Part shown: in pieces, positions 1 to 64,000 of the stretch
Layout of the letters: every line of letters begins with the position of its first letter
How positions within the stretch are numbered: position 1 is the first letter of the stretch
Made by a program: the position numbers and the translations under genes
Assembly (NCBI RefSeq): GCF_021379005.1
Contig: NZ_CP075171.1
Location: forward strand, 3,844,001-3,908,000
Direction: 5' to 3'
Origin: Leptodesmis sichuanensis A121
GTDB lineage: Bacteria; Cyanobacteriota; Cyanobacteriia; Leptolyngbyales; Leptolyngbyaceae
Length of the DNA: 64,000 nt
The notes under the pieces: model-generated
What the model was told of the DNA's origin: nothing
Seen by the model: the letters and a program-made list of their open reading frames with translations, nothing else
Database searches by the model: none

Positions 1-375
1 TTTCTCTCCAACTTCAATCGCGGGACACCCCTCTCCTTCAAACGCCCAGTGATCTACGGTTGACAGCCACCAGCGTTTACCCCGGTGATCAAATCCTGCG
101 ACCTCGGCCCCGATCGCCCGTCGTTCATGGGTGAGGGCATCTTCATGAAAGCGAATTTGCAACAAAATACTGCGGCTCTGAAACAGACGGGAAAATCCTG
201 GTAGATGAAACCCAATGTCGATCGATTCTGGATCCACCAGTTCCTGCGTATCGGGATCATTGGCCCAGGGTTTCAAGTCTGCTCTGGCATCGGGGAACTC
301 AGACTTAAAGAGATTCACAACAGTGGCTATCTTGCTGGCAGTTTCCAGGCTGTTTGCCTGCTCGGCTGCATTCAC
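1..375 (-). CDS. Conserved hypothetical protein, C-terminus beyond the left edge
   Basis: An open frame on the minus strand runs without a stop to base 1, so the C-terminus is missing. An ATG lies at 381-379, but a strong ribosome binding site (AGGAAGGAG, 390-382) touches it directly. The in-frame GTG at 375-373 has a 6-base spacing and is the better start. The visible 125 residues are soluble and rich in charged residues, with an acidic stretch followed by a segment containing GFDHRGKRWW. I see no signal peptide, membrane segment or catalytic motif that I recognise. It has the look of a conserved cyanobacterial protein of unknown function. The frame is convincing because of the start signal, but no role can be given. 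Confidence 0.6.
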   Translation of the reverse strand, partial: MNAAEQANSLETASKIATVVNLFKSEFPDARADLKPWANDPDTQELVDPESIDIGFHLPGFSRLFQSRSILLQIRFHEDALTHERRAIGAEVAGFDHRGKRWWLSTVDHWAFEGEGCPAIEVGEK

Positions 376-564
376 GCGCATCTCCTTCCTGTAAAGAACC
401 TGCAATGCTTTTGACGTATTTTTACTTAGTTATCTCCAGAGAGCAATACCTGTAAGGGCTAGACCAGCAGAGAGATGGCCAAGTCGCTCGCTAATAACGT
501 GTTAGACCAGATTACGTCAAGATGTATTAAAGATTTTTATATAAAAAATAGATTAAAAATCAAT

Positions 565-601
565 TTCTGTAGTTTTAAATACAGAATTTATCTGGTATAT
601 T
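565..601 (+). promoter_or_regulatory. Inverted repeat overlapping a promoter-like region
   Basis: In a very AT-rich stretch upstream of the small gene at 648, TTCTGTA (565-571) is mirrored exactly by TACAGAA (580-586). A -10-like TATATT lies at 596-601, and a -35 box at the usual distance would fall inside the inverted repeat. This layout suits an operator for a small dimeric regulator. The palindrome is seen directly; promoter and operator roles are inference. The rest of 382-647 shows no gene. Confidence 0.3.
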
Positions 602-647
602 GATTCTAGAAAGAGATCAGTTTCTAGGTTAAAGGAGAATTCGAGAT

Positions 648-839
648 ATGAATACCCAAGATCAAGCCCGCGCATTGATGATCCGTCACAAGCAAATGAT
701 CAGAAATCGGGAGAACTGTGTATTGAGCCGTGCAGCAGCAGAGATTGGAATGCCCTCTGAACAAATCCACGATGTGAATGCTGGTAAATCTCATCCTGAT
801 CGTCCTGGTTATGACCGTAGTAGCGTTGGTCTAAGCTAA
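648..839 (+). CDS. Small basic hypothetical protein (63 aa)
   Basis: The ATG is preceded by a good ribosome binding site (AAAGGAG, starting about 17 bases upstream). The product is short and hydrophilic. Its N-terminal half is helical and basic (ALMIRHKQMIRNRENC), and the tail is rich in Gly, Ser and Pro. I see no known domain. The gene stands alone behind a promoter-like AT-rich region with an inverted repeat and is followed by two hairpins, one of them a convincing terminator, so it looks like a complete monocistronic unit. Function unknown. Confidence 0.55.
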   Translation: MNTQDQARALMIRHKQMIRNRENCVLSRAAAEIGMPSEQIHDVNAGKSHPDRPGYDRSSVGLS

Positions 840-846
840 CGTTGGC

Positions 847-865
847 TGTCAGGGCCGTCCTGACA
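847..865 (+). other. Small hairpin after the small gene
   Basis: TGTCAGG pairs with CCTGACA around a 5-base loop, eight bases past the stop codon of the upstream small gene. There is no T-run, so it is more likely a 3'-end stabiliser than a terminator. Confidence 0.35.
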
Positions 866-904
866 TAATTGAGTTCAGCTACAGATTCATGGAAAGCATA
901 CATT

Positions 905-932
905 AGGCGCACTCATTAAGGGTGCGCCTCTT
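905..932 (+). terminator. Probable intrinsic terminator of the 648-839 gene
   Basis: AGGCGCAC (905-912) pairs perfectly with GTGCGCCT (922-929) around a 9-base loop and is followed by CTT. The stem is strong, the T-run short. The surrounding gap 840-1181 has no gene. Confidence 0.55.
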
Positions 933-1107
933 AGCTGAAATTAATGTGGATAGCTCTTGTAGCCAATCAGTTAAGCGAATCTGCTAGTTGCAAAAGTTCC
1001 TGGCTTCGCTGCTATGCCTTTGGGTAATCTTTCAAAGGGCAAATCGCGTAGAGCTTTGTTTGAAAGACATTAAGGAATGAGAATAAATTAAGGTGAAATT
1101 TTTGGAT

Positions 1108-1131
1108 AAGGGCGAACGGTCGCTCGCCCTT
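1108..1131. repeat. Palindrome of the GGGCGAACGG type
   Basis: AAGGGCGA (1108-1115) and TCGCCCTT (1124-1131) form an 8-bp stem. The unit resembles the dispersed GGGGCGAACGGNCGTTCGCCCC palindromes common in cyanobacterial spacers. It lies at the 3' side of the cysteine desulfurase gene and could also act as its terminator. Confidence 0.5.
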
Positions 1132-1181
1132 ACAGAAAATCAAACCACGTCAAGTTATTTAATTTACGCTCCTAAGCTATA

Positions 1182-2357
1182 TCAGGCAGACATCTTTGCG
1201 GCTTGACGCAGTGCTTCAATCGTTTCAATCGTATGCTTGGCCACCCGATCGATTTCCGCCTCCGTATTGAAGCGGCCAATGCCAAACCGGATGGAGGCAT
1301 AGGCAAAGTCATTCGATCGGCCAATCGCTTTCAGCACATGGGAAGGAGTTGCTTTTGCAGAGGTGCAGGCGGATCCAGCAGAAACTGAGACAACGGGTTG
1401 CAGTCCCAGGATCAGTGCCTGACCATCTACCCCAGCAACACTGATGTTTAAATTGCTGGGCAGTCGTTTGGTGGGATGGCCGTTAATGTAAATTCCGCCT
1501 AAAGGTTGCAACTGGTTCCAGAGGCGATCGCGCAGCCGAATGGTTTCCTTCGTTTCGGCTTCCATCACTTCGATTCCCAGTTTGACCGCCTCCGCAAACC
1601 CAACGATTTGAGGAGTATACAGGGTGCCCGATCGCATTCCCCGTTCATGGCCACCTCCATGTAGTTGGGGAGCCAGTTGTACTCTGGGATTGCGTCGCCG
1701 CACATAGACCGCTCCAATCCCTTTTGGCCCATACACTTTGTGAGCGGTCAGAGACATTAGATCAATATTCATGGACTCTACGTTCAGTGGAATCTTGCCG
1801 ATCGCCTGAGCCGCATCCGTGTGGAACAGTACATCCCGCCCCTTGCACATCCCCCCAATCTCTGCCAGGGGTTGTAAAACGCCGATTTCATTATTGGCCG
1901 CCATCACTGAAACCAGGATCGTATCGGGGCGGAAGGCCATTTCTAACTCACCCAGGTCAATGATCCCATTGGCTTGCACGGGCAAAAAGGTAATTTCAAA
2001 GCCCTGCGATCGCAAGTAGCGGCAGGTATCCAGGACGGCGTTATGCTCCGTTTCAACCGTGATGATGTGACGGCCCTTGCCAACATAGGCTTCTGCAACG
2101 CCTTTGAGTACTAGATTGTTGGCTTCCGTAGCTCCACTGGTAAAAATAATTTCTTCTGGAGTGGCGTTAATGGCTGCGGCCAGAATTTCTCTAGAACGAG
2201 TGACAGCCGCTTGTGCTTCCCATCCGTATTGATGACTGGTACTAGCAGCGTTGCCAAAATGCTCAGTAAAGAAGGGGAGCATAGCCTCCATCACGCGCGG
2301 ATCAACGGGAGTGGTGGCGTGACAATCCATGTAGATCGGGCGTTGGGACATTTCCAT
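1182..2357 (-). CDS. iscS: Cysteine desulfurase (IscS/NifS family)
   Basis: This PLP enzyme takes sulfur from cysteine for iron-sulfur clusters, thiolated tRNA and cofactors. The 391 residues match the family length. Visible hallmarks are the N-terminal YMDCHATTPVDPRV, the cofactor-stacking His105 (ETEHNAV), the PLP-phosphate region HTDAAQ near 180, the Schiff-base lysine Lys207 (TAHKVYGPKG) and the persulfide cysteine Cys331 in the flexible loop SAGSACTSAK. The loop is of the long IscS/NifS type, not the SufS type. Two starts are possible, MEMSQRP or two codons later MSQRP. Neither has a strong ribosome binding site. No IscU, IscA or nif gene is adjacent, so this is probably the housekeeping enzyme. 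Confidence 0.95.
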   Translation of the reverse strand: MEMSQRPIYMDCHATTPVDPRVMEAMLPFFTEHFGNAASTSHQYGWEAQAAVTRSREILAAAINATPEEIIFTSGATEANNLVLKGVAEAYVGKGRHIITVETEHNAVLDTCRYLRSQGFEITFLPVQANGIIDLGELEMAFRPDTILVSVMAANNEIGVLQPLAEIGGMCKGRDVLFHTDAAQAIGKIPLNVESMNIDLMSLTAHKVYGPKGIGAVYVRRRNPRVQLAPQLHGGGHERGMRSGTLYTPQIVGFAEAVKLGIEVMEAETKETIRLRDRLWNQLQPLGGIYINGHPTKRLPSNLNISVAGVDGQALILGLQPVVSVSAGSACTSAKATPSHVLKAIGRSNDFAYASIRFGIGRFNTEAEIDRVAKHTIETIEALRQAAKMSA

Positions 2358-2612
2358 ATCAGTTCACAAGTCACATCAGTTTTGCAATAGTATGCCCAAT
2401 CCTTAAGAGGTCTGTCATCCAGCTTTTGAGCCACAGTCACGCTGCAAAGTCCTGATGCAGCAAGCATTCTAGTAGCGGACTGTGCTCAAAAGTGCAACCG
2501 AACTTTTACAGTGGTGGGGATACGCTTTGCATCAGCTTTAAACTATGCCACTAATTGAAGTATTTCGATGGATTTGTGAATAGATGTAAAGCTTTATTCC
2601 AGGATAGCAAGA

Positions 2613-3044
2613 TTAATAAACGTAAATTCCTCCCGTTTCCTGGATATTGACCGTTGTACTTCCTGGACGGTCTTCTGGAAGCTGGGATACTTTGATTGTG
2701 ACGACATTATTGGCCGCAGAGACGCTGTATTTCAGATTAAATCGAGAATCGACTGGGCTAATCAGCAGGTAAATGGGGAGCGGTAGCTGGGTTAATACTG
2801 TGCGATTGCCAGCGACCAGTCTGCGGGGTGGAAATTCATTAGTTGTGGAACTGTATTCTAATTCAATGCCCGTTTGATTCACTAAATGAACCTGATAAGG
2901 TTTTTGGGGATTGATGCGAGCGATCGGTTGCCAGGGATAGGCTTGAGAATTGGCGGCAGGTTGGGCATGGACTTGAATCGCTGGAAGCATTGGCAGACAG
3001 GGAAGGAGCAAGAGAGAAGCCATGAGCCAACGATTCATCGTCAT
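2613..3044 (-). CDS. Secreted conserved hypothetical protein
   Basis: The first 28 residues form a textbook signal peptide: a basic start, a long hydrophobic core (LMASLLLLPCLPMLPAI) and a likely cleavage after VHA. The mature part of about 115 residues is predicted beta-rich (YQVHLVNQTGIELEYSST, then NNVVTIKVSQL). That suggests a small exported or periplasmic beta-sandwich. There are no catalytic motifs. The start ATG is supported by a GGAG 10 bases upstream. Function unknown. Confidence 0.7.
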   Translation of the reverse strand: MTMNRWLMASLLLLPCLPMLPAIQVHAQPAANSQAYPWQPIARINPQKPYQVHLVNQTGIELEYSSTTNEFPPRRLVAGNRTVLTQLPLPIYLLISPVDSRFNLKYSVSAANNVVTIKVSQLPEDRPGSTTVNIQETGGIYVY

Positions 3045-3158
3045 CTACAAAATTCTCCATTAAAAATTGGTTGGGGAAATGAAGTCGTCTCCTGAGAGGG
3101 AGGTGAATTGATGCAGCGCTTCCTACAGTGTAAGGGTTAGTGAATTGTTACGATCGCC

Positions 3159-3356
3159 ATGATTTTCACCCCTGATACCCCAGTACCACAAATTCCCAAC
3201 CCCATCCCTGATCCTGGGCCGGAACCTATTCCTAGCCCCATCCCTCAACCCGCGCCAGATCCAGGGCCAGAGCCAATTCCTGATCCTGCCCCTGAAACAG
3301 TTCCAGCACCGATTCCCCAAACCGTCCCGGGGCCGATTCCGCAAACAGTTCCTTGA
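3159..3356 (+). CDS. Proline-rich repeat peptide (65 aa)
   Basis: The frame encodes imperfect repeats of the type DPGPEPIP / SPIPQPAP / QTVPGPIP, so nearly every second residue is Pro. The nucleotide sequence is correspondingly repetitive. There is no clear ribosome binding site and no signal peptide. The opposite frame is implausible in composition. It may be a real extended proline-rich peptide or a non-coding repeat tract that happens to stay open. Without expression data I cannot decide. Confidence 0.35.
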   Translation: MIFTPDTPVPQIPNPIPDPGPEPIPSPIPQPAPDPGPEPIPDPAPETVPAPIPQTVPGPIPQTVP

Positions 3357-3441
3357 GGAGGAAATAGAGGATAGGAAATAAGATCGAGAGCTTTGCTTCT
3401 CCCCCGTCATCTAACTACCCAATTCCCCGATCTCCAGTCCT

Positions 3442-3894
3442 CTATTCATCTTCATCAGTGGATTCGAGCCTGCTTGCAACCTCATGCGGGTTGGAGTCTG
3501 CCTCATCCTGGCTCACCAGTGTGTCATGCTCCTGGGTGTTGTCCTCAGCGATCGCCTCTTCCGGATCTTCCTCATCTGTGGCTGCCATCTCTACTAAATC
3601 AGTATCATCCTCATCAGCATTGAGGGTGGCACCGGTATCGGCAAAACTCGTTGACAGCCCACTGGCAGGCGAAGCACCTGAATCAACAGAAGTGGTGGAA
3701 CTGACCGATAGATCCATCGTAGTGGGTGCCGTACTGGGAGCGATCGTGATGTTAGCCGCACTCCCTGGGGTGATGGGAGTTCCCACTTGGGCTTTAGCGA
3801 AACTATTGCGTAAGCCAATGTAACCCAGTGGTACCAAAAGGGCGGTACTCACTAAAATTCCTCGAAACCATTTGTGATTGATAACGCGCAACAT
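3442..3894 (-). CDS. Single-pass membrane protein with acidic tail
   Basis: A strong ribosome binding site (AGGAGGT, 3910-3904) sits 9 bases before the ATG at 3894. A TTG at 3900 is only 3 bases away and is rejected. The protein has a short basic N-terminus, one membrane segment (ILVSTALLVPLGYIGL), a Ser/Thr/Ala-rich linker and a very acidic C-terminal half (EEDPEEAIAEDNTQEHD). The likely topology is an anchor with a long disordered acidic domain. No domain is recognised. The plus-strand frame over the same bases is a mirror of this low-complexity sequence. Confidence 0.6.
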   Translation of the reverse strand: MLRVINHKWFRGILVSTALLVPLGYIGLRNSFAKAQVGTPITPGSAANITIAPSTAPTTMDLSVSSTTSVDSGASPASGLSTSFADTGATLNADEDDTDLVEMAATDEEDPEEAIAEDNTQEHDTLVSQDEADSNPHEVASRLESTDEDE

Positions 3895-4194
3895 GGCCAA
3901 TAGACCTCCTCGAAAAGAACTGGCACATGAAGTTTAGTCGCAGTTCCGGAAAATGAACCACTTTGTCAGTTTTTTGGCTGCTTCCCCAGCAAATGCAAGG
4001 CTTGTCCTCGGTGTAGCCGTTCTCACTACGTATGCATTAGACCCGACACCCGACACCCCACACCCCGCTTCAACAAATATTCTGACCAGCCAACAATTCC
4101 CCCTTTCCCCGTTTCCGGCCCATGAACCCTTTTTAGCCACTACCGCCCTACACTGGTAAAGTAACCATCTGTCGCTACTTTATTTGTCATTACT

Positions 4195-5286
4195 ATGCTT
4201 CGAGCCGGGATTGTTGGGCTTCCCAACGTTGGCAAATCAACTTTATTCAATGCTCTGGTCGCCAATGCGAAAGCTACGGCAGCGAACTTTCCCTTCTGCA
4301 CGATCGAACCGAATGTGGGGGTCGTGGCCGTTCCGGATGAGCGGTTGGAAGTGCTGGCTAAAATTTCCAATTCAGCGGAAATTATTCCGACCAGGGTGGA
4401 ATTTGTCGATATTGCCGGATTGGTGAAGGGAGCCAGCCAGGGAGAAGGGTTGGGCAACCAATTTCTGGCGAATATTCGGGAAGTGGATGCGATCGTCCAT
4501 GTGGTGCGCTGCTTTGAAAACGACGACATCATTCATGTTTCTGGCTCTGTCGATCCGATTCGCGATATCGAAGTGATCAATCTGGAACTGGCGCTGGCGG
4601 ATCTGGCGCAGGTGGAGAAACGGCTCGATCGTGCCCGCAAACAGGCCAGGGGGAATAAGGAACTTCAGGTCGAAGTAGATGCCCTGGAAAAGGTGCTACC
4701 GATTTTAAATGAAGGCCAACCTGCTCGTCAGGTCGAGTTAACGGAAGAGGAAGAAGCCGCTCTCAAGCCATTGGGACTCCTGACTTATAAGCCCATCATT
4801 TATGCCGCCAATGTATCAGAAGATGATCTGGCCACAGGAAATGCCTGGGTAGAACAGGTACGAGAATTGGCAGCTAAAGAAAATGCTCAGGTGGTTGTGG
4901 TTTCTGCCCAGGTGGAATCGGAATTGATCGAATTGCCTCCAGAAGAACGGCAAGATTTTCTGGAATCACTGGGAGTTACAGAAGGGGGCTTGCAGTCTTT
5001 AATTCGGGCCACCTATGAATTGTTGGGGCTACGCACTTATTTCACGACCGGGCCGAAAGAAACTCGCGCCTGGACGATTAAAGCGGGAATGCTTGCTCCT
5101 CAGGCCGCTGGGGTAATTCATACAGACTTTGAGCGGGGATTTATTCGGGCAGAAACGGTAGCCTATCAGGATCTGGTTGCGACTGGCTCGATGGCGGCTG
5201 CCAAGGAGAAAGGTTTGGTTCGTAGTGAAGGAAAAGACTATACCGTGCAAGAAGGAGATGTGATGTTGTTCCGATTTAATGTGTGA
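4195..5286 (+). CDS. ychF: Redox-regulated ATPase/GTPase YchF
   Basis: A universally conserved Obg-related P-loop protein that binds ribosomes and hydrolyses ATP in preference to GTP. At 363 residues it has the family's standard length. The Walker A GLPNVGKS begins at residue 8. The G3 region reads DIAGLVKGAS, and the usual NKxD is replaced by NVSE, which is the known basis for ATP preference. The C-terminal third (TYFTTGPKETRAWTI through VQEGDVMLFRFNV) is the TGS domain. The start follows from the family N-terminus. No ribosome binding site is visible. Confidence 0.96.
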   Translation: MLRAGIVGLPNVGKSTLFNALVANAKATAANFPFCTIEPNVGVVAVPDERLEVLAKISNSAEIIPTRVEFVDIAGLVKGASQGEGLGNQFLANIREVDAIVHVVRCFENDDIIHVSGSVDPIRDIEVINLELALADLAQVEKRLDRARKQARGNKELQVEVDALEKVLPILNEGQPARQVELTEEEEAALKPLGLLTYKPIIYAANVSEDDLATGNAWVEQVRELAAKENAQVVVVSAQVESELIELPPEERQDFLESLGVTEGGLQSLIRATYELLGLRTYFTTGPKETRAWTIKAGMLAPQAAGVIHTDFERGFIRAETVAYQDLVATGSMAAAKEKGLVRSEGKDYTVQEGDVMLFRFNV

Positions 5287-5439
5287 GGAGTGCTGCTATG
5301 GCTAATCTCTTGGCCTGAGAAAAGGTATACTTTGCAGGTGTCATAGTTATGAATTGTTAAGGGTAGCCCCTCCCTGGATGTTTAAGCGATGAAGTTGTCC
5401 ATTCTGTCTTGAGCTTCAATCAAGCAGGCTTTATGGTTA

Positions 5440-6054
5440 TTGTTTATTCCTGTTCCACTTAAAGACGCGGTGATGCAGTATCTGGCTCAGGTACAGAAAA
5501 AAGAATCCTCTCATGGGGTGGAACTCCGGCTCATTGCTCGCCAGTATTCGGAGTATGGCTGGACTCTGATGCCTGACCAGGAAGTTATTCCCTTGGATGG
5601 CGATCGCTCCTTTGGTGAGGGAGTCCTGCTGCTTGTCAAACTTTCAGAAACCGGTCAGGTGTTGCAAGCGACCAATGCCAGGGATTGGCTCCTGAAAATA
5701 ATGCAAACCTTTCTGAGCAGTGGTATTACTCCGGAGTTTCTCCGCAATGAAGCGGAGCGAGCTGAACAGTGGCGGCAGGATTTAACTCTGAAAAGTCAAG
5801 ATCTCGATCGTCGCGCTCTGGAACTGGAAGCCCGCCGGGAACAAATTGAGCAATTGGAAGAAAGCCTGAAACGTGAAAAGAAGCAAATGGAGAATTTGGC
5901 GGTTCAGTATAAGGAGCAGAATCAGGCACTCGATCGGCGGGAAATGGAATTAAATGCCTACCAGGAAGAATTAAGCCGCCTGGAAGCAGAACTGAAACTG
6001 GAAAAGCAGCAGTTAGAGGAACTGCTACGGCAGCATGGCCATAGCCCAAAATAG
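5440..6054 (+). CDS. Coiled-coil hypothetical protein
   Basis: Residues 1-95 look globular (KDAVMQYLAQVQ, then an acidic strand region ending near FLSSGITPEF). Residues 105-200 are a continuous predicted coiled coil rich in Glu, Gln, Leu and Arg (LEARREQIEQLEESLKRE). The protein has no membrane segment and no known domain. Only TTG (5440) or an uncertain alternative can open the frame, since an in-frame stop lies at 5410-5412. The start is therefore weak. It faces the ABC1 kinase gene convergently. Probably a cytoplasmic structural or scaffold protein; function unknown. Confidence 0.65.
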   Translation: MFIPVPLKDAVMQYLAQVQKKESSHGVELRLIARQYSEYGWTLMPDQEVIPLDGDRSFGEGVLLLVKLSETGQVLQATNARDWLLKIMQTFLSSGITPEFLRNEAERAEQWRQDLTLKSQDLDRRALELEARREQIEQLEESLKREKKQMENLAVQYKEQNQALDRREMELNAYQEELSRLEAELKLEKQQLEELLRQHGHSPK

Positions 6055-6090
6055 ATGGGTAAGCGTAACGCATCACTGCTAATCGTTTGA

Positions 6091-6104
6091 TGGGTTACGA
6101 CCCA
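6091..6104. terminator. Hairpin between convergent genes
   Basis: TGGGT-TACG-ACCCA forms a tight stem with a stable tetraloop between two converging genes. A longer, looser pairing with ATGGGT near 6055 is also possible. AT-rich sequence follows, so it could stop transcription from either side. The surrounding GCGTAACGCATC sequence resembles dispersed cyanobacterial palindromes. Confidence 0.4.
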
Positions 6105-6142
6105 CCCATCCTATAAAATTTGATGTGATTTAATTCTCTTTC

Positions 6143-8212
6143 CTAAGAACTTGCTGCAGATAGCTGGGGCGCAGTCGCAGGAAGAGCAGGCTGGGGAGGA
6201 ACAAAGTCCCTGGAAAATCCAGTTTCATCAGTCAACAGGAATTCGCGAATCAAACGAGCAAGTGCTCTTTGAGCCAGACTACTGACAACTTGTTGGCCCA
6301 TCTGGTGGGTTTCTGGTTTCACCAGCAGTTTCGGGATGAGCGGCAATATGACGATCGGGTCAAAGCCAGGAGTGTTCTGCAAAATGCCCCAAATCCGTTG
6401 AATGTGCTCCAGGGTTTGCTGGTCGTTAGAGGAAACAGCCGGGGGATTCACAGCAAAGCCAAATCGTTCTCCCAGGCGGTAGGTCAGACTGCGAAAGGCG
6501 TTGTTGCCTAACGTATCCAAGCCGCGGGCGATCGCGTCTGCAATGTGACTACGAATCAGTTCGCCCCGTTCAGAGAACAAGTAATCGGTCGCCTGATCCA
6601 GTACCCGCGGCAAATCATAATCATTGCTGTTACTGGCATTCCGCAACAGATTCTCCAGCCGATTCCAGCGAAAATTGTTGTCCTTAAACAACAGATCACG
6701 TAAGGATGCTCGCAATTCCGGCGCGGGATCAGTTAATAACCGTTTGGCGACATAGGGATAGGCTTTACTCAAGACCTTGAAATCGGGATCAACATTAATA
6801 GCGATCCCTTCTAAAGTCACCAGAGAGCGAATGATCAGGGCGTAATAGGCGGGAACCCGGAAGGGATATTCGTACATCACCTCAGAGAGTTGATCGGTAA
6901 TGCTCTTAAAGTTCAGCTCAGCAACACTGGCTCCCAATGCCTGATTAAACACCTGAGCCAGAGCGGGGATGATCGGTGTGAGATCGGTATCTGGCGTGAG
7001 AAATTCTAGATTGACGTAATCTCGCGCCAATCCTTCAAAATCTCGGTTGACCATGTGAACTACTGCCTCAATCAAGCCGTAACGCTGATGCGGCTTCACC
7101 TCACTCATCATGCCGAAATCCAGATAGGCTAGTTTACCGTTAGGGGTGGCCAGCAAATTGCCTGGATGGGGATCGGCATGGAAGAAGCCGCTTTCCAGCA
7201 ACTGCCGAAGAGAACACTGCACGCCGACCTCAATCAGGTAAGATGCATCAATGCCCTGAGCACGGATTGCCTCTGGCTGAGTCAGTTTGGTGCCGTTAAT
7301 CCACTCCATCGTCAGTACCCGCCGTCCGGTGTATTGCCAGTAGATGCGGGGAACGTAGATGTCCGGCAGGTTTCCATACAGTTGAGCAAACCGCTCTGCA
7401 TTCTGGCCTTCGTGAGTGTAGTCCATCTCTTCAAAGATGCGACTGGCAAATTCATCCATGATGCCGACGAGATCACTACGCACCCGCTTCACCGATCGCA
7501 TGATCAGCCGAGCCAGTTGCCGCAGGATATACATATCCAGAGCAATACTTTCAGTCAAGCCGGGACGCTGCACCTTCACCGCAACCGCTTCACCTGTCTT
7601 CAAACGGCCCTTATAGACTTGTCCCAAGGAGGCAGCCGCGATCGGATCTTCCGTCAATTCTGCATAAATTTCATCTGGAGGCAGCCCCAATTCTTCTTCA
7701 ATAAACCGAAAGGCAACGGCGTTATCAAAGGGCGGCAACTGATCCTGAAGTCGTGCCAATTCTTCTAAATAAATGGGGGGCACCAGATCGGGACGGGTAG
7801 ATAATGCCTGCCCCACTTTAATAAAAGCTGGCCCCAGCCGAGTGATTACATTCCGTAGTCGGATGGCCTGCCGCCGCTGTTGCTCTTCCGATATCCTGAA
7901 ATTGCGATGCCACCACCAGGACAATCCCAGACTCAGGAACGGCAGAAAAATTTGCAGAATTCGTCCCCAGACTTGAAAGGGCCGTTTGCTGTAGTAATTT
8001 GCGATCGCAGCGGCATCATAGCGTAAAGCTTCACTATCTGGGGGAGCCATAAATCGGGGAGACCCTTCCCCTTGGGCCAGGCATTCTTCCTCAACTGTGG
8101 GTGCTGGAGTGCCCTCCACTTCTGAAGCAAGCTGTTGTTCCCAGGATACAGACCGAGAAGCTGATGCCTGATCCAGGACCAACGGTGTAACTGTTGCAGT
8201 CTGGGAGTTCAT
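6143..8212 (-). CDS. ABC1/UbiB-family atypical kinase
   Basis: A protein-kinase-like ATPase of the ABC1K (AarF/UbiB/COQ8) family. Cyanobacterial and plastid members affect prenylquinone metabolism and stress responses. Family motifs in order: KVGQALSTRPD (the KxGQ motif of the inhibitory helices), the Ala-rich loop AAASLGQVYKG in place of a Gly-rich loop, VAVKVQRPG with the ATP lysine, HADPHPGNLL (catalytic loop) and LDFGMMSEV (DFG). The frame opens earlier at a TTG (8281), but the ATG at 8212 gives a typical N-terminus. The N-terminal 60 residues are variable. The C-terminal 200 residues are helical, and the specific substrate cannot be read from sequence. Confidence 0.92.
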   Translation of the reverse strand: MNSQTATVTPLVLDQASASRSVSWEQQLASEVEGTPAPTVEEECLAQGEGSPRFMAPPDSEALRYDAAAIANYYSKRPFQVWGRILQIFLPFLSLGLSWWWHRNFRISEEQQRRQAIRLRNVITRLGPAFIKVGQALSTRPDLVPPIYLEELARLQDQLPPFDNAVAFRFIEEELGLPPDEIYAELTEDPIAAASLGQVYKGRLKTGEAVAVKVQRPGLTESIALDMYILRQLARLIMRSVKRVRSDLVGIMDEFASRIFEEMDYTHEGQNAERFAQLYGNLPDIYVPRIYWQYTGRRVLTMEWINGTKLTQPEAIRAQGIDASYLIEVGVQCSLRQLLESGFFHADPHPGNLLATPNGKLAYLDFGMMSEVKPHQRYGLIEAVVHMVNRDFEGLARDYVNLEFLTPDTDLTPIIPALAQVFNQALGASVAELNFKSITDQLSEVMYEYPFRVPAYYALIIRSLVTLEGIAINVDPDFKVLSKAYPYVAKRLLTDPAPELRASLRDLLFKDNNFRWNRLENLLRNASNSNDYDLPRVLDQATDYLFSERGELIRSHIADAIARGLDTLGNNAFRSLTYRLGERFGFAVNPPAVSSNDQQTLEHIQRIWGILQNTPGFDPIVILPLIPKLLVKPETHQMGQQVVSSLAQRALARLIREFLLTDETGFSRDFVPPQPALPATAPQLSAASS

Positions 8213-8694
8213 GAGCGCAACCAAATAAGGAATGAATGTAAAGTATTGTAACAAGCCAGATTGAGGAATGCCGCTCCCCAAAGAACAGTTTCTTCAATCA
8301 GTTAAAGCAAGTCTCAGAAATCGATCTTGCCAACTCGTCGAAACACTGTTTCCACCCTACACCTTAATCCTGCCTTGTAGTCCTCTTATCTCTGGGGGAG
8401 TTTCCGTAGGTCTGAGGGCAGGTTTACCGAAGCAAGGAGAGTGGGGATTAGCCCGACCCTCGATCGCTGCTCCCTGATGCCTGGCCTCTTAGGTGGAAAA
8501 AGACCACACTGTTTAATCTTTTCTTTCACTCTCGATACCATAGGGTAAGAGTCTGGCATAATCGGCGGTGTAGTACGTTTGATCGTAATCGCCTTTAAAA
8601 TCTTGTCTAAGTCCAAAACCTTAGTTGATGGGATGGGAAAACAGCCGTTTTTTAGGTGGCTTGATTTAGTACTTTTTACTTTCAGTGGGTGTCC
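8213..8694. other. Intergenic stretch without a supported gene
   Basis: This divergent spacer separates the ABC1 kinase gene from recN. Short open frames exist on both strands, but none has a ribosome binding site or family-like composition. I see no palindrome, tRNA or repeat. Promoters for both flanking genes should lie here. Confidence 0.5.
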
Positions 8695-10635
8695 ATGTTG
8701 CTCTCGCTCAGAATTGAAAATTTCGCTCTTGTAGATTATTTAGATCTGGATTTAGGAGCAGGGCTAACTGTACTGACGGGGGAGACGGGTGCAGGAAAAT
8801 CGATTATTTTGGATGCTTTGGATGCCGCGCTGGGAGGTAAAGTTACAGGCCGGGTTGTCCGGTCTGGGGAGGAACGCGCTGCCATAGAAGCCAGCTTTAA
8901 ACTGACGGCTGATTTGAGAGCCTGGTTGAGTCAACAGGAGATTGAACCCCTGAATGAAGACGTTTTGCTGTGTAGCCGGGAGGTGATTGCTAACTCAGGC
9001 AGTCAACGTAGCCGCTCTCGCGTGAATGGGGTGGTGGTGAACAAGCAGCAGATGGAGCAATTGCGCGATCGTCTAGTTGAAATTACGGCTCAGGGACAAA
9101 CCGTACAACTGGGCCAACCTGCCCTGCAGCGGGAATGGCTAGATGGCTATGGTGGAGAAAGGCTACTCCAGCAGCGGGAACAGGTTGCTGCAGCATTTGC
9201 CGCTTATCAACAAGCCGCTCAACTGCTGGATAAGCGCCGTCGGGCTGAACAGGAACGCTTGCAGCAATTAGATTTATTTGAGTACCAGTTGCGGGAATTG
9301 AATGCCGCCAGCCTCACCGATCCCGATGAACTGGAACTGCTGGAACAGGAAGCAAACCGCCTGGGGCACAGTGTAGACCTGCAACAGCAGAGCTATCAGG
9401 TTTACCAGGCACTGTATCAGAGCGACCACGAGGCCAAAGCCTGCGCTGATCTACTGGGCGAGGCTGAAACTACCCTCACTCACATGCTGGAATACGATCC
9501 CCAGTTGCAACCGATTTTAGAGTTAGTCAGTGCAGCACTGGCCCAGGTGGAGGAAGCAGGGCGGGAAATTAACGCCTACGGGGACAGCATTGAGGCAGAT
9601 CCAGAACGATTGCAGGAGGTGCAAGACCGGATCGCCGACCTGAAACAGGTTTGCCGGAAATATGGGCCAACGTTGAAGGATGCGATCGAACTGCGCGATC
9701 GCCTGCAAAACGAATTGCTGGAACTAACAGGAGGCGGACAGTCCCTGGAAGCATTAGAGGCCGCTGTACACAGTAGTCAGGTTGCTTTAACGGAAGCCTG
9801 TGCTCACCTGACCCAACTCCGCCGCACTGCTGCTGCTGATTTAGAAACCCGGTTAGTGAATGAACTGAAACCGTTGGCCATGGAAAAGGTGAAATTTCAG
9901 GTGAGCATTACTCCCATTGCCCCCAGTGCATCTGGTGCGGATCAAATTACTTTTCTGTTTAGTCCCAATCCTGGTGAACCTCTACAGCCCCTGACTGAGA
10001 TTGCTTCTGGTGGGGAGATGAGCCGCTTTTTATTGGCACTCCAGGCCAGTTTCTCTCAGATTGATCCCGTAGGTACTCTGGTGTTTGATGAAATTGATGT
10101 GGGAGTTTCGGGTCGGGTCAGTCAGGCGATCGCGGAGAAGCTGTACCAACTCAGCCAGCATCATCAGGTCTTATGTGTAACGCACCAGCCGATCGTCGCC
10201 GCCATGGCCGATCAACATCTCCGAGTGAGCAAACACCTGATCAACTCCACCAACGGTACCACCAACGGCCATACACCCAATGGCTATATCGCACTTGATC
10301 CACAATCTACCAGCGGCTCAACCAACAAACGCAAACGTAAAAAAGCCCAACCCGATTCCCACTCCCCGATCCCCGATCCCCGCTCTCCGATCCCCGATCC
10401 CTCCAATGACATTCGCACCGTCGTGCGAGTCGTCCCTTTAACTGCTGACCAGCGCAAACAAGAACTGGCCCAACTGGCGGGTGGTCAGTCTCCTGAAGTA
10501 CTGGCCTTTGCAGAATCATTACTGAATCAAGCCGCTCATCTACGTCAAACGCAACTGTCCAAGGCCAACCTGTTGTCCAAGGCTCCTGCCCAACCTGTAA
10601 AAGCTGTCCGTTCAAAATCGGCCAGAAAATCCTGA
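8695..10635 (+). CDS. recN: DNA repair protein RecN with low-complexity insertion
   Basis: An SMC-like ATPase acting early in double-strand break repair. Walker A is LTGETGAGKS near residue 30; the signature region is ASGGEMSRFLLAL, Walker B is TLVFDEIDVGVSG and the H-loop is CVTHQPIVAAMAD. The coiled-coil middle (residues 150-370) is typical. The ATG at 8695 is preferred over GTG at 8689 because the family begins MLLSLRIENFAL. At 646 residues it is longer than usual. About 50 extra residues (roughly 521-571) sit just after the H-loop and contain two SPIPDP units encoded by a heptanucleotide repeat. Expected to be functional if this surface loop is tolerated. Confidence 0.95.
   Translation: MLLSLRIENFALVDYLDLDLGAGLTVLTGETGAGKSIILDALDAALGGKVTGRVVRSGEERAAIEASFKLTADLRAWLSQQEIEPLNEDVLLCSREVIANSGSQRSRSRVNGVVVNKQQMEQLRDRLVEITAQGQTVQLGQPALQREWLDGYGGERLLQQREQVAAAFAAYQQAAQLLDKRRRAEQERLQQLDLFEYQLRELNAASLTDPDELELLEQEANRLGHSVDLQQQSYQVYQALYQSDHEAKACADLLGEAETTLTHMLEYDPQLQPILELVSAALAQVEEAGREINAYGDSIEADPERLQEVQDRIADLKQVCRKYGPTLKDAIELRDRLQNELLELTGGGQSLEALEAAVHSSQVALTEACAHLTQLRRTAAADLETRLVNELKPLAMEKVKFQVSITPIAPSASGADQITFLFSPNPGEPLQPLTEIASGGEMSRFLLALQASFSQIDPVGTLVFDEIDVGVSGRVSQAIAEKLYQLSQHHQVLCVTHQPIVAAMADQHLRVSKHLINSTNGTTNGHTPNGYIALDPQSTSGSTNKRKRKKAQPDSHSPIPDPRSPIPDPSNDIRTVVRVVPLTADQRKQELAQLAGGQSPEVLAFAESLLNQAAHLRQTQLSKANLLSKAPAQPVKAVRSKSARKS
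10351..10406 (+). repeat. Heptanucleotide tandem repeat inside recN
   Basis: Eight consecutive 7-base units of the form CCCGATC are visible, with variants CCCGATT, CCCACTC, CCCGCTC, TCCGATC and CCTCCAA. Three units make 21 bases, so the frame yields a 7-residue repeat (SPIPDPR, SPIPDPS). This fits the STRR class of heptamer repeats known from cyanobacteria. Confidence 0.85.
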
Positions 10636-11146
10636 CACTCAGAGAAATATGATGAAGAATGTTACATCGGGGTTTCCACGGTATTAAGTAGCTGTCGGAA
10701 CTCGACATATTTACTGAACCCAAGGTAAAAAACAGGTGAGCAATTCTGTCTAGCACTGACTTACTGCCAAGATTTCATATTCTAAAATCGCAAATCTAAA
10801 GTCCAGAATGCGATGAGACGACCAATTAGGATTTGGGAATGCTGACAATAGGACTGTATTTCAACTGGTTCATGGTAGGAATAAATACATCAAGCTAGTT
10901 TGGATATAAAACCATAGCTTTCCTTAGAGAAATTACGGGCCTGAATCTGGATACCGTATTTTCTGCTTCGGTAAGTCAGGATTCTGCTGGAATACAGCGC
11001 AAAGCAGTGAAATTACGTTAGATTGCAACTAAAACTTTGAGCAAACTTTATTTTCATGACGAAAAAATCTATCTTCAGGCCGCTCGATAAGCTTATCCAT
11101 CTCGCTCCTGACCATTTCTCTATTCCATCTAGCCTCACTACGATCT
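10636..11146. other. Long leader region upstream of the cyclase gene
   Basis: No supported gene. At 10781-10804 lies a degenerate copy, in the opposite orientation, of the TTTGGATTT-CGATTTTGG motif seen at 15287 and 36472. The rest is AT-rich and should hold the adenylate cyclase promoter. I see no strong palindrome. Confidence 0.45.
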
Positions 11147-13828
11147 ATGAGTACCTCATCACAGCACCTGTCTGAGAGAGAGCCAAGCCAAGCTGTTATC
11201 GACATTGCAGCTACAGATGCGGCTGGTTCAGCCATTTCTGCGGAGGTGAAGCTGGATTTAGAATCTACCCATGTTGCCGATTCAGGGAGTTCCGTGATGT
11301 CCTATTCTGCCTCTAGTCCTGCTTCTTCTAGTAGTGCTTTAGTGGCTAGCAGAGGCAGCTTTGCCTCCTTTTTGGCTCCCCTCAAAAAAGACACTTTTAA
11401 GGAGGTGGTAAACGATGTTGAGCAAAGACTCAGGGTGGTTAACCAAACTCTATCCATGTTGGATAACCTGATGGATGCTCAAGGGTTTGATGCCATTCTG
11501 GATGAGATGTTGCGCTCCATCACCTTGAAAACGGGAGAACTATTAAATGCCGATCGCTCCACCATTTTTCTGTTAGACCAAGATAAACACGAATTGTGGT
11601 CGATCGTCGCGAAAGATGAACGAGGCAACAATCTGGAACTACGGATTCCAATGAATGCGGGCATTGCAGGAGAGGTCGCCACCACAAAAAAGGTCGTCAA
11701 CATTCCCTACGACTTCTACAACGATCCCCGCTCCGAGGCTGCCCAGAAGCTGGATAAGAAAAACAATTACCGCACCTACACCATGCTGGCCATGCCCCTG
11801 TTGAATGATGAGGGGAATCTGGTGGCTGTAGTGCAGTTGATTAACAAACTGAAGCTTAACCACTCGACAACGGCTCCTTTAGAAGAAAAGATTGATCTGC
11901 ATGGATTCACCCGTGAAGATGAGCAAGTTTTTGAGGAATTTGCTCCCTCAATTCGTCTGATTATTGAGTCATCCCGATCGTTCTATAAAGCTACCCAACA
12001 GCAACGGGCGGCCTCGGCTCTAATGAAGGCGACAAAATCCTTAAGTCAGAGCAGCCTGGATCTGGAAGAAACGCTACAACGGGTCATGGATGAAGCCAAG
12101 GATCTGATGCAAGCCGATCGCAGTACGCTCTGGTTGATTGACCACGATCGCGATCAGTTATGGACAAAGATACCAACTAAGGGTGCGCTAGAAGAAGTTC
12201 GGATTCCCCTGGGGGCAGGTTTTGCAGGCCAGGTCGCCATGACGGGAGAGCCACTGCTGATCCCCTTTGATCTGTATGAACACCCCAATTCCCAAACCTC
12301 CAAAGAAACCGACAAGAAACTTAACTACCGCACCTGCAGTATGTTGTGTATGCCCGTCTTTAATGCCGATGGCGAACTAATTGCGGTGACGCAACTGGTG
12401 AATAAAAAGCGGCAGGGAGAGTATCCTCCCTATGATCCCGCCAACTATCCAGAAGCGCCAGAAATCTGGAAAGCCAGCTTTAACCGGAATGACCAGGAAT
12501 TTATGCAGGCATTCAATATTCAGGCTGGGGTGGCGCTACAGAATGCCAAGTTGTTTGAAACCGTCAAACAGCAGGAGCAGATGCAGCGAGACATTTTACG
12601 ATCGCTGACGAACGGTGTGATTTCCACCGACAAGAATGGCCATATCATTGCCGCCAATGAAAGTGCGAAGGGGTTGTTGGGGTTGACCGGATCCGATCTC
12701 TTGGAAGGAAAAGCCATTCAGGAATTGATTCAGATTGAGAAGGGTGACTTCCCCAAGTGGTTCGACATGGCGTTGCAGGCCAGGGATGATAAGAGCCGTC
12801 AGCAGTACTACCCGGATCAGACCCTGCAACCCGTTCGTGGGGAAGAGCAACATAGTATCAACCTCTCTATCAACACGATCGCCGATGCCAATGATCGTGA
12901 ACAGGTATCTGGTGCGCTCATTGTGATGGATGACATCAGTGATGAAAAGCGGCTGAAAAGCACCATGTACCGCTACATGACGCAGGAACTGGCAGAACAG
13001 TTGCTGGAAAATCCTGATGCGGCCAAGATGGGGGGCGATCGCAAAGAAGTCTCCGTTCTGTTCTCGGATATTCGGAGCTACACCACCCTCACCGAAAGCC
13101 TGACCGCAGAAGAAGTTGTGGAAATGCTCAATGACTACTTTGAGCAAATGGTCGATGCGGTGTTCAAGTACAAAGGTACGCTCGATAAATATATTGGGGA
13201 TGCCATTATGGCTGTGTTTGGCTCTCCATTACCGCTGGATCAGCACGAATGGATGGCGGTGCAGACAGCGTTGGAAATGCGGCATCGGTTAAGGAACTTT
13301 AATAGTAGACGAGCAGAAAGAAATCAAGTACCGATCAAGATTGGGATTGGGGTGAATTCCGATTCGGTGATTAGCGGCAATATTGGCTCCAGTAAACGCA
13401 TGGAGTTTACGGCGATCGGCGATGGGGTAAACCTAGGATCACGCCTGGAGAGCGCCAGTAAGGTTTATGGTACCGATATTATTCTCAGCGAGAGTACTTA
13501 CCGTCCCTGCCGCGATCGAATCTGGGCTAGGGAACTGGACTACATTAAGGTCAAAGGTAGAAATAAACCAGTTGCGGTTTATGAACTGATCGGCCTGCGC
13601 GAAGATCAGATCTCGGATGTGCAAAAACGAATTATTGACCATTACCACAAAGCACGCCAGTTCTACCTCAATCGCGACTTTCCAATGGCAATGGCAGAGT
13701 TTGGTCAGGTTCTCAGTCTGGATCGGGAAAATAAAGCAGCTAGCTTACATTTGCAGCGGTGTCAGCACTGGTTACAAAATCCGCCTCCAGAGGACTGGGA
13801 TGGCTCTTGGGCGTTGCTAGAAAAATAG
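11147..13828 (+). CDS. Adenylate cyclase with tandem GAF and PAS domains
   Basis: A class III cyclase making cAMP, architecture as in Anabaena CyaB1/CyaB2. After a Ser-rich N-terminus of about 80 residues come GAF-A (about 104-240), GAF-B (about 288-464), PAS (about 480-590) and the cyclase domain (about 630-785), then a helical TPR-like tail. Metal-binding Asp residues are in LFSDIRSYTTL and KYIGDAIMAVFG. The purine-selecting lysine is in GTLDKYIGD. The second purine position reads MEFTAIGDG, a Thr-type active site as in CyaB1. Both GAF domains keep the NYR-T elements of cyclic-nucleotide-binding GAFs, so feedback activation by cAMP is likely. No membrane segment is present. Confidence 0.93.
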   Translation: MSTSSQHLSEREPSQAVIDIAATDAAGSAISAEVKLDLESTHVADSGSSVMSYSASSPASSSSALVASRGSFASFLAPLKKDTFKEVVNDVEQRLRVVNQTLSMLDNLMDAQGFDAILDEMLRSITLKTGELLNADRSTIFLLDQDKHELWSIVAKDERGNNLELRIPMNAGIAGEVATTKKVVNIPYDFYNDPRSEAAQKLDKKNNYRTYTMLAMPLLNDEGNLVAVVQLINKLKLNHSTTAPLEEKIDLHGFTREDEQVFEEFAPSIRLIIESSRSFYKATQQQRAASALMKATKSLSQSSLDLEETLQRVMDEAKDLMQADRSTLWLIDHDRDQLWTKIPTKGALEEVRIPLGAGFAGQVAMTGEPLLIPFDLYEHPNSQTSKETDKKLNYRTCSMLCMPVFNADGELIAVTQLVNKKRQGEYPPYDPANYPEAPEIWKASFNRNDQEFMQAFNIQAGVALQNAKLFETVKQQEQMQRDILRSLTNGVISTDKNGHIIAANESAKGLLGLTGSDLLEGKAIQELIQIEKGDFPKWFDMALQARDDKSRQQYYPDQTLQPVRGEEQHSINLSINTIADANDREQVSGALIVMDDISDEKRLKSTMYRYMTQELAEQLLENPDAAKMGGDRKEVSVLFSDIRSYTTLTESLTAEEVVEMLNDYFEQMVDAVFKYKGTLDKYIGDAIMAVFGSPLPLDQHEWMAVQTALEMRHRLRNFNSRRAERNQVPIKIGIGVNSDSVISGNIGSSKRMEFTAIGDGVNLGSRLESASKVYGTDIILSESTYRPCRDRIWARELDYIKVKGRNKPVAVYELIGLREDQISDVQKRIIDHYHKARQFYLNRDFPMAMAEFGQVLSLDRENKAASLHLQRCQHWLQNPPPEDWDGSWALLEK

Positions 13829-13893
13829 CCAGAATTGCTCTGCTAAACCACGGCCTTATCTATAAAATTGCCGATCACGGTCGGGAGGAATTG

Positions 13894-15288
13894 ATGCTAG
13901 ACACAACAATAGGCGTTCAACCGCCACTGGAGTTTATTCCCCCTGCTTACGACCCCAGAGTACGGCAGGTAGCAGATTGGGCACTGCCGCTGGTGATGCG
14001 ATCGCGTACTACGATCCGCGATGTGGAGGCCACGAATGTAGAAACCCTCGTCAATTTGTACCAGCAGTTTCAACAGGGTAAAGTGCGGCTATTACTGGCC
14101 TTTCGCCATCCTAGCTCCAAAGATCCCTTTTGCTTAGGGCATTTGATCTGGCGGTTACTGCCTCAAACCGCTCAAAGAATGGGGGTACCCCTGCAGCGAC
14201 CCATTCATGCCTATTTTCTCTACGATCGTGGCATTCCCCTCTGGTTAGGAAACTGGGCCGCCTGGTTGTTTCCCCGCCTGGGAGGTACTCCTATTCATCG
14301 CGGCAAATTGGATTTGATTGGATTACGATCGGCGCGAGATTTGTTTGCGAACGGCCAATTCCCCCTGGCGGCTGCCCCAGAAGGAGCGACGAATGGGCAT
14401 AACGAGATCGTCAGCCCCCTGGAGCCTGGAATCAGCCAATTGGGATTCTGGTGTGTAGAAGATATCCTGCGGGCAGGGCGGTCTGAGCAAGTTCTGATTG
14501 TCCCGATCGGGCTGAAATATCACTACATCACTCCGCCCTGGGAAAACCTTGCCAGAATCCTGACGGGTCTGGAAGCAGATACAGGGCTGGAACCTGTTGC
14601 TAACTCCGGAGATCCTCTTCAAAATGGCCACCTCTATAAACGGCTGTATCGTCTGGGAGAATATCTGCTATCCCTGATGGAAAACTATTACACCCGGTTT
14701 TTCCATGTCACCCTGCCCAATCCGCCCCTTTCTAGTACTGAAGTCTCAACGTCGGTGTTATCGAGTGAAGCGTTTACCGCTCGTTTGAATGCCCTGCTGG
14801 ATGCAGCGCTGACTGTAGCTGAAGAGTTTTTTAACCTGCAGGCTAAAGGGAGTGTGATCGATCGCTGTCGTCGGTTAGAGCAAGCCGCCTGGGATTGTAT
14901 TTATCGGGACGACCTGGATCTGGGAGCTATTTCTCTGGTGGAACGAGGATTGGCTGATCGCATCGCCGAAGAAGCGGATTTGCGGGTATGGCACATGCGT
15001 CTTGTAGAAACCTTTGTTGCCGTCACCGGGCAATATGTCCGGGAAAAGCCGAGCGTGGAACGATTTGCGGATACGACCTTGTTAGCCTGGGATATGGTGT
15101 GCCGCATCAAAGGGGGGAACCCCTTCAGACGACCAAAGCTAGGGCCACAAAAAGCATTAATCACGATCGGCGAACCTATTTCCGTGTCCGATCGCTGGGA
15201 GGCTTACCAGGGTGGGAGAAGAAACGCAAGACAGGCTGTAGCAGATTTGACACAAGATTTACAAACTGCCTTGGAGAAAATGATCTGA
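13894..15288 (+). CDS. PlsC-like glycerolipid acyltransferase domain protein
   Basis: The frame is open from 13759, but the ATG at 13894 has an excellent ribosome binding site (GGGAGGAATTG) and starts just beyond the cyclase gene. The 464-residue protein carries an acyltransferase-type HX4D motif (RHPSSKDP near residue 70) and a PEGATNG motif near 163, the expected second block of 1-acyl-glycerol-3-phosphate acyltransferases. The C-terminal 200 residues are helical and outside the catalytic fold. It lies 65 bases after the adenylate cyclase in the same direction, so the two may be cotranscribed. The true acyl acceptor is unknown; membrane association is likely. Confidence 0.8.
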   Translation: MLDTTIGVQPPLEFIPPAYDPRVRQVADWALPLVMRSRTTIRDVEATNVETLVNLYQQFQQGKVRLLLAFRHPSSKDPFCLGHLIWRLLPQTAQRMGVPLQRPIHAYFLYDRGIPLWLGNWAAWLFPRLGGTPIHRGKLDLIGLRSARDLFANGQFPLAAAPEGATNGHNEIVSPLEPGISQLGFWCVEDILRAGRSEQVLIVPIGLKYHYITPPWENLARILTGLEADTGLEPVANSGDPLQNGHLYKRLYRLGEYLLSLMENYYTRFFHVTLPNPPLSSTEVSTSVLSSEAFTARLNALLDAALTVAEEFFNLQAKGSVIDRCRRLEQAAWDCIYRDDLDLGAISLVERGLADRIAEEADLRVWHMRLVETFVAVTGQYVREKPSVERFADTTLLAWDMVCRIKGGNPFRRPKLGPQKALITIGEPISVSDRWEAYQGGRRNARQAVADLTQDLQTALEKMI

Positions 15289-15310
15289 TTTTGGATTTGC
15301 GATTTTGGAG
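15287..15310 (+). repeat. Dispersed TTTGGATTT-CGATTTTGG element, copy 1
   Basis: GATTTTGGATTTG followed by CGATTTTGGAG. It differs by one base from the 24-base element at 36472-36495, and the reverse-oriented block at 10781-10804 is a diverged relative. It overlaps the last two bases of the acyltransferase gene. Confidence 0.5.
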
Positions 15311-15401
15311 GCTGGATTGTTATGAAACAGTTCAATCATTTGGCTTTGCCACTTTGGATTATTTCTACCAAATTGCTAATCCAAAATCGTCAATCTGAAA
15401 G

Positions 15402-16979
15402 GGTGCCAAGCGGAAAAAATGGGTAGGTTAGGCCACCGCTAAGTCACTCGCATTGGGCTCGACAATTTCTAGCCGCTTGGCATCGAGTTTGGCAGTCAAA
15501 ATTTCAGCACAGAAGGTGTCCCATCGTCCTGCCGCCCAATAACAGCGACCTTGAAGCAGAATTTCTGCATGTTCAGGCAACCAAAACTTGCCATTTCCCT
15601 TGAGCCGCAGGTTGACCACCTGGCGGATTAGACTCTCAATGGCTCCACTGCCAATCGGTAGATTCATTGCCTGTACCTGCCCATAGGCAAAGCGCTGGGG
15701 TTGGTCATTAAAGTAGTTGAATGGGGTTGTCATTGCCTTGCGTTGATGGCGCGTGTGTTTCTGAGCCAGAATCTGCTGCATCTGTGTCAGGAGTTGCGCC
15801 AACTTACCCCGTTTGAGGCTAGAACGAGCCGCCTCGAACCATTTCCGTGCCACTTGAGCTTTGCTAAAAGCCGCCTCAGCAAAATCCTTCAAATGCTGAC
15901 TGGCATGGTAAAAGTCAATCAACTCAATCAGTCGGTCTTTGGGCAGGCCCAAGCGTTCCAGAAGGGCGGGAATCCGGTGCCAAATCCAAGGAGCGCCATC
16001 GGCTAGCAGCAACACTTGCTGGGCATGCACAACCCCAATTTGACCAGATACATCTCCAGTAGGCTCATGAATCCTTCGATACCGGTAAAGGTGCCGTCAT
16101 TAATGACCGGTAATTTGACTGTATTGATGCGCTGGCCCTGCTCATCGATGGCATAGAGGGTGAATAGTTTGGGTTCTCGCCAATGCCCCCGATCCCCCGC
16201 CGCTTGGTCGCCCGTCGTCTACCCCGTTTGTTGTATCGCAACCGGGTGCGCCCGCCATCGACACTCAACCCCACTCTCTGTCCCTCAAAGGTCTGGCCAG
16301 TGGGCAGTTGGCCTTGCTGCAACTGAGCCAGCCACTGGTCGGTTAACGCCAGGCCGATTTGACCAAAACCATAGGTCAGTCGCACCACCCGTTTCTCACT
16401 CAACTCAATGCCCCATTGCTGCAACTGCTCAGTCGCTTGCGCAAAGGACCTCGACAGCATCCCTGCCGCTGCAACCACGCTCCAAACCAGGGGACTGACT
16501 TGCTCTTCCAGTCCCAACCAACGCAGCAGGGGATAGAATCCCTGTCCCTGGGATGGCCCCCGTTGACCGGCTTTCCGCTTGCCTTTCCGCTTCTGCTGAG
16601 AGACCCCATTGAGAATGTAGCCCACCTTGAACTCAACGACGACATTGCCTACGGTTAATACCTTGACCCGGCGTTTGCCTTGACTGCGAGCCATGAAGCC
16701 TCGTGATGAGCGGGTCCGTTGGTTGGCTTCTCGTTGGCTATCTGGATGCTCACTGAGTTCGTGCAGCAGCAGGGCAATCACCTGGCCGGCTAGCACCAGA
16801 GCCGCGGCGCGGATTGCCTCCTCCCGTGCTTTCAACGCCACTCCATCCCAACTGGAAATTTCCCCCACGGCCAGCAGTGGGGCAATGGTTTGCTTAAATG
16901 TTTCAATGGCTTGGTTGAGATCCAGGGTTGCAGGTATATTCATATTCACTAGAGACAGGATGTTTTTTCACTCTGCACC
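15402..16979 (-). mobile_element. Decayed ISKra4-family insertion sequence
   Basis: Bounded by imperfect inverted ends: GGTGCCAAGCGGAAAAAATG at the left, and GGTGCAGAGTGAAAAAACAT reading inward from 16979. The size (about 1.58 kb) and the single transposase gene fit ISKra4. No convincing target duplication is visible, and the transposase is broken, so the element is probably immobile. Confidence 0.6.
15428..16949 (-). pseudogene. ISKra4-family transposase, two frameshifts
   Basis: The N-terminal part (16949 down to about 16165) has the helical start and the SVDGGRTRLRYNKRGRRR segment with the first catalytic Asp. The frame then shifts, and the expected continuation WREPKLFTLYAIDEQGQR is present in another frame. 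A second shift in a G-run near 16035 returns to the frame of the C-terminal part (VVHAQQVLLLADGAPWIW, then LPIGSGAIESLIRQVVNLRL). Each shift is repaired by one added base. All catalytic blocks are otherwise recognisable, so decay is recent. Confidence 0.75.
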
Positions 16980-17073
16980 GATCATTGTGCATATCCTGTC
17001 TTTTCTCAGCTTTTGCTGCCTCTCCTCAAAGCCATCTTTTTCGCATCGCACCCATCTGAAATCCAAAATTGGT

Positions 17074-17580
17074 CTATTGGGCTTCTTCGTTGCTAAATTT
17101 GCCTCGTTGAGTAAAGTCTTCCGGTCGCAGGTTAGAGACAAAGTCACGGAAGGCTTGCCGTTCCGCTTCATCAGCATCCCGGTCTACGGGAATGGAGGCA
17201 TCCGCAATCACCTCTTCCATAACCCAAATGGGACTGTTGGTGCGAAGGGCTAGCGCAATCGCGTCACTGGGGCGGGCATCAATTTCTTTCTTCACCTCAC
17301 CCTGAACTACGAGCAGGGAGGCATAGAAGGTATTATCCTGCAACGAATGAATAACCACCCGTTCCAGTGTCATATCCCAAGCTTCTAACAGATTGACCAG
17401 TAAATCATGGGTAAGAGGGCGTGGCGGTGGCTGATTTTCGATCGCATTAATAATGGATTTGGCCTGGTCATTCCCAATGTAAATTGGCAAAGCTCGCCGT
17501 TCACTAAAATCCCTTAACAGCACAATGGGACTGCGGGTGACGGCATCCAATGCAATTCCAGCGACTCTCATTTCAATCAT
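17074..17580 (-). CDS. Bifunctional nuclease family protein (DUF151)
   Basis: The 168-residue protein matches the BFN/DUF151 fold: MIEMRVAGIALDAVTRSPIV at the start, LPIYIGNDQAKSI in the core, and the highly conserved DARPSDAIALALRT near the middle. Plant members are reported to have RNase and DNase activity. In cyanobacteria the role is not established. The gene is divergent from riboflavin synthase across a 383-base spacer. The C-terminal 40 residues are acidic and variable. Confidence 0.9.
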   Translation of the reverse strand: MIEMRVAGIALDAVTRSPIVLLRDFSERRALPIYIGNDQAKSIINAIENQPPPRPLTHDLLVNLLEAWDMTLERVVIHSLQDNTFYASLLVVQGEVKKEIDARPSDAIALALRTNSPIWVMEEVIADASIPVDRDADEAERQAFRDFVSNLRPEDFTQRGKFSNEEAQ

Positions 17581-17963
17581 CGTCTTAGCCTCTAGAACAC
17601 CTGAAGCGGGAAAAACGTCAAGCGGATACGGGAAGTAAACAGGTATAAATTAAAACGGCCTTACTCTAATCGGGGAAACACCCTTATAAGCTGATTATGA
17701 CATTTGTATGGAGTTGCCATAGAAACAGGGATCAGAGACAGCCTCATCATAAATACCCCTTTAACGGGAACCCAGGTGGCCCAGTAATTCAACAAGAAGT
17801 TGTTATCTGACCTCCAGTATGCCCTGATTTATGCACTCATCCTAGATGATTCTGCTTTAAATTTGGCAATGTAACAAAGACTTTCAAATTCCGCCAGAAT
17901 TGAGTTTTGGAACGGATTGACATCACCTCTCTTACACGGTAGCTGACCCATAGGATCACCCAA
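17581..17963. other. Divergent promoter region, no gene
   Basis: The spacer lies between the DUF151 gene and riboflavin synthase. No open frame, RNA gene or repeat is supported. I looked for the conserved FMN riboswitch core upstream of the riboflavin synthase gene and did not see it. Confidence 0.5.
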
Positions 17964-18644
17964 ATGTTTACAGGGCTTATTCAAGGATTAGGAAAAATTC
18001 ACCCCCTGGGAAAGGATAGGTTACAAATTACCTGTCAGACGGCGACCTCCGGCTTAATTGTGCCAGATCTACAACTGGGAGATAGTGTAGCGGTTGATGG
18101 AGTCTGTTTGACAGTGACAGAAATTTTACCGCAGGGATTTATTGCCGTGGTTTCGCCGGAAACCCGCGATCGCTCCACCCTCTCCCATCCCGAACTGGGT
18201 TATGTCAATCTGGAAACCTCGCTTCGGGTGGGCAGTAAACTGGGCGGTCACTTCGTCACGGGTCACGTAGATGGCATCGGCTACCTGGAATCCTCAACTC
18301 AGACGGCAACCTCCTGGGAAATGACGTTTACCACCCCAACGCCGCAAGTCGCTCGTTACATCCTTCCTAAAGGCAGCATTGCCGTGAACGGCATCAGTCT
18401 CACCGTAGCGGATTGCAATGCCTCTGGCTCCTGGTTTAAGGTCGCAGTCATTCCCCATACCTACCAGGAAACTAACCTGCAGTACTTACAACCCGGCAGT
18501 CCAGTGAATCTGGAAGGTGACATTTTAGGAAAATATGTAGAAAAATTCCTGCGTTTAGGTTCTGGTCAGAGCGAGTCTGCCCATCTGCCTACCACCCTGG
18601 AGGAACTAACCCCAGCGTTTTTGGCTGAACACGGCTATTTGTAG
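17964..18644 (+). CDS. ribE: Riboflavin synthase alpha chain
   Basis: Catalyses dismutation of two 6,7-dimethyl-8-ribityllumazine molecules to riboflavin. The protein starts with the family signature MFTGLIQGLG and consists of two similar lumazine-binding barrels (about 1-97 and 98-195). Each has the GDSVAVDGVCLTV / GSIAVNGISLTV block and the TRDRST / PHTYQETNL block. Both copies of the ligand-binding residues appear present. The C-terminal helix needed for trimerisation follows, with a slightly extended tail (226 residues). No other rib genes are adjacent. Confidence 0.95.
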   Translation: MFTGLIQGLGKIHPLGKDRLQITCQTATSGLIVPDLQLGDSVAVDGVCLTVTEILPQGFIAVVSPETRDRSTLSHPELGYVNLETSLRVGSKLGGHFVTGHVDGIGYLESSTQTATSWEMTFTTPTPQVARYILPKGSIAVNGISLTVADCNASGSWFKVAVIPHTYQETNLQYLQPGSPVNLEGDILGKYVEKFLRLGSGQSESAHLPTTLEELTPAFLAEHGYL

Positions 18645-18650
18645 TCTCAG

Positions 18651-18872
18651 TTAAAGGGGATCCAGGCACTCCTGAAGCGCTGCATCTAATGCTGCATCTG
18701 TTCCGGCCAGATACTCCACCTGATCACCGTTCGTCAGATCGATGATTAAGACTTCTCCCGCTTCTAAATAGAGCTTGTCGGAATCAGCCTCAATCCATAA
18801 TTCCCGAATATCATCCGGTAGCCTAAAGGTTTTGCCCTGGATGGTAACGTCAGTATTCCACAGCATCGTCAT
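18651..18872 (-). CDS. Small acidic hypothetical protein
   Basis: The frame is open from 18944, but the conserved-looking part starts at MTMLWNTDV (ATG at 18872) or two codons later (18866). The 73 residues include a beta-strand pattern (VTIQGKTFRLPDDI, LYLEAGEVLIIDL) and an acidic helical tail. No known domain is recognised. It is convergent with riboflavin synthase with only six bases between the stops. Start choice is uncertain. Confidence 0.55.
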   Translation of the reverse strand: MTMLWNTDVTIQGKTFRLPDDIRELWIEADSDKLYLEAGEVLIIDLTNGDQVEYLAGTDAALDAALQECLDPL

Positions 18873-19056
18873 CCGAGTTTGAGTAGGGGGGAAGATACTG
18901 CCAGATACGGGCGATCGTAACTTTTGGCAAGAATGCCTCAGCAAAACACATCGCTAAGTCCGGCAGCTTTTTGACGATAGCTCAGACTTTTCTGCGCTAA
19001 CTGTATTACTGCTTACCAAGCCTGGCTTACCGGTTGCAGGGAGAACCCTCCAGCCG

Positions 19057-20217
19057 TTAATTGATCTGTTGAATTACTCCCTGGAGACCCGCATTGGCCT
19101 TTTCTGTCCTGGAAGGAGCCTGAGCAAATTCCAGAGATTTGATCAATTGGGCCAGGGCGTATTCTAATTGAGCACCTGCATCCAGAGCGACCCACCCTTC
19201 GGGAGTCGGTTGACGAAATTCAAAATGGAGATGCGGGCCTGTAGAGTTTCCAGTATCGCCAACTCGCCCAATCACCTCTCCTTGTTTGACCCAGTCTCCT
19301 GGCTTGACAAAAATTTCTGATAAATGACCATACAGAGTTTGTTGTGACCCCTGGTTGTGGTTCAGCGCGATCGCCAGTCCGTAACCACCCAGAAAATCTG
19401 CGATCGCTACCTGTCCTGCATAAGCCGCTAAAACAGGAGTTCCCAGTGGGGCCGCCAGATCAGTTCCCGTATGAAAGCGAGGTTCGCCCATGAGAGGGTG
19501 AATTCGCCAACCAAATACTGAAGAAATCGCGGCGGGAATTGACAGCGGAAACATCAGCCGGATATTGCCGTTACCCAACTGAGCTGGAGGTCGCAGCGTC
19601 CGTTGGTAAAAATCTCGTAGGGAAGGGGTAGTTGCCCCCTGAAATCCAGTTGCACTTAAGGGGATGCCACCTACCTGAATGGATGATAGTCCTGCAGGCA
19701 AGGAGCCAACACGGGACTGACTGTTGATGCCAGAATTGCGACCCTGACTGACTGACAACGGTTCTGAGTGGCCTCCACACAGGCTGCCGGGAAGCTGTGC
19801 CCCAGATATTACCGCACGGCAACCGGTCGATCGCTCAGAAAACACGATCGAACTGGGAGCCTCATAACTGTTAGTTGCTCCAGTTTGAGCGGGGGCCACG
19901 CTCGGAGGAGTCGCGACAGATGGCATGGGATCAGGCTGCTGAATTGGCGGGGGAACAGCCGCAGGTTCAGAGAATTCGCGTGTAAAGGGAGGTGAGGCCG
20001 TTGGGTCAGGGGCGATCGCCGCAGGTGCCCCCGAAGTCACAGGCGCGGACTGAGCAGGGGCCGTTGCTGCAGGTTCTGAAGTGACAGGGTCGGGTTGGGC
20101 CAAAACAGTTCCCCCACTGATGAAGCCAATTCCCCCGAGCCAACCCAATCCTTGCATGAGTAAGCAACGGGCAAATCGAGATTGCTGCGATCGGTTTGCT
20201 GTTGTGTTTTGAGTCAT
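19057..20217 (-). CDS. M23-family murein peptidase (LytM domain), exported
   Basis: A zinc metallopeptidase expected to cut peptidoglycan cross-links in the periplasm. The hydrophobic segment GLGWLGGIGFISGGTVLAQ near the N-terminus looks like an export signal. A Pro/Ala-rich linker of about 150 residues follows. The C-terminal LytM domain has the metal ligands in HTGTDLAAP and the catalytic HLHFEF, with YGHLSEI between. The frame opens at 20274, but those bases belong to a dispersed palindromic repeat, so the ATG at 20217 is preferred. If the upstream start is used, the repeat has added codons to the gene. Confidence 0.85.
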   Translation of the reverse strand: MTQNTTANRSQQSRFARCLLMQGLGWLGGIGFISGGTVLAQPDPVTSEPAATAPAQSAPVTSGAPAAIAPDPTASPPFTREFSEPAAVPPPIQQPDPMPSVATPPSVAPAQTGATNSYEAPSSIVFSERSTGCRAVISGAQLPGSLCGGHSEPLSVSQGRNSGINSQSRVGSLPAGLSSIQVGGIPLSATGFQGATTPSLRDFYQRTLRPPAQLGNGNIRLMFPLSIPAAISSVFGWRIHPLMGEPRFHTGTDLAAPLGTPVLAAYAGQVAIADFLGGYGLAIALNHNQGSQQTLYGHLSEIFVKPGDWVKQGEVIGRVGDTGNSTGPHLHFEFRQPTPEGWVALDAGAQLEYALAQLIKSLEFAQAPSRTEKANAGLQGVIQQIN

Positions 20218-20259
20218 GAACCGTACTTGATCCTCCCACCACTGCAATGAAAACTTGCT

Positions 20260-20314
20260 CAAGTCCAGAACCATAGTTTTTTGAGAGAGCAGTTCAGTCT
20301 GCTCGCTGGACTTG
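20260..20314. repeat. Palindromic repeat family, copy 1 (AAGTCCAG...CTGGACTT)
   Basis: CAAGTCCAG at the left is mirrored by CTGGACTTG at the right. The left arm continues AACCATAG. The copy overlaps the 5' end of the peptidase frame. Related copies lie at 23625, 24237 and 60739. Confidence 0.7.
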
Positions 20315-20364
20315 TTTAGCTCTGTCGCGGCTTGAAAACTGGAAGTTCCCGGCCTGCGATCGGT

Positions 20365-21240
20365 TTAGAGCGGATAACCCAGACTGATTGTACCTGGCTG
20401 AATTAGTACTTCCGGTGTAGAAAAATCTGAAATCGGCTCGGCTGAAGACCTTTGAGGCGATTTTAGAGAAAGCCGTAATTCTCCTTTCGAGGTAACGCCC
20501 ACGATCGTCCCCAAAACGCCCTCAACAGGCACAGGTCGATCGCGGTGAGCCAGTAGCTCCAGATAACGGGGTAAAATCGCCTGAATTCCTTCCTGGTGCC
20601 AGAATTGGTAGCCGCATAGGAGACCGTACAGGACGATCGCGGCCAGCATCTCTAGCGATTCAATCAGGGGAACCGAAGCAGTTGCCAAAAAGGACTGCAA
20701 ATTAATTCCTGTTTCCGGTACAGCATTGGTCCAATTGATCCCTACCCCGACCACCGCTTTCGTAATCCGGCCTTGAAACACCCGTGTCTCAGTCAAAATG
20801 CCACCTAATTTTCGTCCCTGGAGCACCAGATCGTTTAACCATTTCAGTTGCACCGGAATGCGATCGGCGACTCCACTCAACTTTCCGGGAATGATTCGCA
20901 GGGCAGTAGCAATGCCCCAGGCCGTACAGAGCGTTAACTGGGCCGCCTCTTCCACAGGTAAATCTGGCATTAAGGCTACAGAAAGGTACAGTCCACCTGG
21001 TTCAGAAGACCATTGCCGTCCCCATTGCCCTCGCCCTGCCGTTTGTGAGCGAGCGATCGCGGTTGTCCCCTCGCCCGCCCCCTGCTCCAACAGTGCCCAA
21101 ACCACCTCGTTCGTAGACGATACCAATTCAAAGAGGTGTAGATCAATGGGCACGATCGTTTGCTCAGCTTGCATTCCCAATAGCACAACCCGATACGCCG
21201 CCCAAAACCGTTCCCGACTCAACCCCGGCTCCCCTACCAT
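20365..21240 (-). CDS. birA: Biotin--[acetyl-CoA-carboxylase] ligase
   Basis: Activates biotin to biotinyl-AMP and transfers it to the BCCP subunit of acetyl-CoA carboxylase. Key blocks are SSTNEVVWALL, the biotinyl-AMP loop SQTAGRGQWGRQW and VQLKWLNDLVLQGRKLGGIL (the KWPND motif). No N-terminal helix-turn-helix is present, so it is the non-regulatory group I type. The ATG at 21240 has a GGAGGAG 9 bases upstream. A second start 22 codons later (MQAEQTIVP) is possible. Homology-level function is secure. Confidence 0.92.
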   Translation of the reverse strand: MVGEPGLSRERFWAAYRVVLLGMQAEQTIVPIDLHLFELVSSTNEVVWALLEQGAGEGTTAIARSQTAGRGQWGRQWSSEPGGLYLSVALMPDLPVEEAAQLTLCTAWGIATALRIIPGKLSGVADRIPVQLKWLNDLVLQGRKLGGILTETRVFQGRITKAVVGVGINWTNAVPETGINLQSFLATASVPLIESLEMLAAIVLYGLLCGYQFWHQEGIQAILPRYLELLAHRDRPVPVEGVLGTIVGVTSKGELRLSLKSPQRSSAEPISDFSTPEVLIQPGTISLGYPL

Positions 21241-21374
21241 CCCCCTTGTCTCCTCCTCTCATCCCTATCTAGCCATAATTAACCATATCTCCATCCCCCA
21301 TCCTTCCCCACCCTCCCCAACTTTCCCATGACCCACTCATCCCTCCACCCACTCACCCCCCTGCCTGCGGTAGC

Positions 21375-22211
21375 ATGGACTCGCAGACTAACCTTTTCTC
21401 TAACTCTTGTCCCATGCATACCTGGCACTGGCGTACCTGGAATAATCTGCCTTATCTCACTTGCAGTTTATTAGACTCGTGGCCCCACGGTTTCTTCACG
21501 CAACACTACGCTCCCCGATCGCCTGCAGAATTAACCCAGATCTTGCATCCCACTGCCCAGCCCTACCGGGTAAAACAGGTGCATGGCAATATCGTACTGG
21601 CCCCCTCTGAGGTGATGCTGACGGAACAAGAATCACATCGTTCAACTTCTCCTGGCGCTGAGATTCCTGCCGCTGACGGATTGATCACGGAACAAGGCGG
21701 ACAATCCGTTTGGGTCTGTAGTGCAGATTGTACGCCTGTGTTAATTGCTGATGCTCAAACTGGCCAGGTAGCGGCGGTTCATGCCGGATGGCGAGGGACA
21801 GCCTTGAAAATCGTGCCCCAGGCGATCGCTCGCTTACAGTCCCAGGGGAGTCGGCTACAGGATTTGCGAATTGCAATGGGGCCAGCGATCGCGGGTGAAG
21901 TGTATCAGGTGTCAGAGCAGGTCGCGGTGGAAGTGGGGGCGACGATCGCAGCCCTGGATCCTACAGAGCCTGCGAAGGCGGTAACCACTCTTCACCAGTT
22001 GCCCAATTCCCCGGTTCTGGAGGATGCTCAACCGGGACGGGTGCGACTGGATGTGCGGCGAGTGAATGCGCTGCAATTGGAGCAACTGGGGATTGATCCA
22101 GAGCAGGTAGCGATCGCGCCCCATTGCACCTATCAAAATCCCGATCACTTTTTCTCCTACCGTCGCAGTCAGGAAAAGAAAGCACAATGGTCGGGAATTG
22201 TGAGTGGTTAG
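21375..22211 (+). CDS. pgeF: PgeF/YfiH-family copper-dependent nucleoside enzyme
   Basis: This family was long labelled laccase-like or polyphenol oxidase. Members act on purine nucleosides, and E. coli YfiH also edits peptidoglycan precursors. Metal-binding elements are all visible: RVKQVHG, the ADGLITEQ region, VWVCSADCTPVLI and VAAVHAGWRGTALKIV. The 278-residue length is slightly long. The first 13 residues may not be translated, because MHTWHW at codon 14 is a plausible alternative start. It is divergent from birA, with a C-rich spacer between. Confidence 0.88.
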   Translation: MDSQTNLFSNSCPMHTWHWRTWNNLPYLTCSLLDSWPHGFFTQHYAPRSPAELTQILHPTAQPYRVKQVHGNIVLAPSEVMLTEQESHRSTSPGAEIPAADGLITEQGGQSVWVCSADCTPVLIADAQTGQVAAVHAGWRGTALKIVPQAIARLQSQGSRLQDLRIAMGPAIAGEVYQVSEQVAVEVGATIAALDPTEPAKAVTTLHQLPNSPVLEDAQPGRVRLDVRRVNALQLEQLGIDPEQVAIAPHCTYQNPDHFFSYRRSQEKKAQWSGIVSG

Positions 22212-22331
22212 AAAATCGCGCGAGGCACGAAGCGCGAGGTGCGAGCAACGCATCTGGAGGATTTCTGACGGAATTTCCGAGAAAAGCTTGTCAAAATGAT
22301 CCACTTGTCGATACCATAGGATTCGCGACGT

Positions 22332-22403
22332 TCCTCAGTAGCTCAGTGGTAGAGCGGTCGGCTGTTAACCGATTGGTCGCTGGTTCGAATCCAGCCTGGG
22401 GAG
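22332..22403 (+). tRNA. tRNA-Asn (anticodon GUU)
   Basis: A 72-base cloverleaf is visible. The acceptor TCCTCAG pairs with CTGGGGA (one T-G pair). The D-arm is GCTCAGTGGTAGAGC, the anticodon loop CTGTTAA gives GUU, and the T-arm is CTGGTTCGAATCCAG. The discriminator is G, and CCA is not encoded. It lies between pgeF and the aminotransferase on the same strand. Confidence 0.97.
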
Positions 22404-22428
22404 TTGAAACTCACTACAAAGATCGATC

Positions 22429-23610
22429 ATGAAGGATGAGATACTGATTCCGAGTCCTTCTGGTGCAGAACTGGCTCAGCTTTGGGCATTAGATCCTGCG
22501 ATTACTTTTTTGAATCATGGTTCCTTCGGAGCCTGCCCACTTCCAGTGTTGCAAGCTCAACAGCATTGGCGAGAGCGCATGGAACGGCAACCATTGCAGT
22601 TTCTGGGCACAGATATTGAATCCCTGCTAGATGCGGCTCGTGCAGAGTTAGCAGCGTTTGTCGGATCTGAGCCTGCTGATCTGGTGTTTGTCCCAAATGC
22701 GACGACGGGGGTCAATGCGGTGCTGCGATCGCTGCGCTTCCAACCAGGGGACGAACTGTTGACGACGAATCAGGAATATAACGCCTGTCGCAATGCCCTC
22801 AACTTTGTGGCTGAACGAGAAGGGGTGCAGGTGGTTGTGGCCGAGATTCCATTTCCGATCGACACACCTGAGCAAGTGGTAGAAGCTGTATTACAGAAGG
22901 TTTCTCCCAACACCCGGCTGGCGTTGCTGGATCATGTGGTCAGTCAAACGGGTCTAATTTTTCCAATTGCTACGCTGGTCAATGAGTTGAAAAAATGGGG
23001 TGTAGAAACGTTAATTGATGGTGCTCATGCGCCAGGAATGATACCGCTAAATTTGTCTCAATTGGGCGCTACGTTTTATACAGGAAATTGCCACAAATGG
23101 GTGTGTGCTCCCAAAGGGGCAGCGTTTTTATATGTGCAGCGCGATCGCCAAGCTGCGATTCATCCCCTTACGATCAGTCACGGGGCCAATGATCCTCGGA
23201 CGGGACGATCGCGGTTTCATCTGGAATTTGACTGGATGGGAACGGATGATCCAACGGCATATCTCTGTGTCCCAGAGGCTATCCGGTTTATGGGGTCGCT
23301 GTTACCGGGAGGATGGCCTGAAGTAATGCAACGGAATCACCAGTTGGCGATCGCAGCCCGACAGATCCTTTGTCAGGCCTTAGAGATACCTCCTCCCTGC
23401 CCAGAGGAGATGCTGGGTTCCCTGGCGGTTGTTCCCTTACCAGACGGAGACGCAACGTTACTGCACAACCACCTGCTGCAGCACCATCATATTGAAGTAC
23501 CGATCGTGCCCTGGCAGCAGCAAGGCAGATTACTCAGAATTTCGGCTCAACTCTACAACCGAATAGAGCAATATCACTATCTTGCTGAGGCGTTACTGAA
23601 ATCTCTCTGA
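22429..23610 (+). CDS. Class V aminotransferase (isopenicillin-N-epimerase-like)
   Basis: A PLP enzyme of fold type I. Visible features are the N-terminal ITFLNHGSFGACP, the phosphate-binding NATTGVNAVLRSL, the cofactor Asp in LIDGAHAPGM and the Schiff-base lysine in YTGNCHKWVCAPKG. The 393-residue length fits the CefD/NifS-like subgroup, but the substrate is unknown. Many such proteins are cysteine desulfurase or lyase homologues. There is no SAGSAC-type loop, so persulfide chemistry is not supported. The gene starts 25 bases after the tRNA. Confidence 0.88.
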   Translation: MKDEILIPSPSGAELAQLWALDPAITFLNHGSFGACPLPVLQAQQHWRERMERQPLQFLGTDIESLLDAARAELAAFVGSEPADLVFVPNATTGVNAVLRSLRFQPGDELLTTNQEYNACRNALNFVAEREGVQVVVAEIPFPIDTPEQVVEAVLQKVSPNTRLALLDHVVSQTGLIFPIATLVNELKKWGVETLIDGAHAPGMIPLNLSQLGATFYTGNCHKWVCAPKGAAFLYVQRDRQAAIHPLTISHGANDPRTGRSRFHLEFDWMGTDDPTAYLCVPEAIRFMGSLLPGGWPEVMQRNHQLAIAARQILCQALEIPPPCPEEMLGSLAVVPLPDGDATLLHNHLLQHHHIEVPIVPWQQQGRLLRISAQLYNRIEQYHYLAEALLKSL

Positions 23611-23624
23611 ATTCACGAAATAAA

Positions 23625-23683
23625 CCAAGTCCAGTGAGAGAATGGTCGTTTTCCTATGAGAGAAACGACGGTTCTGGACTTGG
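23625..23683. repeat. Palindromic repeat family, copy 2 (inverted orientation)
   Basis: CCAAGTCCAG and CTGGACTTGG form the outer 10-bp stem, and GGTCGTTT and AAACGAC pair further in. Read on the opposite strand it aligns along its 59 bases with copy 3. It begins 15 bases after the aminotransferase stop. No gene is supported in the rest of 23611-24027, which is AT-rich. Confidence 0.75.
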
Positions 23684-24027
23684 GAAAGGTTAATCGCAGC
23701 AACTATTGTAAAGAAGAATTTTTAAAGATTAAGAGATTTTTAGTTAAAATAAAACTTCAAATAAGATTGCATTTCTTCTAACACAACAAGATTTTAGGCA
23801 CAGAATCCCCTGGGCAGGGTTTTCTCCGTAGAGGAATGGTTTCTAAAAATACAATCACCCAAGGTCAAAAATGCGGGATATTACTGCAATTGCAAAGAGT
23901 AAAAAATTACCCTTTCTTTGGATAGATTGTTCCCTTTTTGGGGCTGTCCTACAGTTTAATATAGGTCAGCTTAAATGAAGTTTTCTTACTCATCCAACCC
24001 GTTTACTAAGCGGATTTCAAAAAGATT

Positions 24028-24210
24028 ATGAACAGATGTCCTTGTTGTTCTGGTGTCCTCCTACGCCACATCCGCCACAGTACAGTGTATTGGTTTTGTC
24101 CTCATTGCTGGCAAGAAATGCCAGATTTAGCGATGGGAATAGAAACTAAAAAGCGTTACATAGCTCATTCCCATTCTGTAGAGCTAGTTGCGTCAGGCCA
24201 GCTTCGATGA
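24028..24210 (+). CDS. Small zinc-ribbon protein
   Basis: The 60-residue product has two CxxC pairs (CPCC at residue 4 and CPHC near 28), the spacing of a zinc ribbon. The aromatic YWFCPHCWQEMP segment is typical of small conserved cyanobacterial proteins of unknown function. The C-terminal 25 residues are polar. The gene is bracketed by two inverted copies of a 59-base palindromic repeat (23625-23683 and 24237-24295). Confidence 0.7.
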   Translation: MNRCPCCSGVLLRHIRHSTVYWFCPHCWQEMPDLAMGIETKKRYIAHSHSVELVASGQLR

Positions 24211-24236
24211 TGGAATCGTCCCAATCTAAACTTTGT

Positions 24237-24295
24237 CCAAGGCCAGAACCAGAGTTTCTCTGATTGGAAAACGACCGTTCTCTCGCTGGACTTGG
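24237..24295. repeat. Palindromic repeat family, copy 3
   Basis: CCAAGGCCAG is mirrored by CTGGACTTGG across 59 bases, with inner pairing of AGAG and CTCT. It is about 85 percent identical by eye to the reverse complement of copy 2. It lies just downstream of the zinc-ribbon gene. Confidence 0.75.
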
Positions 24296-24397
24296 TTTAG
24301 TTGAATCAACCTTAAAGGTTTGGCCTAAAAGCGATCGTTCTCTCTGTCCTTTGAGAGCGATCGCTTTGGTATTTAATCCTTAAATCAGAGCTTCTGA

Positions 24398-24739
24398 TTA
24401 TAGAAAATCTCTCAAAAATTCAAACGGATCTTCTTCCCAACAAGGTTCTGGCAATAGTCGCAGTAGCATTTGGTTCAAATCTACTTCAATGTCATACATA
24501 TCATCCCGCTGAAAAAGAGTAGTCAGGGAGAGTAAATCTCTTTCCTTTAAGGGAGCCAGAGGGTCTGCATAGTGTCCCACTCGTTCCGGAGTAAGTGGTA
24601 ACCGAGCTTCCCCTTTACAGATGGTGCCGTCTGGTAAAGGGTGTTGTTCCCCTGGATGAGCCGCTGGCTGTAAAGCTGTCAATTCCAATGGGGGCTTCGA
24701 CCAGGAACCTGAAGTAGATGACTGAACAAAAGTTTTCAT
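24398..24739 (-). CDS. Hypothetical protein, acidic C-terminus
   Basis: The frame opens with GTG at 24763, but the first ATG is at 24739 (MKTFVQSSTSG). Residues 1-60 are Pro- and Ser-rich and probably disordered. The C-terminal 50 residues are compact and acidic (YDIEVDLNQMLLRLLPEP, ending in FEFLRDFL). No domain is recognised. The ribosome binding site is weak for both starts. It is a plausible gene because the frame covers nearly the whole space between flanking features. Confidence 0.5.
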   Translation of the reverse strand: MKTFVQSSTSGSWSKPPLELTALQPAAHPGEQHPLPDGTICKGEARLPLTPERVGHYADPLAPLKERDLLSLTTLFQRDDMYDIEVDLNQMLLRLLPEPCWEEDPFEFLRDFL

Positions 24740-24763
24740 TAGATGTAGGCAAACGAACGGCAC

Positions 24764-25166
24764 ATCGTCTCCGGCAATAGCTACACCCTGTGACCTCCGT
24801 TATCCGGCGATCGCGTGATCAAAGTCAGGATAAATTGCCGCTATGCTGATGAATAAAACGGTTCAGAATTCGAGCGAGTAGATGCACGGCTACTGTTGTC
24901 AGCCCTAATAACCAATTCTGTTTAGAATCAGGATCAACTCTGTAGCTATTTCTAGCTTAGGAAGGATTAGACATGAAGGGCCAGGATGCACATAAATATT
25001 CAATAATTTCTCCGGCTAACAAGGTTGCTGGAGCTTATCTACTTTTGTTAGGGGCTGCCCTGAGCAGGGTACTTTAAACAAAAAATTAACATCTGTTTTC
25101 CTTAATAAATTGGCCCAAAGCCTTGTCCAGGCTAAGTCTTATGTTCTTCTGTCTGAACTTTCTACT
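24764..25166. other. Spacer with no supported gene
   Basis: A divergent spacer of about 400 bases upstream of the FHA gene. It contains AT-rich tracts and one GC-rich patch near 25050 (GGGCTGCCCTGAGCAGGG) that could fold into a short hairpin. I see no RNA gene. Confidence 0.4.
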
Positions 25167-25943
25167 ATGTTTGACTCAAAAGCGATGTCCAAACTGTCAG
25201 ACCCGTCAGAGATACCCGATCTGGATCAGCGGTTAGGGTTATATCGGGTCTTCCTCAAACTGTATGAACATCATCGAGAGCTTTTGGACGAAATTCTGGA
25301 GCTGGAGAATTCAGATCATCGTTATCGAACTCGTGGAAACTGGCAATTTGTGCAGGGAGTGATTCAAAGGAACCATATCCATTTGATTACAAATTTGCTG
25401 GATGACAAAACTCAGATATTGATGCAGCCTCAGAACTGCTGGGTGATTGGACGCGATTGCCATACTGGTATCCCTATCCCTGATAAACGTCTATCTCGCC
25501 GTCATGCTCTGGTGCAGTATGTAGCAAGCCAGGGCTTCTACCTGATGGATCTGAATAGTACCAATGGCAGTTATGTGAATGGCGAACCTGTGCGTCGTCC
25601 GGTACTGCTGAAAGACGGCGATCGCGTTCGTTTGGGTAGTTTGTCATTCATGTTTTTCCTGTGCCAGGGTAGCCGTCAGTCCGCAAGTATTTCTACAGAG
25701 GTTTTGCAGTCATTCGGTCTGAACCAATGGGCTGCTGACCCACCTGCGGCATCGCAGGTGGCTGCTACTCATCTCAATGAAGGCAATGATGATCGGGTAG
25801 AAGTCGCTCTGTCCAGTAGCGATCGCGAAACGTATATGTTCCTCCAATCTTCTGATAGTAAGGACGAAAGAGCAGAGGTGGCTTTACCTGATCTGAGCAA
25901 TGCCCAAAAAGCAGAAATTTTGGATCGCTTTTTAAAGCGGTAA
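25167..25943 (+). CDS. FHA-domain protein
   Basis: FHA domains bind phosphothreonine peptides. Residues about 80-165 (counted from the ATG at 25167) carry the full set of signatures: WVIGRDCHTGIPIP, LSRRHALVQY, LMDLNSTNGSYVNGEPV and LLKDGDRVRLG, with the binding Arg, Ser and His present. The N-terminal 70 residues form a helical region (YRVFLKLYEHHRELLDEILE). The C-terminal 100 residues are Ser/Asp-rich and probably disordered. The frame also opens at a TTG (25110). A partner Ser/Thr kinase is not encoded nearby. Confidence 0.85.
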   Translation: MFDSKAMSKLSDPSEIPDLDQRLGLYRVFLKLYEHHRELLDEILELENSDHRYRTRGNWQFVQGVIQRNHIHLITNLLDDKTQILMQPQNCWVIGRDCHTGIPIPDKRLSRRHALVQYVASQGFYLMDLNSTNGSYVNGEPVRRPVLLKDGDRVRLGSLSFMFFLCQGSRQSASISTEVLQSFGLNQWAADPPAASQVAATHLNEGNDDRVEVALSSSDRETYMFLQSSDSKDERAEVALPDLSNAQKAEILDRFLKR

Positions 25944-25986
25944 GGCGATTGCCCATTTTTCTGCTGGCTTTTGCCTCCAGCCTGGC

Positions 25987-28203
25987 TTACTTGAAATAAA
26001 TCAGCAAGTTTAGCCCTGGAATAGTGCGTGATAAAGTCCAGAGCAACAGGGCAATGTAGAGAATACCAAGAAACCATTGATACCAAACCAGAGTGGTGAT
26101 TAATCCTGGCAGGTTTTCATCCCGCAAGCGAATATCATTAAAGCCAAATTTGAGCAAGTTGTTGAAACTAAAGTCGAAATAATTCAACCAACTCCAGCGG
26201 CGTTCCCAGAGGATAGGCATATAGCGTTCGCGGAACATCTCATGACGAGGAATTACCGGCAGCCGCCCAATCAGGATACGAAGTTGCCGGAGAGATCCTT
26301 CTTCCGTGAAATAGCTCGTATCCATCATGGGATGATAGCGGCCCTGCTGGTAGAGCAAAATCAGCAGCAGGGTGGGAATGGGAACGGCGATCGCGCCCAC
26401 GCTCACCAGGGTTAACAAAGGATTTTCGGAATTCCGAAAGATCGCGCTGAATCCCGCCACACAAAGGAAACTGAACGCGCTCATGACCCACACCGTCTCA
26501 GTAGGCGAGGGCAGAATCGGCGTGGGTGTGAGCCGTCGCCATCGATCTACAAACCAGAACAGCACGCCAAAGTAGGCGATCGCCACCAAGCCAACGCCAA
26601 AAATCAACCAGGTATTCGTGCCGTATCGACTCAGCAACAGCAGGAGTCCCAGGCCCACCCAGGATAAGCCAGTCGTAATCCGACTCCACACCTCTTGAGG
26701 GGAAGACATCATTTCTTTGGCCAGAATGCGATCGCGCACATTAATGAAAGTCGCCAAATCAACCGCTCCCAGAGACAACAACTCGGTCGTACTGCGAAAG
26801 GGAGTGTGGGCACGATGGCGAACAATCTCCGTCGCCTGCTCTACCGTGAAGCCAATCTGGGTCAACAAAGCGGGGGAAGCCGTATTGATGTTAATGCCAA
26901 CCACTTGCTGGCGTAATTCCCTAAGCCGGAGCCGCTCCCGCGTGTACTCAATCTGGTTGGCATCTGGAATTTGCTCTAAATGACGGAAGTTTCTAACTAA
27001 CTCGCGCAACAGATTCTCATTGCCTTCCAGGGTTGGAACGGAAATATACCGCCCGATCCGACCCGGATTGCCAACAATTTTGGCCTGATCAGAGTCAAAT
27101 CTGAGGCCGGGAACATTGAGATAAGCTCCCCTGGCAAACCCGGCATAGCCAAAATCAGCCCGATTCAGGATGGTGGCACCTCGTAAATTAACGGGCTGAT
27201 TAAACCTGACCTCTCGAAACAGCGCTGCTTTTTCAAATACAGCATCTGCCAGAAACAACGCCTGACTAAAAGTACCACGACTAAAGAAAACCTGAGCCTG
27301 CCAGCGAGTTTGTGCAAAATCCGCATTGCCTTGCCATTGAATCCGGGTGAAGTTGGCCGTTTGCTGAAAAACGGCACGATTAAAGTTGGCAGTTGCCTGG
27401 AACTCACTGCTTTGAAAGTTTACCTCTCCCTGAAATTGAGCCTGATCGAAATCTGCTTTAGCAAAGAAGATACTACTGCGGAAGCGTCCCTCTTTGGCAA
27501 AAATGGCTCCGGCAAAACTGGTGGGCTGGCTGAACCGGGTTTGAGACCAATCAGAAATTTGGACGAATTGTACGCCTTGAGCCTCTACTCGGTTAAGAAA
27601 AAAAGTGTTGGTGAAATCAGCGACTCCCAAGAACCGGGACTGCATCAACTTGAGTGGTCCGCGAAATACGGTGATTTGTAAGGTTGTTGCTTGAAGATCT
27701 GGGTTGGCAGTAGACAGCAGTGATTTGGACAGTTTGCCCAGTTGGGACAGGCGACGACGATCGCGCTGCAGTTGCTCCTGCTCGGTGGCTGAAAAAATCG
27801 GGGTCAGCGCCTGTCCATACAGGGGTGCCCGGAGCCCCAACTGGCTCACCTGAAAATCTCCTTGAATCAGAGAATAGCTGAGATCCAGACCAATGGGAGT
27901 TCCTGGCCGCTGAATCTGAGCCTGTACCAGACGGTAAAACTGATCCCGAAAGTCTTTATTTTCAGGGCGCAAATCAATTATCAGACCATGTAAATCCACC
28001 GTGGGCAAGCCATCACTTTGAATCGGATTCCGCAGCCGATCCTGTAACAGTTCCAGGGTGAGGGGAATGCGATCGGGTTGGGCGATCGCGGCCTGAACAG
28101 GGGTGGAATGTAAAACCAAACTAAGAGCCAGGACAAGCAGTAAAGTGATGAGTCCGCTCATCCATGTCATCAGGGGATTTGAAAGCAGCGAGCGAGGGTT
28201 CAA
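25987..28203 (-). CDS. Exported pentapeptide-repeat, HhH and multi-pass membrane protein
   Basis: The 738-residue protein has an N-terminal signal or anchor (LITLLLVLALSLVL). A pentapeptide-repeat right-handed helix of about 20 coils (residues 185-360; units such as ADFDQ, ANFNR, ADFAQ) follows. Next comes a ComEA-like helix-hairpin-helix (NINTASPALLTQIGFTVEQA, about 435-480), then at least five membrane segments in the last 230 residues. The repeat domain is probably outside the membrane and the HhH may be a protein contact rather than a DNA binder. I know of no assigned function for this combination. It is convergent with the FHA gene. Confidence 0.8.
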   Translation of the reverse strand: MNPRSLLSNPLMTWMSGLITLLLVLALSLVLHSTPVQAAIAQPDRIPLTLELLQDRLRNPIQSDGLPTVDLHGLIIDLRPENKDFRDQFYRLVQAQIQRPGTPIGLDLSYSLIQGDFQVSQLGLRAPLYGQALTPIFSATEQEQLQRDRRRLSQLGKLSKSLLSTANPDLQATTLQITVFRGPLKLMQSRFLGVADFTNTFFLNRVEAQGVQFVQISDWSQTRFSQPTSFAGAIFAKEGRFRSSIFFAKADFDQAQFQGEVNFQSSEFQATANFNRAVFQQTANFTRIQWQGNADFAQTRWQAQVFFSRGTFSQALFLADAVFEKAALFREVRFNQPVNLRGATILNRADFGYAGFARGAYLNVPGLRFDSDQAKIVGNPGRIGRYISVPTLEGNENLLRELVRNFRHLEQIPDANQIEYTRERLRLRELRQQVVGININTASPALLTQIGFTVEQATEIVRHRAHTPFRSTTELLSLGAVDLATFINVRDRILAKEMMSSPQEVWSRITTGLSWVGLGLLLLLSRYGTNTWLIFGVGLVAIAYFGVLFWFVDRWRRLTPTPILPSPTETVWVMSAFSFLCVAGFSAIFRNSENPLLTLVSVGAIAVPIPTLLLILLYQQGRYHPMMDTSYFTEEGSLRQLRILIGRLPVIPRHEMFRERYMPILWERRWSWLNYFDFSFNNLLKFGFNDIRLRDENLPGLITTLVWYQWFLGILYIALLLWTLSRTIPGLNLLIYFK

Positions 28204-28369
28204 CCGAGTCTATGCAAGGGAAAGAGCGTTGCGATCGTACACCGAACCTGAAGCAATCAGTCTTTCTGAACCGGATCGCTTCATAACTTCCCGCTAAACC
28301 CCTATTTCAGACGGCAGGTTCCAGGGGAAGCAGAATCCGAAGGCTGTAACCGTGCTAAGGGAAAGTGCT

Positions 28370-28722
28370 TTGCTACAATTTGCCCTGACTCGGATCTGGG
28401 AGGGGTTGACAGCCTGCTGTCTGCCAAAGATGCTGCCCAGCAGGTGTGGCAGGTTCTGAATCGCTTTACGGCCCCCTCAGTCCGACTCATTACCCTTTCT
28501 ACCGTGAATGGTAAAGCTGTCGCGGAAGTTACTCATGAAGCGCTGTTTATCCACTGGCAGTTATTGAAAGACTGGCTCAGCAGCCAACGGGATTTAATCC
28601 GACAGCAACGTAAAGTCGAATAACGGATGCCACCCTGTTTTGTCAGCAACAGGCCAACCAGTTTCCCCTTTCACAAGATGCAGAGATTTTCATTCACCGC
28701 AGTCTCAGGCAACGTCGCCTAT
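28370..28722 (+). pseudogene. Remnant of an nSTAND/WD40-type ATPase gene
   Basis: The fragments LLQFALTRIWE, TLSTVNGKAVAEVTHEALF and IHWQLLKDWLSSQRDLI, and after a frame change FPLSQDAEIFIHRSLRQ, match the segment between the NTPase and WD40 parts of cyanobacterial nSTAND proteins. At least two frame changes and a stop (28621) break it. Both the N-terminal NTPase and the C-terminal repeats are missing. The right end is cut by the IS1380-type element at 28723. Confidence 0.65.
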
Positions 28723-29285
28723 CCTGCATTATTCATGAGCAGTGGAAGGTTAGTCAATTAGCCCAGTTTTAGGCACGCGATCGGAATTACCGAGTCAAAA
28801 GTTCTGAAATAGCCACGTCAATGAGAATAAAAATGACTAAAACAGCCCGAATCTTGGCTTCACAGACACACTCCTCCTATGAGGAGAGACAAATTAGCCC
28901 AACGCGAGTGCTGGAGGCTGAAGTAAGTGTTGCGTAATCCGCCGCAATTCATTGGCAAAGGGGCAGAAAGCCGCTAACTCCACCAGGACTCGTCGTGCGG
29001 AAACTTTGACTCTGGCCGCGCCCTTAATCAGCATCGAGCGCAGACGCTCCACTTGAGCAGTGGCGAACTGAGTGCCCGTGGCCGCCTGCCGAATGGCGAG
29101 CAGCAGGATGTAAGCGGCTTGAGCGAGCAACAAGCGAAATTGGTTGGCGATAAAACTGTGACAGCTGAGGCGGTCGGCTTGCAGACCCAACTTCAATTCT
29201 TTGATCCGGTGTTCACTGTCTGCCCCCCGTTTGACATCAAACGAGTCGTAGACACGACTTGGAAAGTTATCAGAGAAGGAAAACT
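28723..29285 (-). mobile_element. IS1380-family element, 3' remnant
   Basis: The left end starts CCTGCATTATTCATGAGC, where homology to the second fragment (40741) also begins exactly, so this is the true element end. The remnant holds the last third of the transposase and is cut at about 29285, where sequence passes directly into a truncated IS630 copy. Confidence 0.65.
28894..29285 (-). pseudogene. IS1380-type transposase, C-terminal third
   Basis: The protein reads YDSFDVKRGADSEHRIKELK, then LGLQADRLSCHSFIANQFRL, and ends in QPPALALG. The YxxRGxxExxIKELK block with the last catalytic Glu and the following SCHSF segment are typical of the IS1380/DDE group-1 family. About 60 percent of the transposase upstream of this block is missing, so it is inactive. 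Confidence 0.7.
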
Positions 29286-30156
29286 AGCGGAAGCTGCAAA
29301 GCGATCGAGGCCGTTGGTCGTGGCGCACGCAAAAGTGAGGTCTGCCGGATGTTACACATCAGCCGCAATACCCTGGACTTGTGGTTGAAACGCCTGGAAC
29401 AAAAGGGGGATTGCCAAGCCGTAACGGGATTTCAAACCGGGAGTGGGCGTAAAATTACCGATTGGGATCGCTTTCGCGCCTTTGTCCGGCAGCATGGTGG
29501 GAAGACGCAAGCGCAGATGGCTCAATTGTGGGGAGACAACGTCAGTCAACAGAACATCAGTGATGCCTTGAAAAACTTGAAAAAGATTGGGGTGAGTCGG
29601 AAAAAAAACTTACGGCTACCGAGAACGAGATGAACTCAAGCGTCAAGAGTTCCGCGAGCAGTTGAAGACGAAATCGGCAGACGAGATTATCTATGTAGAT
29701 GAAGCAGGCATCGACAATCGCGAGGATTATCCCTATGGCTACTGCGAAATTGGACAGCGCTTTGCTGCCTTCAAATCGGGCAAACGGACGGAGCGAGTGA
29801 GTTGGATAGCGGCACTGTGTCAACGTCACCTAATTGCCCCTCTGACCTTTGTAGGCTCATGTAACCGAGACTTGTTCGAGATGTGGTTAGAGTACTGTTT
29901 GCTGCCTCAGTTGCAACCGGGTAGGGTGATTGTGATTGACAATGCCAGTTTTCACCGCTCTCAATACATTGATGAAATCGTGGCTGCGGCAGGCTGTGAG
30001 ATTTGGTATCTACCCGCCTATTCCCCTGACTTAAATCAAATTGAGCATTGGTGGTTTGTGCTCAAAAATTGGATGCGACAACGCTGGGATGAATTTGACA
30101 GTTTTCGTGACTGTGTTGATGCTGCTTTCAAATATTGTCCTAACGTGCTTTCGTAG
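29286..30156 (+). pseudogene. IS630 transposase, 5'-truncated, two frames
   Basis: The first frame (to 29633) has the helix-turn-helix part CRMLHISRNTLDLWLKRLEQ and ends just after an A8 run. The second (29662-30156) has the DDE domain: IIYVDEAGIDNRED, VIVIDNASFHRS, then SPDLNQIEHWW with the final Glu. Between them the text KKTYGYRERDELKRQEF is read in the second frame, so dropping one A would join them. In full-length relatives the two frames are normally joined by slippage on such a run. The missing start makes this copy defective. Confidence 0.8.
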
Positions 30157-30162
30157 GGCTAT
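29286..30162 (+). mobile_element. IS630-family element, copy 1, 5'-truncated
   Basis: From GCTGCAAAGCG (29294) to the right end GTAGGGCTA it is nearly identical to the complete copy at 43158-44109 (opposite strand). The left end and the first codons of the transposase are gone, replaced by the IS1380 remnant. Confidence 0.85.
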
Positions 30163-30370
30163 ATGAATGACATATAGCTACAGGTGTATTGCTGAGTATT
30201 TCATAGCTTTCTAAGTACGGCTTTCCTTACCGTAAAACCCCTGAGCCTCTTAGGAATGTTCACACTCATTTAGCTTTGGAAGTGAAAAAACTTTTCAACT
30301 ATCTCCCCATCAATAACCCAGAGGGCTAAGTAATCCCTTCATCTACAACGTTGAGTAGTGTGATTAATCC
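30163..30370. other. Short spacer beyond IS630, no gene
   Basis: This sequence links the IS630 right end to the recJ stop codon. I see no open frame or repeat with support. Confidence 0.4.
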
Positions 30371-32782
30371 TCATTCCTGGATTAATTCATCGATCGCAAA
30401 TTTTGCTTCTACCATCGCTCTCAACGTTTCCACAGGAGTTTGGTAGAAATACTGGCGACGAAACTGGTCTTCTTTTACAGCCAGCAGAAATTGCTCTACG
30501 GCCTCGGTCAGATTCTGATTGCTGGTTAATTCGGCGGGCTGCCAGGTGATTTGGAAGCCAGGTTCTTGATGGGTCACGGTAAAGCCAAGCTGCGTTAAGG
30601 TCTGAAAGCCAAGCTGCAAGGCACGATCGCCAATTTCCAGTTTGTCTAATAATTGCTGGCGAGTGGCCGTCTGTGCCGTGCGGCTGAGGTATTTGGCAAT
30701 TCCTACAAGCTGCTGCCAGATGTCCAGTGGAGGAATCAGAGTCGGGGCAGGATAGGCGATCGCCAGAGGACGTTGAGCCTGTTCAGCGCGGCGAAACCAG
30801 AGTTGTAGTTCTGTCCAACTATGGGGGCACTGAGTCATGATCAGCGGATTCAGGTCTGTGGGAGCATGGGCCAGAGCCGCACCGCGCCAATCCAGTAAGT
30901 TTGAATGAGGGGCGATCGCAGGGGTTAAACCGCCTGTCTCAGCAGGACGAACGGCAATGAGCCGCACTTCATAGTGAGGTTTGATGCCTTTGGACTCATT
31001 AGCATAGGTATTAAAGTCCAATTCCACAACGGCATCACACCGCCCTGTGGGGATATCTTCCCGATAATGGCCCCACCACACTCCCGGAAATCCTTTAGTG
31101 ACTGAGCTATCCCACAGTTCAAACTCGGTTTTGATGTACTCCACCTTGCGTCCGGTGCGATCGCGCAGTTTTTGATTCCACACCTTCTCAAACCAGCAAT
31201 CCCGAATTAGCAGTTTAGGAGTCGGATTGCCCATGCCACAAGGTTCCAGCCACTTCAGTTCCTGAAATAACTCCTTACCCAACTCCTTCACCGTCACCAC
31301 CAGATCCACCATCAGGGATAGCCCACTTCCAGTCGAGTCAGCCAGTTGCCGCAAGTGCTGATTGATCGCCTCCGTAAACAAGGGCAAATTTTCCAGCGGC
31401 AAACTTAATCCTGCCGCATAGGGATGCCCCCCAAACCGATGCAGCAAATGTTCCTGTCCCTGGATCAGTTGATAGAGGTCGATGTTGTTCAGCGATCGCG
31501 CCGAACCCCGAGCGAGGAGGGGTGGAGGAGTGGAGGGGCGAACCCCAATCCCCAATCCCCAGTCCTCAATCCCCGCCCCCTCTACACTTAACAAAATCGT
31601 CGGTCTACCGTACTCCTGAGCAATCTGTCCAGCGACCAGACCCAGCACTCCCGGTTGCCATTGCTCATCGGCCAGAACAATGACGCTGGTGGTAGACAGA
31701 TCCAATTGAGAAAGGCGACTGGTCACTTGTTGTACGACTTCCTTTTGCAGAGCTTTGCGGCGAGTATTGGCAAGTTCAGTGGCTTCAGCCAGATGGCTAC
31801 ACAGGTGCTGATCCTGGCTGGTCAACAGTTCGACACAGAAATGAGCATCCCCCTGAATCCGGCTCACGGCGTTAATACGTGGCCCGATGCCGAAGGAGAT
31901 ATCGGTGGGCCGATCGCCACTCCGTTTGCAAAATTCCAGCAATTTAGCAACACCGGGGCGAGTGGCTGTAGCTGGATTTGCTTGCCTCTGCAATTGTTGA
32001 ATGCCGATTTGCGCCAGATAGCGACAATCCCCCTTCAGTTCTACGAGATCCGCGATCAAGCCGATCGCCACCAGATCCAGCAATTCCTGCAGCGGCTTCT
32101 GAGGAACATCAGGTAAGACGCTATATAAGGCTTCTACCAGTTTGTAAGCCACAGCGACCCCGGATAAAGCCGCTAACGGGTGGTCAGTAGCTAAGTAACG
32201 AGGATTCAGTATGGCTGTGACAGGCGGACGGGCTGAGGGCAACGTGTGATGATCGGTGATAATCACATCGATTCCCAGGCTCTGAGCATACTCAATTTCA
32301 GTCAGATTGGTGCTGCCCGTATCACAGGTGACGAGTAGTTGGCAGCCTTTGGAATGCAGCAGATCAATCCCAACCTGAGACAGTCCATGGGATTCTGTCA
32401 GCCGATTAGGAATGTAATAAAACAAGGTTTTCTGCTGCGTAAAAAATTGCCCTAATCCATCCCACAGGACTGCCGTAGCCGTCACTCCATCCGCATCAAA
32501 ATCTCCCCAGATGGCCACAACTTCAGCATTATCTCTAGCCCGCTGCAACCGCTCTACGGCCCACTCCATCTCCTGACCAAAGGCGAACGGGCTGGTGGGC
32601 TGGTAGTCCCTGGCATGGAAATAGCCTTTTAACTGTTCCGGCTGCTGAATGCCTCGCTGCCAGAGGAGTTGGGCCAGATACTTTCCAGAGTCGCAGGCAA
32701 CACACAAGCGCAGAGCTTGAACAAATGCCTCCGGCGGTGGATCGATAGATTGAAGTTGCCATTGGACAGGTAGTTGAGGCAT
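30371..32782 (-). CDS. recJ: Single-stranded-DNA exonuclease RecJ, with insertion
   Basis: A 5'-3' exonuclease for recombination, mismatch and base-excision repair. DHH phosphoesterase motifs are intact: IWGDFDADGVTAT (residues 92-104), VTCDTGS, VIITDHHTLPS and the DHHA1 region RFGGHPYAAGLSL. The OB-fold part and a helical tail of about 200 residues follow, as is usual in cyanobacterial RecJ. Near residue 405 an extra stretch (GIEDWGLGIGVRPSTP) interrupts the segment between TILLSVEGAG and the conserved ARGSARSLNNIDLYQLI. It is encoded by heptanucleotide repeats. The gene lies 6 bases downstream of the Uma2-type gene. Confidence 0.95.
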   Translation of the reverse strand: MPQLPVQWQLQSIDPPPEAFVQALRLCVACDSGKYLAQLLWQRGIQQPEQLKGYFHARDYQPTSPFAFGQEMEWAVERLQRARDNAEVVAIWGDFDADGVTATAVLWDGLGQFFTQQKTLFYYIPNRLTESHGLSQVGIDLLHSKGCQLLVTCDTGSTNLTEIEYAQSLGIDVIITDHHTLPSARPPVTAILNPRYLATDHPLAALSGVAVAYKLVEALYSVLPDVPQKPLQELLDLVAIGLIADLVELKGDCRYLAQIGIQQLQRQANPATATRPGVAKLLEFCKRSGDRPTDISFGIGPRINAVSRIQGDAHFCVELLTSQDQHLCSHLAEATELANTRRKALQKEVVQQVTSRLSQLDLSTTSVIVLADEQWQPGVLGLVAGQIAQEYGRPTILLSVEGAGIEDWGLGIGVRPSTPPPLLARGSARSLNNIDLYQLIQGQEHLLHRFGGHPYAAGLSLPLENLPLFTEAINQHLRQLADSTGSGLSLMVDLVVTVKELGKELFQELKWLEPCGMGNPTPKLLIRDCWFEKVWNQKLRDRTGRKVEYIKTEFELWDSSVTKGFPGVWWGHYREDIPTGRCDAVVELDFNTYANESKGIKPHYEVRLIAVRPAETGGLTPAIAPHSNLLDWRGAALAHAPTDLNPLIMTQCPHSWTELQLWFRRAEQAQRPLAIAYPAPTLIPPLDIWQQLVGIAKYLSRTAQTATRQQLLDKLEIGDRALQLGFQTLTQLGFTVTHQEPGFQITWQPAELTSNQNLTEAVEQFLLAVKEDQFRRQYFYQTPVETLRAMVEAKFAIDELIQE
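31543..31577 (+). repeat. Heptanucleotide tandem repeat inside recJ
   Basis: Five 7-base units read on the plus strand: CCCCAAT, CCCCAAT, CCCCAGT, CCTCAAT, CCCCGCC. These are exactly the CCCCAAT/CCCCAGT-type units known as STRR in cyanobacteria. They encode DWGLGIG on the coding strand. Confidence 0.88.
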
Positions 32783-32788
32783 AGCAGA

Positions 32789-33586
32789 TTAAACCAGTTG
32801 ATCCGGATCAATCCCCAGTTCGCGTAACTTTGTCGCTAAAATTTCTGCTCGCTGACGTTCTTGCTCGGCTCGCTGACGTTCTTGCTCGGCTCGCTGACGT
32901 TCTTGCTCGGCTCGCTGGCGTTCCTGTTCCGCCTGTTCCGCACTCCACAAGAGTAAATTTCCAGACCTGTCCCACCAGCGTAACCAGTTCATGGTTTGCC
33001 CCAACCGCTCTCCATACCAGATACCCAGCCACAACTCTAGCTCTGGAATCCAAACTCGTCCCTCAGCATCAGCCGCCTGGAGAGTGTAGCATTGATTTTG
33101 CAAACACCGGACTTCTAAACTCGGTTCATAGGGATCATAGGTGACGTAGGTGGGCACTTGCAGGATTTGTTCGTAGAAGTAGAGCTTGCCATAGGGGGGA
33201 GTCGATCGCACAGACAATTCACCACCCTCTTCCTGGGAGAGAAACTCCATGACCACAGCAACTGGATCCCCTTCCAGGTAAGGAGTATAGCTCCGGCGAA
33301 TGGTATCGTCTGCAACTGGATGCACCTGAGGAACATAAAACCAATCCGGTGCCTTCACCACAATTTTTTTATTGACCGTTGCAACCAGGCCAAAATTAGA
33401 TCCAATCAGCATCTGGGACTGAATTCGACCAGCGGCTCCCAGGGCATCAGTCAGGGCAGCGGCAAGGAGGGGTTGTTGAATGTTTTCCACCGGATCATCG
33501 GGTAACACAAAATCAGCAGGCAAACTTTCCCATGTGACAATGGGCGCAAGTGGGGCTGCTGTGACAGATGGGACTTGTAAAACCAT
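32789..33586 (-). CDS. Uma2-family PD-(D/E)XK nuclease-like protein with repeat tail
   Basis: Uma2 (DUF820) proteins are abundant in cyanobacteria and carry a restriction-endonuclease-like fold, but their biology is unclear. The core here contains LVATVNKKIVVKAPDWFYVP, VAVVMEFLSQEEGGE and YEPSLEVRCL with plausible catalytic Asp, Glu and Lys. The C-terminal 60 residues are a charged coiled coil built of EQERQRA heptads from a 21-base tandem repeat, then a short ordered end (LRELGIDPDQLV). The ATG at 33586 is preferred over a TTG at 33631. Probably cotranscribed with recJ. Confidence 0.82.
   Translation of the reverse strand: MVLQVPSVTAAPLAPIVTWESLPADFVLPDDPVENIQQPLLAAALTDALGAAGRIQSQMLIGSNFGLVATVNKKIVVKAPDWFYVPQVHPVADDTIRRSYTPYLEGDPVAVVMEFLSQEEGGELSVRSTPPYGKLYFYEQILQVPTYVTYDPYEPSLEVRCLQNQCYTLQAADAEGRVWIPELELWLGIWYGERLGQTMNWLRWWDRSGNLLLWSAEQAEQERQRAEQERQRAEQERQRAEQERQRAEILATKLRELGIDPDQLV
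32843..32938 (-). repeat. 21-base tandem repeat in the Uma2-type gene
   Basis: About four and a half units of GCTCGCTGACGTTCTTGCTCG-type sequence (20 bases quoted plus one), the middle ones almost identical. Each unit adds exactly one heptad (EQERQRA), so copy number changes preserve frame and coiled-coil register. Confidence 0.85.
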
Positions 33587-33669
33587 TGGCGTTGCCCTTG
33601 AAGACAATCTACTGTTTTCCCTGATCTCCAAAGTATAAACACCTTAATCTAGAGTATAAACACCTTAAT

Positions 33670-33858
33670 CTAGCGGTTCGTGTAGCGATCGCTGGAATAG
33701 GCCGCAGAAGGTGTCGCACTGGAGGAATTGGAATAGTAAGAAATAACCAGGGTTGGTAAAACAAGGGTCAGGATAGCAATAACGGTTCCCACCACGTCTG
33801 CGAGCCTATCGGGTCGAGGGTTAGACGACGGACTGCCAGGCTGACTGCTTGATTCCAT
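33670..33858 (-). CDS. Small single-pass membrane protein (62 aa)
   Basis: A polar Ser/Pro-rich N-terminus of 22 residues is followed by one clear membrane segment (VVGTVIAILTLVLPTLVI) and a Ser/Tyr-rich tail. No family is recognised. A decamer-like repeat (TATAAACACCTTAATCTAG) occurs twice just past the stop (about 33635-33672). The gene is plausible by hydrophobicity pattern, but expression is unproven. Confidence 0.5.
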   Translation of the reverse strand: MESSSQPGSPSSNPRPDRLADVVGTVIAILTLVLPTLVISYYSNSSSATPSAAYSSDRYTNR

Positions 33859-34014
33859 AAAAAATTAATAAACCTTGGAGTAGACAACGACTACACAAAT
33901 TTCACACGACTGCTCCATATCAACCTATTGTAATCACTGAATTCCAGAAGATTGCTAGAGTAAAGAATCTCAAAGTCATAGATTTCCCAAACAGAGTTGA
34001 TTTTTCTTTCTCTT

Positions 34015-34572
34015 ATGGCTAAAGTCTTCGACTCGATTACCCCTGAGCTTCAGGAGTTTATTACCGCTCAACACCTATTTTTTGTCGCTACGGCTCCCCT
34101 CAGTCCAACAGGCCATGTCAACCTTTCCCCCAAGGGTCTGGACAGCTTTCGCATTTTGTCGGCTAACCGGGTCGCATATTTGGATCTGACGGGTAGTGGC
34201 AATGAAACCTCAGCTCATCTGCTAGAAAATGGACGCATCACGTTCCTGTTTTGTGCTTTCCAGGGAAACCCCTGCATCTTACGCTTATATGGACAGGGGC
34301 GAGTGGTATTGCCAGCCGTCAGAGAATGGGCTGAACTGTATCCGTTGTTCTCGCCGATCTCGGGAACACGGCAAATCGTTGTGGCCGATATCGATCGCGT
34401 ACAAACCTCCTGCGGGCTGGGAGTTCCCTTACTGGACTATCAGGGACAACGATCGTCTCTAGTGGACTGGGCAGAAAAGAAGGGTGAGGAGGGATTAACC
34501 GCCTACTGGCAGCAAAAAAATATCGTCAGCCTGGATGGACTGCCAACTCCTTTGGGAGAAGTACAGAGCTAA
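34015..34572 (+). CDS. Pyridoxamine 5'-phosphate oxidase family protein
   Basis: An FMN-binding split-barrel protein. It begins MAKVFDSITPELQEFITAQH and has the conserved FFVATAPLSPTGHVNLSPKG with the ligand-contact segment, then YLDLTGSGNETSAHLLENGR and FQGNPCILRLYGQGRVV. This matches the PPOX-class flavin proteins of unknown substrate rather than PdxH itself. The frame opens six codons earlier, but the ATG at 34015 starts the conserved part. The gene is standalone, and the C-terminal 40 residues are less conserved. Confidence 0.85.
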   Translation: MAKVFDSITPELQEFITAQHLFFVATAPLSPTGHVNLSPKGLDSFRILSANRVAYLDLTGSGNETSAHLLENGRITFLFCAFQGNPCILRLYGQGRVVLPAVREWAELYPLFSPISGTRQIVVADIDRVQTSCGLGVPLLDYQGQRSSLVDWAEKKGEEGLTAYWQQKNIVSLDGLPTPLGEVQS

Positions 34573-34959
34573 TTTTCAGCCGGCACATTAACTATCCACC
34601 TGCCAGTCCCGTACCTGGCTATGCACCCTGGCCAAATGCCACATATAGTCATCCAGGTTATATTGCATTGTGGCGATCAGAATATGCTCCTTTGCTTGAG
34701 ATTCGTTGTTCCAGGCTTCGGAGTACAGTCCTAGATACAGATGGCCGTAAAATTCGCCACGTTGTCCATCTCTGGCCGCGATCGCCAGCAGCTCATTGGG
34801 TTGGAGATTGCCAGCATACAGATCAAAAATGGCGGCCATAAATCGGCGTGGATCATTTCTTACAGGCAGTAGGGTCGCCTGAGCCTGTTCGGGGCCGCGA
34901 CAGCGAGCCAGACAGAGATAGCGCCAGACGGTTTCTTCCACATCCTGGCTATTGACTGT

Positions 34960-36206
34960 GGTTCTCCCGTTAGTACTGTGATAACTTTATTTAATCAGAG
35001 AAGCAGGCTAATAGTCTTTCTCGAAAATTGTTGAAATTGACAAAGCCATAAGCTTGCCGTTTAATCAATTTAATTCGGTTGTTGATTCCCTCCATTGCGC
35101 CACTCGTTGTGCGATTCCGAAAGTAGTTGCTAATCCCATCTAAATGGTTACGAATCGTTGTGCTTGCTTCACTATAGACGACTCGCGCTTGATCGAGCCA
35201 CCCTTGGATCTGACGCTTGCCTTCCTCAACGGTTAATGGTTGTTCATAAATCGCGCGAAACTCTTCTTTCCACTCATAGGCTTTTCCTAATCGCTTTGAC
35301 CGTTTCAGAATCTCTTCTAACTTTGTCTTTTCTTCTGCTGTTAAATCCTTGCCATTCTTGAGCAAAATGAATTTGCTACCTCGGTCTGATACACCCGATT
35401 GTCTACGAATTTTATTTAACTCCTCATTGACTAATTTCATGACATGAAAGCGGTCAATCACTACCACGGCATTGGGAAACACTTTCTTGACTACCTTTGG
35501 GAATCCTCCCCACATATCCACGCTCACCTCTTCAACTTTTGCACGCACCTCTATGGGCTGCTGCTTCAGGGTTTCAATAATGTCTTCCTGTTGGTGACTG
35601 TCAATCACTTCAATCAATTTCCCGGCCTCAACGTCGCCGATAACGGTGGCGAAGTTTTGATGCCCTTTCCGCTTGCTGATTTCATCAATCCCAATGCGTT
35701 TGACTCCTGCCCATCCCGTGTTTTTTTCTGTGCATACTGATGCTTGAAAATCCCTTCAATGCGCTCAAAGCTTAATCCTTCTACGCGACCCACTTGCTCC
35801 ATACTTGACAGTTGTACTTGCTGGTAAATATGCTCCTCATAGCGTCGAGTGTACTGCCGTCCTGCGTCCATAAATGTCAATGACTCAGTAAAATAACGTT
35901 GGCAATCACGACAATAAAACTGACGACGAGGAATTTTCAAATAAGTGACTTGGCCAAAAATCGATAGGTCTCGAATCAAAATCGGACGGTTTTGATGCAA
36001 CTCTGAACTTAATTTCTTACAGTGTGGACAGCTAGATTCTTGATTGAGCAAGCGCAACTTTAAGTACACTTCATTGTCTTTTTGAATGCAACTTTCAACC
36101 GTAACGTGAGGGAAGTTAAGCAATCTATCAAGATGTATGTCCATTGGCGCAATCCCTGACTGAAAGTATCATATTATACGATTTTCACCCCGGATCCGGA
36201 AGAGCC
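34960..36206 (-). mobile_element. ISL3-family insertion sequence with 8-base target duplication
   Basis: Direct copies of TTGACTGT (34952-34959 and 36207-36214) flank the element. The ends are GGTTCTCCCG and, read inward from the other side, GGCTCTTCCG, the typical ISL3 terminus. The length of 1247 bases and one transposase region fit the family. Confidence 0.92.
34991..36144 (-). pseudogene. ISL3 transposase in two overlapping frames
   Basis: The N-terminal frame (36144-35614) has the zinc-binding CPHCKKL and CRDCQRYF blocks and the helix-turn-helix region LSSMEQVGRVEGLSFERIEG. The C-terminal frame (to 34991) has the DDE catalytic core (VSVDMWGGFPK, VVVIDRFHVMKLVNEELNK, SGAMEGINNRIKLIKRQAYG). 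The frames meet in an A7 run near 35725. One extra A restores NTGWAGVKRIGIDEISKRKG. Either a single-base deletion inactivated it, or ribosomal slippage on the A-run joins the two. Confidence 0.8.
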
Positions 36207-36471
36207 TTGACTGTCAGATCGATTTCAAACTGCAGGACACCATCCTCAAATCGCTCAGCGTAGTAGTAAGACAGTCCCCGCTGCCAGAGGTAAGGCGTGA
36301 GACGGGAATCGAGTTGCTCGGCACGATCGAAGTCCTGAATCGATGCCGCAATCTGAGCCAGCTTAAAGTGGGCCATTCCCCGCCGCACGTAGGCATGGGG
36401 ATTGTGGGGATTGGATTGAATGATGCGATCCCAGTACTGGAGGTCTTCTTGTGGAGGCAGATTGGACATGG

Positions 36472-36495
36472 GATTTTGGATTTACGATTTTGGAG
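36472..36495 (+). repeat. Dispersed TTTGGATTT-CGATTTTGG element, copy 2
   Basis: This 24-base sequence differs from the element at 15287-15310 at one position (A for G after TTTGGATTT). It sits in the divergent promoter region of the TPR gene and the CobO-like gene. Confidence 0.5.
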
Positions 36496-36662
36496 TTTAG
36501 CTTGGAGTCCGTTGTGCTCAAACTTGCACCCAGTTCTACGTCCAGTGTTACAAATTCTGCATTTAGCTTAACTTAAAGAATCTATGCCCGAAATGCGCTA
36601 TATATAGCGTGGCTGAAGTTCTGCTTCAGGAGAACAAGGAGAGTTCGCTAGGATAGAGCGGC

Positions 36663-37814
36663 ATGGGTACAGTGACAACAATGGTACGAAATGGCGTTGG
36701 AATTCGCACCGCGCAGACCCGATCGGAGCGGTTGACGGGGCAGATTCATGTCTATGACGGAGCCGGCAAAGGTAAGTCGCAGGCGGCCCTGGGCGTAGTC
36801 TTGCGCTCCATTGGACTGGGTATTCATACGGACTGGCAAACGCGGGTTTTATTGTTGCGGTTCTTGAAGGGGCCGGGACGCACCTATGACGAAGATGCCG
36901 CGATCGCAGCCCTGCAACGAGGCTTTCCGCATCTGATTGATCAGGTGCGAACGGGACGGGCAGAATTTTTTGGCCCTGATGACATCACCCGCTTTGATAA
37001 GCTGGAGGCGCAACGAGGTTGGGATGTGGCGAAAGGGGCGATCGCCTCTGGCCTCTACTCGGTGGTGGTTCTGGATGAACTAAATCCTGTGCTGGATCTG
37101 GGATTGCTGCCCGTGGATGAGGTAGTCAGCACCCTGAAGCGCAAACCTGAGCACATGGAAATTATTGCTACCGGGCGGGCGGCTCCTCAGTCGCTGTTAG
37201 ATATTGCCGACCTGCATTCAGAAATGCGGCCCCACTATCATCCAACGGCAAAGGAACACGGGATTGAGGGCATTGAAATTTATACCGGAGCCGGAAAGGG
37301 AAAATCGACCAGCGCCTTAGGCAAGGCACTGCAGGCGATCGGGCGGGGCATTGGCCAGGATAAGTCCCACCGCGTGTTAATCATGCAATGGCTCAAAGGG
37401 GGCAGTGGCTATACCGAAGATGCTGCTATTGCCGCCCTCCGCCAAAGTTATCCCAATCTGGTGGATCATCAGCGCTGTGGCCGGGATGCCATCGTCTGGC
37501 GGGGGCAGCAACAGGAACTGGATTATGTGGAAGCCGAGCGGGGTTGGGAAATTGCCAGAGCTGCGATCGCTTCTGGTTTGTACAAAACCATCATCCTGGA
37601 CGAGCTTAATCCCACTGTTGATCTGGAACTGCTACCGGAAGAACCGATCGTTGGGTCTTTCTTCCGCAAACCCCGTGACACTGAAATCATCATTACTGGA
37701 CGCTGCAAAAATCCTCCTGCCTACTTCGATCTGGCCAGCGTCCACTCAGAGATGATCTGCCACAAACACTATGCCGAAAAAGGCGTTGACCTAAAGCGAG
37801 GAGTCGATTTTTAA
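36663..37814 (+). CDS. Tandem-duplicated CobO/CobA-like P-loop ATPase
   Basis: The 383-residue protein is two CobA/CobO-type corrinoid adenosyltransferase domains in a row. Domain 1 (about 25-190) has YDGAGKGKSQAALG, RVLLLRFLKGPG and SVVVLDELNPVLDLGLLPV. Domain 2 (about 205-375) repeats this with YTGAGKGKSTSALG, RVLIMQWLKGGSGY and KTIILDELNPTVDLELLPEE. Each ends in an EIIATGR/EIIITGR and DLHSEM/SVHSEM block. Normal CobO is about 200 residues and dimeric, so the fusion resembles a pseudo-dimer. The substrate is probably cob(I)alamin, but a different role is possible because no other cobalamin genes are adjacent. Confidence 0.85.
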   Translation: MGTVTTMVRNGVGIRTAQTRSERLTGQIHVYDGAGKGKSQAALGVVLRSIGLGIHTDWQTRVLLLRFLKGPGRTYDEDAAIAALQRGFPHLIDQVRTGRAEFFGPDDITRFDKLEAQRGWDVAKGAIASGLYSVVVLDELNPVLDLGLLPVDEVVSTLKRKPEHMEIIATGRAAPQSLLDIADLHSEMRPHYHPTAKEHGIEGIEIYTGAGKGKSTSALGKALQAIGRGIGQDKSHRVLIMQWLKGGSGYTEDAAIAALRQSYPNLVDHQRCGRDAIVWRGQQQELDYVEAERGWEIARAAIASGLYKTIILDELNPTVDLELLPEEPIVGSFFRKPRDTEIIITGRCKNPPAYFDLASVHSEMICHKHYAEKGVDLKRGVDF

Positions 37815-38794
37815 AGTCCAGACCAGCGATAATTTCGCACTGTGTCCCAGGCAATACGCTGATAAATGGCGGCTTGTTGAGGGGTAAGACCAGAGTTCGC
37901 CAGAGAAACCCCTGCCGGATTGCGTTTATAGATGCAGACATAGTGCACCAGGCCAATCAGGTAAGCTCCTTTGCTACTCAGGTGTCCCTCATCTTGAAAC
38001 TGGGTGGCAAAAAAGTCTTTGAGTCCAGGCACCTGTCCGGCCTCGATCGCCCGTTTCAGGTTTGCCAGCGCTAATCCTCCAGGAACGATCCATACGGGTC
38101 TACCAGGATTCTCCTGTTCCAACCGTTGCCGCACCGCTTCATGGTAGGCCAGATGATTGTCAACTCCCTCTTCCCAGGTTTTGGCAGGCGATCGTCCTAA
38201 ACCAGCCGCACTGTCTGTTGCCTTCGCCCAGTTATCGTCAAAGTCTTTACTGGGCCACTGGGCATAAATCCACATCTGTACCTGGGGACTTTTTTGCCGA
38301 GCAAGGCGATAAAACTTGCCGCTGTATTCCACTTCGTTGTCAATAGAACGGTTATGTCCAGCAAAGGGCTGGGTAAACAGGTGATCAATGGGCGCTTTGG
38401 TGGCAAATACTGTTCGATAATCAGCTTCTCCCAGTGCCTGTCCTGGATGATCCCAATTCCAATCGGTGGGGGCACCAGGAATGGTCGATCGCAAATAGTC
38501 ATGGGCATAACCGGCACTTTGGGCAATTTCACTCAGATTGTCATTAATCGTATCGGTGAGACTATTGCCAATGTGATAGGTACGTTGGCCGCGAGTGACT
38601 GGAGTTGCCGCGATCGCTGTTGTGGCTTGCGGCTCCAGGGCAACCTGGGTCACTTCCGCGGCTCCATTGGCGGAGGAACTGGCAGCACTTTCGGGAGGGG
38701 GCATACAGGAGGTCAGCAGTGGGATAGCCAGTAGAGTCAGGAAATGGGAAAGTCGCCAGGAGGATAGGATGCCACGATCGCGGGTACAACTCAT
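37811..38794 (-). CDS. SGNH-hydrolase-like lipoprotein
   Basis: The N-terminus is a lipoprotein signal with lipobox LLTSC (Cys30), then an Ala/Ser-rich linker. The hydrolase part starts with YHIGNSLTDTIND, in which Ser follows GN in SGNH block I. It ends with DEGHLSSKGAYLIGL, matching block V with the catalytic His. YAQWPSKDFDD and PVWIVPGGLALANL lie between. The likely role is an esterase or deacetylase anchored outside the plasma membrane; the substrate is unknown. Its stop overlaps the convergent CobO-like gene by four bases. Confidence 0.75.
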   Translation of the reverse strand: MSCTRDRGILSSWRLSHFLTLLAIPLLTSCMPPPESAASSSANGAAEVTQVALEPQATTAIAATPVTRGQRTYHIGNSLTDTINDNLSEIAQSAGYAHDYLRSTIPGAPTDWNWDHPGQALGEADYRTVFATKAPIDHLFTQPFAGHNRSIDNEVEYSGKFYRLARQKSPQVQMWIYAQWPSKDFDDNWAKATDSAAGLGRSPAKTWEEGVDNHLAYHEAVRQRLEQENPGRPVWIVPGGLALANLKRAIEAGQVPGLKDFFATQFQDEGHLSSKGAYLIGLVHYVCIYKRNPAGVSLANSGLTPQQAAIYQRIAWDTVRNYRWSGL

Positions 38795-38895
38795 AAGTTC
38801 GATAGCTCAGTGAGATAACAGTCAACATCCACTCTGTCTTAACTCATCTGATCTCCGGATTGGGAACCCTGAAATTAACGTAATTTCCTTGGCCT

Positions 38896-40611
38896 ATGTT
38901 TAGAGCAGAGATCGCCCCATTGCTCGACCCTCCTATAACCGCCCAGCAAGCTTCTGGGTTGTTTGAAAGGATTGGCACAACGATTATTCAATTCCCTCAA
39001 GCTGGTTCTGGGAGGGATGGCATCCCCGTTTTAAGCGACCTCACCCAACCGCCAGTAAGCTCTGACCGGGCGATCGCGGCCTTACAGAATCTAATTCATC
39101 TGCTGCAACAGTTGCGATCGACCAGGCCACCGTCCCTGATGGAATGCTGTCTCACCCCTGAAGAGTTGGCTCCCTATGTGCTGGAGGAAGCACTCGATGT
39201 GTTGGATGCTCTGCAGACGGAAGCCACCCATTCCGCCTCCCTGGCCTCCCCGCTCATGCGCTTGGATCGTCTGGTGACTCCCATTCTATGGGCGATCGCT
39301 CGCAGCGCTTACCCGGTGATGGAACTGCTGGAAGGAACACCAGCCACTGCTGGTTTACCGGGTGAACCTCGGATTCCTGGGGTATTGCGACTGGTTCCCC
39401 TGTTAGAGCTATCGACTCCCACACAATCCTGGCGGTTTGACCTGGCTACAGGGCAGGAGCCCCAGAGTTTGATTGACTCCAACCTGCAGATTCAACCTGA
39501 AAAGCCTCTGGTGCTGGACTTTTCGACTGCTCAAGAGACTCATCCCCCAACAATCTATTCAGCCCATCAGCTATTGCAAAGTTTGCTGAACCATCTGGTA
39601 GCCTGTAATGCTACGCTTCAGGCTTTATTTCAAGGGCTACCAGTCGATTTGCTGTTTCCCCAGCGATCGTGGTTACAGGGAGAACTCACGTTAAGTCTGG
39701 ATTTTGAGTTTGTGGCCCAAGATGTAATCCGCTTGGGATCTGAATTTCCCTACTCCCAGAGGAACTGGGTTGAGGCGGAATTACTGGAAGAGCAAGAGTC
39801 TGAAAACAGGGGTGCGCCTGTCTTAGATAGCCAGCCTAGCCCTATGCCCCTCTCCGTGATGGAACTTCCTCCATCCTGGTTCGAACCTGCTACCTTAATT
39901 CGGATCGCTGAGCAACCGCTTCTGGATCGCCTGACAGAATGGGCACACCAACAGGTTATGGCGATGGCGATCGCTCATCTCCATCCAGCCATCCAGTCCC
40001 CAGCATCTAAGGATCCAGCCCTGACCATTATCCACACGGCTGCAACCCTGGAACACTGGGTCGATCAGTGCAGCCAACAGAACTTCAGCCTGTTGCAGCC
40101 AGAACTGTTGATCGATGAATTGGTACCCAAACTCCTATGGCAAATCAGCCGCAGTTCCTGTACCGTTATGCAGTGGATTGGAGGGATCCCGATCGCACTC
40201 CTGCAGCCCGATCGCCCCTGGGAAACAGGCACCTTAAGATTAATCCCAGTGCTGACCCTGTCAACCTGCGATCGCACCTGTCACCTGGATCTGGCAACCG
40301 GACACTACATTCCCAACCCCAGTTGGCCGTTAGAGTCAGAGGCAGTAATAGTGGCATCGGGTGAGGTTGCGGCTATCTCTGGGAGGCCCACCCCCAATTC
40401 TTGTCTGATGAAAGTAGGAAGCTTATTGGAGCAATTGCTGCTCCCCATGAAAACCGTTGCCCCTGATGTCGCAATGCTGCAGGATACGATCGCCGTTGAA
40501 TGGTTAACCCCAGAACAGGAGTGGCAACCGGGCCAATTAACGTTGTGCTGGGGATTTGAATGGATAGCAGATGTCCATCAAAAAATTTTCCGAGAGTTTC
40601 CGGAATTTTGA
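38896..40611 (+). CDS. Cyanobacterial hypothetical protein with internal duplication
   Basis: The 571-residue protein contains two related halves. TPILWAIARSAYPVMELLEG, then LRLVPLLELSTPTQSWRFDL, recurs as PKLLWQISRSSCTVMQWIGG, then LRLIPVLTLSTCDRTCHLDL. Each half ends in a WLQGELTLSLDFEF / WQPGQLTLCWGFEW motif. It is soluble, without signal or membrane segment. I do not recognise a catalytic motif or known domain name. The duplication suggests a binding or scaffold role. It has its own terminator-like hairpin downstream. Confidence 0.75.
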   Translation: MFRAEIAPLLDPPITAQQASGLFERIGTTIIQFPQAGSGRDGIPVLSDLTQPPVSSDRAIAALQNLIHLLQQLRSTRPPSLMECCLTPEELAPYVLEEALDVLDALQTEATHSASLASPLMRLDRLVTPILWAIARSAYPVMELLEGTPATAGLPGEPRIPGVLRLVPLLELSTPTQSWRFDLATGQEPQSLIDSNLQIQPEKPLVLDFSTAQETHPPTIYSAHQLLQSLLNHLVACNATLQALFQGLPVDLLFPQRSWLQGELTLSLDFEFVAQDVIRLGSEFPYSQRNWVEAELLEEQESENRGAPVLDSQPSPMPLSVMELPPSWFEPATLIRIAEQPLLDRLTEWAHQQVMAMAIAHLHPAIQSPASKDPALTIIHTAATLEHWVDQCSQQNFSLLQPELLIDELVPKLLWQISRSSCTVMQWIGGIPIALLQPDRPWETGTLRLIPVLTLSTCDRTCHLDLATGHYIPNPSWPLESEAVIVASGEVAAISGRPTPNSCLMKVGSLLEQLLLPMKTVAPDVAMLQDTIAVEWLTPEQEWQPGQLTLCWGFEWIADVHQKIFREFPEF

Positions 40612-40659
40612 AATTCCTGGTGTTGTTAACCCTTGAAGCACTCATAGGTACATTCTTGA

Positions 40660-40687
40660 AACCCGTTACCAGCGTTGCGGGTTTTTT
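40660..40687 (+). terminator. Intrinsic terminator
   Basis: AACCCG (40660-40665) pairs with CGGGTT (40678-40683) across a 12-base loop and runs into a stretch of six T. It ends the 38896-40611 gene. Confidence 0.8.
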
Positions 40688-40740
40688 ACTGCCCATTTAA
40701 CGGACTCATGATCGGCAACGATATCCAAGAAACGCGCTAG

Positions 40741-40996
40741 CCTGCATTATTCATGAGCAGTGGAAGGTTAGTCAATTAGCCCAGTTTGAGGCACGCGATC
40801 GGAATTACCGAGGCAAAAATTCTGAAATAGCCACGTCAATGAGAATAAAAATGACTAAAACAGCCCGAATCTTGGCTTCACAGACACACTCCTCCGATGA
40901 GGAGAGACAAATTAGCCCAATGCGAGTGCTGGAGGCTGAAGTAAGTGTTGCGTAATCCGCCGCAATTCATTGGCAAAGGGGCAGAAAGCCACTAAC
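40741..40996. mobile_element. IS1380 end fragment, second copy (256 bases)
   Basis: The fragment is a near-identical direct repeat of 28723-28978 with only a handful of mismatches. It begins at the element tip CCTGCATTATTCATG and stops abruptly 82 bases into the transposase C-terminus. The rest of 40612-41132 holds only the terminator and no gene. Confidence 0.85.
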
Positions 40997-41132
40997 GGCT
41001 GAGATGAGCCGCCACAGACAGACTATGACACTAACAGATGACTTATCAGTGGTCGGCTCCATCGATTTGTTAGCTGGTTTGGAAATTACCATAAGGCTTG
41101 CAATGCCTAGAAGATTTTGGGCAGAGGAAAAC

Positions 41133-42584
41133 TTACTTTAGTTCGTTCTGTAACCGTTTGACAGCAACGATCGCATACTGAACCTCACGACGATAGACTG
41201 AAACAGGGCGTGAATGGCTCAAGGGATTGAGGACTTTTCTGATGGCTTTATCGATCGCACTCGCTGTTTTAGAATCAACGTAGCATGTTCCATCATTTTT
41301 CTCGTAGTTCTTTACAGCAGTCCACATTTGGTCAATTTTGAGGTTCTTCGGCTTATCTTGATAAGGAACTGGAACGCCCTTTTTATTACAAAAGAATTTA
41401 AGAATGGCTTCGTAGGCGCTACGAGCATAGACTGCGGCAGCTTTATAGTCGTGAACCTGTAAATATTTTTCTGCACGCTGTATGTATTCGTCTCTACCTT
41501 TAGTCCGCTCGGCAAAAATCGGTAGTTCTAGTTCGTTATCATCGGCACAGTAGAATTCAAATGCTTTCCAGGATGATCCGTTGGGATCAGCGAAATGTTC
41601 GCAGAGGATTTCAAACCACTCGCGATCGTAGGTCATCAGAAAGATTTGATAGTTTTGGATGAAATGACTCTCGATGATGTCAATAATGGGTAGGCGGTTT
41701 GACATATCTAAGCCAATCAGCACATCATCTAAAACAAGAATTGCCAAATCGCCAGCAGGCAAAGGTTTAAGCTTGAGAGATGCCAGATAAATAGCAATCC
41801 CGATCGCTGAAAGTTTGGCTTCATTTAGATAATTGGGATGTTGCCCTTGCAGATTTTTGTTAGCAAACTCGACCGTGAGCCTGATTTCCTGCCCACCGAT
41901 TGCTTTTCGGGTGGAATCGTAAAAGCAGGAAACAGGTTCAAAAGTGAGTTTGACCTTGCCATATTCAAAGCGGCCAAAGATTTCGGTCATTTCTGCTGTC
42001 AGTTGTGGCAGCAGGGCATTCAGCCCATTGTTGAATTGTTGAAGCTCTTGCCTGAGTGCAGTAATGTCGCGTGTGTAGCGATTATCTTTGGGCAGTTTTG
42101 TTTGAATCGTTGCCCAGTGCTGGCTAAAGGTCTGGCGTGGCGTTGTGAAAGGATTTTCAATATCGGCTAGGAGGGTGAACACTAGAAGGTCAAACAGGTT
42201 GACCTGGTTATTGTTGGGGGCAAGGGTGTGGGTTTTGAGGATATCGCGGTATTCCAGAAAGCCACTGAATTTATACCCTGCTAAGATTTCAGGCGCATTA
42301 GTTTGAATGACTGATTCTGACCATTCGTAGGGTGGATTCCCATTGCTTAGCGTAATTTTAATGTGGGCGCTATCACTGGGATCGGCAAAGATGTTGCGGT
42401 GATCGGCAAGGGTATGGCTGAGTTCGTAGGAGCTGAGAAATTGCTTGAGCGCCAGAAACAGAGATGACTTGCCACTGCCATTTTCCCCGTAGATGACTAC
42501 GTTTTTGCCGGTGCTATGGAGATTGATGGGGTGAGCTTTGTGAAAACCGCGAAAGTTTTTGATCTCAATTTCTGTGATTCTCAT
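41133..42584 (-). CDS. RecF/SMC-like AAA ATPase with HEPN-like C-terminus
   Basis: The 483-residue protein begins MRITEIEIKNFRGFHKAHPI with Walker A VIYGENGSGKSSLF. A short coiled-coil insertion (about 180-215), the signature region NEAKLSAIGIAIYLASLKL and Walker B DLAILVLDDVLIGLDMSNR follow. This is the OLD/RecF-like defence-ATPase layout without a TOPRIM domain. The last 120 residues (YKAAAVYARSAYEAILKFFC, then RKVLNPLSHSRPV) look like a HEPN-type helical bundle with an R-to-H motif, suggesting RNase activity; this part is inference. It starts 65 bases after the DUF2283 gene on the same strand. Confidence 0.75.
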   Translation of the reverse strand: MRITEIEIKNFRGFHKAHPINLHSTGKNVVIYGENGSGKSSLFLALKQFLSSYELSHTLADHRNIFADPSDSAHIKITLSNGNPPYEWSESVIQTNAPEILAGYKFSGFLEYRDILKTHTLAPNNNQVNLFDLLVFTLLADIENPFTTPRQTFSQHWATIQTKLPKDNRYTRDITALRQELQQFNNGLNALLPQLTAEMTEIFGRFEYGKVKLTFEPVSCFYDSTRKAIGGQEIRLTVEFANKNLQGQHPNYLNEAKLSAIGIAIYLASLKLKPLPAGDLAILVLDDVLIGLDMSNRLPIIDIIESHFIQNYQIFLMTYDREWFEILCEHFADPNGSSWKAFEFYCADDNELELPIFAERTKGRDEYIQRAEKYLQVHDYKAAAVYARSAYEAILKFFCNKKGVPVPYQDKPKNLKIDQMWTAVKNYEKNDGTCYVDSKTASAIDKAIRKVLNPLSHSRPVSVYRREVQYAIVAVKRLQNELK

Positions 42585-42649
42585 TAAAGAGTGCTTTTAA
42601 TTTATGGGGCAGATTCCAAAAGAATATGCTGCCAGGAACTAGGGCTGCA

Positions 42650-42868
42650 CTATCCGGCAGATGTTCCTGTCAATTGAGCAAACAAAGGATGTTCTTTTGC
42701 TAGTTGGCTAACGTTGAGAATAGAGAAACCGATCACGTTTCCGTCTATATCTACCCGCTCCATAATGGCATCGTTGTTAGTTTCACGCATATAACCAGGA
42801 GCATCCGAGAATTTAACTTCAAGAAAGTCAGCTTCAGGGTCAAACCAAACAGTTACTGATTTTGCCAT
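42650..42868 (-). CDS. DUF2283 protein, possible antitoxin
   Basis: The 72-residue product is of the DUF2283 type (VTVWFDPEADFLEVKFSDAP, then DIDGNVIGFSILNVSQLAKE), a small beta-rich family often coded next to toxin-like genes. Its ATG lies inside the end of the upstream toxin-like gene (16-base overlap), so the two are translationally coupled. An antitoxin role is inferred from that layout only. Confidence 0.8.
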   Translation of the reverse strand: MAKSVTVWFDPEADFLEVKFSDAPGYMRETNNDAIMERVDIDGNVIGFSILNVSQLAKEHPLFAQLTGTSAG

Positions 42869-43157
42869 AGGTCTATTCCTTGTTTGATTTTGTCTGTGAG
42901 ATAGGCGGTGATGATAAAGGCATCATCGGGTAAATGCTTCACAACGACACACAACCATTTTGCCCCCACCATCGTTTGTTCGTAGTAGCGATAGTAAAGT
43001 TGAACTCTCGTATCGCTGTTGGATTGCCGCACCACTTGTGGTTCTTGAAGAACCTTTTCAGTCTGAGATGCTAACCGACCATTTCTGGATGTTGCAGAAT
43101 GTGGGCGAGTCGTTCTTCGGTAAGGCGGATAGAACGATTTTGATAGTCTTTGAGGTA

Positions 43158-44109
43158 TAGCCCTACGAAAGCACGTTAGGACAATATTTGAAAGCAGCAT
43201 CAACACAGTCACGAAAACTGTCAAATTCATCCCAGCGTTGTCGCATCCAATTTTTGAGCACAAACCACCAATGCTCAATTTGATTTAAGTCAGGGGAATA
43301 GGCGGGTAGATACCAAATCTCACAGCCTACTGCAGCCACGATTTCATCAATGTATTGAGAGCAGTGAAAACTGGCATTGTCAATCACAATCACCCTACCT
43401 GGTTGCAACTGAGGCAGCAAACAGTGCTCTAACCACATCTCGAACAAGTCTCGGTTACATGAGCCTTCAAAGGTCAGAGGGGCAATTAGGTGACGTTGAC
43501 ACAGTGCCGCTATCCAACTCACTCGCTCCGTCCGTTTGCCTGATTTAAAGGCAGCAAAGCGCTGTCCAATTTCGCAGTAGCCATAGGGATAATCCTCGCG
43601 ATTGTCGATGCCTGCTTCATCTACATAGATAATCTCGTCTGCCGATTTCGTCTTCAACTGCTCGCGGAACGCTTGACGCTGGAGTTCATCTCGTTCTCGG
43701 TAGCCGTAAGTTTTTTTTTCCGACTCACCCCAATCTTTTTCAAGGCATCACTGATGTTCTGTTGACTGACGTTGTCTCCCCACAATTGAGCCATCTGCGC
43801 TTGCGTCTTGCCACCATGCTGTTGGACAAAGGCGCGAAAGCGATCCCAATCCGTAATTTTTTGCCGACTGCCGGTTTGAAATCCCGTTACGGCTCGGCAA
43901 TCTCCCGTTTGTTCCAGACGTTTCAACCACAAGTCCAAGGTGTTGCGACTGATGTGCAACATCCGGCAGACCTCGCTTTTGCGTTCACCACGACCAACGG
44001 CCTCGATCGCTTTGCAGCGAAGGTCGTAACTGTAGGGAGATGGCATGGTGTGACTCCTGACACTAGTTCTATCTCTAGAATAGCGTCCTAACACCACTTC
44101 GTAGGGCTA
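43158..44109 (-). mobile_element. IS630-family element, complete copy
   Basis: The ends are TAGCCCTACGAA and its mirror TTCGTAGGGCTA, flanked by TA on both sides (43156-43157, 44110-44111), the standard IS630 target. The length is 952 bases. It lies inverted relative to the truncated copy at 29286-30162. Confidence 0.92.
43163..44046 (-). CDS. IS630 transposase, frames joined by slippage on an A9 run
   Basis: The first frame starts at 44046 (MPSPYSYDLRCKAIEAVGRG) and carries the helix-turn-helix. The second (to 43163) carries the DDE domain (IIYVDEAGIDNRED, VIVIDNASFHCS, SPDLNQIEHWW). The junction is a run of nine A near 43715, and a -1 shift there yields KKTYGYRERDELQRQAFREQ. The truncated copy 1 has eight A at this place. 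Many IS630 elements make transposase by such a shift, so this copy may be active. Confidence 0.85.
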
Positions 44110-44116
44110 TACTGCG

Positions 44117-44864
44117 TCATGCCTCCTTGCCTTCGATGATGCGGATGGTAGGAATGGTGTCAAGCAAAAAGAGATGACGGCGCAGGGGATGATCGGTGGC
44201 GTAGAGGCGTTGGAAGATGGCCCGCAGGGCAGCGAGTTTGTCGCCTGGGATGTCGTCGATCGCGGGGAGAGCTTCGGCTTGCAGGAGGGGAGCGAAGCTG
44301 AGGTTGTGGGCGTGGAGGTCTGCGGGCAGGTAGAGTTCGTAGACGAGGGCGTTGATCAGTTGCTCAAAATAGTCGAGCATGAGTTTATCGCTGGGGTCGT
44401 GAAGGCTCTGGGTGGTGAGGTGGAGGATGTAGGAGACAAGGGTTTCAATGGTGCCTTTGTCGCGCTCTGAGGCTGGGGGAATGGAGATTTGTGTCACATA
44501 CATTGGCTTGAATTCATAAAAACCACCCTGTTTAGAAGCAGCAGTTTGTTGAATAAACCACCACATAACCTTGGAGTTGAGAATTCCTAGAATGAATTCA
44601 ACCTCATCGGTAACACAAATATTTGTTTTATCGTTGCCGTAATATCCAGAATAATCAGCGGCGTAATCGGCTGATTGGGCGATCGCTGGAATAAAAATCT
44701 TCGATCGCTCAAACTCCTGCCAGTAGATACAAGACCGCAGTTCCCAGAAAAACTTGCCTTGATCGTACCGTTTAATCAGGGCTTCTCTGAATTGAGAAAA
44801 GTGGTGATGAATGGCTGGATAGGTTTGAGCAAAAATTTGTTCGGCTTTTGGCTCAGGTTTACCT
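44117..44864 (-). pseudogene. Eco57I-type methyltransferase, C-terminal part after IS1634
   Basis: This is the target-recognition and tail region of the methyltransferase that begins at 51470. It opens TGKPEPKAEQIFAQTYPAIH and continues REALIKRYDQGKFFWELRSC and YWQEFERSKIFIPAIAQSAD. The segment GILNSKVMWWFIQQTAASKQ is typical of the TaqI-like specificity domain. It cannot be translated as part of the enzyme, because IS1634 and IS982 (44871-47656) separate it from the catalytic part. A short frame entering from the IS1634 end exists but is an artefact of the junction. Confidence 0.88.
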
Positions 44865-44870
44865 GTCCAA

Positions 44871-46617
44871 CTCACATTCCGCACTTCCAACTGGCACAAT
44901 AGGATTAAGATTGTCCTCAACAAAGTAAGTAATACCGCCGACAGGCAGAACCGAAAAATTGGAGAATATGGCGGCGATCGTCAGTGAGATTGACCACTTG
45001 CTGAACCCCATTGAGCACGACATAATGCACTGCCATAAAACACTGAAAGACCCAACGTAGGGTCGGGCGTTGAGTGCCTTTGCCAAGCTGGTTGGGCAAG
45101 GTTTGGTTGGCCTGCTGAAGTGCTTGACGGAGTTGGCGTTGGCCCAAGTTGTACACGAGCAAGCACAAGCCCATGATCATAGCAAGTGCCATGATCCGTT
45201 CTGGGGATTTGAGGAAGACACTGGAAGCAAAGAACAGAGGGTCTTTGAGAAACCGAAAGCCCCGCTCATTCCCTTGTTGCCCTTTGTATTCCTCCAGCGC
45301 CTGTTGCGCGCTTAATTGCTCAGACTCGAGAACATTGGTTGCCAGAATGAAGCGCCCAGCCCGTTGCTGATGTCTGGCCACAACCGTAGTATTCAAAGTT
45401 AACGAGGCTTGAGGGTGATAGGTAATGCGACTGGGAGGATGACCCCGTTTGGGCTTACCCGGTTTGTCATAGTGCACCGTTTGCTTCACACCCATTCCAT
45501 CCAGTTGATGCCACGGTAGCTTCTGTCCAAATTTTTCGAGTGCGGCTATCGCATCAGCTTCGCAAGCAAATTCTTGAGCGCATAATTGTCGTAATTGCGA
45601 TTGCCAATGGGCGGTTGCCTGGGTCAAGGTTTTATCTAACTTCTTGAGGTCAGCCTGTTTGCGTTTCTGGCTTTCGACCACCAACCATCGCTGTTGGACA
45701 CCGCCATAGTCGCAGCAGACAGTCGCAATCCGATACCCTTCCAGCTCCGTAGTCTCGAACGCAGCGTCTGCCAACTGGCTGATTAACTCCGATGCTGCAT
45801 TCAGCGTCAACGGCACTCGGGTCAGCCATCGCAACCCGGACACCTGTTGCAAGTTTTGCTCACTGTAGAGGGCAGCATCCGCCACATACAACCCCTCAAA
45901 GTTCCACTGCGACTTAAACTCCTGCATCAAGTCAGCAAAGCGGGTTTTATCGGACTGATTACCGTCGGCTAACTCAATGAACGCGGGAATCTCTCCATCC
46001 CCCCAACACACCAAATTCATCACAAACTGCTTCAGGTCAGGACGACGGTCCCGCGAATAGCCATAGGTGATGTGAATCGGAACAGGGGCAACGCCCTCAG
46101 TCACCTGGGACTCCGGCAAATACTCGCCCTCCACCGAAAGTGAAGTCGAGTCGAAATGGGCGCTCTTGCACACGACTCCAAATTTGCGGGCCGCCGTCAG
46201 GCAAATGGCCATAAATATTGGGCTTAGTCCGCCCAAGTACAGGGCGTCGAGGACTCGTCCTAACCGGTCGTCATTGAGATGCGCCGCCAGTACTCCTGCG
46301 CCCAGCAAATGTTCCGTTGCTTTCCCCACAAAGAATTGTTCAAACAGGTACAACGGCGCAGATACCAGCCCTAATCCATTCAGAATCATGGCTTTTACCG
46401 CCACCCCTGGGCTAATTTGCTCTCGCGGGTCTTCTCCCAAATGTTGGTTGATCTGCTCCACAATCTTTAACTCGTCTACCAATCCGGCCACGATGCCCAG
46501 ATGATCCAGGTTCTGCACAATCAATTCGCCGTTCAACAGCACCCCCTCCGCTGTCAGCCTTTTAGAAAATTATGCGACTAAATTCCCGATGTGACACTTC
46601 AAAGGGCGGAATGTCGG
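44871..46617 (-). mobile_element. IS1634-family insertion sequence with 6-base duplication
   Basis: It is flanked by GTCCAA at 44865-44870 and 46618-46623. The inverted ends are CTCACATTCCGC and CCGACATTCCGC (read inward), with further matches ending in CAC. The length is 1747 bases, one transposase gene. It sits in the methyltransferase reading frame. Confidence 0.92.
44917..46542 (-). CDS. IS1634-family transposase (DUF4277 N-terminus)
   Basis: The 541-residue protein starts, after a GTG preceded by GGAGGGG, with the DUF4277 region (VQNLDHLGIVAGLVDELKIV). DDE elements follow: SAHFDSTSLSVEGEY, EGLYVADAALYSEQNL and the final Glu in the segment ALEEYKGQQGNERGFRFLKD. The C-terminal half, with ERIMALAMIMGLCLLVYNLG, is also typical. 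The frame is complete, so the element may be mobile. Confidence 0.92.
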   Translation of the reverse strand: MLLNGELIVQNLDHLGIVAGLVDELKIVEQINQHLGEDPREQISPGVAVKAMILNGLGLVSAPLYLFEQFFVGKATEHLLGAGVLAAHLNDDRLGRVLDALYLGGLSPIFMAICLTAARKFGVVCKSAHFDSTSLSVEGEYLPESQVTEGVAPVPIHITYGYSRDRRPDLKQFVMNLVCWGDGEIPAFIELADGNQSDKTRFADLMQEFKSQWNFEGLYVADAALYSEQNLQQVSGLRWLTRVPLTLNAASELISQLADAAFETTELEGYRIATVCCDYGGVQQRWLVVESQKRKQADLKKLDKTLTQATAHWQSQLRQLCAQEFACEADAIAALEKFGQKLPWHQLDGMGVKQTVHYDKPGKPKRGHPPSRITYHPQASLTLNTTVVARHQQRAGRFILATNVLESEQLSAQQALEEYKGQQGNERGFRFLKDPLFFASSVFLKSPERIMALAMIMGLCLLVYNLGQRQLRQALQQANQTLPNQLGKGTQRPTLRWVFQCFMAVHYVVLNGVQQVVNLTDDRRHILQFFGSACRRYYLLC

Positions 46618-46657
46618 GTCCAAGGATGCTGCTTATTTTCTGAAGATTCAATTTTGA
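46618..46657 (-). pseudogene. 40-base methyltransferase sliver between two ISs
   Basis: Reads KIESSENKQHPW in the methyltransferase frame. It supplies exactly the bases needed to join the 5' part (to 47657) with the 3' part (from 44864). It is the original sequence between the IS982 and IS1634 insertion points. Confidence 0.85.
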
Positions 46658-46663
46658 TTAGAT

Positions 46664-47656
46664 ACGCGATGTGCGACTAAAACTACTGTGACACAAGCTG
46701 GTCGAACTGCAAGGGGTCAGCACTGTGACGGTTGAGCCATCGACAAACGGTATGAGCTAGAAGCTTGCGATTGATGCGACTGGTCAAATGCCATAAATCT
46801 CGTGCCCAGACCTTCTCAATTGAGAAGCGTTCGACTAATTGCCCAATCACCGTTTCAATCAGTCGTCTAATTCGTTGGAGTAACGCCACCCAAGCAGGCT
46901 CACGAGTATCCTGCATATTGGAGCGCAGGGCAGTTTCTAGTTCAATCCCCACAGCTCGAAGCTCTTGCTGGAGAGCGGCAGAGAGGTAACCTTTGTCGCC
47001 AATGAGCCAACCATGAATCGTCTGCACCATGTCCCACAATGCCTCGCGTTCACTGCCATTGGCTGGGGTGAGGCTAAACCCTGTAATCACCCCTGTTGCA
47101 CTGATGAGCAAATGACCATGAAAGCCATAATAGAACTGCTTTTTAGCCGCGCAGTAACCGTAAGCAGCAATCCCCTTGAAACTGCGACACTCCGGGGCAC
47201 GACTAAACCCACACAACGGGATAGGAATGCCATCGACCAGATGCACCTCATCAGCAAAAGCCCCTAACTCAGTGGACAGGTGCTGCTGGAGTCGTTGCTT
47301 GTACTGCCAGAGGTTTGCAGCCTGACGGACAAAGGCAGAACGACTGCCCAAGCCAGGAAACCACTCCAACCAGTGCCGACGGAAATAGCGCCAAATTGCC
47401 TGGTCTGTATCAATCCCTTGGTACTCTGCCACAATTTCCATCGTCATTACCTCACTGTCGGACAAGGCAGGGGCAAATCCTTTGGCTCGGATGGGTTGCC
47501 CTTGAGTGATTGCCTTCAGCAAATCGTCCACACAGCAAAAAACTGCAATGATAAACTCTTCGATAGTAAACATAAGTCCCACTCGCGCTAGATAGGTTGT
47601 ACTTCTAGCATCGTTCAGTGGGGCTTTCCTTTGCCAAACTTAGTTGCACATCGCGT
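46664..47656 (-). mobile_element. IS982-family insertion sequence with 6-base duplication
   Basis: The duplicated target TTAGAT lies at 46658-46663 and 47657-47662. The inverted ends are ACGCGATGTGCGACTAA at the left, with one mismatch at the right. The length is 993 bases, as expected for IS982. Confidence 0.92.
46683..47573 (-). CDS. IS982-family transposase
   Basis: About 296 residues beginning MFTIEEFIIAVFCCVDDLLK. DDE blocks are HLVDGIPIPLCGFSRA, the HGHLLISATGVITGFSLTPA segment, WLIGDKGYLSAALQQEL and IRRLIETVIGQLVERFSIEK with the last Glu. The length and order match IS982. Three upstream codons are open (GTG at 47582), but the ATG is favoured. The frame is intact. Confidence 0.92.
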   Translation of the reverse strand: MFTIEEFIIAVFCCVDDLLKAITQGQPIRAKGFAPALSDSEVMTMEIVAEYQGIDTDQAIWRYFRRHWLEWFPGLGSRSAFVRQAANLWQYKQRLQQHLSTELGAFADEVHLVDGIPIPLCGFSRAPECRSFKGIAAYGYCAAKKQFYYGFHGHLLISATGVITGFSLTPANGSEREALWDMVQTIHGWLIGDKGYLSAALQQELRAVGIELETALRSNMQDTREPAWVALLQRIRRLIETVIGQLVERFSIEKVWARDLWHLTSRINRKLLAHTVCRWLNRHSADPLQFDQLVSQ

Positions 47657-48017
47657 TTAGATATAAGTCAGCATAGTCAATCACCCACCGTTTTACATCG
47701 CGTCCGCGCAGGAAGGGTTTGAGGACTTCAGCAGAGGAGGAGTGTTCGGCAATCAGTCGGTCGCGGGTAGCTCTATCCACCACAAATGCTTCATTCAAGC
47801 CTGTTTTAATTCCGTAGTAAAACCGACCGTTGACATATTTCCCCAAGGGGGTGCCTGCCTGGCGCAGTTTTTCCAGCAATCGTAGGCTGGTGCGATCGGC
47901 AAACTGCCAGCCCTCGGCTTTGAGTTCGGCCTGGGGCATCCCAAAGCTTTGGGTTTGTACCACCGTTTCAAATTGCTCTAACGGTTGCCCCATTTCCCAG
48001 TTCAGGGCACGGAAGAG

Positions 48018-48105
48018 GCCCTCATCCCCCCGGCCCCCTTCTCCCTGGGGAGAAGGGGGAGTTCCGGTTCCCCTCTCCCTAGGGAGAGGGGCTAGGGGTG
48101 AGGGT
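48018..48105. repeat. GGGGAGAGGG-type palindromic insertion 3 in the methyltransferase
   Basis: The plus strand has CCCTCATCC near the left edge and GGGTGAGGGT at the right, with CTTCTCCCTGGGGAGAAG and CTCTCCCTAGGGAGAG hairpins inside. It is translated in frame as PLAPLPRERGTGTPPSPQGE. It separates the conserved TIVVIEKGR from FRALNWEMGQ. Confidence 0.82.
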
Positions 48106-49264
48106 CTTCCCTTCTCAATCACCACGATCGTCGGATAAGCAATAGCTGTAAACACCGGGGCATCACCAAAATCAATAATCTGATGAATCCGAGTTTGGCT
48201 GGTTAAGAATTGCCGTAGTTTTTGACCATAGGCGGCCCGAAAATACTTATTCGAGGAAATGAAGGTGAGAACGCCCTGCTCTCGCAGTAGCTTCAGTCCT
48301 CGTTCGTAGAAATAGACATACAGATCGGCGGTGCCTGTAAAACACTCATACTGGGATTTGAACTGTTCCTTCAGGTGTTTAATTTGCTCCTGACGCACAT
48401 AGGGCGGGTTGCCAATGCACACATCAAACCTATCCTTGATGCCAAACATCCACTCCGGGTCAAAGAAACCTGCTGACGCATTTTGGTCGTAGGGATTCCA
48501 TTGGGCCAGTTGGGTCGCGGTATGATCTGCCCAGCCTTCCCGCTTCAGCAATACGGCAATTTCATCCCGCAGTTGTTTGTCTTTTTCACGGTACTTGTTC
48601 TTGGTCGCCTGGGTTCGCGCCGTAAAAATCCGGTGGCGCACCTCTGCCAATTCCTGTTCTTTTTCCTGCACCGCCAAGGCTCCCAGGGTCATCTGGGCAG
48701 GGCGGTCAATACTCATCAGTGTATTGGCGGCAATAAACTTGGTTTCCAGGTTTGGCAGGGGCAAAATGCCGCGATTAGGAGCCGTGTCATCCACCCGTTG
48801 TTCCACAATTAGCGAAATAAAGAACCGCAGCTTGGCAATCTGCACGGCAATGGGTTGAATGTCTACCCCATAGATACTGTTTTCGATCAAAAACAACTTA
48901 CGGGGATAGTCCATTTCGTTATCGGCAAAATCGGCTTCGATCTCTGCCAGCCGTTCTTCCAGTTGCTTAACTGCTGCTTCCCGTGCCTGCTCATAGCTAA
49001 TTTTTTGGGCCTGTTGCAGGTCTTCTAGCACCGGGCGAATTTCCCGTTCTTTTTGTTGATGCTTCCAAAACTCATTGTTGGGATCCAGCTTGCCCAAAAT
49101 AAACACCAGCTTCTGCAACATCCCCATCGGGAACGCCCCGGAACCCACCGCCGGGTCCAGCACTTTCAGGGAGTCGATCGCGGCGATCAGCAACACCGTA
49201 TTTTCCGGATCATCGGCAAAGGGATTATCTGGGGTTTTGTAGTCGAGCAGTTGGCGGAGTTTTT

Positions 49265-49824
49265 CCCTCACCCTAAATCCCTCTCCCTGGGGAGAGGGAC
49301 TTTGATTCCAACTGCCTTCTTCCTGGGGAGAAGGGCTGGGGATGAGGGCAGACAAAATTATCTGTAATGCAGTTTCTAATTGCTCGAAGATTTGTTCATT
49401 TCGTAGACGAAGAACAGTTAACCCTTGAGATTGCATCCAGCTATCCCGATCCGCATCGCGTTCAGTTTGGGTTTCATGAATGCCGCCATCTAGTTCAATG
49501 ACCAGTTTCGCACCATGACAATAAAAATCAGTGATGTATTGCCCAATGTTGTGCTGCCGTCTGAATTTGAAATTGTGCAGGCGGCGATCGCGCAAACATT
49601 CCCATAAAATCTCTTCCGCAGGGGTTTGTTTAGACCTCAGTTCACGGGCGCGTTCTAGGAGTGCGCGGGGAATTTCGCGGAGTTTGCCGCTGATAGGATC
49701 ACCCTCATCCCCCCGACCCCCTGCTTCGCACGTCCTTCGGCCTACTCCCCAGGGAGAAGGGAGAGTAAGAGTAGGAGAGGTTCCGGCTCCCCTCTCCCCA
49801 GGGAGAGGGGCTGGGGGTGAGGGC
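49265..49824 (-). mobile_element. Palindrome-flanked DUF559 endonuclease module inside the methyltransferase
   Basis: The 560-base block is bounded by the same CCCTCACC/GGTGAGGG palindromic repeats at both sides (49265-49350 and about 49700-49824). The DUF559 domain (49350-49695) reads SKQTPAEEILWECLRDRRLH, then KFRRQHNIGQYITDFYCHGA, KLVIELDGGIHETQTERDAD and GLTVLRLRNEQIFEQLETAL. Its PD-(D/E)XK residues (Asp in YITDFYC, Glu and Asp in VIELDG) are intact. The block is in frame throughout and interrupts conserved methyltransferase sequence between the stretch before NALLPS and KLRQLLDYKTPDNPF. The mobility claim is inference from architecture. Confidence 0.75.
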
Positions 49825-50544
49825 AAAAGGGCATTTTCCAAGTACACTAACAGGCTCTCATCCACCATGTAGTCCACCACTTCGCGGGGGGTGTAGAAAG
49901 ACCCCGTTTGCTTCCGCGCCGTCACCTTCGTTTCGGGGTTGTAGGCTGCCAGCAGGTTTTCAAACACCTTGCCCAGCAATTCTGGATCGAGGGCAATCTC
50001 TTCTTCTAGAGGTGTATTTTCGGTAATGGTGAATTTGTAGCGGCTGAAAATGTTGATCAATCCCCGCACCTTAAAGCGTTTCTTCTTGGTGCCATAGACC
50101 TCGTTAAGGTCAATCTCCTGCTCATCTGAGAAAAAGAGATAGTTCGGCACCGAGAGAGGGTTATCCGCCCGGTCAGAAAAACCATCAATTCGCAGCGTTT
50201 GCTTAGGATTTTGCGGGTCAGGCTGGTCTAAACACTCAAATAAGCCCCCGTTGAGGAAGGGGACTTGCTCAAATAGCTGGAGTGCCTGTTCCGGTTGCCT
50301 GAACAAATCGCGGTAACGATAGACGTTATGTACCATGAAGTGCTGATCGCGGCTACCCGGTTTTGCCTTACCGCGAAACTTGCGGTTGTCCGGCTGCTCC
50401 GGTGTGTTCATCTCCTGGTTGAGGGTGGCAAAAAACAGATTTTGCAGAATCGCTTTGTAGTAGGTACTGGCGGTGGGATCGTCCAGGTCAATCAATTCTT
50501 TCAGGTGGGGTAGCTGGAACAGTTCGTCAGGAACGAGGGAATTT

Positions 50545-50630
50545 GCCCTCACCCTAAATCCCTCTCCCTGGGGAGAGGGACTTTGATTCCGGCTCCCTTC
50601 TCCCTGGGGAGAAGGGTTGGGGATGAGGGC
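50545..50630. repeat. GGGGAGAGGG-type palindromic insertion 1 in the methyltransferase
   Basis: Two hairpins (CTCTCCCTGGGGAGAG and CTTCTCCCTGGGGAGAAG) lie between CCCTCACC and GGATGAGGGC. It is translated in frame as IPNPSPQGEGSRNQSPSPQG. It splits the conserved FVWFLKEKR from LVPDELFQL. Confidence 0.85.
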
Positions 50631-51466
50631 GGGTCGTTTTTCTTTCAAGAACCAAACAAAAATCAACCGAGTAATCAACCGAATCAAGCTCACCGAATCC
50701 AGTCCCTCTTCATCTTTGGGCGCATCATCCGGGAAGCGCACCTGTTGCCGTGCCCAAAAATACCAGTCGGAAATTTCCTGAAAAAATCGCTTATTCAGTT
50801 CGGTGCTGTCGAGGGTCTTTTGCCAGGCCCGGTGCAGTTCCACAAAGTTACTGAACTTGTGGGTTTTGTATAGTTGCTCTAGAGACAGGTCAAACAGGAT
50901 CTCGACATGGGCGCGGTGGGGATTAGCGCAATCAATATCTTTAATGAGTGTTACTTTTTCTAAAACATCCTTCGACTCATCCCGCTTGTGGAGGCGACGA
51001 TTGATAATTGAGAGTGTGAGGGTTTGCCCATGCTTAAACACCAGCATCACGGGCATGGGAAACAGTTTGTTGATTTCGCGGGTGATGCTGGCTAGCTGGC
51101 TGCGGGAGTAAGTGTTACCTGCTAGTTCGATCGCAAAAAACAGATAAGACTCAATAATACTGTTGTCGATTCGAGGTGAACCGCCAAAGTTGAGCCGGAT
51201 TTGTTCTGATCCGGTAATTTCATCTTTAGTCAGTTGGAACATCAGATCGACAAACTGCCACTCTTCTGACCTGGCTGTCTTAGGGTTAAATACTTTGCCC
51301 TGGTCAAATTGGCTGCGGAAGGCATCCACCGTCGGAGAGTCCAGGCGGATCGCTTTATCGGTTTGATAGCCTAAAGTTTGGAATAAACTTTGGGCATGGT
51401 CAGCCAGATTGCCAGTTGAGAAATGGTTGAGCGATCGGGCAATGTCTTGTTTGAGTTTGAGGTCAC

Positions 51467-52132
51467 TCATTGAGTCCTCCCATTGTCTGACCTGTCCAAG
51501 CTGAGCGAAACCAGATACTTCAGAACCTGGGCGACTCGGAGTAAATTGCTATCGGCATCGGAGAGTAAGGTAAAGTTATGGGACAAGGCAAATTCGCTTC
51601 CCTCTAACTTGACAAACAGATAGTCATAGCCATTCGTGACTAATCCAAACATAGGACGACTGGGGTGAGGAGTCGCCGCCATGTAGGCGATCGCCTGGGG
51701 AACAGCTCGCAGCACACTAAACCCACCACGCTTCCCCTCAATCACCACTAACCAAAAATCATCCTGTAACGTCAGCGCATCAATCCGCCCCTCTAAGGTG
51801 ATTCTTCCTTCTTCAGTATCTACCTGGGTCTGAACCTCAACCCACGTTTCTCCCCGAATCCGGTAAGGAGGATCGCACAGTCCTAAGGCATCCAGCAGGG
51901 GTGAAAGTAAAATAATGTTCAGTGTCCCCTCGCTCACTTCACCCTCTTCTAAATAGGCAAGATACCGTTGGGCTAAACGATTCAAAGCCAGTATTTCTTG
52001 ATCCGTGGGTGGTGGCAAAGGGTTTCTCCACTCAGGGAAAAATTCAGGGTTATCGGTGCGGTGTAGACCGAGTTTGTCTTGAATATCCCGAAAATTAAGA
52101 ATGGCTTTGGTAATCGCAGTGACTGGAACCAT
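51467..52132 (-). CDS. HsdR_N-like PD-(D/E)XK restriction endonuclease subunit
   Basis: The 221-residue protein resembles the N-terminal nuclease domain of type I restriction R subunits without the motor. The catalytic strand pair is ITLEGRIDALTLQDDFWLVV followed by IEGKRGGFSVL, giving the D...ExK pattern. The later AVPQAIAYMAATPHPSRPMF and FGLVTNGYDYLFVKLEG fit the family. It starts two bases after the helicase stop, using a GGGAGG site within the helicase end, and its stop overlaps the methyltransferase start by four bases. It probably works with the helicase as the DNA-cutting part of the defence operon. Confidence 0.85.
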   Translation of the reverse strand: MVPVTAITKAILNFRDIQDKLGLHRTDNPEFFPEWRNPLPPPTDQEILALNRLAQRYLAYLEEGEVSEGTLNIILLSPLLDALGLCDPPYRIRGETWVEVQTQVDTEEGRITLEGRIDALTLQDDFWLVVIEGKRGGFSVLRAVPQAIAYMAATPHPSRPMFGLVTNGYDYLFVKLEGSEFALSHNFTLLSDADSNLLRVAQVLKYLVSLSLDRSDNGRTQ

Positions 52133-52134
52133 TG

Positions 52135-55100
52135 TTAACCATCCTCCCGGCTCTTAATCACTAACCAGGTAATCAAGTCAAATTCGGTGGTGTCGGTGAC
52201 TTGCTGCTGTTGATCCACCAGGACAGCACTGCGGCTGGTTTGCAGTTGAGAGAGCGATCGCCGTCTGAAGGTACTGGCAATTGAGCTAACCGCCGCTTCG
52301 AGCAAACCATTGTACTGCGACATATCGGTGCCGTTACTCGTTTCTTGATCAAACAGATTGCAAAGTTCCTCGTAGGGAGTGGTGCGATCGGCACAGAGCA
52401 GGCGATAGATTTCTAAAATTTGCTTGGGTTGGGCAAAGCTATAGCGAACAACGCGATCGTCTCGCACATAGACCAGGAAATAGGGTTGTAAAGGATTCAC
52501 GGTATTTTGATGGGCTGCGGTTTTTTGGCGCAGACAGAAGATCACGCCTGGGGTAATGGTGGCATAGTCTGGATGGGTGGGCACCAGAGCATATAAGCCC
52601 AAGGGCGCATCAGCCAGCAATTTGCGGTTGCTTTCGATATACTTGCTCAGTTCAATCCGAAAGTCATCCAGGGTAAAGTCTGTGAGGGAAATACTTTCGG
52701 TAAAATCTTCCAGATCCAGCACTTCATCTCGCAATCGCAACAGTTGTTTATCTCGGTATTTCAAATCATCCTGAATCATGTCTTCCATGTTGGCCAGCAG
52801 GTTATCTTCCTGGGTTGCCGTAATGTCTACCAAGGCCATCCGTGCCTCGACTCGATTCTTCAGGTTGATATATTGATTCAAATCTTCTGTGGGCCAGAAG
52901 TTCACCATCTGCACCGATGCATTGATGCTGCCAATTCGATCAATGCGACCAAACCGCTGAATCAACCGCACCGGATTCCAGTGAATGTCATAGTTCACCA
53001 GATAATCGCAATCTTGCAGGTTTTGTCCCTCCGAAATACAGTCTGTGGCAATGAGCAAATCAATCTCACCCGCTTGAGGCATGGAAGTGATATGGGAACG
53101 CTTCTTTGAGATGGGGGAGAAATTGGTGAGAATCTGGTTAAACTCGGTCTTGCCAAAGGTCGTTTTGTTGCGGGATGAGTCTCCAGTCACCAAGGCAAGA
53201 TCAATGTTTAATTCAGTTTTTGCCCAATCTTTTAACGATTCATAGAGATAGGTCGCCGTATCCGCAAAGGCAGTAAAGACTAATACTTTTCGGTTGGGTT
53301 GCGATTGCTTATTCGTGGTCGGTTGCTTAGCTTTTTGCAAAATTAACTGCTTTAATCTAGCCAATTTCGCATCCCGCTCGACAGTAATCGCTGCGGCGGA
53401 GTTATACAATCCCAGCAGTTGGTCTTTATCGCGATCGAGGTCTTTCAGCCACGATTCTACATCCAGGTGCGCCATCTGATACACTAGCTTTTGCCCGACC
53501 TGCATCGCATCCCGGAGTTCTTCATCGTCTAATTCTTCGACTGTGGGTGATGCGACTTCTACTTCTGAAGATTGGTTTTGGAGGGTCTGAAATTGCTTGA
53601 TGCGGGTTTGCAATTCCTCAATTTTTTGGATGGTGTTATCCATCGTGATGGCAAAGGCCGATACCGAACTCTCCAATCGTTTGAGAAAATTGACCTTCAT
53701 CATGCCAATCAGGAAATGTTCGCGATCGCCCTGACTAAACACCGACTTGCCCTTGTCGTAGAGATGTTGATACTGGGGCAGCACATACTTGGCTGGGTTA
53801 AATAATGACAGTTGATACTCAGAGATTTCATCGTTGATCTTATCGTAGGATGGAAACCGCCCTTTCAAGTCAATTTCGGGATAAACGGAGATAGGTTTGA
53901 GTCGTTCTGGGAAACCTCCTAACTCTGCGATCGTCGCTTTGTAGTAACGCTGAATGTGCTTTCGAGAACGGGCGATCGTCAGTTCATCTAACAGCTTAAA
54001 AAAGCTAGAACTCAGCTTTTCTAGCAAGTCACTGGTTTTACGTTCCTGGTGTTGCTTAGCCCAGGTGGTAAAGGTTCGCTGCGCCGATGCCAGAGTTTCT
54101 TTCAGGCTGGCAATGCCAACAGACTCACGAAACGCATCATCCCGCCCTTCCGTTAGAAAATAGAGTTGATTACGTAGGTCTTTCAGGTCATTATTGACGG
54201 GGGTTGCCGATAGTAACAATACTTTTGTTTTAATCCCTCGTTTAATAATATCTTCCAGCAATCGCTCATAACGACTCTTGCGAATTATATTACCCTCTTC
54301 ATCTCGGCGACTACCCGTGTTATTCCGAAAGTTGTGAGACTCATCAATCACAACCAAATCATAATTACCCCAGTTGATCGCCTCTAGATTAATATCTCCA
54401 GAAAAACCAGAGTCACGGCTGAGATCTGTATGGGAAAGAACCGTGTAGCTAAATCGATCTTTGACAAACGGATTCAACTCACTATTGTTTTGAGCTTGAT
54501 AGACCGTCCAATTTTCCCGTAGTTTTTTCGGGCAAAGTACGAGTACTCGATAATTCAAAAGTTCAAAATATTTAATCACTGCCAGGGCTTCAAAGGTTTT
54601 ACCTAGCCCTACACTGTCTGCAATAATGCAGCCATTGTGAGTGCGGATTTTATTGATTGCCCCTTTGACACCATCTTTCTGGAACTCAAATAGTGTGTTC
54701 CAAATATCCGTATCAACCAACTGGCTTTTTTCAGTGAGTAACCCGCTGGCATCCTGATCTGCCAGGAATCGTTCAAAAATATGAAATAGGGTTTTGTAAT
54801 AGATAAATTGGGGGGCGTGATTTTGATAAAGTTGCTCCAGGTATTGCAGCACCTCGTCTTTAACATCTTCGACCAGGCTTTCATCCTGCCACAGTTCATC
54901 AAACCAGGCTTTCAAATCCCGACGATCGCGATTACTGTCTACTTCCAGGTTAAGTTCAATATTATTGCCCGACTCACCCAATCCTAACCCACGCACCGTA
55001 AAGTTAGAACTGCCCATAATGGCATCTTCCACGCCATTGTTGGTAATATGATACATTTTGCCGTGCAGCAGATTGGTTTGCTTGACCGATCGTATCTGAA

Positions 55101-55455
55101 CCTTTGCCTGAATCCAATCGGCACACTCCTTCGCTACCCGCTTTTGCTCTAGACGATTCTGCAACTGCAAGCCATCGTCTTCAATCTGGAAGGATTTTTT
55201 ATCCGTTTTGTCAGGGTCAAGCGATCGCACAAAGCGTGGCTCCCCAAACAAGAATTGTAGGTCTTCAATAACAGTCAGTTGAGCTTTGAGCGCCTCAAAT
55301 GCATAGATCGTAAAGTATGCAGAGACGATCGACAGCCTAGAGCCTGATTGGATTTTCTCTTGTAGAAAACTACCAACACTGCCTCGATGATGGTTGTCCC
55401 GAATTCCAGAAGCAGGAAGTGCCTGAGTATGGCTCTTAGTTTTGGCGATCGTCAT
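52135..55455 (-). CDS. PLD-nuclease / SNF2-family helicase
   Basis: The first gene of the operon; 1106 residues. Residues 20-210 form a phospholipase-D-like nuclease fold with LLHGKMYHITNNG (His131, Lys133) and MGSSNFTVRGLGLGESGN (Asn151), the half-site of a dimeric PLD. The motor follows: Walker A CIIADSVGLGKTFEALAV near 285, YDLVVIDESHNFRN near 372, VLLLSATPVNNDLKDLRNQL, then the second RecA domain with VLVFTAFADTATYLYESL and DCISEGQNLQDCDYLVNYDI, ending in RLIQRFGRIDRIGS. The C-terminal 200 residues are variable. This is an RapA/SNF2-like DNA translocase with a nuclease, as in several defence systems. Confidence 0.9.
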   Translation of the reverse strand: MTIAKTKSHTQALPASGIRDNHHRGSVGSFLQEKIQSGSRLSIVSAYFTIYAFEALKAQLTVIEDLQFLFGEPRFVRSLDPDKTDKKSFQIEDDGLQLQNRLEQKRVAKECADWIQAKVQIRSVKQTNLLHGKMYHITNNGVEDAIMGSSNFTVRGLGLGESGNNIELNLEVDSNRDRRDLKAWFDELWQDESLVEDVKDEVLQYLEQLYQNHAPQFIYYKTLFHIFERFLADQDASGLLTEKSQLVDTDIWNTLFEFQKDGVKGAINKIRTHNGCIIADSVGLGKTFEALAVIKYFELLNYRVLVLCPKKLRENWTVYQAQNNSELNPFVKDRFSYTVLSHTDLSRDSGFSGDINLEAINWGNYDLVVIDESHNFRNNTGSRRDEEGNIIRKSRYERLLEDIIKRGIKTKVLLLSATPVNNDLKDLRNQLYFLTEGRDDAFRESVGIASLKETLASAQRTFTTWAKQHQERKTSDLLEKLSSSFFKLLDELTIARSRKHIQRYYKATIAELGGFPERLKPISVYPEIDLKGRFPSYDKINDEISEYQLSLFNPAKYVLPQYQHLYDKGKSVFSQGDREHFLIGMMKVNFLKRLESSVSAFAITMDNTIQKIEELQTRIKQFQTLQNQSSEVEVASPTVEELDDEELRDAMQVGQKLVYQMAHLDVESWLKDLDRDKDQLLGLYNSAAAITVERDAKLARLKQLILQKAKQPTTNKQSQPNRKVLVFTAFADTATYLYESLKDWAKTELNIDLALVTGDSSRNKTTFGKTEFNQILTNFSPISKKRSHITSMPQAGEIDLLIATDCISEGQNLQDCDYLVNYDIHWNPVRLIQRFGRIDRIGSINASVQMVNFWPTEDLNQYINLKNRVEARMALVDITATQEDNLLANMEDMIQDDLKYRDKQLLRLRDEVLDLEDFTESISLTDFTLDDFRIELSKYIESNRKLLADAPLGLYALVPTHPDYATITPGVIFCLRQKTAAHQNTVNPLQPYFLVYVRDDRVVRYSFAQPKQILEIYRLLCADRTTPYEELCNLFDQETSNGTDMSQYNGLLEAAVSSIASTFRRRSLSQLQTSRSAVLVDQQQQVTDTTEFDLITWLVIKSREDG

Positions 55456-55839
55456 AGTACTACCCTTGCTAGAGGCGAGAGTTGGATATCCTATGATAAC
55501 AACCGCTTCTCAGACAAAATAGCTATTCCTTAGTCAAAGTATTCTTGGGCTTACCGATGTTTCTGGGAAATGCCTTCACCGATGGATAAAGCCAGCTAAC
55601 AGACAACACAGATGGCTGAATCGCTGCGCAGTTTAGTAATTTCTTCAGAGGCAAAGTAGAAGGTTGGATGGGAAAGATCGGGTTTCTCACCCAATACCCC
55701 CATGCGTGATGGGCTGTTCAATTCTCAAACTCGCTACACTGTAGAAGCGTCCGGCTGAGCGGTAGTTCAATCACTTTGCCACTGCCAGTTGGGCGTGATT
55801 TGAGTTCAGCGTCATCAACTCTGGCCCTCTGTTTAACCT
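55456..55839. other. Divergent spacer between the defence operon and uvrB
   Basis: The 384 bases hold no gene that I can support. Promoters for the helicase operon (minus strand) and uvrB (plus strand) should lie here. There are no inverted repeats of note. Confidence 0.5.
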
Positions 55840-57900
55840 ATGCCACAGTTTCAGATCCAAGCTCCGTTTGAGCCAAAGGGCGACCAACCCAAAGCGATCG
55901 CCCAATTGACCCAATACCTGAACGCAGGCCACCGTTATCAAACCCTGTTGGGGGCAACGGGAACCGGAAAAACTCACATCATTGCCCGCGTCATTGAAAA
56001 GATGGGCCGACCGACGCTGGTGCTAGCTCATAATAAAACGCTGGCGGCTCAGTTGTGTAATGAGTTGCGCGAATTCTTCCCCAATAACGCCGTTGAATAC
56101 TTCATCAGTTATTACGACTATTACCAGCCGGAAGCTTACATTCCCGTCACCGACACTTATATCGCCAAAACCTCTTCGATCAATGAAGAAATCGATATGT
56201 TACGGCACTCCGCCACGCGATCGCTGTTCGAGCGGCGGGATGTAATTGTCGTCGCGTCCATCAGTTGTATCTACGGCCTGGGGATTCCCTCCGAATACCT
56301 GAAAGCTTCCATTCCCTTGCGAGTCGGTGAAGAGATCAACTTACGGGGCGTGATTCGCGATCTGGTGTCGGTACAGTACAGCCGCAATGACCTGGAACTG
56401 GGACGGGGGCGCTTCCGGGTGAAGGGTGATGTGCTGGAAATTGGCCCTGCTTATGAAGACCGAATCATCCGTGTGGAGTTCTTTGGTGATGAGATTGATG
56501 CGATTCGTTATATCGATCCGGTCACGGGTACGACGCTGCAAAGTATGGAAGGGGTCAACATTTATCCGGCTCGTCACTTTGTCACCCCAGAGGATCGCTT
56601 GAAGGAAGCCTGTGTGGCGATCGAGCAGGAACTCAAAGATCGATTAGCCGTGTTGGAAGGAGAAGGCAAACTGCTGGAAGCTCAGCGCTTGGAGCAGCGC
56701 ACCCGCTACGACCTGGAAATCTTGCGGGAAGTCGGGTTTTGTAACGGCGTGGAAAACTACTCTCGACATCTGGCCGGACGGGAAGCCGGAGCGCCTCCCG
56801 AATGCTTACTGGATTACTTTCCCAAAGATTGGCTACTGGTGATTGATGAATCCCATGTGACCTTGCCTCAGCTGCAGGGGATGTATAACGGTGACCAGTC
56901 CCGTAAACGAGTATTGATTGAACACGGGTTCCGGCTCCCCAGTGCCGCAGATAACCGTCCTCTGAAAGCTGAGGAATTCTGGGAGAAGGTAAACCAGTGT
57001 GTGTTTGTCTCTGCCACTCCCGGCACCCGCGAACTGGAATTGTCTGACGCTGAGTTTGAGGTGAAAAGCGACGGCAAGAAGGAAACCAAACTGTACCAGG
57101 CAGGGACGGGACGGGTTGTGGAGCAGGTGATTCGGCCCACCGGAGTGCTGGATCCGGAGATCTTTGTCCGACCCACTCAGGGGCAGGTGGATGATCTCTA
57201 TGGTGAAATTCAGGAGCGAGTGCAACGCCAGGAACGAACGCTTGTCACGACGCTGACCAAACGAATGGCCGAGGATTTGACCGAATATTTCCAGGACCGG
57301 GGGATTCGAGTACGCTACCTGCACTCTGAAATTAATTCCATTGAGCGAATCGAAATCCTGCAAGACCTGCGAGAAGGAGAATTTGATGTCCTGATTGGAG
57401 TCAACCTGCTGCGGGAAGGATTGGATTTGCCAGAAGTCTCCCTGGTCGCAATTCTGGATGCGGATAAAGAAGGGTATTTGCGAGCCGAACGATCGCTAAT
57501 CCAGACCATTGGCCGAGCCGCTCGTCACGTTCAAGGTCAGGCGATTCTCTATGCCGATAATCTTACAGACAGCATGGATCGGGCGATTTCAGAAACCGAA
57601 CGCCGGCGTGCGATCCAGATGAAATACAACGAGGAACATGGGATTACACCGCAACCGATCGTCAAAAAGCAAAGCAATTCCATTTTGGCGTTCCTGGAAG
57701 TGTCGCGTCGCCTCAATGCCCATGAGCTAGAGCAGGCCTACGAACATGCCAGCGAAATTCCGATGGAAAACATCCCGGAACTGATCACGCAACTGGAAGC
57801 CCAGATGAAAGAAGCGGCCAAGAAACTGGAGTTTGAAGAAGCCGCCAAATATCGGGATCAAATCAAACATCTGCGAGATAAGCTACTGGGCAGAAATTAG
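55840..57900 (+). CDS. uvrB: Excinuclease ABC subunit B
   Basis: The damage-verification helicase of nucleotide excision repair, loaded by UvrA and recruiting UvrC. The N-terminus [14 protein letters not shown], the P-loop [12 protein letters not shown] (Lys44) and the beta-hairpin [16 protein letters not shown] are canonical. [35 protein letters not shown] and [19 protein letters not shown] complete helicase motifs II to VI. The C-terminal UVR helix pair ([20 protein letters not shown]) is present. At 686 residues it has the expected length, and the start is well supported by homology. Confidence 0.97.
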
Positions 57901-57943
57901 AGGATGGGTTCAGAAGAGGGGTTAGGGAGAGGTCTGAAAGGAT

Positions 57944-58666
57944 TTACAGTCTCTGCAACAGACTCAAACCGTGAGTATCGGTGCCACAGGTGTTCAGTAA
58001 TCCATGAGTGGAACTGAGACGTTGTACCCGCTCTGTTTGCCGGGGACTGGTGCGCCAGGGAGTGGGATTATCGTAAGCATAGTAGGTTTCAACACCATCA
58101 ATTCCCAGCAGAGCCGCTGCCGCAATCAAATCTTCCGGCGATCGCCGATAGCGGACGGGGTGCGCCAGGACGGCTAAACCACCAGCAGCATGAATACTGG
58201 CAATCACTCGATCGGCTGCCGCATCGGTGTAATGCGGAGCATGGTGTTGCAAATAAGGCTGCATGGCGGAACTGGTGAGATCAAAGGCATAGCCGAGGAT
58301 ATGAACCTCCGTATCCAGAAGCCGAGCAGTCACTTCTACACCAGTCCATAACCGGGGAACCAAGACCGATGGCTGATGACGCTGTTGGGCATCCCAATAA
58401 TACTCCTCCAGCCAGCGATAGGCCCGCTGATATCCCTGTACCGAATGGTGATCCGTAATCGCTAGTCCTTCTAAGCCGAGCGCGATCGCCTGCTCCATTA
58501 GCCCCTCTGGTTGTAGCCGACCATCCGAGCAGACCGTATGCATGTGGAAGTTAAAGGATGTTGGGCAGCTTTCGGCATCCACTGTTTCAAACACCTGCCG
58601 CAGTGCTTGAACGTTACTTGGAGAAAAATGGGAAGAAAGACCAGCCTCAACCAGGTTCACGACCAT
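57944..58666 (-). CDS. PHP-domain phosphoesterase
   Basis: A polymerase/histidinol-phosphatase-type metal-dependent hydrolase. The metal ligands are in FNFHMHTVCSDGRLQPEGLM, LAITDHHSVQGY, GVEVTAR, VLAHPVRYRRSPEDLI and CGTDTHGL. At 240 residues it is the short standalone form. Bacterial relatives include nucleoside-phosphate phosphatases such as YciV/RNase AM, but the substrate here cannot be told. It is convergent with uvrB, with 43 bases between the stops. Confidence 0.88.
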   Translation of the reverse strand: MVVNLVEAGLSSHFSPSNVQALRQVFETVDAESCPTSFNFHMHTVCSDGRLQPEGLMEQAIALGLEGLAITDHHSVQGYQRAYRWLEEYYWDAQQRHQPSVLVPRLWTGVEVTARLLDTEVHILGYAFDLTSSAMQPYLQHHAPHYTDAAADRVIASIHAAGGLAVLAHPVRYRRSPEDLIAAAALLGIDGVETYYAYDNPTPWRTSPRQTERVQRLSSTHGLLNTCGTDTHGLSLLQRL

Positions 58667-58858
58667 AATGCCTCAAAAAGGTTCAGTAAGCGTGTCGATC
58701 CAATGACACAAACTTTAACATCAACTCTATCTTAACCTTCCTTTACGTGGGGCTTTTTTCTACAGGAAAGTAAAGGGATTGTCAATCCCTGAGATCCCAG
58801 CCACCACCGGGTAATCGTGGCATGGGATAAAACATTTAGACAAATTTAATAAGAAAAT

Positions 58859-60658
58859 TCAATCAATTCGAATGTTGTATGGTAAGCGGGCGTAGATGTC
58901 CAGTGGATCGTTCAAGGCTCGCAGAATCCAGAGATCGGCCTGCAGTTTTTTGAACTCTCTGGTTAAAGGATCTTTGGTGCCGTTAACTTTTGCAGAAGAG
59001 TCTGAGAAATTTTCCAGAATTTGTTGGCCTAAGCTGCGCGGTTTGGGGTACTCCTCTAAGCGCCAGTCATTCCCCAACTTGGCCCGCTTAGCCGCTTCCT
59101 GAATGGCAACCTGCAGCCCCCCAAAGTCATCTACTAAGCCGATCGCCTTCGCTTCTTTGCCCGACCACACGCGCCCCTGAGCGATTTCGGCGACTTTGTC
59201 TTTCGGGAGTTTGCGGGAATCAGCCACTTTACCGAGAAACTCGTTATAAATTCGGTCTACTGACTTTTGCATCAAGGCCAGTTCTTCCGGTGTGCGGGGT
59301 CGAGAAAGGGTTAGCATATCGGCAAAGCGCCCGGTTTTCACAACATCCCAGGTAATGCCGTTATTGTTAGCCAGCTTTTGAATGTTGGGACGTAAGCCGA
59401 ATACTCCAATTGATCCAGTAATGGTGTTGGGTTCTGCAAAAATGCGATCGCTATAGGTGGAAATCCAGTAGCCGCCGGAAGCCGCCACCGATCCCATCGA
59501 CACAATCACGGGCTTCACTTTGCGGGTTAAAATTACTTCCCGCTGAATTTGATCCGAAGCGGTAACACTTCCCCCCGGACTGTTTACCCGCAAAACCACG
59601 GCTTTCACATCATTATCCTGCCGCAGTTCCCGTAATTGTTCGGCAAAGCGGCTGCCCCCGACCTGATCGCTATCGCCATCGCCATCCACAATCTCACCCT
59701 CGGCATAGAGTACGGCGATCGTCTTGTTGGCTTTTCGGCCTTTCTGCAATTCCTCTTCCGCCACCTTAGCATAGGACTTTAGATTGATTTGGCGAAACGT
59801 CTTATCGTTTTCCTTCCGGCCTGTCAGTTGTTTGAGTTGAGTAACAATTTCATCCTCGTAAGCCTGTTTGGTGACAAGTCCCCGCTTGAGCGCTTCTGCA
59901 GGTTCCAGCATGCCTTGATTATCCACAATGCTCTGCAATTGTTGAGGACTCAGTTTACGGTCTTTCCCAACTGTGACCAAAAATTCATTCCACAAGTCAC
60001 CGATCAGTTGTTGGGTTTGTTTCCGGCTTTCTGGACTGCGCCTGGTTAACAAAAACGGTTCTACAGCGGATTTATATTTACCTACCCGCGTCACCTGCAT
60101 ACCGATCCCAAACTTTTGCAGCGCCCCCGCAAAAAAGGTGGTTTCCGAACTTAATCCATTCATTTCCACAGAACCAAATGGATTAATCGCGATCGTATCG
60201 GCAACGGAAGCCAGATAATACTCCGACTCCCGCCAGTTCACGTCATAAGCAAAGATCGGCTTGCCTGTCGCCCGAAATCGTTGCAGAGCTTCCCGCACTT
60301 CCTTCAACGTGGCATAACCTGCGCCGCCCCCGTCCCGGCTGGTGTCCCCATACAGATAAATGCCGACAATTCGTTTATCTTGAGCCGCCTGGTTAATGGC
60401 ATCCAGGACAGCCCGTAAGGCAATGGTGTCTTTACTGTCTCCTGTCAGGGTTTCCTCTAAAGCTCCTGCCCCTGCTCTGCGCGAATCGGTAATCTGAGTG
60501 GACAGGTCAAAGGTAAGGACAGATTTATCTTTGACCTTCGGCCCTGGATCCCTGGAGGCCAGCAAAATTACCAGGGAAAGCAAGCCTCCGATGCTGACTC
60601 CCATAAAAATGAGCAGTGCCAGGAGGCTGGCTAGAGTGTATTTGAGGAAATCGCGCAT
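58859..60658 (-). CDS. sppA: Signal peptide peptidase SppA, long (67K) type
   Basis: A membrane-bound Ser/Lys protease degrading cleaved signal peptides. In cyanobacteria it is also linked to thylakoid acclimation. The N-terminal anchor (LASLLALLIFMGVSIGGLLS) is followed by two tandem ClpP-like domains. The lysine of the dyad is in RVGKYKSAVEPFLL in domain one, and the nucleophile Ser in VIVSMGSVAASGGYWISTYS in domain two. GGSVTASDQIQ and ITGSIGVFGLRP line the site. At 599 residues it matches the fused form rather than the short SohB type. Confidence 0.96.
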   Translation of the reverse strand: MRDFLKYTLASLLALLIFMGVSIGGLLSLVILLASRDPGPKVKDKSVLTFDLSTQITDSRRAGAGALEETLTGDSKDTIALRAVLDAINQAAQDKRIVGIYLYGDTSRDGGGAGYATLKEVREALQRFRATGKPIFAYDVNWRESEYYLASVADTIAINPFGSVEMNGLSSETTFFAGALQKFGIGMQVTRVGKYKSAVEPFLLTRRSPESRKQTQQLIGDLWNEFLVTVGKDRKLSPQQLQSIVDNQGMLEPAEALKRGLVTKQAYEDEIVTQLKQLTGRKENDKTFRQINLKSYAKVAEEELQKGRKANKTIAVLYAEGEIVDGDGDSDQVGGSRFAEQLRELRQDNDVKAVVLRVNSPGGSVTASDQIQREVILTRKVKPVIVSMGSVAASGGYWISTYSDRIFAEPNTITGSIGVFGLRPNIQKLANNNGITWDVVKTGRFADMLTLSRPRTPEELALMQKSVDRIYNEFLGKVADSRKLPKDKVAEIAQGRVWSGKEAKAIGLVDDFGGLQVAIQEAAKRAKLGNDWRLEEYPKPRSLGQQILENFSDSSAKVNGTKDPLTREFKKLQADLWILRALNDPLDIYARLPYNIRID

Positions 60659-60738
60659 GACATTGATCCCTAAACAATGGAGTGCTGGTACTCTCCATGC
60701 TGACGTGAAACCAGGGAAGACGGCAAGGGAATTTCAAT

Positions 60739-60789
60739 CTTGGCCAGAACAGAGTTTTTTCATCAAAGAAACTTCTGTTCTGGACTTGG
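60739..60789. repeat. Palindromic repeat family, copy 4
   Basis: TTGGCCAGAACAGA pairs with TCTGTTCTGG and the terminal ACTTGG, giving a long stem with a T-rich loop. It lies between the sppA start and the stop of the flavoprotein gene on the same strand, so it could attenuate or stabilise the message. Confidence 0.7.
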
Positions 60790-60801
60790 TGTAAGCAGGA
60801 T

Positions 60802-61929
60802 TTACCCCATTCCTGGAATCAGGCCGCCACTGAGTCGCTTAATCGCCGTGTTGGCAATGTCGGAATAGCGCATCTGGCCGCAAAGAATCCGTCCAAAGTA
60901 GACGGTAGCGGCTGGCCGTTTAATGCCCTGCTTGTAGCCCAATCCAGGAAAGCGATAGAAGGCCCCTGCAATCCGGTGTGCCCAGGCCATATCCGAACCC
61001 CATTCTTCGCTGACGGTTTTCGTGTAGTTTTCCAGAGCGGCGGCGGAACCTGCGAGAGCGGCATCGATCGCCTCAGCCGCTTTCACTCCTGTAAACATGG
61101 CAGGACGCACGCCTTCAGCAATCAGGGGATCGACAATGCTGGCGGCTTCTCCGGCCAGAAGCGCATTTTGCGTATGCAGTTTCTGGTTGCCGTCCCAGAG
61201 GCAGAGGGAATGGGTAAATTGCTTGCAGGCTGTGGCTGGAATTCCCGCTTGAGCCGCATAGTCTTCCAGGAGGTTGTGCAAATCTGAGGGTTCTCCACCC
61301 CGGAAGGTGGTCGCCGCAATGGAGCAGCCATTGTCTTTCGGGAAGCTGGATAGGTAGCCATTTTTGACCATGCCAAACTCAAACCGGGCATCCAGATGTT
61401 CAGCTTCTGGGGCCACAGCTTCCAAAATTGCCCCCAGCCGTCGTTTCGGTTGTTTGAACCCTAGCCATTTGCTCATTGGGCCTTCAGCTCCATCGGCAGC
61501 AATCAGGTAGCGACCTTCCACGGGGCCGGTGCTGGTGCTGACCTGCCAGCGATCGCTCTTAAACTCAATTCCTGTTACCGCTGTGTTGTCCTGAACTTCG
61601 GCTCCTTGCTTTTGCGCCTGCTGCACCAGAAAGTGGTCAAAGACATCCCGATGCACCATCCACATCGGATCCAGGGCTTCTAGTTTGGCTTTTACGGGAT
61701 CTTCCAGTTTCCAGGTATAGCCGATCATGTCTACTTTGCGGGCAATTACCGGGCTGAAGTCAAAATCAAACCATTCTGCGATCGCGGGCGAAACTCCCCC
61801 TGCACAGGGTTTATAGCGAGGCAGGGAATGCTTTTCCAGAACTAGAACTGACCGTCCTCGTTTTGCCAGGTGATAGGCTGCTGCAGCTCCTGCTGGGCCT
61901 GCTCCTACTACAACACAGTCAAATACCAT
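60802..61929 (-). CDS. Geranylgeranyl-reductase-family flavoprotein
   Basis: An FAD-dependent oxidoreductase that reduces prenyl chains or related lipids. The FAD Rossmann motif VVGAGPAGAAAAYHLAKRGR starts six residues in. The family block KPCAGGVSPA and the second FAD motif LLAGEAASIVDPLIAEGVRP are clear. At 375 residues it fits the archaeal/cyanobacterial GGR group and is not ChlP, whose N-terminus differs. The ATG at 61929 has GGAG 10 bases upstream. The longer open frame to 62046 lacks homology-like sequence. The substrate is unproven. Confidence 0.85.
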   Translation of the reverse strand: MVFDCVVVGAGPAGAAAAYHLAKRGRSVLVLEKHSLPRYKPCAGGVSPAIAEWFDFDFSPVIARKVDMIGYTWKLEDPVKAKLEALDPMWMVHRDVFDHFLVQQAQKQGAEVQDNTAVTGIEFKSDRWQVSTSTGPVEGRYLIAADGAEGPMSKWLGFKQPKRRLGAILEAVAPEAEHLDARFEFGMVKNGYLSSFPKDNGCSIAATTFRGGEPSDLHNLLEDYAAQAGIPATACKQFTHSLCLWDGNQKLHTQNALLAGEAASIVDPLIAEGVRPAMFTGVKAAEAIDAALAGSAAALENYTKTVSEEWGSDMAWAHRIAGAFYRFPGLGYKQGIKRPAATVYFGRILCGQMRYSDIANTAIKRLSGGLIPGMG

Positions 61930-62398
61930 AACCAGAATTCTCCAATGGGTTAGATCAATTTGAATGCAGCTATCACTTAGCCATACTGAATAGCCATACT
62001 TGGCTGGAGTCATCCTATCAGGACAGAGCCAGGGGGCATCCATCAAGGTTCAATGAATAGGCCATGAGATTGCGTGAAGTCTTGACTCGCGATCGGCAAA
62101 ACTCCACCTGGCCCATAGTTCACCTTACTCGTTAGTTTTCAATAAATGGGTCAGCAGGATCACGGCATCCTTGCCAACAGTTTTTTCTCTAAAGCATCCT
62201 AACCGTAATATTGCGGATTCTGGTAACAGCAGTCTGGCCCCTCAAGATTTCGCCAATGGCTTACGTAGTCCTGTCTAGAGCAGAATTTCAAGGATTGCAC
62301 GGATTTAAAAGGTTAGATGAAGATCTAGGATCAAATCATAAGAAGTCTATAAAGAAGTACATTTAGACTGATTTGGACGGAACGGAGTAAATAAGACG
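61930..62398. other. Long spacer, no supported gene
   Basis: 469 bases between divergent genes. Apart from A-rich tracts and a GGAG site (62382-62385) 15 bases before the next gene's ATG, I see nothing. A small RNA cannot be excluded. Confidence 0.4.
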
Positions 62399-62596
62399 AT
62401 GGCCTGGCAAATCTGTATTCGTTATCCTAACGGACAAGAGAAAGCCCTATGTGCTTATAAAAATCGGGAAACAGCCCTGAAACAGATTGATGCGATTTAT
62501 TCCCAGGGCTATCCTATGCATGTGGCCTATGTAGTTCGACCGATCGAGCCTCTAGACCCCGATGACGAGAACGACTCTTACTTGCAATTTGCCTAG
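62399..62596 (+). CDS. Small conserved hypothetical protein (65 aa)
   Basis: The product has an alpha/beta pattern: a strand MAWQICIRYPNG, a helix NRETALKQIDAIYSQGY, a strand HVAYVVRPIE, then an acidic tail PDDENDSYLQFA. The pattern resembles a small RNA- or protein-binding ferredoxin-like fold. GGAG lies upstream. No known family name. Short but convincing as a gene because of the strong start context and helix-strand periodicity. Confidence 0.6.
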   Translation: MAWQICIRYPNGQEKALCAYKNRETALKQIDAIYSQGYPMHVAYVVRPIEPLDPDDENDSYLQFA

Positions 62597-62785
62597 AAGA
62601 CTTTGGCATAAGGGCAGCCTTCAGTGGGCAATCCTGACGGAGTTGCCAAGCTCTGTAGCTGTATGCTTCGCCCCGACAATTGCCGAATTGAGCGTGTCTC
62701 TGTTCTGGCTGATTTGGAAGGGACGCATTGGATCACAACATCCTGAACTCTGACCAATGGGATAACCTGCTGCGCCCCTGCCTTT

Positions 62786-64000
<1,215 letters not shown>

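Follow-up and report, generated by a model that had tools for sequence, protein, structure and literature searches.

REPINs, dispersed sequences in which two inverted REP palindromes form a hairpin, have been defined together with the REP-associated tyrosine transposases (RAYTs; PMC3116915), and the REP superfamilies carry GTAG or CGTC tags at the repeat end (PMC3733652). The Rickettsia palindromic elements (RPE) sit in frame in protein genes, where they are tolerated as loops (PMC10969869). We analysed a window of 64,000 nucleotides from the cyanobacterium Leptodesmis sichuanensis A121, in which a DUF559 nuclease domain, bracketed by REPIN-like repeats, lies in frame inside a DNA methyltransferase gene. 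With a probability of about 0.6, we propose that DUF559 is the mobility nuclease of a family of REPIN-like elements and that the block in the window is a full-length copy. The preliminary description of this DNA had read the block as a gene-within-gene mobile module with palindromic ends, and the analysis supports that reading.

The host gene, 47640..51470 on the minus strand, encodes an Eco57I-type N6 DNA methyltransferase (type II restriction-modification). Pfam places Eco57I (E 3.8e-42), N6_Mtase and DUF559 domains all in one open frame of 1276 aa, which runs uninterrupted through the nuclease and both bracketing repeats, as had been claimed from the sequence. The 3' end of the gene is broken by two transposase-like ORFs (44917-46542 and 46683-47582), and a C-terminal remainder of the methyltransferase (44117..44923, minus strand) matches the C-terminal part of the intact protein of G060, a genome of the same family. 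As its C-terminal part is separated by the two transposase-like ORFs, the split enzyme has probably lost its activity; the DUF559 block itself is intact. The upstream neighbour in the same operon-like run (52135-55455) encodes a protein of 1106 aa with the helicase-type motifs ADSVGLGKT and DESH, possibly a partner of the host restriction system.

Four REPIN-like double hairpins, named A to D, are carried by the host gene. Each is 84-122 nt long, has CCCTCA..TGAGGG ends and contains one TCTCC and one TTCTCC-type hairpin; they conform to the definition of REPINs given above. Double hairpin B (49265-49348, minus strand, linker PSPSPQEEGSWNQSPSPQGEGFRVRE) lies 3' of the nuclease in the direction of the gene and C (49702-49823, minus strand, linker PSPPAPLPGERGAGTSPTLTLPSPWGVGRRTCEAGGRGDEG) lies 5' of it; C is inverted relative to B and has extra internal sequence. 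The other two, A (48019-48104) and D (50546-50629), both on the minus strand, are in frame and contain no nuclease. B and D point one way and A and C the opposite way, so that two oppositely oriented repeats bracket the DUF559 nuclease. D is 93% identical to B over 89 nt, and its DNA fold has a z of -3.9. The preliminary description had seen CCCTCACC/GGTGAGGG palindromes here; the palindromic nature of the flanks stands, but what it took for single palindromes are double hairpins. When translated, the hairpins give Pro/Gly-rich linkers, for example PSPPAPLPGERG... and SPSPQGEGFRVR. The pattern CTCCCNNGGGAGA has 19 matches in the 5.35-Mb genome, 14 of them inside the host methyltransferase gene, and among the remaining five only L008 resembles, by eye, an incomplete repeat; within the genome of the window, the repeat family of A to D is thus almost restricted to this gene.

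Between B and C, the DUF559 (PF04480) domain occupies residues 605-709 (49344..49658, minus strand, in frame; E 5.4e-36). Its score of 123 bits, against a Pfam cut-off of 20.6, makes it a member of the family. The residues that are invariant in the family, E15, D44 and E55-x-D57-G58-x-x-H61 (domain numbering), are all present, in agreement with the earlier description of a full domain with intact acidic residues between two repeats. The predicted model (pLDDT 86) has a Vsr-like PD-(D/E)XK fold, with a core of helix, three strands, helix and strand. Foldseek returned 3HRL (DUF559-like) first, followed by the homing endonuclease I-Bth0305I (3r3p, E 2.3e-4), the nearest characterised fold, and then by hydroxymethylcytosine-specific enzymes and Vsr; the match to Vsr (1cw0) is weaker than those to 3hrl and 3r3p. 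A profile search agrees with the fold comparison (3R3P, E 0.0022). The resemblance of the predicted fold to I-Bth0305I suggests that the homing-like use of DUF559 nucleases raised in the preliminary description may be correct. DUF559 frames are intact in most copies, the E, D and ExDGxxH residues are conserved across them, and dN/dS values, which lie mostly at 0.07-0.6 and reach 0.9 in one close pair, indicate purifying selection. In a Pfam search of the inserts for intein splicing domains, none was detected, DUF559 being the only domain found.

DUF559 is present in 193 of the 292 genomes of the phylum Cyanobacteriota. The flanks of the best-scoring matches were surveyed at 95 loci. The first set holds 41 loci from Cyanobacteriia, of which 38 come from other genomes, two are further copies from the window's genome and one is the window copy itself. 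The second consists of 29 loci of the f31 family of the same phylum. The third contains 25 loci from a contig profile scan with the window domain as query, mostly from other groups (Acidobacteriota, Chloroflexota, Pseudomonadota, Bacteroidota, Cloacimonadota, Armatimonadota and several candidate phyla) and with a few cyanobacteria. Using a motif for C-rich palindromes that was written after the flanks had been seen, palindromes were found on both sides at 77 of the 95 loci, in Cyanobacteria and about ten other groups (34/41, 25/29 and 18/25 in the three sets), and on at least one side at 91, while four loci have none by this motif. Control windows from the same loci have them on both sides in 12 of 1122 cases (about 1%), and none of 28 Y1 transposase loci from 11 cyanobacterial genomes has C-rich palindromes on both sides. 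The survey counts are not independent, because many loci share ancestry. The association of DUF559 with palindromes elsewhere, which the preliminary description had proposed as a check, is thus general. The bracketing palindromes belong to several C-rich families, and the three well-scoring DUF559 copies of the window's genome each have a different one; a weak fourth match in that genome (L004, 38.7 bits, outside the 95) has no palindrome bracket by eye.

A measure that does not depend on a motif, the best match between the two 250-nt flanks with a score of at least 20, gives a similar picture. Such a match is present at 32 of 40 DUF559 loci versus 10 of 402 neighbouring ORFs (Fisher 1.7e-32), at 26/29 DUF559 loci versus 31/3175 controls in f31 and at 17/25 loci versus 10/500 control windows in the third set; at HNH nucleases it was found in none of 30 cases. 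A strict count of perfect-stem hairpins finds both sides at 21 of 40 DUF559 loci, a low number because many stems are imperfect.

At several loci a single REPIN has the gene between its two hairpins. This is the case in L146, L147, L149, L163 and PriA, which represent several phyla and share the layout CCCTCACCCC-hairpin-nuclease-hairpin-GGGGTGAGGG. As the gene-less version of this arrangement is a REPIN, the nuclease-less REPIN looks like a miniature form of the DUF559 element. In the third family, an element of 601 bp, whose ends were taken from the comparison of several loci, occurs with identical ends at four loci in four genomes; since L064 and L073 share their downstream flank and L073 and L084 are similar just upstream, these amount to at least three different sites. 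A query for empty sites built from the sequences on either side of the L079 copy of this 601-bp element matched only one flank in relatives. In two Deinococcus plasmids, a DUF559 element is found at two places within one operon. No clear target-site duplication was seen at the PriA, methyltransferase and Deinococcus sites, for which close empty alleles are few, and no fixed target was found for the insertions of the DUF559 element.

The repeats match the nucleases they accompany. Repeat similarity was scored between the upstream flank of one locus and the downstream flank of the other only, with orthologous loci removed; this replaced a flank similarity that included coding extensions and was confounded. 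Nuclease similarity and cross-flank repeat similarity correlate with a Spearman coefficient of 0.32 (maximum of 500 permutations, 0.12), and the median flank match is 14 for pairs with a protein similarity below 0.4 and 34-38 for pairs above 0.7. Of 22 comparisons in genomes with multiple nucleases, 19 show the repeat tracking the clade of the nuclease rather than the genome, and the other three are between members of one clade. A 24-nt palindrome of the second family occurs in 17 of 292 genomes (backward control, none), including all ten genomes from which a nuclease of the corresponding clade was surveyed versus 7 of 21 other genomes of that family (p 5e-4). The repeat end of family i, to which A to D belong, is dispersed, with up to 180 exact copies per genome in 47 of 292 genomes (backward control, 0); at the level of genomes, its co-occurrence with any DUF559 is weak (28/69 vs 7/35, p 0.048). 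The family-i repeat is present in 37 copies in G229 and in 35 in G282, two genomes with no Y1 transposase; G282 also has no DUF559 match.

In E. coli, the DUF559 gene is ycjD, located between sapF and fabI. It is adjoined by a dispersed palindrome, GTCCCCTCGCCCC..GGGTGAGGGG, found at a median of 16 places per genome (range 1 to 28), which we take to resemble box C. At high stringency, the 49-nt palindrome beside ycjD occurs once per genome, and it is the neighbouring 43-nt palindrome that is dispersed. In E. coli E57 and O157:H7 ECP19-598 (L303, L304), no ycjD is present beside sapF, which is followed by efflux genes. Two E. coli records listed as plasmids in PLSDB (L300, L301) are probably chromosomes, because they are 4.8-4.9 Mb long and carry sapDF-ycjD-fabI. 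In Sinorhizobium (L293, L297), DUF559 is bracketed by GCCCCTCACCCTAACCCTCTCCCCGC palindromes, presumably similar to the RIME repeats of Rhizobium. In Legionella, segments with DUF559 and transposase have been reported as recombination hot spots (PMC12308824).

The alternative that survives best, although we consider it unlikely, is that DUF559 is a homing-type parasite whose recognition site is the middle of pre-existing REPINs, these being spread by another agent. The location of the gene between two hairpins would be as expected, and insertion sequences are known to use REPs as targets (PMC1525189). Repeats also persist without the nuclease in G282, and the ycjD-linked repeat occurs at 12 places in one O157:H7 record of E. 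coli while another lacks ycjD beside sapF. Nuclease clades and repeat families match closely, which speaks against this view, even if a parasite would be predicted to show it too. There is also no sign of a different mobiliser: G229 and G282 are without a Y1 gene, and the 28 Y1 genes from cyanobacterial genomes are without the palindromes.

One methyltransferase loop exists in several states across genomes. With the joined flanks of the methyltransferase as query, homologs were found in 72 genomes, and the loop that follows FYTPRE(I/V)VxYMVDESLxxYL was compared. The G060 ortholog, 82% identical over the 273-aa query, is without all three inserts of the window gene (A, D and the block of B, nuclease and C). 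No such insert is present in the loop in G060, G153 (one of two copies), G262, G048, G109 and G035; the loop of G255 has the same repeat as the window and no nuclease, and repeat, nuclease and repeat are found in the window, G103 and G064. G284 has a different repeat-derived insert (LRRGENTEKVPLRSGEN...), and G087 has a few residues, AQANNQDDCVT, that resemble the repeats of an insert in the other G153 copy (L124, G153:C63:59500-66500). This last insert contains a RAYT-type Y1 transposase in frame (Y1_Tnp, E 3.6e-8), within an open frame of 1605 aa and with repeats of its own. Common descent of the nuclease insertions in the same loop (window, L055, L062) was not rejected (p-AU 0.24). The preliminary description had stated that this place is free of insertions in methyltransferases of this class; this applies to the six genomes named, but three other genomes have different inserts there and two more have the same kind of nuclease. 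Its suggestion to compare empty and filled sites proved fruitful, as empty, repeat-only, filled and scarred states have all been found.

Taken together, the RAYT in the L124 loop and the DUF559 block in the window loop show that a REP mobiliser and a DUF559 block use the same kind of place. This could be taken to mean that a RAYT/IS200-type transposase moves the palindromic elements and that DUF559 is carried along as passive cargo; in other systems, RAYTs are considered the movers of REPINs (PMC3116915). At L003 (G000:C1:1646858-1650175), moreover, a DUF559 element has a broken RAYT-like frame (MPRPSRNLRPEFCYYVTVRCN...) directly upstream of it. Against such an arrangement, which we regard as improbable, the window's genome has a single intact Y1 gene, which adjoins a different palindrome, GTCCGCGCAGGCGGAC, the 28 Y1 genes surveyed have no C-rich palindromes, and the bracketing of one gene family in about ten phyla would be left unexplained. 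A RAYT is an unlikely mover of these repeats because of that location of the window genome's own Y1 gene and because G229 and G282 have none.

In the DUF559 tree, the window copy belongs to a branch (16 rows, 93/89 support) whose hosts are mostly restriction-modification genes: Eco57I, MmeI, type ISP, DUF1156, HsdR, HsdM and HsdS, a list that leaves out the pseudogene L167. For this branch, recruitment of DUF559 to the methyltransferase as a restriction-endonuclease domain for defence, with the repeats incidental, would be a natural thought. It is a very improbable one, as the insertion point varies (the methyltransferase loop, near the target-recognition domain of MmeI, the C-terminal domain of type ISP enzymes, HsdR, HsdM and HsdS), the repeats bracket the nuclease in these enzymes too, and the window copy lies in a gene broken by transposase ORFs. 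Furthermore, the same arrangement exists outside restriction-modification, the in-frame hosts in f31 being PriA, an IspE-like GHMP kinase and an M14 peptidase. One IspE-like kinase gene (L027:334-2064) contains two tandem DUF559 domains in frame. PriA holds a DUF559 element in many species; in genus g71 it is empty in some genomes, filled in G128, G006, G025 and G283 and scarred in G046. The G046 protein (L232), 96% identical to the filled G128 query, has an in-frame scar of the element ends, CTCTCACCATACCCCTCTGAG, suggesting that the element was lost with the frame kept. Chance or an assembly artefact has a negligible probability given the recurrence in many independent assemblies, including single-contig genomes. 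The single chance fusion that had been named as the alternative in the preliminary description is ruled out, because bracketing recurs and the series of empty, repeat-only, filled and scarred sites exists.

If DUF559 is the mobility nuclease of these elements, the block in the window would be a full-length mobile element, with the nuclease as its sole gene and hairpin-forming palindromes as its ends. Gene-less elements such as A and D, made up of a hairpin, a short linker and a hairpin, would be the miniature, non-autonomous form. The nuclease would probably recognise its cognate palindrome or the insertion target, and probably nick or cut the DNA at the hairpin or at the target; host repair may then copy the element to a new place, by analogy with what has been proposed for homing endonucleases and for RAYT/REPIN. 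In the branch of the window copy, both hairpins are part of the open frame and translate into Pro/Gly-rich flexible linkers, so that the nuclease can sit as an added domain within a host-protein loop. The analysis establishes the anatomy of the element, its wide occurrence, the pairing of nuclease clades with repeats, the presence and absence of the element at the methyltransferase loop and in PriA, and an intact, conserved nuclease; from these, a role of the nuclease in the movement, its target and the insertion chemistry are inferred.

Whether DUF559 is, beyond this, a widespread class of mobile element and the mobiliser that several orphan families of palindromic repeats have been missing, among them the in-frame and the ycjD-linked repeats, we put at even odds. 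The proposed role would assign a likely function to a family of 'unknown function' that is common in one phylum and present in E. coli, and would provide a candidate enzyme for the many hairpin repeats of bacterial genomes for which no mobiliser is known. The entry of repeats in frame into protein genes would also be explained, the hairpins doubling as flexible protein linkers. As ycjD is a DUF559 gene beside a dispersed palindrome, the idea can be put to the test in E. coli K-12. Among open-licence full texts, no publication was found that connects DUF559 with palindromic repeats, and prior art elsewhere is possible.

Among known proteins, E. coli YcjD and structure 3HRL (NGO0050) are DUF559 proteins like the one in the window; to our knowledge, no function has been assigned to either. 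I-Bth0305I, a Vsr-like EDxHD homing endonuclease from a phage intron system, resembles the DUF559 element as a small selfish nuclease gene with the nearest characterised fold, but its system is not known to have hairpin ends or miniature copies. With MITEs, the elements share a non-autonomous miniature beside a full-length form with common ends; as a difference from MITEs, no DDE transposase and no clear target-site duplication were found. With RPEs, for which we know of no enzyme, they share palindromic repeats in frame in protein genes, tolerated as loops; the likeness is one of arrangement, and the DUF559 element differs in having a nuclease gene inside its palindromes. A further parallel is REPIN/RAYT. 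The ends seen here read CCCTCA..TGAGGG, GACCT..AGGTC and CCCCAC.., without GTAG or CGTC tags, and the Y1 genes surveyed, including the one of the window's own genome, are not the cognate neighbours of these repeats that a RAYT system would have. Both systems nevertheless consist of short, many-copy, dispersed double hairpins that are cognate to one adjoining gene, with different families accompanying different genes inside one genome, and both kinds have entered the same methyltransferase loop. They differ in that the DUF559 enzyme is a Vsr-like PD-(D/E)XK nuclease, not an HuH Y1 transposase, and in that its gene is often found between both hairpins and often in frame inside other genes. If our reading is correct, the DUF559 elements would solve the problem of REPIN movement, as RAYTs are thought to do, in a second way and with an unrelated type of enzyme.
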